Shown here piece after piece: positions 1 through 48,861 of a stretch of DNA of 48,861 nucleotides (positions are counted from its first letter, which is position 1; the number at the start of each line of letters is the position of its first letter). The DNA lies in the NCBI GenBank assembly GCA_021740045.1, contig JAIPAP010000011.1, forward strand, positions 1 to 48,861. The letters run 5' to 3'. A program made the position numbers and the translations under genes. The notes below the pieces were generated by a model. The model searched no databases and was not told the origin of the DNA. It saw nothing but the letters and a program-made list of their open reading frames with translations. The DNA comes from Bacteroidales bacterium. Lineage in GTDB: Bacteria; Bacteroidota; Bacteroidia; Bacteroidales; JAIPAP01.

Positions 1-523
1 ACAGCATCATATCCAAAACGGCATGGGCCGTCATAGCAGTCACCAAACCGGTATAGCGAAACAAATATCCCATTCCGGCGATAAAAACAACCATCACCAC
101 ACCGTAAATACTGATCCGCCAGTTGAACGGATTGAGATACCCGTGCAGAAGTACAAAAAGAATGGCTGTAGTCCATAGCCCGATCAAGGGCTGCAAGGCG
201 CCGCGGAAAAAGATCTCCTCGCCTATTCCTGCACAAAGCGATACAAATATGATCCCAGCGGTATCTAGGTTCAACCGGGAAACAATACGGTGATAAAATT
301 TCCGCTCATCGGCAAAAAAGGGGCGTGAAACAATATAATTGGCGATTAATGAGGCGATGAACCCATAAGCTGCGCCGGTGAGTATTTGCAAAGGAAGCCT
401 CCAACCTTGTCCGAGAAGCTGTGAGAATTCAATCCCCTGAACATTTTCGATGATCAGGATGCCAAAACCCCCGAAAATGATGATGGTTATAAGGCCGAGA
501 AATAATACGATCTGGTTCCTCAT
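1..523 (-). CDS. CPBP family intramembrane metalloprotease (C-terminus cut by window edge)
   Basis: The frame opens at an ATG (523 downwards, starting MRNQIVLFLGL) and runs off the left edge after about 174 codons, so the C-terminus is missing. It is very hydrophobic, with several predicted membrane segments. It carries the CPBP (Abi/Rce1-like) signature: EEIFFRG at about residues 111-117, a histidine in LLHGYLNP, and a late AHAVLDM. In this family the Glu-Glu pair and the two later His motifs form the putative intramembrane metal site. The family includes CAAX-type proteases and many uncharacterised bacterial members; the substrate cannot be told from sequence. It is divergent from the amidase gene and separated from it by the dyad array. 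A TATTTTTG element lies just upstream on the minus strand. Confidence 0.85.
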   Translation of the reverse strand, partial: MRNQIVLFLGLITIIIFGGFGILIIENVQGIEFSQLLGQGWRLPLQILTGAAYGFIASLIANYIVSRPFFADERKFYHRIVSRLNLDTAGIIFVSLCAGIGEEIFFRGALQPLIGLWTTAILFVLLHGYLNPFNWRISIYGVVMVVFIAGMGYLFRYTGLVTAMTAHAVLDMML

Positions 524-542
524 CTCACAGCTTTCTTTTAAA

Positions 543-575
543 CAAAAATAAGTACTCGTTGAAAATTAAAGCCAA
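543..575 (-). promoter_or_regulatory. Promoter of the CPBP protease gene
   Basis: On the minus strand a TATTTTTG element (plus-strand 543-550) matches the Bacteroidota -7 consensus TAnnTTTG. A TTG (plus-strand 573-575) lies about 22 nt further upstream as a candidate -33 element. The ATG at 523 is about 20 nt downstream, giving a short leader. Confidence 0.5.
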
Positions 576-589
576 TCAAATTATTAAAT

Positions 590-695
590 TATAAAGCAAA
601 TGCTTTTTTTAGTTTATTATAGAGCATTTACTCTATATTTAAATATTATAGATCATTTGATCTATATTTGTTTATTATAGATCATTTGCATTATA
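590..695. repeat. Array of four AT-rich dyads at 28-29 bp spacing
   Basis: Four related units start at 590, 618, 647 and 676. Each begins TATA(A/G)A(G/T)C and has a central AAAT or ATTT flanked by complementary arms. The clearest is TATAGATC-ATTT-GATCTATA (647-666), a perfect 8-bp inverted repeat. The one at 618-637 has 7-bp arms (TATAGAG/CTCTATA). The first (AAAGC-AAAT-GCTTT) is shorter, and the last has a degenerate right arm. The dyad centres are 28, 29 and 29 bp apart. The array sits between the divergent CPBP and amidase genes, so an operator cluster is plausible. A TATATTTG element at 663-670 overlaps the third unit. Confidence 0.7.
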
Positions 696-834
696 ATTAA
701 TAGTAACCCTAACCCTCATCACAGGGAGATTGTTTATATATTTTCTTACTGGCTTGTAGCTCAATATATTCCTCTTGATATCATATTATGATAAAATCAA
801 AAAAACACCTTTACTTTGTATAAAAACATTCATA

Positions 835-2493
835 ATGAAAAGGACTCTATCAATATACGCACTATTAATTTTTTGCCTGATAACTTATTTCACTCAGGCT
901 CAAGAAACTGATACGATAACCAAAACAACCATTGGACATACCGAAAAACTCCTCGGATTGGAACTGGAGGAAAGCGAGCGGGACAGCATGTTGCAGAATA
1001 TTCAATCCTTACGAGGTGACTATGAACAAATAAGAGGCTATGGACTAAAGAATTCGGTAGCTCCGGCTCTGCTTTTTAATCCCCTTCCCCAAGGCTTTAA
1101 ACCTGATACAACGCAACAGCCCATTCAATGGCAACCGGAGGATAATATCGAAGTCCCTGAAAATAAGTCAAAACTGGCTTTTATGCCGGTATACAAATTA
1201 GCTTCTTTACTAAAAAACCGTAAGATCACCTCCACTGAATTGACCGGGCTATACCTGGACCGCCTCAAAAAATATAGCGATACCTTGAGGTGTTTGGTAA
1301 CCCTCACCGAAGACCTGGCCCTTAAACAGGCCCGAAAAGCTGATGCAGAAATCGCCAACGGCAACTACCGCGGGCCGCTCCACGGCATTCCGTATGGCGT
1401 TAAAGACCTGTTGGCTGTGAAGGGCTACAAAACCACCTGGGGCGCTATGCCATACCGCGATCAGCAATTGGATGAAACAGCCACTGTGGTTAAAAAGCTG
1501 GAAGAAGCCGGCGCTGTATTGGTTGCCAAATTAAGCATGGGTGCATTGGCGATGGGGGATGTTTGGTATGGTGGCGTTACCAAAAACCCCTGGGATTTGG
1601 AGCAAGGCTCAAGTGGTTCTTCGGCCGGTTCGGCAGCAGCTACCTCGGCAGGGTTAGTGGGATTTTCCATTGGCACCGAAACCTATGGTTCCATCGTTTC
1701 TCCTTCCACCCGTTGTGGAGTAACGGGTTTACGTCCCACCTTCGGAAGGGTAAGCCGGGCAGGAGCTATGGCGTTGAGTTGGTCGATGGATAAGATCGGG
1801 CCTATTTGCCGCTCGGCTAAAGACTGCGCAATGGTATTGGATGTTATCAAAGGGGTTGATGCCGGTGATCCTACAACCCGCAAAGCTGCTTTTAATTTTG
1901 ATCAAAATAAGGATATTAAAAATCTGAAAGTGGCTTATATCAAGGAATTCTTTTACGAGGATTATCGAAGCCGAAAAAACGACAGCCTTACCCTGGCAAA
2001 AATCCGCAGTTTGGGCATGAGTCCTGAGCCGGTGGAATTTCCTGATGATCTTCCGGTGAACAGCATGCTGATTATACTGGATGCTGAAGCTGCTGCTGCT
2101 TTTGATCAATTAACCCTTAGCGATCAGGATTCCATGCTGCGGGCACAGCACCGCAATGCCTGGCCCAATATTTTCAGATATTCGCGCTTTATCCCGGCAG
2201 TGGAATATGTACAAGCCAACCGGTTGCGGAGCCTGTTGATAGAGCAGATCCACGAATTTATGCAGGATTACGATGTGGTGATCACCCCATCTTTTGGCGG
2301 GAACCAATTGCTAACGACTAACCTTACGGGCCATCCGTGTGTTGTGATCCCCAATGGCTTTGATGAGAAGGGCCATCCCACCAGCATCAGCTTTATCGGT
2401 AACTTATATGATGAAGCTTCCCTGCTGGAATTTACCCATTATCTGCAACAGCATACCCAATGGGAAGAACAACACCCGGCATTTTTTAAGTAA
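835..2493 (+). CDS. Secreted amidase (amidase-signature family)
   Basis: Amidase-signature hydrolase of the GatA/fatty-acid-amide-hydrolase superfamily, predicted to cleave an unidentified amide outside the cytoplasm. The 552-residue product begins with a signal peptide (MKRTLSIYALLIFCLITYFTQA, cleavage near TQA-QE). The Ser-Ser-Lys triad can be placed: Lys190 in GVKDLLAVKG, the Gly/Ser-rich loop at 258-266 (GSSGSSAGS), and the likely nucleophile Ser286 in GTETYGSIVSPS. An open frame continues 20 codons upstream to 775, but the ATG at 835 directly precedes the signal peptide and is the better start. Residues 27-100 form an N-terminal extension before the catalytic core, so it is not a GatA subunit of an amidotransferase; no gatB or gatC is present. 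It stands alone, with the dyad array upstream. Confidence 0.88.
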   Translation: MKRTLSIYALLIFCLITYFTQAQETDTITKTTIGHTEKLLGLELEESERDSMLQNIQSLRGDYEQIRGYGLKNSVAPALLFNPLPQGFKPDTTQQPIQWQPEDNIEVPENKSKLAFMPVYKLASLLKNRKITSTELTGLYLDRLKKYSDTLRCLVTLTEDLALKQARKADAEIANGNYRGPLHGIPYGVKDLLAVKGYKTTWGAMPYRDQQLDETATVVKKLEEAGAVLVAKLSMGALAMGDVWYGGVTKNPWDLEQGSSGSSAGSAAATSAGLVGFSIGTETYGSIVSPSTRCGVTGLRPTFGRVSRAGAMALSWSMDKIGPICRSAKDCAMVLDVIKGVDAGDPTTRKAAFNFDQNKDIKNLKVAYIKEFFYEDYRSRKNDSLTLAKIRSLGMSPEPVEFPDDLPVNSMLIILDAEAAAAFDQLTLSDQDSMLRAQHRNAWPNIFRYSRFIPAVEYVQANRLRSLLIEQIHEFMQDYDVVITPSFGGNQLLTTNLTGHPCVVIPNGFDEKGHPTSISFIGNLYDEASLLEFTHYLQQHTQWEEQHPAFFK

Positions 2494-2525
2494 GCAGAGG
2501 ACTGCAGATTGAAGATTGGAGAATG

Positions 2526-2578
2526 TTTTGCTACCACCTACCAACTACGAGCTACCACCTACCAACTACAAACTACAA
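2526..2578. repeat. Short direct repeats in the amidase-porin gap
   Basis: The gap between the amidase and the next gene contains GCTACCACCTACCAACTAC twice in tandem, followed by two copies of AAACTAC. It is low-complexity and not coding. I see no hairpin or T-run marking it as a terminator. Confidence 0.6.
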
Positions 2579-2594
2579 ACTATATATAAACTTT

Positions 2595-2628
2595 TTGGGC
2601 TTATTCAGTAGATTTTTTCTATCTTTAC
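2595..2628 (+). promoter_or_regulatory. Promoter of the beta-barrel protein gene
   Basis: TATCTTTAC (2620-2628) resembles the Bacteroidota -7 element, and a TTG at 2595-2597 lies 22 nt upstream. The ATG at 2671 would have a leader of about 35 nt. Confidence 0.45.
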
Positions 2629-2670
2629 AATTCCAATAAAACCTTTTGATTAACCAAACATCCAAAAACC

Positions 2671-3399
2671 ATGAGAAATATTATTGTAAGCCTTATCCTG
2701 ATTATCATGCTTCCGGGATTTATGATGGCTCAAGAAAAAGAAAAACCCTCAAGGGAATTGAAGTTCAGTGCTTATTTTTCACCGGATTATACGTACAGAA
2801 TTCTAGAAGGAGATGGCGAAATACCCAAATCATTAATTCCCATGCTTGACTCACTGGAGTCTCCCCGCTTTGGTTATACAGCCGGAATTGGATTAGAGAT
2901 TCCTATCAATCCCAAATTCGCATTGACCACCGGTATTGCTTTAAGTGATAAAGGAGAAAAGTATAAGCAGTCGTCTTTTGTGATCATGGAACCGGATTCA
3001 CTATTAGAAGATCTACATCGTGTCGAAATAATTCATCATTATTATTTCATTGAAATCCCGGCGAATATCCAATACAATCTGCTCACTGGTAATAAACTTT
3101 CCCTATACGTAAAAGGTGGGTTATCTTTCAATTTTTTTGTAAACCATAATCAATCAATAACCTATTTTTATAAAGACGGTTCAGAGGAAGAGTTTAGCAA
3201 TGACCCGGATAACAAGGGTTTTAGCACCTTGAGTTTTGGAGCAATAGCGGCTATAGGAGTTCGCTATCAACTCACCCCACAATTTGAGTTAATGGCAGAA
3301 CCCATTTTTAAACACCATTTCACCTCCATTAGCGAAACCGATTTAAAGCAATACCCGTATTCCATTGGAGTGAATGTGGGAGTGGCATATGAGTTTTGA
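2671..3399 (+). CDS. Outer-membrane beta-barrel (porin-family/PorT-like) protein
   Basis: The 242-residue product has a signal peptide (MRNIIVSLILIIMLPGFMMAQ) and alternating hydrophobic strands typical of small outer-membrane barrels (FGYTAGIGLEIPINPKFALTTGIALSDKG, LSLYVKGGLSFNFFVN, GAIAAIGVRYQLTPQFELMAEP). It ends in the aromatic residue Phe (GVNVGVAYEF), as expected for substrates of the BAM complex. It resembles the outer-membrane beta-barrel/PorT-like families abundant in Bacteroidota. A specific role is not visible. It has its own promoter-like element and is not obviously in an operon. Confidence 0.75.
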   Translation: MRNIIVSLILIIMLPGFMMAQEKEKPSRELKFSAYFSPDYTYRILEGDGEIPKSLIPMLDSLESPRFGYTAGIGLEIPINPKFALTTGIALSDKGEKYKQSSFVIMEPDSLLEDLHRVEIIHHYYFIEIPANIQYNLLTGNKLSLYVKGGLSFNFFVNHNQSITYFYKDGSEEEFSNDPDNKGFSTLSFGAIAAIGVRYQLTPQFELMAEPIFKHHFTSISETDLKQYPYSIGVNVGVAYEF

Positions 3400-3484
3400 G
3401 CTGGATCAAGAAATCTAGCTTGTAACCCAAGGACTTGAAACTTTAAACTCACTTACTTTTCATATTTTCGCCATTCAATAATCA

Positions 3485-4498
3485 ATGTCGACGAAAAAGA
3501 ACAGCATGAACTACAAAGCAGACCCAACACGCTATGAGAAAATGCCCGTTCGAAGGTGTGGAAAAAGTGGATTGATATTGCCGGAGATCTCATTGGGCTT
3601 ATGGCACAACTTCGGGGGGATCGATGTATTTGAAAACGGACGGGAAATCATTCTGAAAGCCTTTGACTCAGGCATTTTTCATTTTGATCTGGCCAACAAT
3701 TACGGACCACCTCCCGGTTCGGCCGAGGAGAATTTCGGAAAAATCCTGAAGCAAGACCTGGCGCCCTACCGCGATGAGCTTGTTATTTCAACCAAAGCGG
3801 GATACCGCATGTGGGAAGGCCCTTTTGGTGAATGGGGCAGCCGGAAATACCTGGTGGCCAGCCTCGATCAATCCCTTAAGCGCATGGGACTGGATTATGT
3901 GGATATCTATTACTCCCACCGTTTTGACCCCGATACCGATATTGAAGAAACCCTTTACACCCTTCATACACTGGTTCAACAAGGAAAGGCTTTATATGTA
4001 GGGATTTCCTCCTATTCGGCCGAACAAACCCAACAAGCCGTTGCTTTCTTTAAGGAATTTAAAACTCCCTTTGTTATTCATCAGCCACGCTATAATATGT
4101 TCGACCGTTGGATTGAAAACGGTTTGGTGGAAGTGCTGGAGAAAAACAAGTTGGGAAGTATTGTTTTCTCTCCATTGGAGCAAGGCCTGTTAAGCACTAG
4201 ATATCTCGATGGAATCCCTGGTGATTCGAGGGCTGCCAGAGGAACCGGAAATTTCGATCAAACCGATATAAGCCAGGAAAAACTGGAAAAGATCAAGCAA
4301 CTGAATGAGTTGGCTCAAAACCGCGGACAGACTCTAGCCCAAATGGCACTGGCCTGGATACTCCGGCTACAAAGTATAACTTCAGTGTTAATTGGTCCAA
4401 GCCGTTTAAGCCAGATGGAAGAAAACATCAGGGCATTGGAAAACAAGCAGTTTTCACCGGAAGAACTGGACCGGATTGATGAGATAATGGCCAACTAA
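3485..4498 (+). CDS. YghZ-type aldo/keto reductase (L-glyceraldehyde 3-phosphate reductase)
   Basis: NADPH-dependent aldo/keto reductase closely resembling E. coli YghZ/Gpr, which reduces L-glyceraldehyde 3-phosphate and methylglyoxal. The AKR tetrad is readable: Asp and Tyr in HFDLANNYG, Lys in ISTKAGY, His in YYSHR. Family blocks such as PPPGSAEENFG, GSRKYLVASLDQSLKRMGL, ALYVGISSYS and TSVLIGPSR are intact. At 337 residues it is full length. The first ATG at 3485 adds seven residues; the ATG at 3506 (MNYKADPTRYEKM) matches the start of YghZ better and may be the real one. It is a single gene facing the trp attenuator region. Confidence 0.88.
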   Translation: MSTKKNSMNYKADPTRYEKMPVRRCGKSGLILPEISLGLWHNFGGIDVFENGREIILKAFDSGIFHFDLANNYGPPPGSAEENFGKILKQDLAPYRDELVISTKAGYRMWEGPFGEWGSRKYLVASLDQSLKRMGLDYVDIYYSHRFDPDTDIEETLYTLHTLVQQGKALYVGISSYSAEQTQQAVAFFKEFKTPFVIHQPRYNMFDRWIENGLVEVLEKNKLGSIVFSPLEQGLLSTRYLDGIPGDSRAARGTGNFDQTDISQEKLEKIKQLNELAQNRGQTLAQMALAWILRLQSITSVLIGPSRLSQMEENIRALENKQFSPEELDRIDEIMAN

Positions 4499-4562
4499 AA
4501 ATTATATCGACTATAAAACAATTACTTACAAGTTTTATTCAGATAATCCCAAACTTTAATTT

Positions 4563-4590
4563 TTGGAATCGATAATTCTATCTATTTTTG
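4563..4590 (+). promoter_or_regulatory. Promoter of the trp leader/trpB2 transcript
   Basis: TATTTTTG (4583-4590) matches TAnnTTTG exactly. TTG at 4563-4565 lies 17 nt upstream. Transcription would begin near 4597, about 14 nt before the leader-peptide ATG at 4611. Confidence 0.6.
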
Positions 4591-4610
4591 CGAATTGAAG
4601 AAAGAAAGAT

Positions 4611-4673
4611 ATGCATAAACTAATTCAAAATACAAACTGGTGGTGGCTAAGCTTATGGGAACGCTTCCTGTAA
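4611..4673 (+). CDS. Trp-rich leader peptide of trpB2 attenuator
   Basis: A 20-codon frame encodes MHKLIQNTNWWWLSLWERFL and stops at TAA (4671-4673). Four of the twenty codons are TGG: three in a row at 4638-4646 and one at 4656-4658. Tryptophan is the rarest amino acid, so this cluster is highly unlikely by chance. It lies behind a consensus promoter and before a rho-independent terminator and trpB2. This is the design of a ribosome-mediated tryptophan attenuator, where stalling at the Trp codons reports shortage of charged tRNA-Trp. A purine-rich stretch (AAGAAAGAAAGAT) precedes the ATG and could help initiation. The peptide probably has no function beyond being translated. Confidence 0.9.
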   Translation: MHKLIQNTNWWWLSLWERFL

Positions 4674-4734
4674 GAAGGCCATAGCTATGTTTAAAATATA
4701 GAAAAGGGCTTCCGCACAGGAAGCCCTTTTTTTT
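4651..4734 (+). promoter_or_regulatory. Tryptophan transcription attenuator (regions 1-4)
   Basis: Alternative pairings can be drawn by hand. Region 1 (4650-4658, AGCTTATGG, overlapping the fourth Trp codon) pairs with region 2 (4679-4686, CCATAGCT), with one bulged T. Region 2 (4674-4680, GAAGGCC) pairs instead with region 3 (4706-4712, GGGCTTC), with one G-G mismatch; this is the antiterminator. Region 3 (4706-4713, GGGCTTCC) pairs with region 4 (4719-4726, GGAAGCCC) to form the terminator. A ribosome stalled on the Trp codons covers region 1 and favours 2:3 and read-through. A ribosome reaching the stop at 4671 covers region 2 and favours 3:4 and termination. Confidence 0.8.
4702..4734 (+). 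terminator. Leader terminator upstream of trpB2
   Basis: A perfect 8-bp stem GGGCTTCC/GGAAGCCC with a 5-nt loop is followed by eight T residues. Four A residues before the stem can pair with the first Ts. It ends 35 nt before the trpB2 start codon and has no gene of its own to terminate except the leader. Confidence 0.92.
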
Positions 4735-4769
4735 ATGCACAAATTTTTAATGTCTAATAAAAACTAAAA

Positions 4770-6137
4770 ATGATGAAACAAAAGAAAATTGTACTAAACG
4801 AAGACCAAATGCCGACGCATTATTACAACATTGTAGCCGACATGCCCAACAAGCCACTGCCACCACTAAACCCGGAAACAATGGATCCCATTGGCCCCGA
4901 GGCGCTGTCCGGTATTTTTCCAATGGAATTGATACAACAGGAGGTTACGACCGAAAGGTATGTGGAGATCCCGGAAGAAGTAAGGGACATCTACAGGAAA
5001 TGGAGGCCCACGCCCATGTACCGGGCATACGAACTGGAAAAGGCCCTGGATACTCCGGCCAAAATTTACTACAAATATGAAGGAGTAAGTCCATCCGGTT
5101 CACATAAACCGAACACAGCAGTAGCTCAGGCATACTACAACAAGCAAGCCGGTATTAAAAAGATTACCACCGAAACCGGCGCGGGACAATGGGGCTCGGC
5201 CTTAAGCTTTGCCTGTTCGCAATTCGGGATGGAATGCGAAGTGTATATGGTCGGATTAAGCTATCACCACAAACCCTATCGCAAGATCATGATGAACACC
5301 TATGGCGCCGATGTTTATGCATCGCCATCGAACCGTACCAATGCCGGCCGGAAGGTACTGGCAGAAAACCCCGATTCACCGGGTAGTCTTGGCATTGCCA
5401 TTTCGGAAGCTATTGAAATGGCAACAAAGGATGAAAAAACTAATTATGCGCTGGGAAGCGTGCTTAACCACGTATTAATGCATCAAACCATCATTGGTGA
5501 AGAATCTATAAAACAAATGGAAATAGCAGGTGATATGCCTGATGTAATTGTTGGTCCTTTTGGTGGAGGCTCCAATTTTGCCGGGATCAGTTTTCCATTT
5601 ATTCGTAAAAACATCACCGAGGGAACCAATATCCGGTGCATTGCCAGTGAGCCGTCATCCTGTCCTAAATTAACCCGCGGGCAATTCCGCTATGACTTTG
5701 GCGATACAGCAGGTACAACACCACTGTTACCCATGTATACATTAGGTCATGAATTTATCCCAGCTCCCGTGCATGCCGGAGGATTGCGTTATCATGGTGC
5801 CGGTGTGGTTGTGAGCCAATTACTAAAAGACAAGCTCATAGAAGCAGCAGCCCACGATCAGGTGGAAGCCTTTGAGGCAGGTGTGCTGTTTGCTAAAACC
5901 GAAGGCATATTACCTGCCCCGGAAACCAATCATGCTATAGCCACAGCTATTCGTGAGGCTAACCGTTGTAAGGAGGAAGGAAAATCAGAAACCATCCTGA
6001 TCCATCTATGCGGACATGGTTATTTTGACCTGAAGGCTTATGAAGATTTCCACGCCGGCAAACTCACACGCCATGAGATCACCGAAGAGGAAATCAAAGC
6101 CTCATTGGATAAACTGAATATCCCCGAATTGGTATGA
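4770..6137 (+). CDS. trpB2: Tryptophan synthase beta-like protein TrpB2
   Basis: PLP-dependent enzyme of the TrpB2 branch, which makes tryptophan from indole and serine (or acts in indole salvage) without a tight TrpA partner. The 455-residue length and long N-terminal extension (TMDPIGPEALSGIFP) are typical of TrpB2 rather than TrpB1. The PLP lysine is Lys113 in SGSHKPNTA. TETGAGQWG, VGPFGGGSNFAG and the C-terminal LIHLCGHGYFDL are conserved blocks. Two ATGs (4770, 4773) are possible starts. No other trp gene is nearby, so the gene is a stand-alone transcription unit. The attenuator upstream ties its expression to tryptophan supply and supports a real role in Trp formation. Confidence 0.93.
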   Translation: MMKQKKIVLNEDQMPTHYYNIVADMPNKPLPPLNPETMDPIGPEALSGIFPMELIQQEVTTERYVEIPEEVRDIYRKWRPTPMYRAYELEKALDTPAKIYYKYEGVSPSGSHKPNTAVAQAYYNKQAGIKKITTETGAGQWGSALSFACSQFGMECEVYMVGLSYHHKPYRKIMMNTYGADVYASPSNRTNAGRKVLAENPDSPGSLGIAISEAIEMATKDEKTNYALGSVLNHVLMHQTIIGEESIKQMEIAGDMPDVIVGPFGGGSNFAGISFPFIRKNITEGTNIRCIASEPSSCPKLTRGQFRYDFGDTAGTTPLLPMYTLGHEFIPAPVHAGGLRYHGAGVVVSQLLKDKLIEAAAHDQVEAFEAGVLFAKTEGILPAPETNHAIATAIREANRCKEEGKSETILIHLCGHGYFDLKAYEDFHAGKLTRHEITEEEIKASLDKLNIPELV

Positions 6138-6169
6138 AATCCAATACGAGTTGGTTGGGTTAGTAATTG

Positions 6170-6205
6170 AAAAGCCGGAACTTCTTTACAGATTTTCCGG
6201 CTTTT
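6170..6205 (+). terminator. trpB2 terminator
   Basis: AAAAGCCGGAA (6170-6180) and TTCCGGCTTTT (6195-6205) form an 11-bp stem with a 14-nt loop, ending in a T-rich tail (CTTTTATTTT). It lies 33 nt after the trpB2 stop. Confidence 0.85.
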
Positions 6206-6471
6206 ATTTTGGGAGCACTTCGAAATAGCAGGGAGCATGGTGCATGGAGTTCGATGATGTAAGCAAGAGCTAAGAGACCGAAACCCAAATTGAGTGATTC
6301 TCGCTAACCGCCTGCCCCGATCCCAAAAACTTTCGGGACGGGGATTAAGAAAATGTAAGAAACGCAATCCCCAATTTTAAACTTTAAATGCCGAAAAAAC
6401 AGAAATCTTTGATTTCGTATTTTTTCGTGCATCCTCGAAAATTTTAAATTTTCGGGACTTAGAACCGAATA
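6206..6471. other. Non-coding convergent gap with three hairpins
   Basis: No credible gene lies between trpB2 and the end of cysE. Three inverted repeats are visible: CCCCG(A)TCCC...GGGACGGGG at 6315-6343; a long imperfect palindrome at 6392-6427 (CGAAAAAA and GAAATC arms, with T-runs in both directions); and CGAAAATTT-T-AAATTTTCG at 6436-6454. The middle one is the best candidate for the cysE terminator. Confidence 0.5.
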
Positions 6472-7398
6472 CTATATCCCCGCCCCATCTACATACCTTT
6501 GATCTAGTGGGCGTTGCTGAATGATCTTGGATTTGGGGGGAACATTTTTGGTCACCCAGATGTTACCGCCTATCATGGAGCCCTTACCAACAGTGATGCG
6601 GCCCAGAATAGTGGCATTGGCATAGATCACCACATCATCTTCCACAACGGGATGACGCGGAATGCCTTTGATGGGATTACCGTTTTCATCCAGCGGGAAA
6701 CTGCGGGCACCAAGGGTTACGCCTTGATAGACCTTCACGTTATTGCCAATTTTAGAGGTCTCCCCTATCACCACGCCGGTACCATGATCGATGGCAAAGT
6801 GCTCACCGATCTCTGCCGCCGGGTGAATATCGATACCGGTTTCGGAATGCGCCATTTCGGAGATAATACGCGGGATAAGCGGGACATTGATTTTGTAGAG
6901 TTCATGCGCTACCCGGTGATTGGTCATTGCCCTGATGGACGGATAGCTGAAGATGATCTCCCCCTGGCTTTTGGCTGCAGGATCGCCAAGATAGGCAGCT
7001 TTGACATCTGTGGCGAGCAGTCGCCTAATCTCCGGAAGGCGTTCGATCAGCATGGCTGCTTTATCCAGGGCTTCATCCTCGCAGTCTTCGCACCGGTAAC
7101 TATTTTCAGCCTTACAGGTAAAACATATTCCTTTTAAAACCTGGTCGGCCAACAAGCGGTAAATACGATCTACATTTACCCCAATGTGGTATTTTAAATT
7201 CTCGGGATGCAAGGAAGCATTGCCAAAATACCCTGGAAAGATCACTTCACGCAGCTTTTCGACAAGTTCGCTTAGAACCTTTACCGAAGGCATAGAACGG
7301 CCATGCTGTGGCATGTAGACCATCCGGGCCGACTCGGGCCGTGAAAGCTGGTCAATGGCATTTTGCATACTGTTTATGGTATTGGCCTTATACGTCAT
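6472..7398 (-). CDS. cysE: Serine O-acetyltransferase
   Basis: Transfers acetyl from acetyl-CoA to serine, giving O-acetylserine for the CysK encoded just upstream. The C-terminal half is a left-handed beta-helix acyltransferase (AAEIGEHFAIDHGTGVVIGETSKIG, KVYQGVTLGARSF, GRITVGKGSMIGGN), with the catalytic His in AIDHGTG. This is the EpsC-type 308-residue form. A CxxC-x7-CxxC cluster at residues 92-106 suggests a metal-binding insert in the N-terminal helical domain. The frame opens at GTG (7404), but the ATG at 7398 sits 5 nt after AGGAGG, part of an essentially perfect Shine-Dalgarno that overlaps the cysK stop codon. It is the second gene of a cysK-cysE operon. Confidence 0.92.
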   Translation of the reverse strand: MTYKANTINSMQNAIDQLSRPESARMVYMPQHGRSMPSVKVLSELVEKLREVIFPGYFGNASLHPENLKYHIGVNVDRIYRLLADQVLKGICFTCKAENSYRCEDCEDEALDKAAMLIERLPEIRRLLATDVKAAYLGDPAAKSQGEIIFSYPSIRAMTNHRVAHELYKINVPLIPRIISEMAHSETGIDIHPAAEIGEHFAIDHGTGVVIGETSKIGNNVKVYQGVTLGARSFPLDENGNPIKGIPRHPVVEDDVVIYANATILGRITVGKGSMIGGNIWVTKNVPPKSKIIQQRPLDQRYVDGAGI

Positions 7399-7409
7399 AA
7401 TCACCTCCT
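7399..7409 (-). promoter_or_regulatory. Strong Shine-Dalgarno of cysE overlapping the cysK stop
   Basis: On the minus strand AGGAGGTGATT directly precedes the ATG, a near-complete match to the anti-SD end of 16S rRNA. Such strong sites are unusual in Bacteroidota. It decides the start (7398) and suggests translational coupling with cysK. Confidence 0.85.
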
Positions 7410-8334
7410 ATTCCATTGCAAATAATGATGTACTCAGGTAACGTTCACCGGTATCGCAGGTGATAAGCACGATATTCTTCCCTTTGTTTTCCGGGCGCCT
7501 GGCAACCTGTTCGGCAGCCCATGCAATGGCACCACTCGAAATACCACTGAAAACCCCTTCATCGGCTGCCATTTGCCTGGCCTTGCTAAAGGCATCTTCC
7601 GTGGCCACGGTGATGATCTCGTCGATAATGTCGCGGTTCAGGATATCCGGGATAAATCCCGCACCTATCCCCGCAATTTTATGCTTGCCGGGATCCCCTC
7701 CCGACAGCACAGGTGAATCCTTGGGTTCAACCGCTACCACCTTAATATTTGGATTTTTTTGTCTCAGGAATTTACCAGCACCGGTAATCGTACCTCCGGT
7801 ACCCACTCCGGCTACAAAAAAATCCACCTTACCATCCGTATCATTCCATATTTCAGGGCCGGTGGTTTCGTAATGCATTTCTACGTTAGCATAGTTCTGA
7901 AACTGTTGTGGAATAAAACTATTGGGATTTTTCTCATTCAACTCCTGTGCTTTGGCAATGGCACCTTTCATGCCTTCATCTCCGGATGTCAACACCAATT
8001 CGGCCCCATAAGCATGCATGATCTGCCGGCGCTCCATCGAGGCGCTTTCCGGCATGGTAAGGATCAGCTTGTAGTTACGGGAAGCACAAACCATAGCTAG
8101 CCCCACGCCGGTGTTTCCACTGGTCGGTTCGATGATAATGGTGTCCTTATTGATACTTCCCTTTTCTTCGGCATCACGTATCATTGCCCAGGCCAGGCGG
8201 TCTTTAACCGAACCGCCGGGATTTTGGCACTCAAGTTTAGCCAATAACTCGGCTCCGCTAGCCTCGCTCATTTTATTCAACCGGATAAGCGGTGTATTCC
8301 CTATTAATCCTGTTATGTCTTTTGCTACTTTCAT
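7408..8334 (-). CDS. cysK: Cysteine synthase A (O-acetylserine sulfhydrylase)
   Basis: PLP enzyme that makes cysteine from O-acetylserine and sulfide. Lys44 in NPGGSVKDR is the PLP lysine. EPTSGNTGVGLA is the substrate-binding loop, GVGTGGTITGAG the phosphate-binding loop, and GIGAGFIP and FSGISSGA complete the family set. At 308 residues it is full length. It is the first gene of the cysK-cysE pair; the two enzymes usually form the cysteine synthase complex. It is divergent from the SDR gene with a 214-bp gap. Confidence 0.96.
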   Translation of the reverse strand: MKVAKDITGLIGNTPLIRLNKMSEASGAELLAKLECQNPGGSVKDRLAWAMIRDAEEKGSINKDTIIIEPTSGNTGVGLAMVCASRNYKLILTMPESASMERRQIMHAYGAELVLTSGDEGMKGAIAKAQELNEKNPNSFIPQQFQNYANVEMHYETTGPEIWNDTDGKVDFFVAGVGTGGTITGAGKFLRQKNPNIKVVAVEPKDSPVLSGGDPGKHKIAGIGAGFIPDILNRDIIDEIITVATEDAFSKARQMAADEGVFSGISSGAIAWAAEQVARRPENKGKNIVLITCDTGERYLSTSLFAME

Positions 8335-8394
8335 TGCTTCTTCTATTTAATTCAATTCCCAGTTTGCTCTTCTCACTAATTATCAGGCAATGAC

Positions 8395-8487
8395 CTAACA
8401 CATCACCATTACACCAACAACAAAAATGCAGGCTTGGTTTTGAAGAACCCGCTGTTTTGTCAGATAAATGACTAATTTAATACACAT
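8395..8487 (-). CDS. Possible small leader ORF upstream of cysK (three Cys codons)
   Basis: In the 214-bp gap before cysK, a 30-codon minus-strand frame starts ATG-TGT and ends TGT-TAG, with Cys at positions 2, 20 and 30 and hydrophobic residues between them. It ends 60 nt before the cysK start codon. No terminator hairpin follows it and no strong ribosome-binding site precedes it, so it may be chance. Confidence 0.2.
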   Translation of the reverse strand: MCIKLVIYLTKQRVLQNQACIFVVGVMVMC

Positions 8488-8548
8488 TAGGATGGTTTCA
8501 TGCAAACATTCCTTTCCATAGCCTGTTCTTTAAATCATAGGGCCACAT

Positions 8549-9991
8549 ATGAAGATATTAGTAACAGGAGCAAATGGTTATATCGGTAAACGCATCATAC
8601 CGGTATTGCTGGAAAATGGGCATCATGTAGTCTGCGCGGTGCGTGACCGGCGGCGTTTAAACCTCTCGCCTTCCATTATGAAACAGGTTGAGGTAGCCGA
8701 AGTGAATTTTCTGGAAAACTTTAATGACGAAGACCTCCCCAGGGATATTGATGTGGCTTATTTCCTCATCCATTCCATGGCGGGTTCCATACGGAATTTT
8801 ATGGAGCTTGAAAAAATAACGGCGCACAATTTCATAAGCTACACCAACAAGACCACAGCTAAACAAATCGTATTCCTGAGTGGAATTATTAATGATGATC
8901 AGCACCTTTCGCTTCACCTCCAATCAAGGTTAAATGTTGAAAAGGTGCTCAAGCAAGGACAAGTGCCGGTTACTGTATTAAGGGCGGGAATCATTGTAGG
9001 ATCAGGAAGTGCCTCATTTGAAATTATCCGCGATTTGACCGAAAAATTGCCGGTGATGGTAGCGCCCCGGTGGGTTAATTCCAAATCGCAGCCGATAGCC
9101 ATAAGGGATGTCATTTCATTTTTAACCGGGGTAACGGAGAATGACCAAACCCTTGGAAAAACTTTTGATATAGGAGGCCCGGAGGTGCTTACTTATAAGC
9201 AAATGCTTTTGAAATACGCGCGGGTAAGAAAATTAAAACGATTTTTATTTGTTGTGCCCGTCATGACACCGCGCCTTTCATCTTACTGGCTTTACTTTTT
9301 AACCTCTACTTCATATAAACTGGCAGTTAATTTGGTTGACAGCATGAAAATCAATGTAGTAGCCCGGGATAATCAACTACAGGATTTATTGGGCATTGAC
9401 CCCCTCCCTTATGAAAAAGCCATAGAAAGAGCCCTTGAAAATATCGATCAAAACATGGTGGTATCGAGCTGGAAAGATGCTTTTATTGCCAGCCGCTCAT
9501 CCGAGAATCTCAATGAATTTATTGAAGTGCCTTCCCACGGCTGCTTTACAGATCAGCAAAAAGTTCCTGTACCTCACAACAGCCGGCAGGTTCTGGAAAA
9601 AATCTGGTCGCTTGGGGGCCAAAACGGCTGGTATTACGCCAACCGCTTGTGGCTGTTCAGAGGCTTTGTTGATAAGCTGGCAGGTGGTGTGGGCCTTCGC
9701 AGAGGGCGAACAAACCCAGACACCATACATGCCGGCGATGCCTTGGATTTTTGGCGGGTATTGGTAGCCGATAAAGAAAAGCGTCGCCTGCTGCTTTTCG
9801 CCGAAATGAAATTACCCGGGGAAGCTTGGCTTGAATTCATGATCAAATCCGAAAACGGACAGGATTACCTATACCAAACCGCCACCTTCCGCCCCAAAGG
9901 CATTGCCGGAAGATTATACTGGTATTCACTCCTGCCTTTTCATAAATTGATCTTTAAAGGAATGGCAAAGCGGATAGGCGAAGGTAAGTAA
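8549..9991 (+). CDS. YbjT-like SDR-family NAD(P)-binding protein with DUF2867
   Basis: The N-terminal half (about 1-300) is an atypical short-chain dehydrogenase with the dinucleotide-binding motif TGANGYIGKR at 6-15. It resembles NmrA/YbjT sugar-epimerase-like proteins (HSMAGS, IVFLSGII, TVLRAGIIVGSGSASFEII). The C-terminal 170 residues match the DUF2867 region of E. coli YbjT (GWYYANRLWLFRGFVDKLAGGVGLRRGR, LLLFAEMKLPGEAWLEF). At 480 residues it matches the two-domain form. Activity and substrate are not established for the family. It is divergent from cysK and a single-gene unit. Confidence 0.87.
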   Translation: MKILVTGANGYIGKRIIPVLLENGHHVVCAVRDRRRLNLSPSIMKQVEVAEVNFLENFNDEDLPRDIDVAYFLIHSMAGSIRNFMELEKITAHNFISYTNKTTAKQIVFLSGIINDDQHLSLHLQSRLNVEKVLKQGQVPVTVLRAGIIVGSGSASFEIIRDLTEKLPVMVAPRWVNSKSQPIAIRDVISFLTGVTENDQTLGKTFDIGGPEVLTYKQMLLKYARVRKLKRFLFVVPVMTPRLSSYWLYFLTSTSYKLAVNLVDSMKINVVARDNQLQDLLGIDPLPYEKAIERALENIDQNMVVSSWKDAFIASRSSENLNEFIEVPSHGCFTDQQKVPVPHNSRQVLEKIWSLGGQNGWYYANRLWLFRGFVDKLAGGVGLRRGRTNPDTIHAGDALDFWRVLVADKEKRRLLLFAEMKLPGEAWLEFMIKSENGQDYLYQTATFRPKGIAGRLYWYSLLPFHKLIFKGMAKRIGEGK

Positions 9992-10131
9992 AGACCTTTA
10001 AATGCGATTCCTTTTGGAAATGATTTTTAGCAACTTTCCCAATCCGTTTTTTGGTGCAGAAGACCTTATTCATGGCAATTTCCAAATTGGCTTGTTTGTA
10101 CCACATCCTGCTAATATTTCCATGCTTTTAT

Positions 10132-10139
10132 TAACTTTG
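10132..10139 (+). promoter_or_regulatory. -7 element of MBL-fold gene
   Basis: TAACTTTG matches TAnnTTTG 25 nt before the ATG at 10165. No clear -33 TTG is visible. Confidence 0.4.
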
Positions 10140-10164
10140 GAGCTATTCAGAAACCACTTGCGCT

Positions 10165-10875
10165 ATGTACGTATACCGACCTGAAATGCTTCGCATCCGC
10201 TTCGGAGCCGTAAACTCCTTTTTGGTTAAAAACCGTGATGGAAAATACCTGATGATCGATGCCGGTTATCCGGGTATGATCAACACGTTTAAGAAAAAGA
10301 TTGCCGAAGCGGGTATCCTGCCAAAGGATATTCAATTGATCCTCATTACCCATGCTCATCATGATCATTTCGGCTGCCTGTCCGACATCAAGGAATTGTG
10401 TGAATGCAACGTAGCTGTTCATGAATATGAAGCTCATCTGCTTCAAACCGGAACCATTAAAACACCCCCGGGCACCAATCTAGCTACTAAACTCATCTCC
10501 AAAATAGGGCAATCCTTTACCGATGGACAACATAAGCTGGAAGCGGTTGATCCTGAAATTAAAATCACGGGTGAGCTAAGCCTTGACTCCCTGGGAATAG
10601 ATGGAAAAATTATTACAACGCCAGGACATACCGAAGGCTCAGTATCAGTGATAATGGATGATGGAAAGGCATTTGTTGGTGATCTGGCCATGAATGTCTT
10701 TCCCTGGACAGGCCCCATTTACCCAGTTTTTGGCCACAACCGGCAACAGATTCTAAAAAGCTGGAAAAAACTTATCGACCTCAATGTTGATCTGGTCTAC
10801 CCCGGTCACGGGAGAGCCTTTGGAATAAGGCACCTGATCAGGAAATACGAAATGATAACCGGCAAGGCAGTTTAA
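10165..10875 (+). CDS. MBL-fold metallo-hydrolase
   Basis: Metallo-beta-lactamase fold hydrolase of 236 residues. The metal ligands are HAHHDH at residues 63-68, the His in TTPGHTEG, the Asp in FVGDLAM and the His in YPGHGR. The size and order fit single-domain MBL proteins of the glyoxalase II-like type, but there is no lactonase- or beta-lactamase-specific signature. There is no signal peptide, so it is probably cytosolic. An internal ATG (10186, MLRIRFGAV) is an alternative start close to where family homology begins. It is convergent with the PLP-enzyme gene. Confidence 0.85.
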   Translation: MYVYRPEMLRIRFGAVNSFLVKNRDGKYLMIDAGYPGMINTFKKKIAEAGILPKDIQLILITHAHHDHFGCLSDIKELCECNVAVHEYEAHLLQTGTIKTPPGTNLATKLISKIGQSFTDGQHKLEAVDPEIKITGELSLDSLGIDGKIITTPGHTEGSVSVIMDDGKAFVGDLAMNVFPWTGPIYPVFGHNRQQILKSWKKLIDLNVDLVYPGHGRAFGIRHLIRKYEMITGKAV

Positions 10876-10902
10876 AGGGAAAGATAGCTGCGATCATGAA
10901 AA

Positions 10903-10945
10903 AAGGGTATAGGCATAACCCACATGAGCAATACCTTATACCCTT
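10903..10945. terminator. Bidirectional terminator between MBL and PLP-enzyme genes
   Basis: AAGGGTATAGG (10903-10913) and CCTTATACCCTT (10934-10945) form an 11-bp stem with one bulge and a 20-nt loop, between convergent genes. T-runs are modest. Confidence 0.5.
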
Positions 10946-10975
10946 ATATTCTTATAAACCCTTTTAAAATTCTAC

Positions 10976-12199
10976 CTATATTTGTTGCAGTTTTTCCTCA
11001 TCAATCAGGTTCATCTCATTAAGGCACTTTTTAATACGCTCGAAGGAGTACTCAATATCATTATCCAGTCCCACCGAAAAGCGCACCAGGCCTTCTGACA
11101 AGCCCATCTTTTGCTGGAATTCCTCCGGAACTTCCGATGATGTGCTTTTACCGGAACAACTAAACAAGGTTTTAAAATAACCTAAACTAACGGCCAGGTA
11201 ACCAACATCTTCAAGCTCCATTTTTTCCATAAAGGTGTTGGCGATTTCGGCCGAATCCAGGTCAATAGCAATTAATCCTCCGTAACCGTATCCCTGATTC
11301 ATTTGCCTTTTCAGGAGTTCATGTTCAGGGTGTTCATCAAGACCCGGATATTTTACCTTAAGTCCAAGCCCCTTAAACTTACGGGCTAAAAATAAGGCAT
11401 TGCTGCTATGTTGCTTCATGCGGATATGAAGGGTGTGGAGATTCTTCAGTATGCTTGATGAGCGCAGCGGATCAAGAACCGGGCCCAACAGCATGGCCGT
11501 ACCGTTGTTCACATCGATCATGGCATTGATAAAATCATTACTGGCACAAATAGCTCCTGCAACGCAATCGTTTTTGCCGTTGATGAACTTGGTCATGCTA
11601 TATACTACGATATCGGCACCCAATTGGGCCGGAGAAATGATCATGGGCGTGAATGTATTATCCACCACTAACTGAAGATCATGTTCACGGGTAATCCTTG
11701 ATAATTCAGGGATATCGGACACCTGCAGCAGCGGATTGGTGACTGATTCGGTATAAACTAGCTTGGTATTTGATTTAATAGCTTGCTTAACTGCATCCAA
11801 ATCGGTTATATCCACAAAAGTAACTTCGATATTGAATTTGGGCAAATAGTTCTTCAAAAAGGCAAAAGTTCCTCCATAAGTGGTCATGCTGGAAATGATA
11901 TGATCGCCCGAATTACATATCTCAAGAATTGCAGTTGTTATAGCCGCCATACCCGAACCTGTCACCCAGGCCGATTCTGTCCCTTCCATTGCTGAAAGGG
12001 CATCGCATAAATATTTATTACTTGGGTTCCAATGCCTTGAATAGAGGAAACAACCTTCGGCCTCACCATGAAATGTATCTTCCATGGTATTGGCCTCCAA
12101 AAATGTAAATGTGGATGAATCGGTAATAGAGGGATTTACACCACCAAATTCACCGAATTGTTTTAACGTTTGTATGCGTGTTGCCGGATCAAATTTCAT
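10976..12199 (-). CDS. Cys/Met-metabolism PLP enzyme (methionine gamma-lyase-like)
   Basis: Fold-type I PLP enzyme of the trans-sulfuration family. Lys204 in YSMTKFINGKND is the PLP lysine; SGMAAI, VVDNTF and VRFSVGLDN are conserved blocks. The likely activity is methionine gamma-lyase or a related gamma-elimination/gamma-replacement. However, the active-site Cys of classical methionine gamma-lyases (YGCTFAF) is Gly110 here (TTYGGTFAF), so cystathionine gamma-synthase or homocysteine synthase chemistry is also possible. The frame opens at a GTG (12223), but the ATG at 12199 after AGGTG is the better start. It is divergent from an Lrp/AsnC regulator, a common arrangement for amino-acid catabolic genes under Lrp control. 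Confidence 0.85.
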   Translation of the reverse strand: MKFDPATRIQTLKQFGEFGGVNPSITDSSTFTFLEANTMEDTFHGEAEGCFLYSRHWNPSNKYLCDALSAMEGTESAWVTGSGMAAITTAILEICNSGDHIISSMTTYGGTFAFLKNYLPKFNIEVTFVDITDLDAVKQAIKSNTKLVYTESVTNPLLQVSDIPELSRITREHDLQLVVDNTFTPMIISPAQLGADIVVYSMTKFINGKNDCVAGAICASNDFINAMIDVNNGTAMLLGPVLDPLRSSSILKNLHTLHIRMKQHSSNALFLARKFKGLGLKVKYPGLDEHPEHELLKRQMNQGYGYGGLIAIDLDSAEIANTFMEKMELEDVGYLAVSLGYFKTLFSCSGKSTSSEVPEEFQQKMGLSEGLVRFSVGLDNDIEYSFERIKKCLNEMNLIDEEKLQQI

Positions 12200-12244
12200 A
12201 GCACCTGAATTTTTATGTAACACAATATGTAAGTTTTAACTCCA

Positions 12245-12252
12245 CAAAAATA
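12245..12252 (-). promoter_or_regulatory. -7 element of PLP-enzyme gene
   Basis: On the minus strand this reads TATTTTTG, a full TAnnTTTG match, about 46 nt before the ATG at 12199. Confidence 0.45.
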
Positions 12253-12277
12253 TTATTTTATAAGGAAAAAACGATAT

Positions 12278-12314
12278 ATGATTTCATTTTTTATATTTTT
12301 GTGATAAATGATTT
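12278..12314. promoter_or_regulatory. Candidate Lrp/AsnC operator: two ATGATTT repeats 30 bp apart
   Basis: ATGATTT occurs at 12278-12284 and 12308-12314, about three helical turns apart. The copies bracket the forward TATTTTTG element (12294-12301) and lie upstream of the reverse one. The position between the regulator gene and its likely target suggests binding sites, but two 7-bp repeats in AT-rich DNA are weak evidence. Confidence 0.35.
12294..12301 (+). promoter_or_regulatory. -7 element of Lrp/AsnC gene
   Basis: TATTTTTG, a full TAnnTTTG match, gives a leader of about 65 nt before the ATG at 12373. Confidence 0.45.
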
Positions 12315-12372
12315 ACTATTTATAAAATTTTTATATTCATTCATTAACATTCGTAAATAAATAAATAACTGT

Positions 12373-12843
12373 ATGAATAATAACGTTCAAATTGATAACC
12401 TGGACAAGAAAATCCTCAAGCTGCTTACCCAGGATGCCCGCTTGCCTTTCCTCGAAGTAGCCCGTAAATGCAATGTATCGGGGGCAGCAGTGCATCAGCG
12501 TATCAATCGAATGATGGAATCGGGGATTATTACCGGCTCACATTTCGCCGCCGATCCTAAAGCGCTTGGATTTAGCACCCTGGCTTTTATCGGTATACAA
12601 GTTAATCTCACCACCGAACGAACCCACGAAGAGGTATTCGAACGCATTGCCAAGATACCCGAAATTGTCGAATGCCATCACATCACCGGGAAATACTCCC
12701 TGTTGATCAAAATATATGCCCGTAACAACGAAGACCTCAAACGGATCATTATCGAAAAAATCCAGTCCATAGTTGAGGTGGTTAGCACCGAAACCTTTAT
12801 ATCGCTTGAGGAAGGGTTTACGCGGGAGCTGCCTGTTGAATGA
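12373..12843 (+). CDS. Lrp/AsnC family transcriptional regulator
   Basis: A 156-residue feast/famine regulator. The N-terminal winged helix-turn-helix (LDKKILKLLTQDARLPFLEVARKCNVSGAAVHQRINRMMESGII, about 9-54) is followed by the RAM/AsnC ligand-binding domain (about 70-150; VECHHITGKYSLLIKIYARN). Such proteins bind amino acids and assemble as dimers to octamers on DNA. Its divergent placement suggests control of the PLP-enzyme gene, possibly with methionine or a related amino acid as ligand, and autoregulation. The ligand itself cannot be read from sequence. Confidence 0.94.
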   Translation: MNNNVQIDNLDKKILKLLTQDARLPFLEVARKCNVSGAAVHQRINRMMESGIITGSHFAADPKALGFSTLAFIGIQVNLTTERTHEEVFERIAKIPEIVECHHITGKYSLLIKIYARNNEDLKRIIIEKIQSIVEVVSTETFISLEEGFTRELPVE

Positions 12844-12848
12844 CAGGA

Positions 12849-12904
12849 GAGACTGAGAGACTGAGAGACTGAGAGGCTGAGGGACTGAGGGACTGAGGGA
12901 CTGA
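12849..12904. repeat. Seven tandem copies of an 8-bp unit (GRGACTGA)
   Basis: Three GAGACTGA units, one GAGGCTGA and three GGGACTGA follow each other without gaps, starting 6 bp after the regulator's stop codon. The perfect palindrome CCGATAGCTATCGG follows 15 bp later. The tract is non-coding and probably variable in length. Confidence 0.9.
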
Positions 12905-12918
12905 GGGTGAGTGGAGTA

Positions 12919-12932
12919 CCGATAGCTATCGG
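12919..12932. repeat. 14-bp perfect palindrome CCGATAGCTATCGG
   Basis: A self-complementary 14-mer between the Lrp gene and lpdA with no T-run, so it is not a standard terminator. It may be a dispersed repeat end or a protein site. Confidence 0.4.
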
Positions 12933-13062
12933 GAGGAGATTTGAGAATTAACTGCTTAAGCTCTGCCGGAGCAAGCCTGAACATTTAGAAAAACTGGTTT
13001 GTTAAGGATTTGTTAGATTTTGATAATTTCGCAGGTTCAAAGTTGAACATAAAAATACGGTT

Positions 13063-14451
13063 ATGAATTATGATCTGATAGTTATTGGAAGCGGCCCCGG
13101 TGGATATGTTGCAGCCATCAGGGCTTCGCAATTGGGAATGAAAGTAGGTGTTGTTGAAAAGGAATCGCTCGGTGGCGTATGTCTTAATTGGGGCTGTATA
13201 CCTACCAAAGCGCTGCTGAAAAGCGCCCAGGTATATCAATACATGAGCCACGCCAAAGATTATGGCATCGATGTGGAAGGCGTTAAAGCCAATTTCGGGG
13301 CTATGATCAAACGCAGCCGCAATGTGGCAGGCAACATGAGCAAAGGCATCCAGTTCCTGTTCAAGAAAAACAAGATCGATCATATACAAGGAACTGGCAA
13401 AGCACTTCCGGGTAAAAAAGTGGAAGTAACCGATGACAAAGGTAAAAAGACCGAATACAGCGCCAATCACATTATGATCGCTACCGGCGCACGTTCCCGC
13501 CAACTTCCGAACATGAAACAAGACGGCGAAAAGATCATCGGATACCGCAAAGCCATGTCGCTTGAAAAACAGCCAGAATCAATGGTGGTAGTTGGTTCCG
13601 GAGCTATCGGATCGGAATTTGCTTACTTCTATAATGCCGTGGGAACCAAAGTTACCCTAGTGGAATATATGCCTAATGTGGTTCCCCTTGAAGATGACGA
13701 AGTTTCAAAACAACTGGGCCGTAATTTCAAAAAAGCCGGTATTAAAGTAATGACCAGCTCTACCGTTGAGTCAGTAGACACAAGCGGTAAGAAGTGCAAG
13801 GTCAAGATCAAGACCAAAAAAGGTGAGGAAGAAGTGGAAGCCGATATTGTACTTTCGGCCGTGGGAATTTCTTCCAATATTGAAGGCCTGGGCCTGGAAG
13901 ATGCCGGCATCAAGACCGAAAAGGATAAAATTGTTGTTGATGATTATTATAAGACCAATGTGGACGGGTATTATGCGATTGGCGATGTGATCAAGGGGCC
14001 GGCTCTGGCCCACCTGGCATCGCATGAAGGCATCACCTGTGTGGAAAAAATTGCCGGTAAAAACCCGGTACCCATCGATTATAACAATATCCCATCAAAC
14101 ACTTATACAGTACCTGAAATCGCTTCGGTAGGCATGACCGAGAAGGAAGCCAAAGACGCCGGATACGAGGTTAAAGTGGGTAAATTCCCCTTCACGGCTT
14201 CCGGTAAGGCGCAAGCTGCCGGGCATACCGATGGTTTTGTTAAGGTCATCTTTGATGCTAAATACGGTGAATGGCTTGGTGCCCATATGATCGGTGATTC
14301 GGTAACCGAAATGATCGCCGAGGTGGTCGCAGCCCGCAAACTGGAAACTACCGGTGAAGAGATCATCAAATCGGTTCACCCTCACCCAACCATGTCCGAA
14401 GCTATTATGGAAGCCGTGGCTGCTGCTTATGATGAGGTGATCCATATTTAA
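13063..14451 (+). CDS. lpdA: Dihydrolipoyl dehydrogenase
   Basis: FAD-dependent E3 subunit that reoxidises dihydrolipoyl groups of 2-oxoacid dehydrogenase or glycine cleavage complexes with NAD+. The FAD-binding GSGPGGYVAA (9-18) leads into the redox disulfide Cys40/Cys45 in GGVCLNWGCIPTKA. The NAD-binding GSGAIGSEFA, the second FAD motif GYYAIGDV and the C-terminal catalytic HPHPTMSE are all present. At 462 residues it is full length. No E1, E2 or gcv gene is adjacent, so the partner complex is not given by context. A TAATTTCG element at 13024-13031, with TTTG 22 nt upstream, may be the promoter. Confidence 0.95.
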   Translation: MNYDLIVIGSGPGGYVAAIRASQLGMKVGVVEKESLGGVCLNWGCIPTKALLKSAQVYQYMSHAKDYGIDVEGVKANFGAMIKRSRNVAGNMSKGIQFLFKKNKIDHIQGTGKALPGKKVEVTDDKGKKTEYSANHIMIATGARSRQLPNMKQDGEKIIGYRKAMSLEKQPESMVVVGSGAIGSEFAYFYNAVGTKVTLVEYMPNVVPLEDDEVSKQLGRNFKKAGIKVMTSSTVESVDTSGKKCKVKIKTKKGEEEVEADIVLSAVGISSNIEGLGLEDAGIKTEKDKIVVDDYYKTNVDGYYAIGDVIKGPALAHLASHEGITCVEKIAGKNPVPIDYNNIPSNTYTVPEIASVGMTEKEAKDAGYEVKVGKFPFTASGKAQAAGHTDGFVKVIFDAKYGEWLGAHMIGDSVTEMIAEVVAARKLETTGEEIIKSVHPHPTMSEAIMEAVAAAYDEVIHI

Positions 14452-14644
14452 GGAATGGATAAAGTTTCTAGAAATAATAGTTTGCAATTGGCAGTTGGCA
14501 AAGGCGTTTCGAGTTTGCTTATGGTTTAAGGAATTAGCTTAATCATAAGTTCACTATCTGCTGTTTTGTTTATTTTATATTACAACATACTTAAAAACAA
14601 AGGGTCCAGCGGGACTGAGCAGTAGTAAAAGAATTGGCGGCTGG

Positions 14645-14679
14645 TTGCTGCCATTTCTCAAGTGTTTTTATATCTTTAC
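14645..14679 (+). promoter_or_regulatory. rfbC promoter, possibly giving a leaderless mRNA
   Basis: TATCTTTAC (14671-14679) lies only 3 nt before the ATG at 14683, and TTG (14645-14647) is 23 nt upstream. If the -7 element is used at normal spacing, transcription starts at or next to the start codon. Confidence 0.4.
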
Positions 14680-14682
14680 AAC

Positions 14683-15225
14683 ATGAAAATTACCCCATCG
14701 AGCATACCGGACGTACTGATCATCGAACCTCGTGTTTTCGAGGATTCGCGCGGTTATTTTTTCGAAGCCTATAACCAGGAAAAGTTTTACGAGCAAGGAC
14801 TGAATATGGAATTTGTCCAGGATAACGAATCAAAATCCCAAAAAGGAGTTTTGCGGGGATTGCATTTCCAGAAACCCCCTTTTGCCCAGGGTAAGCTTAT
14901 CAGAGTGATCAAAGGCGCTGTTCTCGATGTGGCTGTTGATATTCGTAAAGAATCCCCGTTTTACGGAAAATGGATCACGGAAATCTTATCGGAGCAAAAC
15001 AAGCGTATGGTCTACATTCCCGAAGGATTTGCCCATGGTTTCTTAACCCTTGAGGACGAAACGATTTTCTTTTACAAATGCACGCAATTTTATAACAAGG
15101 AATCGGAAGGCAGTATCCGCTGGAATGACCCGGATCTGGATATAAGATGGGACTTCCCCGATCCGGTTTTATCGGAAAAGGACAAAAACGCACCTTTGTT
15201 TAAGGACTTTGATTCTCCGTTCTAA
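14683..15225 (+). CDS. rfbC: dTDP-4-dehydrorhamnose 3,5-epimerase
   Basis: RmlC-type cupin that epimerises dTDP-4-keto-6-deoxyglucose at C3 and C5 in dTDP-L-rhamnose synthesis for surface polysaccharide. The catalytic base is His61 in LRGLHFQ and the acid Tyr131 in FFYKCTQFY; PEGFAHGF and DSRGYFFE are conserved. The length of 180 residues is normal. The frame opens at a GTG (14662) whose seven extra codons run through the promoter element, so the ATG at 14683 is chosen. The other rml genes are not in the window. Confidence 0.95.
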   Translation: MKITPSSIPDVLIIEPRVFEDSRGYFFEAYNQEKFYEQGLNMEFVQDNESKSQKGVLRGLHFQKPPFAQGKLIRVIKGAVLDVAVDIRKESPFYGKWITEILSEQNKRMVYIPEGFAHGFLTLEDETIFFYKCTQFYNKESEGSIRWNDPDLDIRWDFPDPVLSEKDKNAPLFKDFDSPF

Positions 15226-15453
15226 AAGAAGAAAAATTGGAAAATAATGATCAAAGGGGGCTGCTCATCTAAATCAATAAAATTGTCATTCCCAATTCCA
15301 TGCCCCATGCATTGTCTTTCACATCAGGCCCTCTAAAGGCAAAAAACTCGGCTTTGCCTTGAAATAATGACTTTCTATCCAACAAAACAGCATCTTATCC
15401 GTTTAAGCTACAATTTAGAATTAAATTAACCCTTTAGATTCTCGAAAAACTTT
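15226..15453. other. Non-coding gap with AAGGCAAA hairpin
   Basis: The only structure I see is an inverted repeat AAGGCAAA (15336-15343)/TTTGCCTT (15353-15360). There is no T-run, so its use as the rfbC terminator is uncertain. Confidence 0.4.
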
Positions 15454-16455
15454 ATGAAAAAACTGTTGGCAGCCCTTGTGGGCTTAGTTGGCGTTGTTGT
15501 TGCAATTGTTTTGTTTACCTATTCTTCCGAAACCGAAAAAAATCCGGATAAACAATACAGAAAAGCATTTGAACGGAATTATAAGATTTTCTCACCAAAA
15601 ATCCCTAAATCCCTGTCATTTGCGGGAGAGGCGGTTCCTATCGACACATTTTATGTGCGCGAAAGCCTTGACCGAGAGCTTTCGGTGAATACTTATTTTC
15701 ATTCCTCCACCCTTTCACTCTTCAAAAGGGCTTATCGTTGGTTCCCCGTAATCGAACCTATTCTGGAGAAAAACAACATACCCAATGATTTTAAATACCT
15801 TGCCCTTATAGAAAGCGGATTTCTGAATGTAGAAAGTCCGGCCGGGGCAGCAGGTTTCTGGCAGTTTTTAAAACCTACTGCCAAAGAACTGGGACTTGAA
15901 GTAACCCGTACTGTGGATGAACGCTATCATCTGGAGAAGGCTACAAAAGCTGCCTGTGAATATTTCAGGAAGAAATATGAACATTTTGGCACCTGGACCT
16001 TAACAGCTGCAGCCTATAATGCCGGGAAACGCCGCATAAATGACTACATGGACTATCAAATGGCCGGCTCCTACTACGATCTTTATATGAATGAAGAAAC
16101 CTCAAGATATGTCTATCGCATCCTGGCCCTGAAGACTATCATGGAAGACCCGAAGGAATATGGATTCTATCTTCGGCAAAAAGACCTTTATCCCCCTATC
16201 CCAACCAAAAAGTTACCTGTGGATACCGGGGTAAGCAATTTACCGGCCTTTGCCAAGAAATTTGGTACCAACTACCGGATTTTGAAAGAGCTTAATCCCT
16301 GGCTTCGCGATAAGAAATTAACCAACGTAACCCGTAAAGATTACGTTATTGAAATCCCTGTTAAAGATTCGGTAACATACCATAATCTGATTGAACAAAT
16401 CAACAAGAAACATCATATTTTTAACGAGGCAATACACGTCGATCAAATCGATTAA
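15454..16455 (+). CDS. MltD-like lytic transglycosylase
   Basis: Membrane-anchored murein lytic transglycosylase that cleaves the MurNAc-GlcNAc bond of peptidoglycan. It has an N-terminal hydrophobic anchor (about 4-21), then an SLT domain with catalytic Glu120 in YLALIESGF, followed by SPAGAAGFWQF and the AAYNAG motif. The C-terminal stretch (about 250-310, VSNLPAFAKKFGTNYRILKELNPWL) reads as one LysM-like peptidoglycan-binding repeat. At 333 residues it resembles short MltD forms. It lies 49 bp before uvrA. Confidence 0.9.
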   Translation: MKKLLAALVGLVGVVVAIVLFTYSSETEKNPDKQYRKAFERNYKIFSPKIPKSLSFAGEAVPIDTFYVRESLDRELSVNTYFHSSTLSLFKRAYRWFPVIEPILEKNNIPNDFKYLALIESGFLNVESPAGAAGFWQFLKPTAKELGLEVTRTVDERYHLEKATKAACEYFRKKYEHFGTWTLTAAAYNAGKRRINDYMDYQMAGSYYDLYMNEETSRYVYRILALKTIMEDPKEYGFYLRQKDLYPPIPTKKLPVDTGVSNLPAFAKKFGTNYRILKELNPWLRDKKLTNVTRKDYVIEIPVKDSVTYHNLIEQINKKHHIFNEAIHVDQID

Positions 16456-16486
16456 GGCTATATATAATATTTTGAAATAGTTTCGT

Positions 16487-16494
16487 TAGATTTG
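16487..16494 (+). promoter_or_regulatory. -7 element of uvrA
   Basis: TAGATTTG matches TAnnTTTG, 10 nt before the ATG at 16505, implying a very short leader. Confidence 0.4.
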
Positions 16495-16504
16495 GTGTTC
16501 ATTC

Positions 16505-19369
16505 ATGAAAGAGGAAAAGCTACATACTGAAGTAATTGAAGAGGAGCAGGATATAAGCCAGGAGGAAACCCTCGAAATTTATGGCGCCCGGGTGCATAAC
16601 CTGGCGAACATTGATTTGAAAATACCCCGGAATCAAATGGTGGTTGTAACCGGCCTAAGCGGTAGCGGGAAGTCCTCGCTGGCTTTCGACACTATTTATG
16701 CCGAGGGACAAAGGCGCTACATGGAGACCTTTTCGGCATATGCCCGCCAATTTATTGGCAGCCTGGAAAGGCCTGATGTGGACAAGATCACCGGCCTGAG
16801 TCCTGTGATCTCCATCGAACAAAAATCCACCAGCAAAAATCCACGCTCCACGGTTGGAACAATTACGGAAATTTATGATTTTCTCCGGTTGCTTTTTGCC
16901 CGAACCTCCGATGCTTATTCATACAAGTCGGGGAATAAGATGATTCGCTATACCGAAGATCAGATCATCAATCTTATTCTTGAAAACTACCACGATACAA
17001 AAATATCTATCCTAGCCCCATTGGTAAAAGGCAGGAAAGGTCACTATCGCGAGCTTTTCGAAACAGTACGCAAGCAGGGCTTTCTAAGGGTACGTGTTGA
17101 CGGTGAACTGAAAGAGATCAAGCCTCGCATGCAACTCGACCGCTATAAGATCCATGATATCGAGCTGGTGGTGGACAAGATCAGGGTGAAGGAAGAAGTG
17201 CTCCAACGCTTGAAGCAGTCGGTTCAGCTTGCCTTAAAACAGGGCAAGGGCGGACTGATGATCATGGATTCGGAAACGGGAAACATCCGTTATTTGAGCC
17301 GCTTGTTGATGGACCCTGAGTCGGGCATTGCCTATGATGAACCTGAGCCCAACACATTTTCCTTTAACTCTCCTTATGGGGCCTGCCCAAAATGCAGTGG
17401 GCTGGGAAAGGTTTCGGAGATCGATATGAAAAAAATCATCCCCGATGAAAGCAAAAGCCTGAAAAAAGGCGGCATTGCTCCTTTGGGCGAATTGAAAAAC
17501 AATTGGATCTTCCGGCAGGTGGAAGCCATTGGTCAAAAATACGGCTTCGACCTGAATACACCGGTAAAGGATATTCCCGAATCGGCAATTAATACTATTC
17601 TTTACGGGTCGAACGAGGTGATCCATGTAAAAAATGAATACCTGGGCGTTACCTCTTCCTATAACCTCAATTTCGAAGGGATTGTTAATTTTATCAGCAA
17701 TCACAGCAACTCTTCCTCCCGCAGCATCAGGAAATGGGCCGGAAGCTTTATGAACCATGTTAATTGTCCCGAATGTAACGGCTACCGGCTTAAAAAAGAA
17801 TCGCTGTATTTTAAGATCGACGGTTACTCCATAGGTGAGTTGGCCAACATGGACCTGATCAGGCTTTATAAATGGCTGGAGGAGCTACCCGAAAAGGTGG
17901 ATGAACGTAGAAAGCATATTGCCCGGGAAATTATCAGGGAACTGAAATCGCGGATAAGCTTTTTGCTGGAAGTGGGATTGGATTACTTAACACTGAATCG
18001 TCCTGCGCGAAGCCTATCGGGAGGTGAAACCCAACGTATCCGGCTGGCCACACAAATCGGTTCGCAGTTAACCGGCGTTCTATACATCCTCGATGAGCCC
18101 AGCATCGGCTTGCATCAACGCGATAACCTGCGTTTGATCAAATCGCTGAAAGACCTGCGCGATGTGGGAAATTCGGTTATTGTGGTGGAACATGATAAGG
18201 AAACCATACTGGCTGCCGATCACGTGGTGGATATTGGCCCGGGTGCAGGCAGGCAAGGCGGGCACATTGTTGCGCAAGGCAGCCCGGAGGATTTGTTGAA
18301 CTGTAGCACCCTTACCTGCAAATACTTAAGCGGAAAGAAGCAGATCAAAGTCCCGGAACAAAGACGAAACGGCCATGAAAAATCCATTATCCTGAAAGGC
18401 GCCCGTGGCAATAACCTGAAAAATGTAACCATGAAGCTCCCCCTGGGCATGCTGGTATGTGTTACCGGCGTATCGGGTAGCGGTAAATCCACCCTGATCA
18501 ATGAAACGCTTTATCCCATTCTCAGCCAGGCCTTTTACCGATCGGATAAGAAGCCGCTTCCGTATGATAAAATCGAAGGCCTTAACAACATCAATAAGGT
18601 CATTGAAATCGATCAATCGCCCATCGGACGAACACCTCGCTCCAATCCGGCCACTTATACCGGTGTTTTCGATGACATCCGAAAATTGTTTAACCAACTG
18701 CCCGAAGCACAAATACGCGGCTACAAACCCGGCCGCTTTTCATTCAACGTAAAGGGAGGCCGTTGCGAGACTTGTAAGGGTGCAGGAATTAAAGTTATCG
18801 AAATGAATTTTTTGCCCGATGTACAGGTACCCTGTGAAGACTGCCAGGGCAAACGCTATAACCGCGAAACGCTCGAAATCCGTTACAAAGGAAAATCCAT
18901 TAACGATGTGCTCGACATGACCATTAACCAGGCAGTTGAGTTTTTCCAGAATATTCCTTCCATTCTTAAAAAGATCCGCACTTTGCAGGAAGTTGGCCTT
19001 GGTTATATCACTTTAGGGCAACAATCCACAACCTTGTCGGGTGGCGAAGCGCAACGGGTGAAATTGGCAACCGAATTAAGCAAAAAAGATACCGGCCAAA
19101 CCCTGTATATTTTGGATGAGCCCACCACCGGTCTGCATTTTGAAGATGTGAAGGTATTATTGGATGTACTGAACCGATTGGTTGACAAAGGCAACACCGT
19201 TATTATTATTGAACACAACATGGAAGTGATCAAAGTGGCCGATCACATTATCGACCTTGGCCCCGAGGGCGGCGACCGCGGCGGAGAGATCATTGCCTCA
19301 ACCAGCCCCGAAGAATTGATCAACAATAAGAACAGCTATACGGCCAGGTATTTGAAGCCCGAGTTATAA
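16505..19369 (+). CDS. uvrA: Excinuclease ABC subunit A
   Basis: DNA damage-recognition ATPase of nucleotide excision repair, acting with UvrB. It has two ABC modules: the first Walker A GLSGSGKSS near residues 49-57, signature LSGGETQRIRLA; the second Walker A GVSGSGKST, signature LSGGEAQRVKLA. Zinc-binding cysteines are visible as CPKC and CPEC in the first half and CETC...CEDC in the second. DEPSIGLHQRD and DEPTTGLHFED are the Walker B regions. At 954 residues it is full length. The first 25 residues are an acidic extension before the conserved start. uvrB is not nearby. Confidence 0.97.
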   Translation: MKEEKLHTEVIEEEQDISQEETLEIYGARVHNLANIDLKIPRNQMVVVTGLSGSGKSSLAFDTIYAEGQRRYMETFSAYARQFIGSLERPDVDKITGLSPVISIEQKSTSKNPRSTVGTITEIYDFLRLLFARTSDAYSYKSGNKMIRYTEDQIINLILENYHDTKISILAPLVKGRKGHYRELFETVRKQGFLRVRVDGELKEIKPRMQLDRYKIHDIELVVDKIRVKEEVLQRLKQSVQLALKQGKGGLMIMDSETGNIRYLSRLLMDPESGIAYDEPEPNTFSFNSPYGACPKCSGLGKVSEIDMKKIIPDESKSLKKGGIAPLGELKNNWIFRQVEAIGQKYGFDLNTPVKDIPESAINTILYGSNEVIHVKNEYLGVTSSYNLNFEGIVNFISNHSNSSSRSIRKWAGSFMNHVNCPECNGYRLKKESLYFKIDGYSIGELANMDLIRLYKWLEELPEKVDERRKHIAREIIRELKSRISFLLEVGLDYLTLNRPARSLSGGETQRIRLATQIGSQLTGVLYILDEPSIGLHQRDNLRLIKSLKDLRDVGNSVIVVEHDKETILAADHVVDIGPGAGRQGGHIVAQGSPEDLLNCSTLTCKYLSGKKQIKVPEQRRNGHEKSIILKGARGNNLKNVTMKLPLGMLVCVTGVSGSGKSTLINETLYPILSQAFYRSDKKPLPYDKIEGLNNINKVIEIDQSPIGRTPRSNPATYTGVFDDIRKLFNQLPEAQIRGYKPGRFSFNVKGGRCETCKGAGIKVIEMNFLPDVQVPCEDCQGKRYNRETLEIRYKGKSINDVLDMTINQAVEFFQNIPSILKKIRTLQEVGLGYITLGQQSTTLSGGEAQRVKLATELSKKDTGQTLYILDEPTTGLHFEDVKVLLDVLNRLVDKGNTVIIIEHNMEVIKVADHIIDLGPEGGDRGGEIIASTSPEELINNKNSYTARYLKPEL

Positions 19370-19397
19370 CCGGTTTTACTCATCTTAGAATATTTCC

Positions 19398-19405
19398 TAC
19401 ATTTG
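19398..19405 (+). promoter_or_regulatory. -7 element of LOG-family gene
   Basis: TACATTTG matches TAnnTTTG, 21 nt before the ATG at 19427, and lies in the codons that would belong to the longer TTG-started frame. Confidence 0.5.
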
Positions 19406-19426
19406 CACCTTTTAAATCAACACCCT

Positions 19427-20149
19427 ATGTTTGGAGAAGAACATCGAAACGAAGAAGAACGTATACGCAGCGCTTTTGAACAAAAGGACTGGAATGAAAT
19501 ATTAACCTCTAATTCCTGGTCGGTTTTTAAGATCATGGCCGAATTTGTTGATGGTTTCGAAAAAATGGCCCGTATCGGTCCGTGTGTGTCCATTTTCGGC
19601 TCTGCCCGGATCAAAGAACAAAATCCATATTACAAACTTGCCGAAGAAACAGCTTACCTGCTTACCAAAAAAGGTTTTGGGATCATTACCGGAGGAGGCC
19701 CGGGCGTGATGGAAGCAGCTAATAAAGGCGCTCATACTGCCGGGGGTAAGTCAGTGGGCTTAAACATTGAAGTTCCTTGGGAACAGAGCGCTAACTCGTT
19801 TATCGACAATGATAAGCTACTTTCTTTCGATTACTTCTTTGTCCGTAAGGTGATGTTTATGAAGTATTCGCAGGGTTACATCGTGTTGCCGGGTGGTTTC
19901 GGCACACTGGACGAGCTTTTCGAAGCCATCACCCTAATCCAGACCCACAAAATGGTGAGCTTCCCAATTGTGATGCTGGTTAAGGATTTTTGGGAAGGTC
20001 TGGTCGACTGGATCAAACAACGCCTGCTGGCTGAAAAGAACATCAATCCCGATGACCTTGAGATCTTCACTGTGGTCGATACACCGCAAGAAGCCGTTGA
20101 CTTGGTCGAGGATTTTTACAAGCAGTATTCCATCAAGCCGAACTTCTAA
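19427..20149 (+). CDS. LOG-family (TIGR00730) Rossmann-fold protein
   Basis: A lysine-decarboxylase-like/LOG family protein. Characterised members are phosphoribohydrolases releasing base from nucleoside 5'-monophosphates, such as cytokinin ribosides or AMP. The signature GGGPGVMEAANKG is at residues 89-101 and PGGFGTLDE at 155-163. It has 240 residues, with an N-terminal helical stretch of about 50 residues before the core. The frame could begin at a TTG (19403), but that codon lies in the promoter element, so the ATG at 19427 is preferred. Probably a single-gene unit after uvrA. Confidence 0.9.
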   Translation: MFGEEHRNEEERIRSAFEQKDWNEILTSNSWSVFKIMAEFVDGFEKMARIGPCVSIFGSARIKEQNPYYKLAEETAYLLTKKGFGIITGGGPGVMEAANKGAHTAGGKSVGLNIEVPWEQSANSFIDNDKLLSFDYFFVRKVMFMKYSQGYIVLPGGFGTLDELFEAITLIQTHKMVSFPIVMLVKDFWEGLVDWIKQRLLAEKNINPDDLEIFTVVDTPQEAVDLVEDFYKQYSIKPNF

Positions 20150-20268
20150 GTGCACATTAAATTAGCAGGTTTAGCCACGAATGCCCGAATAATTAACATA
20201 TTAGAATCCTCCACTTTCCAATCCATAGGATCCAAGTTTCGGGTTTCTATTGCTCCCCGTTCCCATCT

Positions 20269-20808
20269 TTACTTCAGAATAACCTCCGCCCCGGGCGCTT
20301 CTTCATAGATAATTTCATGGCCGGGGACCCACTCACCATTTTTCAGATATTTCGATTTGGCCACTAACCGTCCATCTTCTAACTGTTCTCCGGAAGTACG
20401 CACTTCGGTAATACCATCTTCATTGCCGGTAACTTTTTCATGTCCGATGAATTTCCCATTTTCAAAATGCATGGTACCGTGTGTATAAAAACCGGCCGTT
20501 GTAAAATAGTAAAAAACAATGGATTCCTTTTCCTTATCCCATAGCATTAGGGTTTCGCCCCCATATTCGCCATTGTTCACCGAGTGCATGATCCGAATGG
20601 CCTTGCCGTTTAATGCACGTTCCCATTGCTGCACATCGTATACCGGTTTTCCATCCTCGGTTTTTTTGAAAACTCCCTTGTAGGTTTTTCCTGTATATGG
20701 ACTAAACTGCTCCAAATGGTTATCCAGGCTTTGCTGGGCGAATCCCTGAAAACTGATAAACATAAGGGAGATCACCCATACCGATAATTGTAAAACGCTC
20801 CTTTTCAT
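20269..20808 (-). CDS. Small exported protein of unknown function
   Basis: A 179-residue protein with a signal peptide (MKRSVLQLSVWVISLMFISFQGFAQ). I do not recognise a family. The body has repeated short beta-like segments (TLMLWDKEKESIVFYYFTTAGFYTHGTMHFENGKFIGHE), reminiscent of small lipocalin-like or DUF1579-type barrels that measure a reaction product, but this is only a resemblance. Its ATG lies 2 nt after the stop of the FG-GAP protein gene, so the two are probably translated from one mRNA and coupled. Confidence 0.7.
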   Translation of the reverse strand: MKRSVLQLSVWVISLMFISFQGFAQQSLDNHLEQFSPYTGKTYKGVFKKTEDGKPVYDVQQWERALNGKAIRIMHSVNNGEYGGETLMLWDKEKESIVFYYFTTAGFYTHGTMHFENGKFIGHEKVTGNEDGITEVRTSGEQLEDGRLVAKSKYLKNGEWVPGHEIIYEEAPGAEVILK

Positions 20809-20810
20809 AG

Positions 20811-23090
20811 TTATGGATTTTTAGTAATGACAATCTTTTTGTTTTTAACAGGTATCCATCGACTTCCATCTGTTATGATAAATCGACATATGTATATACC
20901 TCTATCATAAATAGAAACATCAAGCTTAACGGTTTTGTTCTGAACAAAATCTAACTCTTTTAACACATTACCGTGCATATCAATGATCTGTATTCGCCCT
21001 TTAAGGTTTTCAGCTCCATCAATCTGTATATTTAATTTTTCGCTGGCCGGATTGGGAAAAAGCTTCACATCAATTTCCTTGAATACAGCATAATCCTCAA
21101 TGCCATAAGGTGGTGGATCGGAACCTTGAAAGTAATTAATTCCACCCCTGTAATTTCCAAGGATCATATCAGGATAATCATCGGAATTAAGGTCATGTAT
21201 AGCTATGGCGCTGCGATCGCCTTCATCGATATACAAATACATTTTTTCAACCAATGAGAAATCCCCTTCCGCCAGGTTATCTTCGATGTTTTTATAATAA
21301 AAAATATGCCCGAACTCCGAACCTACGAACAAACGCAGGCTATCATACTGATCGCGGAAAAAACAAGGATTGCTAAAGCCGTAATACGATAAATTGGGAT
21401 TCCGCACATCAACACCGCCCAATGAATCGGTTACCCAGGTAAAAGCAGGTTTAGCGGGTGTGCCTTCATTTTGGTAATAACTGATGGTGCCATTCCTTTT
21501 CCCGATCACAAGGTCGGGAAGGTCATTGTCGGTAAGATCGATCAATTGAGGCGTACTAAAATGCCCCACATCGATATCGAGAAAACGGGTTGATCGCAAT
21601 TCGAATGTGGCTATTCTACCCGATGAAATATTTTCGAAACTATAAATTGTACCTTCAGCATTGCCCACCAGCATATCCGGGTCACCGTCTCCGTCCAAAT
21701 CGCCAAAGGCAGGGTCGATGGCCTGAAGCATAAACTCTGTCAATCCCCCGAAATCCGCATCGATCAACTTAAATGAGGGATCATCCGGTGTACCTGTATT
21801 TTCCAGCAAGGCGAGCTGTGAGCGGTATTCACATTGAAGGGTATAAGCATCATTGTAATACGTGGAATCGAGGTAACCAAAATTCCCCACGACAAGGTCC
21901 ATCAATCCATCCCGGTTATAATCGAAGAGCACGGGCGAGGCACCGGCGCCAAAATCGAGCATCTCATCTTGCAAAAATTGATTTGTTTCATAGTGAAACT
22001 CCGGATCATTATCGGCTCCCTTATTCAAGTATAGCCAGGAACTTTCGTGGTGGTTTGAACGATCCTGCAAAGGATCAAACGGGGAGACCAACAAATCCAT
22101 CACCCCGTCATTATCCACATCAATATAATTGGATACGGGAAAGGAATACAAATTGAGCTTCTTGGTATTCCCCGGGAACATGGTATCCTGATGTACAATG
22201 CGGGCAGAGTCCACGGTTCCTCCATTGGTCAGATAAATCAAATCCGGGTAATCGATATCACCCAGCAGCAAGTCTTTATCATCATCGGCATCGAAATCAT
22301 GCACCAGGAATGTAGATCCGGTATGGCGCTCATCTTCAATGTTTTTGGGGATTAATGGAACAGGATTGATGCAAGTATCCATAAATATCTGGTTCGATTC
22401 CTCGCTTTCGGCAAAATAGCCCCAGCAATCGCTGGTTTTTATGTAATCGAGCGAATCGGCGGTACCGTATTTTTCCATGGATTGATTAATATGTTCCTGT
22501 ACAAAAGTTCCCAGGCTCCAAAAGGTAAGTATATCCAGGTCGCCGTCGTTATCCAGGTCGCAAATAGCCGGGTAATCAACTTCAGTTAAAAAAAGATTGG
22601 TATAGGAACTTCCCTGTAAAGAACGAATGTAAGGATAAACCTCAAGCCTGAATTCCGGTTCATGACCACCAATATTTTTAAACACCCTGATTCCGCCTAG
22701 CGAATAGGTAAAAATGTCGCGTTTGCCATCATTATTATAATCCTTTAATATGGCCCAATCATGGAGTGCCGGAAAATACGCTTCATATTCCGGGGCATAT
22801 TCATAGCCTATTTCATTTTTGAACCCTTTATTGGTGAAAGTAAGGATCTTATCACCATGCCGGTCGAAAACAAAAAGGTCATCATACTCATCATTATTAA
22901 GCTTGATGGGAGAAAACTGGCAATTATTCATGCCGCCAACCCATGCTTTATCCAGGGAAGTATCGGAGGTATCTCTAACGTCCACGCCATAGGATTTCTC
23001 GAATCCGTAATCATAGTATTCCTGTGCTTGCGCTTCAGCGAATGCACCCAAAAATCCACTCAACAACAGTATTCTTAGCACAATTTTCAT
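20811..23090 (-). CDS. T9SS-sorted FG-GAP/VCBS repeat protein
   Basis: A 759-residue secreted protein with a signal peptide (MKIVLRILLLSGFLGAFAEAQA). At least eight VCBS/FG-GAP-type repeats with calcium-loop motifs follow (DLDNDGDLDILTF, DFDADDDKDLLLGD, DVDNDGVMDLL, DLDGDGDPDMLVGN), expected to form an integrin-like beta-propeller. The last 85 residues are a T9SS type A sorting domain (KLFPNPASEKLNIQ...GIYICRF...KKIVIT), so it should cross the outer membrane and be anchored or released there. An open frame extends upstream to 23159, but the ATG at 23090 begins the signal peptide. Ligand or role unknown. Confidence 0.88.
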   Translation of the reverse strand: MKIVLRILLLSGFLGAFAEAQAQEYYDYGFEKSYGVDVRDTSDTSLDKAWVGGMNNCQFSPIKLNNDEYDDLFVFDRHGDKILTFTNKGFKNEIGYEYAPEYEAYFPALHDWAILKDYNNDGKRDIFTYSLGGIRVFKNIGGHEPEFRLEVYPYIRSLQGSSYTNLFLTEVDYPAICDLDNDGDLDILTFWSLGTFVQEHINQSMEKYGTADSLDYIKTSDCWGYFAESEESNQIFMDTCINPVPLIPKNIEDERHTGSTFLVHDFDADDDKDLLLGDIDYPDLIYLTNGGTVDSARIVHQDTMFPGNTKKLNLYSFPVSNYIDVDNDGVMDLLVSPFDPLQDRSNHHESSWLYLNKGADNDPEFHYETNQFLQDEMLDFGAGASPVLFDYNRDGLMDLVVGNFGYLDSTYYNDAYTLQCEYRSQLALLENTGTPDDPSFKLIDADFGGLTEFMLQAIDPAFGDLDGDGDPDMLVGNAEGTIYSFENISSGRIATFELRSTRFLDIDVGHFSTPQLIDLTDNDLPDLVIGKRNGTISYYQNEGTPAKPAFTWVTDSLGGVDVRNPNLSYYGFSNPCFFRDQYDSLRLFVGSEFGHIFYYKNIEDNLAEGDFSLVEKMYLYIDEGDRSAIAIHDLNSDDYPDMILGNYRGGINYFQGSDPPPYGIEDYAVFKEIDVKLFPNPASEKLNIQIDGAENLKGRIQIIDMHGNVLKELDFVQNKTVKLDVSIYDRGIYICRFIITDGSRWIPVKNKKIVITKNP

Positions 23091-23216
23091 AGAAATAAAA
23101 ATTTGATGATAAAAGTAGCAATAAATACAGCTCGGTGAGCGTCGCCTTTTAAACAGCATTCGATATGAATGTAAGCATTCCCTTGTCCCCTCTATATAAA
23201 ACTTTATCAGGCTACA

Positions 23217-23247
23217 TTGTGAATTAGCAAATGTTATTCTATATTTG
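23217..23247 (+). promoter_or_regulatory. secDF promoter, near-ideal Bacteroidota consensus
   Basis: TTG (23217-23219), a 20-nt spacer and TATATTTG (23240-23247) match the Bacteroidota sigma consensus well. The leader to the ATG at 23311 would be about 57 nt. Confidence 0.7.
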
Positions 23248-23310
23248 CACCCTCAAAAAATAAAGAGAAGCTGATTTTTAAGTTAATCAATTACTAAATT
23301 TTGTACACAC

Positions 23311-26300
23311 ATGCAGAGTAAAGGTGTTATAAAGTTTTTTGCTATAGCATTCGCCATTGTTTGCCTATTCCAACTCTCATTTACTTTCTTTTCCAAAAAG
23401 GTGGAAAGCAACGCAGAACAATATGCAAACAATGATGAATCAAAGCGTATAGCCGAGCAGGCAGCAAAAAACCGCGACGTTCAGTTCAAAGTCATTTTCG
23501 ATTCAGTACAAAAAGCACGAGAGCAGTACTACCTGGATTCAATGAAGAATGAAACGGTATACAACATACTGGTACGTGAATATACCTTCCAGGAGGTAAA
23601 GGAGCGAGAACTGAACCTTGGATTGGATCTTAAAGGGGGAATGAACGTAACCCTGGAGATTGAAGTAAGTGAAATTGTTGAAGCATTAGCCGACAATAGT
23701 GATGACCCCCGTTTCCGTGAAGCACTTCAGACGGCGCGCCAGAAACAGAGAACAAGTCAGGAGGACTTTGTTACACTGTTCGCCGAGTCGTGGAATGAGG
23801 TAGCTCCGGATGGTAAGCTGGCGGTTATCTTCAACACCATGGAACTGAAAGATAAAATCAGCTATGATTCCAGTAATGAGGAAGTGATCAGTGTTATTCG
23901 TACCGAGGTTAACAGCGCCATCGACCGGGCTTACAATATTTTGCGTACACGTATCGACCGTTTTGGTGTGGCCCAACCCAATATTCAACGCTTGCAAACC
24001 ACAGGGCGCATCCTGGTGGAGCTTCCCGGTATCAAAGAGCCTCAACGTGTTCGTAAACTCTTGCAGGGAACAGCCAAGCTCGAGTTTTGGGAAACTTATA
24101 AGTTTAACGAGATCAACCAGTATTTTGAGGAAGCCAATCGCAAGCTGCGCACCATGGTTGAGACCGAGCCAGAGTTAGAAGAAGCAGCCCGGGACACCGT
24201 GCCAATGGAAGACGAGGGTGAAACCCAACTAGAGAAACCGGGTGATGCTGAAGCCGGCGATACACTGGAAGAAACCGCGCAGGATACTACCGAGGAATCA
24301 CTGGAAGAATTGCTTGAAAGCGACACAGCAGCCGGTGAAATGACCGAAGACCAGGAAAAAGCATTCGAAGAGTATGCCAAGCAAAACCCGCTTTATGCTT
24401 ATTTGCGTCCGGCTTATTACCAGCAACAAGGACAATATTATGCCAGCGAAAGCTCTGCGGTGGGTTATGCCGAAATTAAAGATACTGCCCGGGTGAATAT
24501 GTTGCTGGACAAAGTGGATAAAGTCTTCCCTCCCGATTTGAAACTGGCTTGGGAAGTTAAACCGCAAAAAGGACAGGAAGGTGTACTCGGGCTGGTAGCC
24601 CTTAGAATTACCTCCCGCAATAATACCGCACCCCTTACAGGTGATGTTATCGTAAATGCCCGTCAGGATTATGATCAGAATGGCCGTGTAGTGGTTTCCA
24701 TGAGCATGAACTCCGAGGGTACCCGCATCTGGCGGCGATTAACAGCCGATAATATTGGAAATCAAATCGCCATTGTGTTGGACGGTTATGTTTATTCCGC
24801 ACCGCGGGTTAATGACGAGATTCCTTCGGGCCGCTCACAGATCTCAGGAAATTTTACCGTTGAAGAAGCAAAAGACCTTGCCAATATTCTGGAAGCCGGT
24901 AAGTTGCCTGCTCCCGCCAACATTGTTCAGGAAGAAGTTGTAGGACCCTCGCTTGGCCGTGAAGCCATTCAGTCGGGCTTCAATTCATTTATCCTGGCCT
25001 TCGTCCTGGTATTGATCTTTATGGTCTTTTACTATAACCACGCCGGATGGATCGCCAATCTGGCCCTGATCACCAACATATTTTTTGTATTGGGTGTGTT
25101 AGCCTCCCTGGGCGCCGTGCTAACCTTGCCGGGAATTGCCGGTATTATCCTAACCATTGGTATGGCCGTAGATGCCAACGTGATCATTTATGAGCGTATC
25201 AAGGAGGAAATCCGGGCCGGAAAAGGTGCACGATTGGCCATTACCGACGGTTACAAAAATGCATACTCAGCCATTGTCGACGCCAACATTACCACATTGC
25301 TCGTTGGTATTGTACTTTACACCTTTGGTTCAGGACCGGTTCAGGGCTTTGCCACCACCTTGATCATCGGTATTCTGTCATCACTCTTCACGGCCATCTT
25401 TATCTCGCGTTTAATTTTTAACTGGTTGCTCAACAAGGAAATAGACGTTAAGCTCGGCAACAAGATGACCCTTAATGCCTTTACCGGTATCAATGTCGAT
25501 TTTATTGGAAAACGGAAAACCTTCTATATCATCTCTTCATTGGTGGTTCTTCTCGGAATAGCCTCCTTACTGATGAAAGGCCTTAACCCGGGTGTCGACT
25601 TTGCCGGAGGCCGTACTTATATAGTTCGTTTTGATAACGACGTGAATACGGTGGATGTGCGAAATTCACTCGAACAGCAATTTGAGGAAGCGCCGGAGGT
25701 GAAGACCTTTGGTCCCAGTTCACAGATTAAGGTGACCACTAAATACCTCATCAATGAGGAAGGTGCCAGTGCCGATTCGCTTGTTGAACGAAAGCTATAT
25801 GAAGGGGTTAAGACTTACTACGATGAGCCGGTTAGCTATCAGCAGTTTAATTCCGAAACCGAAGATAAAACTGTTGGTAAGCTTAGCTCCCAGAAAGTGG
25901 GGCCAACCATTGCCGACGACCTGCTGCGGAAAGCCTATTTTGCACTCGGTTTCGCACTGGTGATCATCTTCGTATATATTGCCGCACGTTTCCGTAAATG
26001 GCAATATGGTATAGGGGGTGTAGCTACCCTGATTCACGACTCCATCATCACGGTATCGCTTTATTCGATCTTCCACGGTATCCTGCCGTTTAGCATGGAG
26101 GTGGATCAGTCGTTTATCGCTGCTATCCTCACCATAATCGGTTATTCCATTAACGACTCCGTGATTATCTTCGACCGTATTCGTGAATACAACTTCCTGT
26201 ATCCGAAGCGTCATCTTAAAATCAACATTAATGCAGGGATCAATAGTACATTGGGACGTACCTTTATGACATCAGGTACCACCTTCCTGGTATTGTTGAT

Positions 26301-26520
26301 GATCTTCCTGTTCGGTGGTGAGGTGATCCGCGGATTTTCTTTTGCCTTAATGATCGGTGTGATCGTGGGGACCTATTCATCCATCTTTGTCTCTACCCCA
26401 GTTTCCTATGAATTAACAGGCTATAAGGAAGCTGCTAAAAAAGTGGTAACCAAGAGCAAAGGGGCAAAAGGAAAACAAGCGCCAAAAGGCAAGCAACCCG
26501 CTAAAGCCAAAAAGAAATAA
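23311..26520 (+). CDS. secDF: SecD-SecF fusion, protein translocase subunit
   Basis: Inner-membrane RND-family partner of SecYEG that uses the proton gradient to pull exported proteins out. The SecD half carries LNLGLDLKGGMNVTLEIE (about 92-109), the periplasmic P1 domain and six membrane segments with GMAVDANVIIYERIKEE. The SecF half carries GVDFAGGRTYIVRF and IIGYSINDSVIIFDRIRE. Fusion is normal in Bacteroidota. A strongly acidic insert (about 285-350, rich in Glu, Asp and Thr) lies in the periplasmic region of SecD, and the protein ends in a Lys-rich tail. At 1069 residues it is somewhat long. It ends in a clear terminator and stands alone. Confidence 0.96.
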   Translation: MQSKGVIKFFAIAFAIVCLFQLSFTFFSKKVESNAEQYANNDESKRIAEQAAKNRDVQFKVIFDSVQKAREQYYLDSMKNETVYNILVREYTFQEVKERELNLGLDLKGGMNVTLEIEVSEIVEALADNSDDPRFREALQTARQKQRTSQEDFVTLFAESWNEVAPDGKLAVIFNTMELKDKISYDSSNEEVISVIRTEVNSAIDRAYNILRTRIDRFGVAQPNIQRLQTTGRILVELPGIKEPQRVRKLLQGTAKLEFWETYKFNEINQYFEEANRKLRTMVETEPELEEAARDTVPMEDEGETQLEKPGDAEAGDTLEETAQDTTEESLEELLESDTAAGEMTEDQEKAFEEYAKQNPLYAYLRPAYYQQQGQYYASESSAVGYAEIKDTARVNMLLDKVDKVFPPDLKLAWEVKPQKGQEGVLGLVALRITSRNNTAPLTGDVIVNARQDYDQNGRVVVSMSMNSEGTRIWRRLTADNIGNQIAIVLDGYVYSAPRVNDEIPSGRSQISGNFTVEEAKDLANILEAGKLPAPANIVQEEVVGPSLGREAIQSGFNSFILAFVLVLIFMVFYYNHAGWIANLALITNIFFVLGVLASLGAVLTLPGIAGIILTIGMAVDANVIIYERIKEEIRAGKGARLAITDGYKNAYSAIVDANITTLLVGIVLYTFGSGPVQGFATTLIIGILSSLFTAIFISRLIFNWLLNKEIDVKLGNKMTLNAFTGINVDFIGKRKTFYIISSLVVLLGIASLLMKGLNPGVDFAGGRTYIVRFDNDVNTVDVRNSLEQQFEEAPEVKTFGPSSQIKVTTKYLINEEGASADSLVERKLYEGVKTYYDEPVSYQQFNSETEDKTVGKLSSQKVGPTIADDLLRKAYFALGFALVIIFVYIAARFRKWQYGIGGVATLIHDSIITVSLYSIFHGILPFSMEVDQSFIAAILTIIGYSINDSVIIFDRIREYNFLYPKRHLKININAGINSTLGRTFMTSGTTFLVLLMIFLFGGEVIRGFSFALMIGVIVGTYSSIFVSTPVSYELTGYKEAAKKVVTKSKGAKGKQAPKGKQPAKAKKK

Positions 26521-26542
26521 TCCAGTGAATTGAAAAAGAATT

Positions 26543-26577
26543 AAAACCCGGCATTTTAAACAGATGCCGGGTTTTTT
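26543..26577 (+). terminator. secDF terminator
   Basis: AAAACCCGGCAT (26543-26554) and ATGCCGGGTTTT form a 12-bp stem with a 9-nt loop, followed by further T residues to 26577. Confidence 0.93.
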
Positions 26578-26605
26578 TGTACTATTATCCTTCTGAAAAT
26601 TTATG

Positions 26606-26613
26606 TATTTTAG
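26606..26613 (+). promoter_or_regulatory. Possible -7 element upstream of tatA
   Basis: TATTTTAG differs from TAnnTTTG at one position. It lies just after the secDF terminator and 110 nt before the tatA ATG, leaving a long leader with no clear structure. Confidence 0.3.
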
Positions 26614-26723
26614 CAAACGAAGTAGACGAATGATAAATTTGACCCAAAGTTTGTTGGGCGAATATACTTTAAAACCCGGTTATGAGTTATCGGATAAAAA
26701 GAATTAAAGCTTCGAATTAACAT

Positions 26724-27170
26724 ATGTATGAATTTCCACTGCTCATATTTAATATAAGTGGAGGAGAGATATTGTTTCTCTTACTGGTGGTTCTGATCGT
26801 ATTTGGCCCAAGCAAAATACCCTCCATGGCCCGGCAGCTTGGTAAAATCATATTCGAAATGAAAAAAGCAACCAACGATATTACCCGTGAGTTTCGTGAT
26901 GAATATGATGGGGTAAAAAATGAATTTGAATCTACCAAGCAACAGATCAGAGAAGAGACCGACGCTGTAAAACGGGAAATCGATCAAACCAAGGAAGAAA
27001 CCAGGAAGAAGATAGACGAAGGTAAGCAAGCGTTCAAATATCCCGAAGAACTTGAATATGAAAGAAAGGAAAAAGAACAGAAAGAGGCGGAGAGCAATGT
27101 TGCCAATCAAGAGGAAGATGCTGATAATGAGGATAAACCGGACGAAAGCGGAGAGCAAGGCAACAAATAA
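26724..27170 (+). CDS. tatA: Sec-independent translocase TatA/TatB-like protein
   Basis: The N-terminus is a short membrane helix (GGEILFLLLVVLIVFGPSKIP, about 13-33), with the conserved hinge FGPSKIP and then an amphipathic helix (MARQLGKIIFEMKKA). This is the TatA/B/E (mttA/Hcf106) architecture, forming the twin-arginine translocation pore. The long charged coiled-coil tail (about 50-110) and acidic end make it larger (148 residues) than typical TatA and could indicate TatB-like use. No tatC is in the window. Confidence 0.85.
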   Translation: MYEFPLLIFNISGGEILFLLLVVLIVFGPSKIPSMARQLGKIIFEMKKATNDITREFRDEYDGVKNEFESTKQQIREETDAVKREIDQTKEETRKKIDEGKQAFKYPEELEYERKEKEQKEAESNVANQEEDADNEDKPDESGEQGNK

Positions 27171-27243
27171 TATCAGTGTAAACCGGATCGTTAATTGACT
27201 AAACCAACAGCAATCTGAATATCAAGCGATAAACCGTTAGAAC

Positions 27244-29694
27244 ATGAAGATATACCGTTTTATTTTTCTAATTGCATTCATCCTGGGTTTTGTAACCATA
27301 TTACCGGCTCAAAACCGGCATGTTGAAGCAGCCGATGCAGCATTTGAAAACCTGAAATTTCAAATTGCAGCCGATAAGTACAAAAAAGCTTATTCGAAAA
27401 CGAAAAACCGCACTGCCAAAGGTAAGATCTCTTTTCGCATGGCCGAATGCTACCGCCTAACCAAGGAGACGCGCCGTGCCGAAGCTTATTACCGCCGCGC
27501 CATTAGGTTGGAATATGATAAGATCGACCCTATTGTGATATTGCGTTATGCCGATGCCCTTCGTGCTAATGAGGATTACGAGCAAGCTGTGGAACAGTAT
27601 AAGCTCTATTCGGAAAAAGTGCCCAATGATAACCGGGGTGAGGTCGGCGCTAAAGCGGCAAAGAAAGCGCAGGAATGGATAGAAGACCCCACGCAGCATC
27701 AGGTGAGTGAAATCAACCGTATCAACTCCCGTGAAGATGATTTTGCGCCCACCTTTGCCGATAAATTCTACAAAACCATTATTTTCACCTCAGCCCGGGA
27801 AAGTTCCACCGGTAAATCAACCGATGACTGGACAGGACAAAACTTCAGTGACCTTTATTATGCCAAGCAAGACCGCAAGGGTGAATGGAGTGAACCCGCC
27901 AAAATTGATAACCGCGAAGTTGTGAATACTAAGGCCAATGAAGGAGCGCCGGCCATGAACGCCGATTTTTCGAAGTTGTATTTTACACGTTGCAACACTC
28001 AGGAAGATAAGCCTTCGGGGTGTCAGTTATATGTATCTTCCAGGCAAGGCCAGGGATACGGCGAGCCGCAAAAACTCGAACTGGGAGGCGACAGCACAAC
28101 AGCTATCGGCCATCCTGCCATTAGTGAAGATGAACTTACCCTGATATTTGCCTCCAACAAACGTGGCGGACAGGGCGGAAGAGACCTTTGGATCGCCACG
28201 CGTGAAAAGGCATCCGAAAGTTTTAAGCGTCCCATTAACATGACCGAAAAGATCAATACAAAGGGTGATGAAATGTTCCCATTCTTGCGAAACGATTCTA
28301 CACTGTACTTTTCATCCAACCGGCATATTGGAATGGGTGGCCTTGATATTTTTGTTTCGAAAAAAGTAGACGGTAAATGGAGTGCGCCCAAAAACCTGAA
28401 ACACCCCATCAACACCAGCGCCGATGATTTCGGTATTATTTTCAAGCCCGAGGATGAAGAAGGTTTCTTCAGCTCCAACAGGCGCGGCGGCCGCGGTGGT
28501 GATGATGTGTACCACTTCATTATCCCACCGCTGGAGTTTACCCTGAAAGGAACCATCAAAAACGAGCGCACCCTGCAATTTGTGCCGGATGCCAAAATTG
28601 AACTGGTAGGCTCCGATGGAAGCAACCTTACCGCTAAAACAGACGAAAAGGGGTTTTACAACTTCGGAAAATCCCAGTTGGAAGAAGATGTTACATACGA
28701 AGTAACGGTTTCGAAAAAAAATTACTTTAATGAGCAGGCTAAGCTGACCACGGTGGGCCTGGACAAAAATAAAGATTTTGAACGTAATTTCATGCTGCAA
28801 CCTATACCCGAGGAACCCATTATTTTGCCCGAAATTTTGTATGACCTGGCGAAATGGAACCTGAAACCTCAATACCAGGATTCATTGCAGGAATTGATCA
28901 CCACCCTGGATGAAAATAAAAAGATTGTTGTGGAGCTTGGCTCGCACACCGACGCACGGGCTTCGGATGAATTCAATGATGTGCTATCGCAAAAACGCGC
29001 CGAATCGGTGGTTGATTATCTTATCAAACGGGGTATCGATCCCGAAAGGTTGGTAGCAAGAGGTTATGGCGAAAGGGTCCCGCGCACCCTACGCAAAGAC
29101 ATTACCCGTGATGGTTATACCTTTAAGGAGGGCACTACCCTTACCGAGAAGTATATTGAATCACTGGAAACAGAAGAAAAAAAGGAAGTAGCACATCAAC
29201 TGAATCGAAGAACCGAATTCAGGGTGCTGCGTAAAGACTACATCCCGAAAGACCGTAACCAGGTAATCGCCGGAAAACAGCAAATCGACGTAAAAACCGA
29301 TCCGGATAAAAATGTGGTCAATTATGTGCTCGGAAAGCGCGGTGAATTCCTGGTAAACTGCATTATCAATGGTTACAACGCCCAGTTTGTGTATGATGAA
29401 TTCGACCGGGGCTTTAATATTTCCTTGGAAAAAGGCCTGGAATTGCTCAACAAAGGCGCTATAAATAAAGAAGATTTTGAAGGAGATCCCGAGGAGATCC
29501 TTGCCGAAGGCACTATTGCCAACAACGCCAAAGTAATTATTGAAACGCTGCGCATAGGTGATGAAACGCTTAATGATGTTACGGCCTATATCTCGCACCG
29601 CCTTCAGGTGCCCCTCGCTATAGGCAAATCAACGTTGCAGGAATTGGGCAAGATCAAGGTAGATGAAAAGAACCAGAAAATCATATTTGAATAA
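27244..29694 (+). CDS. PorE-like OmpA-family protein with degenerate retropepsin-like C-terminus
   Basis: An 816-residue envelope protein. Domains in order: signal peptide (1-22); TPR-like helices (about 28-150); WD40/PD40-type beta-propeller blades (about 165-420, with ...LYFSSNR and EEGFFSSNRRGG motifs); a carboxypeptidase-regulatory-like beta-sandwich (about 430-515); an OmpA peptidoglycan-binding domain (about 525-670, SHTDARASDEFNDVLSQKRAE, with the Asp and Arg that bind meso-DAP). The first four match PorE and related Bacteroidota OmpA proteins. Residues 700-816 are extra and read as a clan AA retropepsin fold in which the catalytic DTG is DEF (Asp718). purM follows after 6 bp. Confidence 0.85.
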   Translation: MKIYRFIFLIAFILGFVTILPAQNRHVEAADAAFENLKFQIAADKYKKAYSKTKNRTAKGKISFRMAECYRLTKETRRAEAYYRRAIRLEYDKIDPIVILRYADALRANEDYEQAVEQYKLYSEKVPNDNRGEVGAKAAKKAQEWIEDPTQHQVSEINRINSREDDFAPTFADKFYKTIIFTSARESSTGKSTDDWTGQNFSDLYYAKQDRKGEWSEPAKIDNREVVNTKANEGAPAMNADFSKLYFTRCNTQEDKPSGCQLYVSSRQGQGYGEPQKLELGGDSTTAIGHPAISEDELTLIFASNKRGGQGGRDLWIATREKASESFKRPINMTEKINTKGDEMFPFLRNDSTLYFSSNRHIGMGGLDIFVSKKVDGKWSAPKNLKHPINTSADDFGIIFKPEDEEGFFSSNRRGGRGGDDVYHFIIPPLEFTLKGTIKNERTLQFVPDAKIELVGSDGSNLTAKTDEKGFYNFGKSQLEEDVTYEVTVSKKNYFNEQAKLTTVGLDKNKDFERNFMLQPIPEEPIILPEILYDLAKWNLKPQYQDSLQELITTLDENKKIVVELGSHTDARASDEFNDVLSQKRAESVVDYLIKRGIDPERLVARGYGERVPRTLRKDITRDGYTFKEGTTLTEKYIESLETEEKKEVAHQLNRRTEFRVLRKDYIPKDRNQVIAGKQQIDVKTDPDKNVVNYVLGKRGEFLVNCIINGYNAQFVYDEFDRGFNISLEKGLELLNKGAINKEDFEGDPEEILAEGTIANNAKVIIETLRIGDETLNDVTAYISHRLQVPLAIGKSTLQELGKIKVDEKNQKIIFE

Positions 29695-29700
29695 AGACTG

Positions 29701-30876
29701 ATGGGAGAAGAGGGATCATTCAAATACAATCGGCGAGGTGTTTCGGCCTCGAAGGAAGATGTGCATAAAGCCACCGGCCAACTCGATAAAGGAATTTTTC
29801 CGAATGCCTTTTGCAAAATCATCCCCGATCATCTCACCCATGATGATCAATATTGCCTGGTGATGCATGCCGACGGCGCCGGAACCAAGTCGTCACTGGC
29901 TTATGTGTACTGGAAAGAAACCGGTGATCTGAACGTTTGGAAAGGTATTGCACAGGATGCCATTGTGATGAACCTGGATGATCTGCTTTGTGTGGGCATT
30001 ACCGATAATATCCTTCTTTCATCCACCATCGGAAGAAATAAAAACCTGGTACCCGGCGATGTGATCAGCGCCATTATAGAAGGAACTGAAGAGTTTATCG
30101 ATTCCATGCGCGATTGGGGCATCAATATCTATTCTACAGGTGGCGAAACAGCCGATGTAGGCGACCTGGTTCGTACCGTTATTGTAGATGCTACAGTAAC
30201 AGCCCGTTCGCGACGAAAGGAAATCATCGACAATAGCCGTATACAAGTTGGTGATGTCATTGTTGGCCTTGCATCATTCGGAAAAGCCACTTATGAGCAG
30301 CAATACAATGGCGGCATGGGCAGCAATGGCCTTACATCGGCCCGCCATGATGTGTTTGCCAAAATGATCGGGGAAAAGTACCCGGAGTCATTCGATCCGG
30401 CAGTGCCGGACAACCTGGTCTATTCCGGCTCAAAATTATTAACCGATACCACCGATGTGGAAGACATCGATACCGGAAAACTGGTACTTTCGCCAACCCG
30501 GACCTATGCCCCCATTATCAAGCAAGTGCTGGACCGATACCGCAATCGAATTCATGGCATGATACACTGCAGCGGCGGTGCGCAAACCAAAGTGCTTAAC
30601 TTTATCGATGATCTAAAGGTGGTGAAAGATAAGCTGTTTCCCACCCCTCCCCTGTTCAGGTTGATCCAACACGAATCGGGAACTTCATGGCAGGAGATGT
30701 ACCAAGTATTTAATATGGGACACCGGCTTGAACTTTATGTCCCACAGGATATTGCCGAAGATATTATCAGCATTGCAAACAATTTTAATGTTGAGGCCCG
30801 CGTTATTGGCCGTTGCGAACCGGGAAAGCATTCGGTAAGCATTGATTCGGAACATGGAACTTTTCATTATTCTTAG
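29701..30876 (+). CDS. purM: Phosphoribosylformylglycinamidine cyclo-ligase (AIR synthetase)
   Basis: ATP-dependent ring closure of FGAM to AIR, step five of purine synthesis, in the cytosol. GVSASKEDVHKA marks the N-terminus. MHADGAGTKSSLAYVYW is the nucleotide-binding block, followed by DAIVMNLDDLLCVGI, STGGETADVGDL, HCSGGAQTKVL and VFNMGHRLEL. The 391-residue length, with Bacteroidota-type insertions, is longer than E. coli PurM (about 345). The start 6 bp after the OmpA-protein stop suggests co-transcription, though the functions are unrelated. Confidence 0.95.
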   Translation: MGEEGSFKYNRRGVSASKEDVHKATGQLDKGIFPNAFCKIIPDHLTHDDQYCLVMHADGAGTKSSLAYVYWKETGDLNVWKGIAQDAIVMNLDDLLCVGITDNILLSSTIGRNKNLVPGDVISAIIEGTEEFIDSMRDWGINIYSTGGETADVGDLVRTVIVDATVTARSRRKEIIDNSRIQVGDVIVGLASFGKATYEQQYNGGMGSNGLTSARHDVFAKMIGEKYPESFDPAVPDNLVYSGSKLLTDTTDVEDIDTGKLVLSPTRTYAPIIKQVLDRYRNRIHGMIHCSGGAQTKVLNFIDDLKVVKDKLFPTPPLFRLIQHESGTSWQEMYQVFNMGHRLELYVPQDIAEDIISIANNFNVEARVIGRCEPGKHSVSIDSEHGTFHYS

Positions 30877-30937
30877 CTTCTTTAAGCCCCTGTAACCTCC
30901 GTTATGCCTTACCTGCCGTCAGGTGAATAATTTGTTG

Positions 30938-30945
30938 TATTTTTG
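30938..30945 (+). promoter_or_regulatory. -7 element of prfA
   Basis: TATTTTTG matches TAnnTTTG 24 nt before the ATG at 30970. The alternative TTG start (30943) falls inside it and is therefore rejected. Confidence 0.5.
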
Positions 30946-30969
30946 CACGCTGAAAAAGAGAGACCAACT

Positions 30970-32043
30970 ATGCTGGAGAAACTCAAAGAAATATATAATC
31001 GATATAAAGAAATTGAACAATTGATGAGCGACCCGGAAGTGACTTCCGACACCAAGCGCTTCATTAAGTTAAGTAAAGACTATAAAGATCTGCAACCCAT
31101 TGTGGATGCATACTTGAAATATGATGATATCCTTTCCAATATCGAAACCTCCAAGGAAATCCTGAACAAGGAAAAGGATGAAGAGTTCAAGGAAATGGCC
31201 AAGGAAGAGCTTAATTCGCTTAACGAAGAAAAGGGGAAACTCGAGGAACATATCAAGTACCTGCTGATCCCCAAGGATCCGCAGGATAAGAAGAATGCCA
31301 TTGTGGAGATCCGCGCAGGTACGGGGGGTGACGAAGCCAGTATTTTTGCAGGCGATCTCTACCGCATGTATACGCGCTACATCGAAAACCGCGGCTGGAC
31401 CATTGAACCGGTAAATGATACCGAAGGTACCGTTGGCGGTTTTAAAGAAATTGTTTTTAATGTTAAAGGCGAGAATGTATACGGGCAACTAAAATACGAA
31501 TCGGGTGTACACCGGGTTCAAAGGGTACCTAAAACCGAAACCCAGGGCCGTGTCCATACTTCAGCCGCCTCTGTGGTGGTTTTGCCCGAGGCCGAAGAAT
31601 TCGATGTAGAGATAAAAGATTCCGACATCCGTAAAGATACGTTCTGTTCGTCAGGGCCGGGTGGGCAATCGGTTAATACAACTTATTCGGCCATTCGCCT
31701 CACCCATATCCCCACCGGGATAGTGGTTTCATGCCAGGATGAAAAATCGCAGTTCAAAAACCTGGATAAAGCCATGCGTGTTTTGCGTACACGCATCTTT
31801 GAAATGGAATACAGTAAATATTTAAACGACATAGCCACTAAACGTAAAACCATGGTGTCAACCGGTGACCGCTCGGCTAAAATTCGTACATATAATTTTC
31901 CGCAAGGACGAGTAACCGATCATCGTATTAATCTTACACTTTTTAGTTTGAATAATATCATGAACGGCGATATCCAGGAAATCATAGACGCCTTGCAGGT
32001 AGCCGAAAATGCTGAACTGATGAAAGAAACCATAGGTGAATAA
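30970..32043 (+). CDS. prfA: Peptide chain release factor 1
   Basis: Recognises UAA and UAG and triggers peptide release on the ribosome. The GGQ loop is in [15 protein letters not shown]. The stop-codon-reading PxT motif is PKT in [18 protein letters not shown], which fits RF1 rather than RF2 (SPF). N-terminal helices and the conserved [29 protein letters not shown] are intact. Length is 357 residues. It has its own promoter element and is followed by a 203-bp gap before pyrF. Confidence 0.96.
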
Positions 32044-32108
32044 ACATTTTTAACACAACATTAACGTATACATCTTTCGTGCCTGAGGCACTTATCCGTA
32101 TTTTAGTG

Positions 32109-32228
32109 ATGCTTTATGGGAAACCATACAGCAAAACAACCTTCAGAGAGCTTTATAGCAGAACAATCTATCTGAACCGTTGGCCAACCGGTGAGCACAG
32201 GTATATTAACCGGTTGTTTGAAGCGTAA
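32109..32228 (+). CDS. Possible 39-residue small ORF before pyrF
   Basis: In the prfA-pyrF gap a frame beginning MLYGKPYSKTTFRELYSRTI and ending in RLFEA runs 39 codons and stops 18 nt before pyrF. Its composition (Arg, Tyr, Leu, Glu, one Trp) looks protein-like. However, the ATG lies right behind a TATTTTAG element (32099-32106), so the transcript might start inside it, and there is no clear ribosome-binding site. I do not recognise a family. It could be a leader peptide or simply a chance frame. Confidence 0.3.
   Translation: MLYGKPYSKTTFRELYSRTIYLNRWPTGEHRYINRLFEA
32176..32216 (+). promoter_or_regulatory. Overlapping inverted repeats in the pyrF leader
   Basis: CAACCGGT (32185-32192) pairs perfectly with ACCGGTTG (32209-32216). 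The same left arm can instead fold back on ACCGTTGG just upstream, where GTTGGCCAAC (32179-32188) is a perfect palindrome. The two folds exclude each other. They end about 30 nt before the pyrF ATG. No T-run follows, so this is not a classical terminator. Confidence 0.4.
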
Positions 32229-32246
32229 TTTATAAAACATACATAT

Positions 32247-33089
32247 ATGAACCGGCAACAGTTGTTCGACAGTATCAGGGAAAAAAGGTCGTTCCTTTGC
32301 ATTGGACTGGACACCGACATTTTGAAGATACCGGAATTTCTTCTTGAACTGGAAGATCCGGTATTTGAGTTTAATAAAACCATTATTGAAGCTACAAAAG
32401 ATTTTGCTGTAGCCTATAAGCCCAATATTGCCTTTTATGAATCAAGGGGGGAAAGCGGATGGCAAAGCCTGCGCAAAACAATCGACCATATTCGTTCGCT
32501 TACGAAAAAGGTATTTGTTATTGCCGACGCTAAACGGGGCGATATTGGAAACACCGCCGAACAATATGCCCGTACCTATTTCCTGGGTGAAGACCCTGCT
32601 TTTAAATTCGATGCAGTAACCATTGCTCCATACATGGGTGAAGATTCAGTTAAACCATTCCTGCAATACGAAGGTAAATGGGCAATTGTTCTTGCACTCA
32701 CTTCCAACCCTTCGGCCGAGCAGCTTCAGCTAATCCAAAGCAGTAATGGCAAAGCACTTTTCGAAGAATTGCTTGAAACATCGAAGCAATGGGGAAGCAC
32801 TGATAATATGATGTATGTTGTGGGAGCCACCAGGGCAGCTATGATAGAGCGGGTGCGCAACATTGTTCCTGATCATTTTCTTTTGATTCCCGGTGTAGGA
32901 GCCCAGGGAGGTAACCTTGAGGAAGTCGCCAAATACGGCATGAACAAGCAATGTGGACTATTGGTTAATTCCTCACGCGGTATCATTTATGCTTCCAACG
33001 GTCACGATTTTGCCCGTAGAGCCCGCCAGAAAGCCCGGGAAACCCAACAGCAAATGGAAAACCTCCTCATTAAGAAGGGATTGGTTTAG
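32247..33089 (+). CDS. pyrF: Orotidine 5'-phosphate decarboxylase (type 2)
   Basis: Final step of UMP synthesis: OMP to UMP plus CO2. The catalytic Asp-Lys-Asp array is in [18 protein letters not shown] (Lys96), and FLCIGLDTD starts the barrel. [10 protein letters not shown] and [14 protein letters not shown] bind phosphate. The 280-residue size is the larger bacterial type 2 form. No other pyr gene is close. Confidence 0.95.
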
Positions 33090-33156
33090 GAAAACATATA
33101 TTAGGTTCCAGCTTCTATACTCCAGGTTAAATTTGGAAATGGACACTATTTTGGAA

Positions 33157-33183
33157 TTAAAAAAGGCCCCTTTGCGGAGCCTT
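33157..33183 (-). terminator. ilvE terminator
   Basis: Read on the minus strand, AAGGCTCC-GCAAA-GGGGCCTT forms an 8-bp stem with one G-U pair, followed by a run of T. It lies 26 bp after the ilvE stop and also ends the pyrF side of this convergent gap. Confidence 0.85.
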
Positions 33184-33208
33184 CCTAGTATGCTATTTCA
33201 TATACTGC

Positions 33209-34231
33209 TTATTCATTTAGCGTTGTCACCCAACCAAATTTATCTTCCTCTTCGCCATATTGGATAGCAAGAAGTCGATGGAAGAGCTTGGTTGAGATGG
33301 GGCCGGCTTTACCTTCTTTACAATATTCAAAAACCTTCCCTGTATCACGGTCCTCGATCTTCTTGATGGGTGAAATAACGGCTGCTGTACCGCAAGCGCC
33401 CACCTCATCGAACTCTTCCAGTTCTTCAACCGGTATCTGACGGCGTTCCACCTTCAAACCCATATCTTCAGCCAAGGTGACAATGCTCTTGTTGGTGATG
33501 GACGGTAATATGGAGGTGGATTTGGGGGTCACATAGGTATTGCCTTTAATACCGAAAAAATTAGCTGGTCCGGCTTCGTCGATGTATTCTTTCTCCTTGG
33601 CATCGAGGAAAAGCGAAGCGGCATAGCCTTCCTGATGGGCTCTAACACCGGCCTGAAGACTGGCGGCATAGTTACCTCCTACCTTATAAGTACCTGTTCC
33701 CAAAGGCGCCGCGCGGTCGAAATCACGCACGATTTGAACCGACACCGGATTGAATCCTTCTTTGAAATAAGGACCCACCGGCGTGACAAATACTAAAAAC
33801 AGGTATTCTTCCGAAGGCTTTACACCCACCTGGGGCCCCGATCCTATCAGCAAGGGTCGGATGTATAGCGATGCCCCGGTGCCATAAGGCGGCACATATT
33901 CCTTATTCATCAAAACAGCCTTTTCTATGGCTTGGTAAAAAAGCTCAGTGGAGGGCTTTGCCATCATAATCCCGTCTGCAGAGTTTTGCAGTCGCTTTGC
34001 ATTTTCTTCCCAGCGGAAAAGACGAATTTTACCATCTTTTCCCTTGAATGCTTTCATACCTTCAAACGCCTCCTGCCCATAATGCAATGCCGTTGAAGCC
34101 ATATGAAGATTAATCACTTCGGAGGATGAAATCTCAAGTTCACCCCATTTGCCGTCTTTCCAGTAGCAGCGAACATTATAGTTAGTCTTCCGGTAGCCAA
34201 AGGGTAATTCTTCCCATTTAATATTGTTCAT
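33209..34231 (-). CDS. ilvE: Branched-chain amino acid aminotransferase
   Basis: Fold-type IV PLP transaminase interconverting Leu, Ile and Val with their 2-oxo acids, using glutamate/2-oxoglutarate. The PLP lysine is Lys183 in LGTGTYKVGGNYAAS. ALHYGQEAFEGMKAF, YIRPLLIGSGPQVGV, EAGPANFF and VGACGTAAVISPI are the BCAT family II blocks. Length 340 residues. The frame opens at a GTG (34237), but the ATG at 34231 after AGGTG fits better. It is a single gene with a strong terminator. A short Ile-rich open frame precedes it. Confidence 0.95.
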   Translation of the reverse strand: MNNIKWEELPFGYRKTNYNVRCYWKDGKWGELEISSSEVINLHMASTALHYGQEAFEGMKAFKGKDGKIRLFRWEENAKRLQNSADGIMMAKPSTELFYQAIEKAVLMNKEYVPPYGTGASLYIRPLLIGSGPQVGVKPSEEYLFLVFVTPVGPYFKEGFNPVSVQIVRDFDRAAPLGTGTYKVGGNYAASLQAGVRAHQEGYAASLFLDAKEKEYIDEAGPANFFGIKGNTYVTPKSTSILPSITNKSIVTLAEDMGLKVERRQIPVEELEEFDEVGACGTAAVISPIKKIEDRDTGKVFEYCKEGKAGPISTKLFHRLLAIQYGEEEDKFGWVTTLNE

Positions 34232-34268
34232 ATGCACCTATTTTTATGAGATTTGAGGATTATTCCTG

Positions 34269-34325
34269 TTATCGGGCTAAATTAATAATTATATCGGAAT
34301 TACCCATATGTTTTAGATTAAGCAT
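34269..34325 (-). CDS. Candidate Ile/Leu-rich leader peptide upstream of ilvE
   Basis: An 18-codon minus-strand frame encodes MLNLKHMGNSDIIINLAR, stopping 37 nt before the ilvE ATG. It has three consecutive Ile codons (ATA ATT ATT) and three Leu codons. GGGTAATTCC just before the Ile run can pair with GGAATAATCC just after the stop (9 of 10 positions, one of them G-U). Ribosome position on the Ile codons would therefore decide whether this stem forms. No terminator follows, and the DNA is AT-rich, which raises Ile by chance. Confidence 0.35.
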   Translation of the reverse strand: MLNLKHMGNSDIIINLAR

Positions 34326-34372
34326 CTTTCAAAAAACAATAAACAAGTTATCAAATTAACAACTTATATCGT

Positions 34373-34380
34373 TAATTTTG
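34373..34380 (+). promoter_or_regulatory. Possible -7 element of the histidine kinase gene
   Basis: TAATTTTG matches TAnnTTTG, about 140 nt before the ATG at 34522. An inverted repeat ACAAATA(34471-34477)/TATTTGT(34484-34490) lies in the intervening leader and could be an operator or a second promoter site. Confidence 0.35.
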
Positions 34381-34521
34381 TGTTGTTTACAATGAATCGC
34401 ATATACACAAGCGCAATTTGGGAAAACCAAAAGATTAACGGGTGATCAATAAATTGGGATGAAATGAATAACAAATAAAAAAGTATTTGTAACTTAACCG
34501 AATGAATGAAAGATAATCCGA

Positions 34522-37206
34522 ATGTTTAAAGAACTGTTTACAAGGCTATACAAATATTTTCTGAGAGGCTACGAGGATTACTCCCTTGAGATCCAAAAGA
34601 AGATGAAATACCTCTTCATCTTCGCCATAGCGGGCTTGGTTATATATGTTGGATTGATCGCCGTAAGGGTATTCGGTGAATCCAATATCTACCTTCTGTC
34701 GGGCGATTTCTTTCTCCTGATCTTCCTGCTATCGACTTTGTTTTTTATTAAACATGAACGGATCTTAAAGGCTGCGTCAACAGTATCTTTAATCCCCATT
34801 AGCATTTTGTTTTATCATGTGATTGAAAATACCTATCTGGGATATCCCATTACCATCGACAGTCTCTTTGCCACCCTAGCCTTTATCATATTCGGGATAC
34901 TGATCCTGAGCCTGTTTGCCGTTAAAGTGAGTCAATTGCTGGTTTATAGCGGTATTGCATTTATAACCCTCATCATTCATTATATTGTAATGGTTGAGGA
35001 TACTTTTGGCGGCGAATTATCACAGGTGAGCTTAACGCACTTTGCCAGCGCTGTTATGGGATTGGGTATTAGCCTGCTGGTTGGGGTTTTAATCCTTAAT
35101 CTCTCACACGAGTTGATCAATATAGCCGAAAGGGCCCGGCGACGTTCGGAGGAAAAGTACTATTCCCTGTTCTCCAACATGATGGATGGATTTGCATACC
35201 TGAAATATGAAAAGAACCCGAGAAAAGATGAAGACAACCTGGTTTTGATCGAGGCTAATTACGCTTTGAAAAACATGCTGGATATCAATTATGACATCGA
35301 AAACAAAACAGCCTCACAGATATTAAATCAACTCAACTCCAATGACTACAGCATTGTTGACCGCCTGATAAATGCAGCCAGGACCGGTAAGGAAATCAAC
35401 GAAGAATACTACCTGGAGCCCATGGATATCTGGTTTCATCTCTACGCCTTTTCGCCCCAAAGAGGATTTGTGGTGGTGCTAGCCAGGAATATTACAGAAC
35501 AAAAAGAAAATAACGAAGCCCTGCTGAAGCGCGATAAAATTTTTATGGCCCTGGGACATGCTGCCAGCCTGCTCATTGAGACTTACTCATTGGATCAAAG
35601 CTTACCCAAAGTATTAGCCGAAATTGGGCAATCGGCCAATGTGAGCCGCACTTACATCTTTGAAAACCAACACCATCAGGATAAAGGATTATGCATGCAC
35701 CAGCTTTACGAATGGACAGCAGAAGGAATAACCCCACAAATTGATAATTCCGAATTACAAGAACTACCTTATAATATAGCCTCACCTGTATTGGGTGAAA
35801 AGCTATCCAAAGGAGACATCTATTTTGGCGATGTGAATAATATGGCCCAGGAAGAAAAAGATTTTCTTGAGCCCCAGGGTATTAAATCCATTCTGGTCGT
35901 TCCCATCTTCATTGAACAAACCTGGTGGGGCTTTGTCGGTTTTGATGAATGTACCGAAAACCGTAAATGGTCCAACGCCGAAATCGAAGCCCTGAAATTG
36001 GTGGCCGATATCATAGGAGCTTCAATATCACGTCTTCAAATGGAAAACAACTTGCGCCAGGCTAAAGAAAAGGCGGAAGAATCCGATAAACTCAAAGGGG
36101 CATTCCTGGCCAATATTTCCCATGAAGTACGAACGCCCATGAATGCTATAGTGGGGTTCTCGGAAATGATCACCGATCCTGACATTGAAGAGGAAGACAA
36201 AAAGGAATACCTGAAACTTATCAAGCAAAGCAGCAACAACCTGCTGAACCTGATCAACGATATAATCGATCTTTCCAAAATCGAAACCGGTCAACTGGAT
36301 ATTCATTACCGCGAATACAATATTAATGAACTGCTTGGGGATATCCGCAATAAATTCGTACATGAATTGGATGACACTTCCCAAAAAACTGTAAGTATCA
36401 ATTTGCGGATACCTGAAAAGTCTTCACTCCGGTATCTTTACACCGATTATTATTGGTTGAAGCAAATCATAACAAACCTGTTGGAAAACGCGGTTAAATT
36501 TACACCCAAAGGTTCCATCGATCTGGGCTATCATGTGGCCGGCAATGAGTTTATCAAGTTTTATGTGAAAGACACCGGCATAGGTATAGCTCCTCATAAC
36601 CATGAGCTGATCTTTGAGCAGTTCAGGCAAGCCGATAATACCTATACCCGCGAATATGGCGGAACCGGCCTTGGCCTCACCATTGTGAAAAAACTCCTCA
36701 ACGGACTTGGCGGTTATATTTGGGTGGAAAGTATACAGGGAAAAGGATCGGTTTTCTCGGTTATGCTGCCGCTAACGGAACCCGAAAATAAAACATTTAC
36801 CCATCAAATGCCCGCTTATATTGATGAATTTCATAACACCATCAATTACTGGAAAAAACAACCCATCCTCATGGTCGAAAAACATGAGGGTAATTTTGAG
36901 TTCATCAAGGCCTTAATGGGAAAAACCGCCCGCATAAAACGTTTAACAGATGAACAAAAGGCCCTGGAGAGTATTCGCAATAACCGGCCTAAACTAATCA
37001 TGCTCGATACTGATCTTACCGGGGAAGATAGCTGGAAAATTGCCCGCAACATTAACCGGCAAATCCCCGAGGTGCCTATAATCGCCATGTCGAACTTTAT
37101 CACCCCGGCCGATATCAAACGCATATTCGAAATGGGCTTCGACGATTACCTGATAAAACCGGTAGAACCTTACCAATTTTTTAAAAAACTTGAGAAATTC
37201 TGGTAA
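34522..37206 (+). CDS. Hybrid sensor histidine kinase (PAS-GAF-HisKA-HATPase-receiver)
   Basis: An 894-residue membrane sensor kinase. About six membrane segments (28-205) form an input module without a large periplasmic domain. A PAS-like domain (about 212-335), a GAF domain (about 345-510, ILVVPIFIEQTWWGFVGFDE), HisKA with phospho-acceptor His534 (ANISHEVRTPMNAI), and an HATPase with N box (NLLENAVKF) and G boxes (DTGIGIAP, GGTGLGLTIVKKL) follow. The C-terminal receiver keeps the acceptor Asp829 and Lys879 but has Glu786-Lys787 where the acidic pair is expected. No response regulator is adjacent, so its output is unknown. It is divergent from ilvE. Confidence 0.9.
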   Translation: MFKELFTRLYKYFLRGYEDYSLEIQKKMKYLFIFAIAGLVIYVGLIAVRVFGESNIYLLSGDFFLLIFLLSTLFFIKHERILKAASTVSLIPISILFYHVIENTYLGYPITIDSLFATLAFIIFGILILSLFAVKVSQLLVYSGIAFITLIIHYIVMVEDTFGGELSQVSLTHFASAVMGLGISLLVGVLILNLSHELINIAERARRRSEEKYYSLFSNMMDGFAYLKYEKNPRKDEDNLVLIEANYALKNMLDINYDIENKTASQILNQLNSNDYSIVDRLINAARTGKEINEEYYLEPMDIWFHLYAFSPQRGFVVVLARNITEQKENNEALLKRDKIFMALGHAASLLIETYSLDQSLPKVLAEIGQSANVSRTYIFENQHHQDKGLCMHQLYEWTAEGITPQIDNSELQELPYNIASPVLGEKLSKGDIYFGDVNNMAQEEKDFLEPQGIKSILVVPIFIEQTWWGFVGFDECTENRKWSNAEIEALKLVADIIGASISRLQMENNLRQAKEKAEESDKLKGAFLANISHEVRTPMNAIVGFSEMITDPDIEEEDKKEYLKLIKQSSNNLLNLINDIIDLSKIETGQLDIHYREYNINELLGDIRNKFVHELDDTSQKTVSINLRIPEKSSLRYLYTDYYWLKQIITNLLENAVKFTPKGSIDLGYHVAGNEFIKFYVKDTGIGIAPHNHELIFEQFRQADNTYTREYGGTGLGLTIVKKLLNGLGGYIWVESIQGKGSVFSVMLPLTEPENKTFTHQMPAYIDEFHNTINYWKKQPILMVEKHEGNFEFIKALMGKTARIKRLTDEQKALESIRNNRPKLIMLDTDLTGEDSWKIARNINRQIPEVPIIAMSNFITPADIKRIFEMGFDDYLIKPVEPYQFFKKLEKFW

Positions 37207-37232
37207 GGGCATTGGAAATGAAGATTTAATGA

Positions 37233-37380
37233 TGGAATATCTATTTGTTTTCCTTCTTTCATCCATTGTAGCGGCTTTCCCGATAACCATCAGCGGTATC
37301 GGCTCCAGGGAGATCACCTTTTATTTCGGCGCTCGCTTGATGGGACTGGATATTGTCCGAAAAATAACTGAAATCCGGTA
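37233..37380 (+). pseudogene. Remnant of a flippase-like (UPF0104/AglD-type) membrane protein gene
   Basis: About 40 codons (MEYLFVFLLSSIVAAFPITI, then SGIGSREITFYFGARLMGLD) closely resemble the conserved late segment of lysylphosphatidylglycerol synthase TM-region/flippase-like proteins, where SGIG(S/A)RE is the hallmark. The similarity stops at about 37350, and the frame ends at 37380 after unrelated residues. Intact members have about 300 residues. The upstream part is absent, replaced by the kinase gene, and the following membrane segments are missing. I read it as a deletion remnant. Confidence 0.6.
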
Positions 37381-37443
37381 GTTGAGGTACGATGATGCTA
37401 CCTTCTGCCGTTTTTGAAAAAAGATCAGGATTATATAAGCTAA

Positions 37444-37941
37444 ATGGCCTATTCAAAATATGTTGTCGACTCTCCGGACCTGCTGCTATCAGTTGATTGT
37501 GGTATTCGAGCCGGATTAGCTCTCTATACGAACGAGGCCAGGCTCCTATGGTTCGAATCGCATAACTACGGTAATCGACCCGCATTACGGCGGGGAGTAC
37601 AATCGGTTTTTCAAAAACACCCCAATATTGCCTGGCTTATTATTGAAGGGGGCGGCCCTGTTGCTGATATTTGGAAAAACTACGCTAAAAAACAATTCAT
37701 TAAAGTACGGCAGATCGATGCTGAAAAATGGCGCAATGAGCTCTTCTATAAAAAAGAACAACGGAACGGCAGCATGGCCAAACAAAATGCCGATACACTG
37801 GCCCGAAAAATGATCTCCTATTCCGGGATAGCACTTCCCAAAAAGCTCCGTCATGATGCGGCCGAAGCTATTCTTATCGGCCTTTGGGGTTTACTGGATA
37901 CAGGATGGATTGATGAAATTCCGGCAGAACTGCGAAAATAA
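37444..37941 (+). CDS. RuvC-like RNase H-fold protein, uncharacterised
   Basis: A 165-residue protein that I do not recognise as a named family, but it has the layout of RuvC/RNase H-fold nucleases. The first strand LLLSVDCGIRAGLALY carries Asp18; the strand AWLIIEGGGP carries Glu68; the last helix RHDAAEAILIGLWGL carries Asp138 and Glu141. The spacing closely follows RuvC of E. coli (Asp7, Glu66, Asp138, Asp141), and DAAEA mirrors the RuvC C-terminal helix. No signal peptide. It sits alone between the flippase remnant and htpG. A structure-selective nuclease or a DNA-binding relative is plausible. Confidence 0.7.
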   Translation: MAYSKYVVDSPDLLLSVDCGIRAGLALYTNEARLLWFESHNYGNRPALRRGVQSVFQKHPNIAWLIIEGGGPVADIWKNYAKKQFIKVRQIDAEKWRNELFYKKEQRNGSMAKQNADTLARKMISYSGIALPKKLRHDAAEAILIGLWGLLDTGWIDEIPAELRK

Positions 37942-38052
37942 AGCATCTGCGACAAATTGACAGTCACCCTCCGTTGGCATAGGCTTTGCTAAGCCATGTT
38001 GCGAAAAAGTAAAATTGAAAATTAATCCAAATCATTAAAAATACAGTGCTTT

Positions 38053-39963
38053 ATGGAAAAAGCTAAGGGAAGAATAGATGTTCAAACGGAAAACATATTT
38101 CCGATCATTAAAAAGTTTCTCTATTCCGATAATGAAATCTTTCTTCGCGAATTGATATCGAATGCTGTTGATGCTACCCAAAAGTTGAAATCTTTTGCAC
38201 GCGTTGGGCAGTATAAGGAAGAAATGGGCGATCTTACCATACAGGTGATTCTTGATACCAAGAAAAAGACCATTACGGTTAAAGACCGCGGCATAGGCAT
38301 GACAGCCGATGAGGTGGATAAGTACATCAACCAGGTGGCCTTTTCCAGTGCCGAGGAATTCGTTAAGAAATTCAAGGGTAAGGAAAAAAGTGAAATCACT
38401 AATATAATCGGTCATTTCGGGCTTGGATTCTATTCCAGCTTTATGGTATCTAAAAAAGTTGAACTCGATACCAAAACCTATAAGAAAGGCGGACAGACCA
38501 AGGCAGTGCATTGGGAATGCGACGGCACACCCGAATACACCCTTGAAGAATCGGACAAAAAAGACCGTGGTACCGAAGTAACCCTCCATCTTGCCGACGA
38601 CGCTAAAGAATTTTTGGAAGAACAGCGCTTATTGAATCTGCTGAAGAAATACTGTAAATTCCTGCCCATCCCCATACAATTTGGCACCGAAAAGGTTACC
38701 GAAGAAATTGAGGGTGAAAAGGATAAGGACGGGAACCCCAAAACCAAAGAGGTGGAAAAACCGCGCATTATCAACAACACTGAACCGGCCTGGACGCGCA
38801 AGCCCACTGAACTGAAGGATGAGGATTACAAGAATTTCTACCGCGAGCTGTACCCATACAGCATGGAGGAACCCCTATTCCATATTCACCTTAATGTGGA
38901 CTATCCGTTCAATCTAACGGGAATATTGTATTTCCCCAAGGTGAAGAATAAGCTCGAAATCCAGCGCGATAAAATTCAGCTCTATGTAAACCAGGTATTT
39001 GTTACCGATTCCGTAGAGGGTATTGTACCTGATTTCCTCACCCTGCTGCATGGTGTGATCGATTCACCCGATATTCCGCTTAATGTGTCGAGGAGCTACC
39101 TGCAAAGCGATTCGAATGTGAAGAAAATTTCCAATCACATCATGAAAAAGGTAGCCGATAAGCTTGATGAGCTGTTCAAGAATGATCGTAAGGATTTCGA
39201 AAGTAAATGGGACGACATCAAAGTATTTATCGAATATGGAATGATCTCCGAGGAGAAGTTTTTCGAACGTGCCAGGAAATTTGCCTTGCTTAAGAATATG
39301 GACGGTAAGTATTTTACCATTGATGAATACCGCGATCATATCAAAACCGAACAAACTGATAAGGACAAAAACGTGGTTCACCTGTATACCACCAATATCG
39401 ACGAGCAGCACAGCTATATTGAAACCGCCAGGGACCGCGGCTATGATGTGTTGGTGCTGGATGGACCCATCGACAATCACTTTGTGAATACCCTGGAGCA
39501 AAAGCTTGAAAATGCTTCCTTCTCAAGGGTAGACGCCGACGTGATTGATAAGCTCATTAAAAAAGAAGAGGAAGCCCCTTCGAAGCTCAGCGAGGAGGAA
39601 CGCAATAAGCTTAAGGAAGTGGTTGAAAAGCATGTTGATACCAACAAATTCAGCGTGGTGCTTGAGAACCTGAGTGAAACCGATCAGCCGATGATGATCA
39701 CTCAACCCGAATTTATGCGCCGCATGCGCGACATGTCGGAGGTTTCGGGTGATGCCGGTTTTATGGGCAATATGCCGGTGCATCTCAACTTGGTTGTAAA
39801 TGGTAATCACCGATTGATGAATGAGGTACTTAACACCGAAAATGAACAGCAACAAGGTAAGCTCATCAAGCAAATGACCGACCTGGCCTTACTTTCGCAA
39901 AACATGCTGAAAGGTGAGGAACTTACCAACTTTATCAGGCGCAGCGTTGATATCATTGGTTAA
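38053..39963 (+). CDS. htpG: Molecular chaperone HtpG (Hsp90)
   Basis: ATP-dependent cytosolic chaperone. The N-terminal GHKL ATPase domain contains FLRELISNAVDATQKL (Glu and Asn of the N box), VKDRGIGMTADEV and IGHFGLGFYSSFMVS. The middle domain has LPLNVSRSYLQ-type sequence (IPLNVSRSYLQ). The C-terminal dimerisation region ends near DIIG. A lysine- and glutamate-rich stretch at about residues 215-240 (EEIEGEKDKDGNPKTKEVEK) is the charged loop. Length 636 residues is normal. It has its own terminator and is a single-gene unit. Confidence 0.96.
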   Translation: MEKAKGRIDVQTENIFPIIKKFLYSDNEIFLRELISNAVDATQKLKSFARVGQYKEEMGDLTIQVILDTKKKTITVKDRGIGMTADEVDKYINQVAFSSAEEFVKKFKGKEKSEITNIIGHFGLGFYSSFMVSKKVELDTKTYKKGGQTKAVHWECDGTPEYTLEESDKKDRGTEVTLHLADDAKEFLEEQRLLNLLKKYCKFLPIPIQFGTEKVTEEIEGEKDKDGNPKTKEVEKPRIINNTEPAWTRKPTELKDEDYKNFYRELYPYSMEEPLFHIHLNVDYPFNLTGILYFPKVKNKLEIQRDKIQLYVNQVFVTDSVEGIVPDFLTLLHGVIDSPDIPLNVSRSYLQSDSNVKKISNHIMKKVADKLDELFKNDRKDFESKWDDIKVFIEYGMISEEKFFERARKFALLKNMDGKYFTIDEYRDHIKTEQTDKDKNVVHLYTTNIDEQHSYIETARDRGYDVLVLDGPIDNHFVNTLEQKLENASFSRVDADVIDKLIKKEEEAPSKLSEEERNKLKEVVEKHVDTNKFSVVLENLSETDQPMMITQPEFMRRMRDMSEVSGDAGFMGNMPVHLNLVVNGNHRLMNEVLNTENEQQQGKLIKQMTDLALLSQNMLKGEELTNFIRRSVDIIG

Positions 39964-40024
39964 ATCCGTGCGCATTACCAAATGCGAGTTGAATAGTATG
40001 TATAACAATGAAGAAAAATAAATG

Positions 40025-40066
40025 GATCAGCTTGGTTTTACAAAAACAACCGGGCTGATCTTATTT
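40025..40066 (+). terminator. htpG terminator
   Basis: GATCAGC (40025-40031) and GCTGATC (40054-40060) close a hairpin with an inner GGTTTT/AAAAC pairing, followed by TTATTTT. It lies 60 bp after the htpG stop. Confidence 0.75.
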
Positions 40067-40145
40067 TATACGGTAATTAAAAATTAATCAATAAATTAGG
40101 CGTTATCAATAATCACATAAGACTAAACGAAAAATACAGGAAATA

Positions 40146-40736
40146 ATGAAGAAATCATGGATAATTGGCGGCGTCATCGTCCTTATTCTCATCATTTTGA
40201 TCGGGAATAGCATTGGAAAATATAATGCCCTTGTAGACCGGGAAGAAGCTGTTGAAGCTCAGTGGTCGCAGGTGGAAAACGTTTACCAGCGCCGGGCTGA
40301 CCTTATACCTAACCTGGTGAATACGGTAAAAGGATATGCCGACTTTGAACAAAAAACATTAACCGATGTCATCGAAGCTCGATCAAAAGCAACCTCGGTA
40401 AATGTAAACCCCCAGAATCTTGATCAGCAATCATTGCAAAAATTTCAACAGGCCCAGGGCCAATTGGGGTCAGCCTTATCAAGGCTGATGGTTGTGGTGG
40501 AACGTTATCCGCAATTGAAAGCCAATGAGAATTTTTTGCAGTTACAAGCCCAACTGGAAGGCACAGAGAACCGTATTACGGTTGAACGCCGCAAATTCAA
40601 TGAAGTTGCCCGCGAATACAATTCGATGATTCGCCGCTTCCCGATGAACCTGTTTGCTTCATCTTTTGATTTTGAGCGTAAAGCCTATTTCGAAGCCGAT
40701 AAAGGCGCTGAAGAACCACCTAAGGTTGAATTTTAG
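40146..40736 (+). CDS. lemA: LemA family protein
   Basis: A 196-residue LemA protein with one N-terminal membrane helix (about 5-24, IIGGVIVLILIILIGNSIG). The rest is a helical bundle with family motifs YNALVDREEAVEAQWSQVENVYQRRADLIPNLVNTVKGYA and ENRITVERRKFNEVAREYN. The LemA fold is known, but its biochemical role is unsettled. It is followed closely by two TPM-domain genes, a widespread and conserved trio, so the three products probably act together at the membrane. Confidence 0.93.
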   Translation: MKKSWIIGGVIVLILIILIGNSIGKYNALVDREEAVEAQWSQVENVYQRRADLIPNLVNTVKGYADFEQKTLTDVIEARSKATSVNVNPQNLDQQSLQKFQQAQGQLGSALSRLMVVVERYPQLKANENFLQLQAQLEGTENRITVERRKFNEVAREYNSMIRRFPMNLFASSFDFERKAYFEADKGAEEPPKVEF

Positions 40737-40747
40737 ATCATATAACC

Positions 40748-41188
40748 ATGCCCACAGCAAAGAAATTTTTTACCCAGGACCAGAAAAATGAAATCGCCCA
40801 GGCCATTTCCGAGGCGGAATTGACCACTTCAGGCGAAATCAGGGTCCACATTGAAAATAAATGCCCCGGCGATGTACTCGACCGGGCTGCATATATTTTC
40901 AAACATCTGAATATGCATAAAACCCAGCTGCGTAACGGGGTACTCTTTTACCTGGCCATTAACAGCAAAAAGTTTGCGATACTGGGCGATAAAGGTATTA
41001 ATGCTGTAGTTCCCGAAAACTTCTGGGATCGGATCAAAAAAGAAATGCAAAACCACTTTGAGGAAAGCCGCTTTACACAGGGGCTGGTTGAAGGTATAAA
41101 AGCCTCGGGCAATGCCCTGAAAGAGCATTTTCCATACCAGGAAGATGATGAAAACGAGCTCTCCAACGATATTTCATTTGGTAAATAA
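40748..41188 (+). CDS. TPM-domain protein, soluble form
   Basis: A 146-residue single TPM (TPM_phosphatase/DUF477) domain with no signal peptide or membrane helix (TSGEIRVHIE, VLFYLAINSKKFAILGDKGI, FEESRFTQGLVEGIKASGNAL). TPM domains include the thylakoid protein TLP18.3, for which weak phosphatase activity was reported. It is predicted to lie on the cytosolic side. It starts 11 bp after lemA, and its stop codon abuts the ATG of the next gene. Confidence 0.88.
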   Translation: MPTAKKFFTQDQKNEIAQAISEAELTTSGEIRVHIENKCPGDVLDRAAYIFKHLNMHKTQLRNGVLFYLAINSKKFAILGDKGINAVVPENFWDRIKKEMQNHFEESRFTQGLVEGIKASGNALKEHFPYQEDDENELSNDISFGK

Positions 41189-41992
41189 ATGATCATGAGA
41201 AAACACATAATTTCATTCATTTTAATAGCCGGTTTTTTAATAACCGGCCTTCAGGCACAGGATATTCCCAAACGCCCTTCACCTCCAAGACTGGTAAATG
41301 ATCTCACCGGCAATACTTTAAGCAAAGCGGAATACAACCAGTTAGAGGGTACGTTAGAACAATATGCCCGCAAAACAAAAACCCGTATAGCCGTGGTTAT
41401 CCTTAATGATCTACGGGGTTATGCCATGTCCGATCTGGCCTTCCGCATTGGTGAAGAATGGGGTGTGGGTGATGCCGAATTTAACAATGGGATTGTCATT
41501 TTGGTTAAACCAAAAACCGGTGGAGATGAAGGCGAAACCTTTATTGCAACCGGCTACGGCCTCGAGGGGGCAATCCCTGATGCGGTAGCTCATCGTATTG
41601 TAACCAATGAAATGATCCCGCATTTCAAGAAAAACGAGTATTATGCCGGGTTGAATGGAGCCAGTAGCATTATCATGGATCTGGCTTCAGGCGAGTATCC
41701 TCCCAAGGAATACCTGCGCGATACCAGTACCAGTCCGCTTGCAGCCTTGGTCCCCTTGCTTGCCATTCTGGGTGTTTTTCTGCTGATGCGAGTCTCAAGG
41801 GCCCGCTCCTATTCGGTGGGGCATGGCGTTCCCTTTTGGGCCAGCCTTTTCCTTTTGGGTAGTTTAGGCGGGAGTCGTGGTGGTCATTGGAATGATTTTT
41901 CTTCCGGAGGCGGAAGCTTCGGCGGAGGAGGAGGATTCGGTGGCTTCGGCGGTGGAAGCTTCGGTGGCGGTGGCGCCGGCGGAAGCTGGTAG
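41189..41992 (+). CDS. TPM-domain protein, exported membrane form with Gly-rich tail
   Basis: A 267-residue protein with signal peptide (about 1-23), then an extracytoplasmic TPM domain (about 35-165; TRIAVVILNDLRGYAMSDLAFRIGEEWGVG, NNGIVILVKPKTGGDEGETFIATGYGLEGAIPD). A membrane segment (about 183-200) precedes a tail made almost wholly of Gly, Ser and Phe and ending GGSW. This is the YgcG-like arrangement. The ATG at 41189 directly follows the previous stop; a second ATG (41195) is equally possible. Third gene of the lemA operon. Confidence 0.9.
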   Translation: MIMRKHIISFILIAGFLITGLQAQDIPKRPSPPRLVNDLTGNTLSKAEYNQLEGTLEQYARKTKTRIAVVILNDLRGYAMSDLAFRIGEEWGVGDAEFNNGIVILVKPKTGGDEGETFIATGYGLEGAIPDAVAHRIVTNEMIPHFKKNEYYAGLNGASSIIMDLASGEYPPKEYLRDTSTSPLAALVPLLAILGVFLLMRVSRARSYSVGHGVPFWASLFLLGSLGGSRGGHWNDFSSGGGSFGGGGGFGGFGGGSFGGGGAGGSW

Positions 41993-42194
41993 TTTCCTGA
42001 ATAATCTTTGCTTAATAAATGAGAGCACTTCCCTTAGCAACAAAGCGCTTAGCCCATAGCGTCAGCCATATCCCATTAGAAATACTGCAGGATAATCACT
42101 AACTGAATCAAGCTCATTAAAGATGCATTAAACCATTAGCGGTAAAAATCTTCTTAATTCGGATAATAGCGTTGGAATAATACCCGGTAACCAT

Positions 42195-42233
42195 AAAAAA
42201 ACGCCACACTGCTTGCAGTATGGCGCTTTTTAT
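42195..42233. terminator. Bidirectional terminator between TPM and FN3 protein genes
   Basis: AAAACGCCA-C-ACTGC and GCAGT-A-TGGCG-C-TTTT form a long stem with only a TT loop and single mismatches, with A- and T-runs on either side. It serves the convergent lemA operon and the minus-strand FN3 gene. Confidence 0.85.
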
Positions 42234-42259
42234 TTCTACTTAATATCTTCTCCTATCTC

Positions 42260-43717
42260 CTATCGAACATGAAGCTTGCGGGTACTGATACCTTCTTCGG
42301 TTTCCACGGTCAGTATATACAAGCCTGAATTCATATTCAGGTCAATGGGCAATTCATTGGTTACACCATCAAAATGTATTTCCCTTATTATCCTTCCGGT
42401 GAGATCGGAAAGGCGAATGAGGGCATCTTTTTCAGGCGCTTCAAATACTATCCTTACATGCTCATGAGCCGGGTTGGGATAAATATTGAAGGCATTGGCA
42501 TCGGTCTCTCCTATTCCCACAGCGGCAATGGTAAACGACCAGGTTTCACTCCACATGGTGGTGTCATCGGTATGTAATGCCCTAACATGCCAGTAATAGG
42601 TCATTCCACTATCGGTAAGCGCCGAGGGCACCTCGTATTCCACATAACCGGTTGGGTTCGTATTGATGACCTCTTTAACTTCCAGATCTCCTAGATCAGG
42701 ATCATTTCCAATTTGAAGTTGATATTTTGAACTACCATTGATCTTTTTCCACTTGAGTGTAGGTCCAACTTCCACATTGGTCATCTCATTAGCGGGGCTA
42801 TTAAGTTCAACGGTATTAATGGTTTCAAAGCTGATGGTATCGCTGTAGATCGTGTCTTTTGCATGAAACGCTGAAACGTTCATGAAATAAGTTGTTCCGA
42901 AATCGAGTGTATCGGCATCCAGCGAGTTATCACTAACTTCATCGCTGCTGACGATTACCTGCATATCATGATCCAAGGCCAATCGTACAATATATTTATC
43001 GATTCCAGCCACTTCATCCCACTCAAGTTCATCATTTGGCATAACTTCGGTTTCGCCATCCGAGGGACTTGAAGTTTCAAAGGCTTCCAACGTTCTAACA
43101 TCAATTGTTTCGGTCCATATAGTGGTATCTGCTGCATGACGCGCTCTCACCCTTACATAGTAGTCCGTTCCAAAGTATAAATTGGATGTATTATCATTGG
43201 TAACATTACCTTCTACCGACTTTTTCATCAAAACAGGACTATCAAAACTATCGGTTGTATCCACCTGGTAATCGAAAAAATCGACACCGTCAATGCCGCG
43301 CCATTCAATTTCAAAATTGGGGGGCAAATCATCATCACCACTATCGGGATCCCTCATTTCAACGCCAACGCGGGTTAAAAAATGCCAGGTTTCCGACCAG
43401 TCGGATTCTTCGTTATCATCAATAGCTTTAACCCGCCAGTAATAAGTGGTATCGAATAACAAATCGGTTGCTGTATAGCTACTCAGTTCAGTTTCATGTT
43501 CCTGGTATGTGTCGAAATTTTCATTGGTCGAAATCTGAACTTTATAATATAAGCCAATTCCCCCTGCAACTGCTTCCCAATCGAGTTCCACTGCAGGATC
43601 CATATCGTCATCACCATCATCGGGATCAAGAAGAGTGGGGGCGTATATGTTTACTGACGCCATCAGATGCAAGGTGGTGAAAGCTACGAGTACTAGGATT
43701 AAGTATAATTTTTTCAT
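42260..43717 (-). CDS. T9SS-sorted fibronectin type III-like repeat protein
   Basis: A 485-residue secreted protein with a signal peptide (MKKLYLILVLVAFTTLHLMA). Four tandem FN3-like domains of about 95 residues each end in a (Y)YWRVKA...DTTxWSETWxF.T pattern (YYWRVKAIDDNEESDWSETW; YYWHVRALHTDDTTMWSETW). The first two begin with acidic loops (DPDDGDDDMDP, DPDSGDDDLPP). The C-terminal 80 residues are a T9SS type A sorting domain (FNIYPNPAHEHVRIVF...GLYILTVETEEG...RKLHVR). No enzymatic domain is visible; an adhesin or structural surface role is likely. Confidence 0.85.
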   Translation of the reverse strand: MKKLYLILVLVAFTTLHLMASVNIYAPTLLDPDDGDDDMDPAVELDWEAVAGGIGLYYKVQISTNENFDTYQEHETELSSYTATDLLFDTTYYWRVKAIDDNEESDWSETWHFLTRVGVEMRDPDSGDDDLPPNFEIEWRGIDGVDFFDYQVDTTDSFDSPVLMKKSVEGNVTNDNTSNLYFGTDYYVRVRARHAADTTIWTETIDVRTLEAFETSSPSDGETEVMPNDELEWDEVAGIDKYIVRLALDHDMQVIVSSDEVSDNSLDADTLDFGTTYFMNVSAFHAKDTIYSDTISFETINTVELNSPANEMTNVEVGPTLKWKKINGSSKYQLQIGNDPDLGDLEVKEVINTNPTGYVEYEVPSALTDSGMTYYWHVRALHTDDTTMWSETWSFTIAAVGIGETDANAFNIYPNPAHEHVRIVFEAPEKDALIRLSDLTGRIIREIHFDGVTNELPIDLNMNSGLYILTVETEEGISTRKLHVR

Positions 43718-43755
43718 ATGCCTTATTATTTATTGCTTTATTTTCAGGTTTGAAT

Positions 43756-43788
43756 AAAACCGGCTACGCCTTTGGCATAGCCGGTTTT
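43756..43788 (-). terminator. Terminator of the BNR-propeller gene
   Basis: AAAACCGGCTA-C-GCC and GGC-A-TAGCCGGTTTT form a 14-bp stem with one mismatch and a 3-nt loop, 7 bp after the stop of the minus-strand propeller gene. It separates that gene from the FN3 gene. Confidence 0.9.
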
Positions 43789-43794
43789 AGAAAA

Positions 43795-46700
43795 TTATCT
43801 CATTTTTACAAATTTCGAAGTTTTCACGGTTTCTTCCGTATTGATCATCATGATATAAGCACCTTGGTTCAGGTCGCCGATATTAAGATCAATTTCATGT
43901 TCTCCGCTTCTGCTCAAACTATAGTCCCTGGTTTGAACCATACGACCGTTCAGATCGAATATCTTAATTTGAACATCACCGGGCTTATTGAGGGCAAATC
44001 CGACCTTCGCTTGACTACCGGTAACCGGATTGGGGTATACATTCACATCTTCAAGCTTATTCCTAACAATCTCATCTTCCTGATCATCGATACCTATAAA
44101 TTGCTTGCTTTCGTATAATCCCCGGCCATAGGTGGCAATGTAGATCACGCCGTAATTGTTAACACCGGGATATCCGGGCAACCATGGACGCTGAATGGTT
44201 TGCTGATCAATCATCATAACCGGGATTTCTCCCATATTGGCATTCTCTTGTGTCCATTCGGCACTTTCTACATTGGTTGTGGTATAAATGCCCTTCTCAG
44301 TACCTAACAGTACTGTATTGGTTTGATTCAATACAATGAGAGATGCATATGCCGGCAACTTAGGAAGATTGCTCTGTATTGATGTAAATTCGGGTTCCTG
44401 GTCAATGGCATTGGTTGTGCGATACACATAATTGTCATATCCATAATTACCCAAGGTGGCTATAACGTGAGCGGGATTTTCCTGGTCAACTGTTATGGAA
44501 GTCACCTTGCGGTCCTCCCAGCTTGCAATTTCGGATGTTGAAATAATACAAGTACTCTCACGCACATCGGCCCGGGCTTTATTGTAGGCTAATGCTATAT
44601 TCGATACACGGTAAAGGCTACCTTCCTCGGTACCCACAAACAGGTGGTTTGCATCATGTGAGTACTGGATGCATGTGGGGATTCCCTCAATCTCGGCAAT
44701 CTTGAACCAGTGGCTGGGCAATGAGTCGGGTATAATGGTAAAGTCGAGCATTGAAGGACTCATCCATACCTCATCTTCTATTGCAATGAAAAGCTTGCTT
44801 GAGATGGGGTCTTGCACCTTAATGCTATCACCGGCAGTTAGCTCTTCTTCCAGTGTATATTCAAACGGATAATCATCGGTACCGCTGGGCACAAGAACGG
44901 TTGTGTCGGCCGGGTAATTGATGTCTTCAGCATAGAACATAACCGAATCGCGGCTGTATTCGTTATTAAAACTTTCCCACATCTTCATGGGGGTGTAAGT
45001 GGCGTTCAAATTATCAATGGCACCCACAAGGAATGAAGGTGACATATTTTCCCCACGGTCGTCAGAACGGTAAAGGGTGGAGAAGTTCTCATTAAACTGG
45101 GGATACCCGAATATTACCACTTCAGGCCGGATATGGGAAATAATACCATAACCACCGTTACCATTAATGTATTCAGCAAAAGCAGGAGGATTGGGGCCTA
45201 TTGGACCACCACTCATGCCGGTACTTCCGCCGCCTTCGAGCAGCATAACGCCATTATTGACTGTTCCGCCTATTAGTTCACCTTTACCGGAATGCGATAC
45301 GGTTGTAAACTGGGTGGAAACGTATTGTTTGTTTAATGTATTAAAGGATGCCATGCCATCATAGGTGACTGATACACCACCTGAGTGAGCAATGTACACA
45401 GTATCGGGATTCTGTCCATGGATGGCATAATCATGATGCATCCACTGAACGTAAGTATCATCTCTTTCGCCATTAAGGAGAAATTTCCTGGACGGCTGGG
45501 TCTTTTGCTTCCAGTCATAATAGCCGGTTTCGCTTAGCTTTTCACCCATCCACAAATTAATACCACCAATAATTACCTTATCGGGGTTATTGGGGTATAC
45601 CGAAATGGTACCTGCCATGCTACCGGTACCGGAGAAAGGTGTAAAGTAGTTGCTCCCGCCGGGGCCTACAAGTCGCCAGTTTTCGCCGGCATCGGTTGAT
45701 AGGTATACACCTTCGAGACTACCTTCGGCATCTACCCCCATGGCATAAACATAATTGGGATCGGAGGGGGCAAATTCGAACAGGGTTTTTAATCCATCAC
45801 TTGGCAGATCTTCATCGGTTCCTTCATAAGGAGCATAAGGATTGACTACAATTCGTTCATAAGTGGTATCATTACCTTGAGCCACACTCAGGTTCATGGT
45901 CTTATTAATGGAATCCTTTACAATGCGGTAAGGGTTTTCCGGATCATGTGAAATACATTCAAATACTATTTCCCCCTGTCCGGGATAATGAAATGAAAGC
46001 CCATCAACATTAGCCATTACCACACCATTTTCGGATACCTTCACATCGTATGCCTGACCATTCAAGGTGTCTTTTACCCGAATTTGATCGATGTTCACCG
46101 TATCAACACTCATTCCGGTTGTATCGGCTCCGTAAATGGTCACATCATCGCCGCTCACTTCAATGGAGTCGCATTGAATGTCGTAGGATGCATTGACAAT
46201 GTGAAAAAGGCTGTCGATGTAAAACTTGGGGGTTGTCCATGAACCACCGTCATTAGCTGAATATTGGACACCTCCCCATGTAGCTGCCCACAAAAAATCC
46301 TGATTCGAATCATAATCAATGTTGTTTACAAAAGCCCACTTACCATCGGCTGCTTCCGGATTTGTGCTTTCAATGCGGGTGAAATTCTCACCGTCGGTTG
46401 ATTTGTAAATACCTGAACCAATAAATTCGAATTCCTCTCCTTCCCCGTTGGGTAATGATTCTCCGGTTCCAACGTAAATAGTACCATTGGCAGTTTGTGT
46501 CATGCATGATACTTTTTCGTTAAAATCACTGCCGTCGGTATTGCTCCACAACAGCCCGCCGGTAGTCGATTTCCAGATACCGCCGGTGACTGATCCGGCA
46601 AACAATGTTTTTCCACTTCCATCCTGGTTATCAATCAAAATGGCGCGGGTGCGGCCGGCGTAATTATCGGGACCGCGCTGGCTCCATTCCAATCCAATTT

Positions 46701-46956
46701 CAGCCCCCGACTTGGTCATTTGCTGACTAGCCTCCTGGCCTGCCTTGAGAATATCAACCGGCCCAACCTGGTTGGATGCTTCATTTAAACGCATTACACT
46801 CAGGAAATCTTCCGGTGTTTTCACGTTAACCTCTTCTGATTTTGCCGTTTCAGGCTTTCCATCATTATCTTTTTCAGTGCCTGACGTAGTAAGAATAAAA
46901 ACAGTTACTCCGAGAAAAACGGCTAAAAAGCTAGAAAGTAAATTTTTATTTTTCAT
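43795..46956 (-). CDS. T9SS-sorted BNR/VPS10-type beta-propeller protein
   Basis: A 1053-residue exported protein. An N-terminal hydrophobic segment (about 6-25) serves as signal. The body contains sialidase-like BNR/Asp-box blades (SGIYKSTDGENFTRI, GGVQYSANDGGSWTTP, GVYLSTDAGENWRLV, TLYRSDDRGENM) as in VPS10/WD40-type glycosyl-hydrolase-like propellers. The opening EWSQRGPDNYAGRTRAI is typical of Bacteroidota secreted propeller proteins. The last 85 residues are a T9SS type A sorting domain (VNVYPNPVTGSQAKVGF...GAYIMMINTEE...SKFVKMR). Catalytic residues of a sialidase cannot be identified, so it may only bind. Confidence 0.85.
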   Translation of the reverse strand: MKNKNLLSSFLAVFLGVTVFILTTSGTEKDNDGKPETAKSEEVNVKTPEDFLSVMRLNEASNQVGPVDILKAGQEASQQMTKSGAEIGLEWSQRGPDNYAGRTRAILIDNQDGSGKTLFAGSVTGGIWKSTTGGLLWSNTDGSDFNEKVSCMTQTANGTIYVGTGESLPNGEGEEFEFIGSGIYKSTDGENFTRIESTNPEAADGKWAFVNNIDYDSNQDFLWAATWGGVQYSANDGGSWTTPKFYIDSLFHIVNASYDIQCDSIEVSGDDVTIYGADTTGMSVDTVNIDQIRVKDTLNGQAYDVKVSENGVVMANVDGLSFHYPGQGEIVFECISHDPENPYRIVKDSINKTMNLSVAQGNDTTYERIVVNPYAPYEGTDEDLPSDGLKTLFEFAPSDPNYVYAMGVDAEGSLEGVYLSTDAGENWRLVGPGGSNYFTPFSGTGSMAGTISVYPNNPDKVIIGGINLWMGEKLSETGYYDWKQKTQPSRKFLLNGERDDTYVQWMHHDYAIHGQNPDTVYIAHSGGVSVTYDGMASFNTLNKQYVSTQFTTVSHSGKGELIGGTVNNGVMLLEGGGSTGMSGGPIGPNPPAFAEYINGNGGYGIISHIRPEVVIFGYPQFNENFSTLYRSDDRGENMSPSFLVGAIDNLNATYTPMKMWESFNNEYSRDSVMFYAEDINYPADTTVLVPSGTDDYPFEYTLEEELTAGDSIKVQDPISSKLFIAIEDEVWMSPSMLDFTIIPDSLPSHWFKIAEIEGIPTCIQYSHDANHLFVGTEEGSLYRVSNIALAYNKARADVRESTCIISTSEIASWEDRKVTSITVDQENPAHVIATLGNYGYDNYVYRTTNAIDQEPEFTSIQSNLPKLPAYASLIVLNQTNTVLLGTEKGIYTTTNVESAEWTQENANMGEIPVMMIDQQTIQRPWLPGYPGVNNYGVIYIATYGRGLYESKQFIGIDDQEDEIVRNKLEDVNVYPNPVTGSQAKVGFALNKPGDVQIKIFDLNGRMVQTRDYSLSRSGEHEIDLNIGDLNQGAYIMMINTEETVKTSKFVKMR

Positions 46957-47433
46957 ATAGTTTCGTTTATGAATTATAATATCCGATTTTAAAGTTCAAC
47001 AAAGGGTGGCACAAGTTACACCTTTTTGTAATATGGGCAAATAGTGAATTTTTAAAATTTTTTAACATATCAATTTAAACATATGATTCCCTGACAAATA
47101 TAACGATTTTTCATTATCAGTCCCACATCTCCATAAACCCATATTCCTTCAGAGTGAGCTAAATTATGCATTTTATAAAAAAATCAAAAGCTTCCCCCTT
47201 ATTTAAATAGATATATTAGCACGGAGCAGCTAATTTTTATAGAATTTAAATTATTGGCATGCCTTTCCCTGAGGTTGAAAAAAGGATTTAATAAGAAATT
47301 TATACAGGTACCGGTAAAAAAATATAATTTAGCGGCAATAGGAATGAAGCATTCTACTTTACATTAAATATTATATTCGTACACCGGAACGCTGAAAAAA
47401 TCGCTTAAGTAACATAAACTAAACCCTAACAAG
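46957..47433. other. 477-bp gap between divergent genes
   Basis: No credible gene. On the minus strand a TATATTTG element (plus-strand 47095-47102) may start the propeller transcript. On the plus strand, ATTAGC(47215-47220)/GCTAAT(47229-47234) followed by Ts looks like a weak terminator with no gene before it. TATATTCG at 47372-47379 may be the -7 element of the peptidase gene. Confidence 0.4.
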
Positions 47434-48645
47434 ATGAAACCAGTAAAAAGCGCACTATTTGTATTACTAAGCTTGACGATTACAAGCTTAAACCTGATGG
47501 CACAGGAAGATGATAAAGAAAAAAGCAGTCCTTATGAATTCACCGAGGTGAAAACACTCAAAACCACTCCGGTTAAAGACCAGCACCGGTCAGGAACTTG
47601 CTGGAGCTTTGCTGCTACTTCGTTTCTGGAAACCGAGCTGATACGCATGGGTAAAGGGGAACATGACCTTTCGGAAATGTTTTTTGTGCGGGATGCTTAT
47701 GAAGAAAAAGCCGCCGATTATGTGCGCTATCATGGTAAAACCAATTTCAGCCCGGGTGGGCAGGCTCATGATGTTACCAATACCATGGGTAAGCTTGGCT
47801 TGCTACCGGAAGCGGTTTATACCGGCCGGGAATATGGAACCGAAAAACACACCCATGGCGAGCTGCATACCGTTTTGCAAGGCTATATAAAAGGTGTGAT
47901 CAAAAACCGTAACCGAAAGCTCACCCCTGTTTGGGATGATGCCTTTAATAAGATACTGGATGTTTATTTGGGAGAAGTGCCCGATTCATTCTCCTATCAG
48001 GATAAAACATACACCCCTGTAAGTTTCCGTGATGAAATGGGGCTTAATGCAGACAATTACATTGAGTTAACTTCCTATACCCACCATCCGTTTTATGAGA
48101 AGGTTATCCTGGAGCTTCCTGATAACTGGTCATACGATGAATATTACAACCTTCCCATCGATGAGCTGATGGAAGTTATGCATCATGCTATTAAAAATGG
48201 ATATTCCATTGCCTGGGATGGGGATGTGAGTGAAAAAGGATTTTCACATAATAATGGTGTAGCTATTCTCCCCGAGAAAGACATCACCCACCTGGACGAC
48301 ACAGAAAAAGCCCGCTGGGAAGAACTTACAGAAGAGGAGAAGCAAAAAGAACTGTATGATTTTGATAAGATCGTAAAGGAGAAAAAAGTGACACAGGAGC
48401 TGCGTCAACAAACCTTTAATAATTACCGCTCAACCGATGATCACCTCATGCACCTAACCGGTATCGTTGAAGATCAAGAAGGAACCAACTATTTCGTAAC
48501 CAAAAACTCATGGGACGTTGACAGCAATGATTACGGCGGATACCTTAATATGTCGGAACCTTACGTTCGCATGAAAACCATCGCCATCATGATCCATAAA
48601 GACGCCCTTCCGAAAAAGATCGCCAGGAAGCTGAATGTGAAGTAA
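47434..48645 (+). CDS. Secreted C1-family peptidase (aminopeptidase C/bleomycin hydrolase type)
   Basis: A 403-residue papain-fold cysteine peptidase. The signal peptide is MKPVKSALFVLLSLTITSLNLMA, so it is exported, unlike the cytosolic PepC of firmicutes. The catalytic Cys56 is in RSGTCWSFAATSFLE, His340 in DDHLMHLTGI and Asn358 in VTKNSWD, and the Gln of the oxyanion hole is in PVKDQHRSG. The overall layout and long insertion between Cys and His match peptidase C1B (bleomycin hydrolase) proteins of Bacteroidota. No T9SS sorting domain is present, so it probably remains periplasmic. Single gene. Confidence 0.93.
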   Translation: MKPVKSALFVLLSLTITSLNLMAQEDDKEKSSPYEFTEVKTLKTTPVKDQHRSGTCWSFAATSFLETELIRMGKGEHDLSEMFFVRDAYEEKAADYVRYHGKTNFSPGGQAHDVTNTMGKLGLLPEAVYTGREYGTEKHTHGELHTVLQGYIKGVIKNRNRKLTPVWDDAFNKILDVYLGEVPDSFSYQDKTYTPVSFRDEMGLNADNYIELTSYTHHPFYEKVILELPDNWSYDEYYNLPIDELMEVMHHAIKNGYSIAWDGDVSEKGFSHNNGVAILPEKDITHLDDTEKARWEELTEEEKQKELYDFDKIVKEKKVTQELRQQTFNNYRSTDDHLMHLTGIVEDQEGTNYFVTKNSWDVDSNDYGGYLNMSEPYVRMKTIAIMIHKDALPKKIARKLNVK

Positions 48646-48861
48646 GCCTTTGAAAAAAAACGTTAGAAGTTATGTCGGGATACCAATGACAAGTTTTTAT
48701 TGGATGCTGATTGTAAAATGGTTATGAATTATTCCCAATAAAGTGGGCTAAGTATAAATGCAAAGGTGACTGCAACCCGACGGAGACCCCTGCCTGTCCC
48801 TTTAGCTTTGCCTGAAGTTTTAAAAGTTTAGGTGGAGGCGGAGGGAAAAACGCTTTGCGTT
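48646..48861. other. Non-coding right end
   Basis: No gene or clear terminator is visible after the peptidase stop. The last bases contain AACGC-TTT-GCGTT, a small hairpin cut at the window edge. Confidence 0.4.

Follow-up and report, generated by a model that had tools for sequence, protein, structure and literature searches.

The stand-alone trpB2 gene of a Bacteroidales bacterium is preceded by the parts of a ribosome-mediated tryptophan attenuator. The gene lies on contig JAIPAP010000011.1, which was analysed as a window of 48,861 nucleotides. An attenuator that responds to charged tRNA-Trp, acts on a lone trpB2 and serves the salvage of indole to tryptophan is very probably the explanation of the arrangement. 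The parts of the element, their recurrence in relatives, the sequestration of the terminator upon stalling (in folding models), the absence of the de novo genes and the presence of a tryptophanase gene are all seen by sequence comparison.

Architecture of the trpB2 leader

The region contains the following features.

4562-4590, + strand: Bacteroidota-type promoter, TTTG-n17-TATTTTTG (-33 and -7 elements), from a pattern match
4611-4673, + strand: leader peptide MHKLIQNTNWWWLSLWERFL, 20 codons, ATG at 4611 and TAA at 4671-4673
4634-4692, + strand: region 1:2, protector structure that encloses the Trp codons, from folds
4663-4680, + strand: region 2, putative antiterminator strand, from the minimum-energy fold with a ribosome placed at the third Trp codon
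4701-4734, + strand: intrinsic terminator (regions 3:4), 13-bp hairpin with a 5-nt loop, from folds and compensatory changes relative to genome G013
4770-6137, + strand: trpB2, stand-alone tryptophan synthase beta chain 2, 455 aa, from NF009057 and TIGR01415
6170-6205, + strand: terminator-like hairpin 3' of trpB2, from the fold of 6138-6215 (-25.4 kcal/mol)

The first-pass annotation had described a promoter, a 20-codon open reading frame with four Trp codons, three of them adjacent, the mutually exclusive pairings 1:2, 2:3 and 3:4, and an intrinsic terminator with eight Ts, and each of these parts is present. The promoter has the form TTTG-n17-TATTTTTG, which we take to be the -33/-7 pattern of Bacteroidota. 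The pattern alone is within chance in the window (3 matches, 1.9 expected). Its -7 element, TAnnTTTG, precedes 26 of the 43 comparable leaders of relatives described below, where 3.7 are expected, and is combined with a TTG -33 element in 18 (0.4 expected). The Trp codons of the leader are codons 10, 11 and 12 (4638-4646) and codon 16 (4656-4658), and no similar run of TGG appeared in 2000 shuffles of the leader. The 1:2 pairing is clear and spans eight of the nine bases of the triple Trp codons, with a leader fold z-score of -2.15. The 3:4 pairing, equally clear, joins 4701-4713 to 4719-4731 in 13 bp that include one G-U pair, and is accompanied by the run of eight Ts at 4727-4734. The fold of leader and terminator together (4597-4740), proposed as a check by the same annotation, yields -50.6 kcal/mol and a z-score of -6.7, a value equalled by none of 200 shuffles.

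An aldo-keto reductase gene ends upstream of the leader on the same strand, at 4498, and cysE-cysK lie nearby on the opposite strand; no trp genes were found among the neighbours of trpB2. The terminator-like hairpin that follows the gene is consistent with a monocistronic unit.

The encoded protein scores 726.8 bits against NF009057 (curated cut-off 366) and 638.5 bits against TIGR01415 (curated cut-off 518.85), and its closest PDB chains, 6hul, 4qys and 6hte, are of the TrpB2 type. The active-site motifs GSHK, TETGAGQW and GGGSN are present in alignment columns that are largely invariant, and align with those of 6hul and 4qys. In one related genome trpB2 carries three in-frame stops (G116:C175:79529-80878) and is probably a decayed copy.

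Alternative pairings and modelled ribosome stalling

In the proposed mechanism, RNA polymerase would start just after position 4590 and a ribosome would translate the 20-codon leader. When tryptophan is available, the ribosome at the stop codon would cover region 2, which would allow the 3:4 terminator to form and the transcript to end near 4734. When tryptophan is scarce, the ribosome would stall at codons 10-12 and cover region 1. Region 2 would then pair with the 5' arm of the terminator, as well as with some of the loop and 3' arm, letting transcription continue into trpB2. The enzyme would finally form tryptophan by condensing indole with either serine or O-phosphoserine; for TrpB2 enzymes, O-phosphoserine is the reported substrate (Busch et al. 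2014, cited in PMC11917138). We infer that termination and a response to tryptophan actually take place and that indole is the substrate.

The 2:3 pairing is modest in the window. It joins GAAG.CC (4674-4680) to GG.CUUC (4706-4712) in the terminator 5' arm through six pairs with one mismatch, shares bases with both 1:2 and 3:4, and has a duplex energy no better than that of shuffles (p = 0.58). A second antiterminator element of 9 bp, 4663-4671 with 4716-4724, adds to it when the ribosome is at the third Trp codon. In the model of the unstalled or untranslated RNA, the Trp codons are enclosed in the 1:2 structure and the terminator can form freely. Placing a ribosome at the third Trp codon gives a minimum-energy fold that ties up both terminator arms (4706-4712 and 4716-4724). 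For a ribosome at either of the first two Trp codons, the terminator is still the minimum-energy fold at equilibrium, and the 2:3 pairing forms before the terminator 3' arm is made. Because the terminator wins at these two codons, antitermination has to depend on kinetics or on a stall at the third codon. Opening the terminator 5' arm costs 2.5 kcal/mol in the unstalled RNA, 9.3 kcal/mol in the stalled RNA and 1.3 kcal/mol with the ribosome at the stop codon, a stall effect that is borderline in the window (p = 0.05-0.15). The predicted antiterminator pairing of the window is not above chance by itself, and its backing comes from relatives.

Recurrence upstream of trpB2 in relatives

The comparison of trpB2 upstream regions that had been suggested at the outset covered 144 regions, drawn from 51 families in the order to which the window belongs. 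A strict rule was applied, under which a single codon has to occur three or more times within five codons, in an open reading frame 8-50 codons long with a terminator after it. TGG satisfies it in 43 of the 144 regions and in 25 of the 51 families, so that about a third of the related trpB2-bearing genomes have such an arrangement; the other 101 regions lack one by this rule. The next-best codon, TTT, does so in four regions, no other codon exceeds that number, and dinucleotide shuffles give 0.0 of 144. The combination of Trp codons and terminator is thus not a product of chance, and the claim of a ribosome-mediated Trp attenuator before trpB2 in Bacteroidota gains support from its recurrence. 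Relative to the nearest relative, G013, whose TrpB2 is 81% identical, two compensatory pairs are found in the terminator and one in the leader. The leader peptides of relatives are conserved in the Trp run only.

Across the 43 leaders the mean fold z-score is -2.29, and in most of them a modelled stall at the Trp codons leads the upstream RNA to sequester the terminator 5' arm. Stalling adds a mean of 4.4 kcal/mol to the opening of this arm at the best stall site, 4.0 kcal/mol when the last clustered Trp codon is taken as a fixed stall site (Wilcoxon p = 2e-5 against shuffled region 2) and 3.1 kcal/mol when the first is taken (p = 0.01). These and the other p-values taken over the 43 leaders are optimistic, as neighbouring species are not independent samples. 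Region 2 shows little signal against the terminator 5' arm alone (mean z = -0.37 in the 43 leaders). Against the arm and loop together, the duplex gives a mean z of -1.53 (Wilcoxon p = 4e-8), with 14 of the 43 leaders at p <= 0.05 where 2.2 are expected, values to be read in the light of this test having been devised after the arm-only result. Examples of such complementarity are found in G302, G040, G105 and G193.

Two metagenome-assembled genomes outside Bacteroidota carry similar arrangements before trpB2, a Smithella (L100) with a leader FNNNNWWWQ and a terminator, and a Caldithrix (L097) with a leader NWRWWWC and a terminator. The window's own genome also contains two tandem histidine attenuators before hisG (L033:7028-6660, minus strand; G000:C68), with leaders MRTIKAHTALHHHHHHLNGMEK and MKNMKLHTVHHLHHHHWAGIPLWKCCSMP and a terminator after each.

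Tryptophan genes and the role of TrpB2

No match to trpE, trpD, IGPS/trpC, trpA or trpB1 was found in the genome of the window (161 contigs, 97% complete). The searches for trpE (by the TrpE N-terminal domain), trpA, trpD and IGPS/trpC each matched in 14 of 14 control genomes, and the trpB1 search, by similarity to TrpB2, finds TrpB1 in many relatives. The genome thus shows no pathway, in an assembly of 161 contigs that could have missed a trp cluster. It does contain a tryptophanase gene, with 900 bits against NF053783 (cut-off 750). TnaA-like genes are present in 20 of the 22 trpD-less genomes with a trpB2 attenuator, the window's included, all but the window's being scored against the E. 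coli-type model only and falling below its cut-off. A search for a leader of the TnaC kind before tnaA showed no conserved one. In one genome (L274, G210) the open reading frame MTIETKWFNRLISKQNN, upstream of the tnaA-like gene, is similar to the KWFN stretch of E. coli TnaC, a similarity found in none of the other genomes examined.

As the de novo genes are absent and tryptophanase is present, making tryptophan here means salvaging indole, whose source has to be either external or the tryptophanase of the cell itself. The first-pass annotation had concluded that this TrpB2 is a Trp-regulated synthase and not a scavenger. The regulation stands, while the denial of scavenging does not, in view of the missing trpE, D, C, A and B1 and of the tryptophanase. 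On the gene content, the TrpB2 of the window is a predicted Trp-regulated indole scavenger and the sole tryptophan route visible in the genome, and the right contrast is between a regulated main salvage route and an unregulated side activity. Control by tRNA-Trp may avoid a futile cycle with tryptophanase, since synthesis would be off when tryptophan is plentiful and degraded. Indole salvage by TrpB2 has been reported for Thermococcus kodakarensis (as cited in PMC11085991).

A link between the attenuator and the loss of trpD was considered and set aside as weak: attenuators occur in 22 of the 53 genomes without trpD and in 21 of the 91 others (p = 0.024, uncorrected for relatedness), and a looser test gives p = 0.15.

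Other accounts were weighed as well. TrpB2 might work within de novo synthesis under ordinary trp regulation, with the de novo genes missed in the assembly. The window assembly is indeed incomplete, 21 of the 43 attenuator-bearing relatives have trpD, and trpB2 adjoins trpD in three genomes of one family (f20). We consider this unlikely, as five separate genes would have to be missing at 97% completeness, G013 (79% complete) is also without trpA and trpD, and 53 of the 144 trpB2 genomes lack trpD. The weak 2:3 pairing of the window copy would also suit a non-classical route, through control of translation, mRNA stability or TnaC-like sensing of free tryptophan by a nascent peptide. Such a route is quite improbable given the strong intrinsic terminator and T run of all 43 leaders (a condition of the strict rule) and the peptides that are unconserved outside the Trp run, and because runs of consecutive Trp codons in known attenuators sense tRNA charging.

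The hairpin might also be the mere terminator of the aldo-keto reductase gene, whose end at 4498 lies upstream in the same orientation, with the Trp-rich reading frame due to chance. A promoter lies in between, the Trp run and terminator are common to 43 relatives where runs of other codons are not, and the modelled RNA refolds in a stall-dependent manner, so that we give this reading almost no weight. An attenuator of trpB2 serving indole salvage remains the preferred explanation.

Extended to the order, stand-alone trpB2 in Bacteroidales may represent a widespread, tRNA-Trp-controlled recapture of indole, an idea that we favour with some reserve. In genomes without the de novo pathway and with tryptophanase, the attenuator would toggle between the breakdown of tryptophan and its rebuilding from the cell's own or the community's indole. 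The role of trpB2 outside trp operons is described as not yet identified in PMC1854888, and indole recapture, if true, would give this non-operon group, TrpB2_o, a regulated physiological role. Regulation by the supply of tryptophan would serve as a separate line of evidence that the job of trpB2 is to make tryptophan. The presence of the attenuator in genomes with tryptophanase but without the remaining pathway genes leads to the prediction that many seeming Trp-auxotroph Bacteroidales should grow on indole. Since gut bacteria form indole from tryptophan (PMC11085991), the finding bears on who consumes it.

Comparison with known systems

Stand-alone trpB2 genes outside trp operons are likewise represented by TrpB2_o (PMC1854888) and by T. 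kodakarensis TrpB2 (through PMC11085991). In these cases, as far as the available text of the sources goes, trpB1 is usually also present, unlike in the window's genome, and no tRNA-Trp-responsive control is described. A Trp attenuator before a gene called trpB2 is likewise found in Corynebacterium diphtheriae, which has attenuators before trpB1EDGC and 'trpB2A' (PMC1262725). There trpB2 belongs to the trpB2A biosynthetic operon, whereas in the window it stands alone and no trpA was found. No description of Trp attenuation of a stand-alone trpB2 was found in the main texts of the open-access literature, and Rfam or a supplement may have mentioned it earlier.

The element resembles E. coli trpL in its leader peptide, adjacent Trp codons, predicted alternative hairpins and intrinsic terminator, a likeness shown for the logic of the parts and not for the sequence. 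It differs from trpL in that the target is a single gene, trpB2, whose genome shows no such pathway, and in that, in many relatives, the terminator loop takes part in the antiterminator as well.

Trp attenuators are not new in Bacteroidota. The Bacteroid-trp RNA (Rfam RF01692) was described in 2010 by Weinberg et al. (PMC2864571) and has been reported upstream of the Flavobacterium psychrophilum trp operon (PMC6414381). Bacteroid-trp was found in 57 of 392 genomes of the order, 54 of which have trpD, and most of the listed places share a contig with trpD and lie no more than a few kilobases from it. One listed case (G066) lies directly before trpB2, and three trpD-bearing genomes (G122, G212 and G302) each have a Bacteroid-trp match and a separate trpB2 attenuator. 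In three f20 genomes (G132, G276 and G330; loci L153, L147 and L159) trpB2 is immediately beside trpD, with a Bacteroid-trp match a few kilobases upstream on the same contigs, so TrpB2 seems to have become part of the trp operon there.

At gathering cut-offs Rfam yields nothing in the window, and SraB, Phe_leader and other sub-threshold matches were taken as chance. The RF01692 model aligns end to end with 4591-4713 of the window at 34.7 bits. As this lies below the gathering cut-off of 49, the element is not filed as a member. The trpB2 leader of G066 scores 40.8 bits, also below the cut-off, and RF01692 had no match at E <= 0.5 in the other 11 scanned trpB2 leader loci. Unlike RF01692, which is mostly beside de novo trp genes, the window element does not precede a trp operon. 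Like RF01692, it occurs in Bacteroidota, has adjacent Trp codons in the stem of a short open reading frame with the start of a terminator at its 3' end, and precedes a tryptophan gene, here trpB2. The element of the window probably works like RF01692 and is probably related to it.
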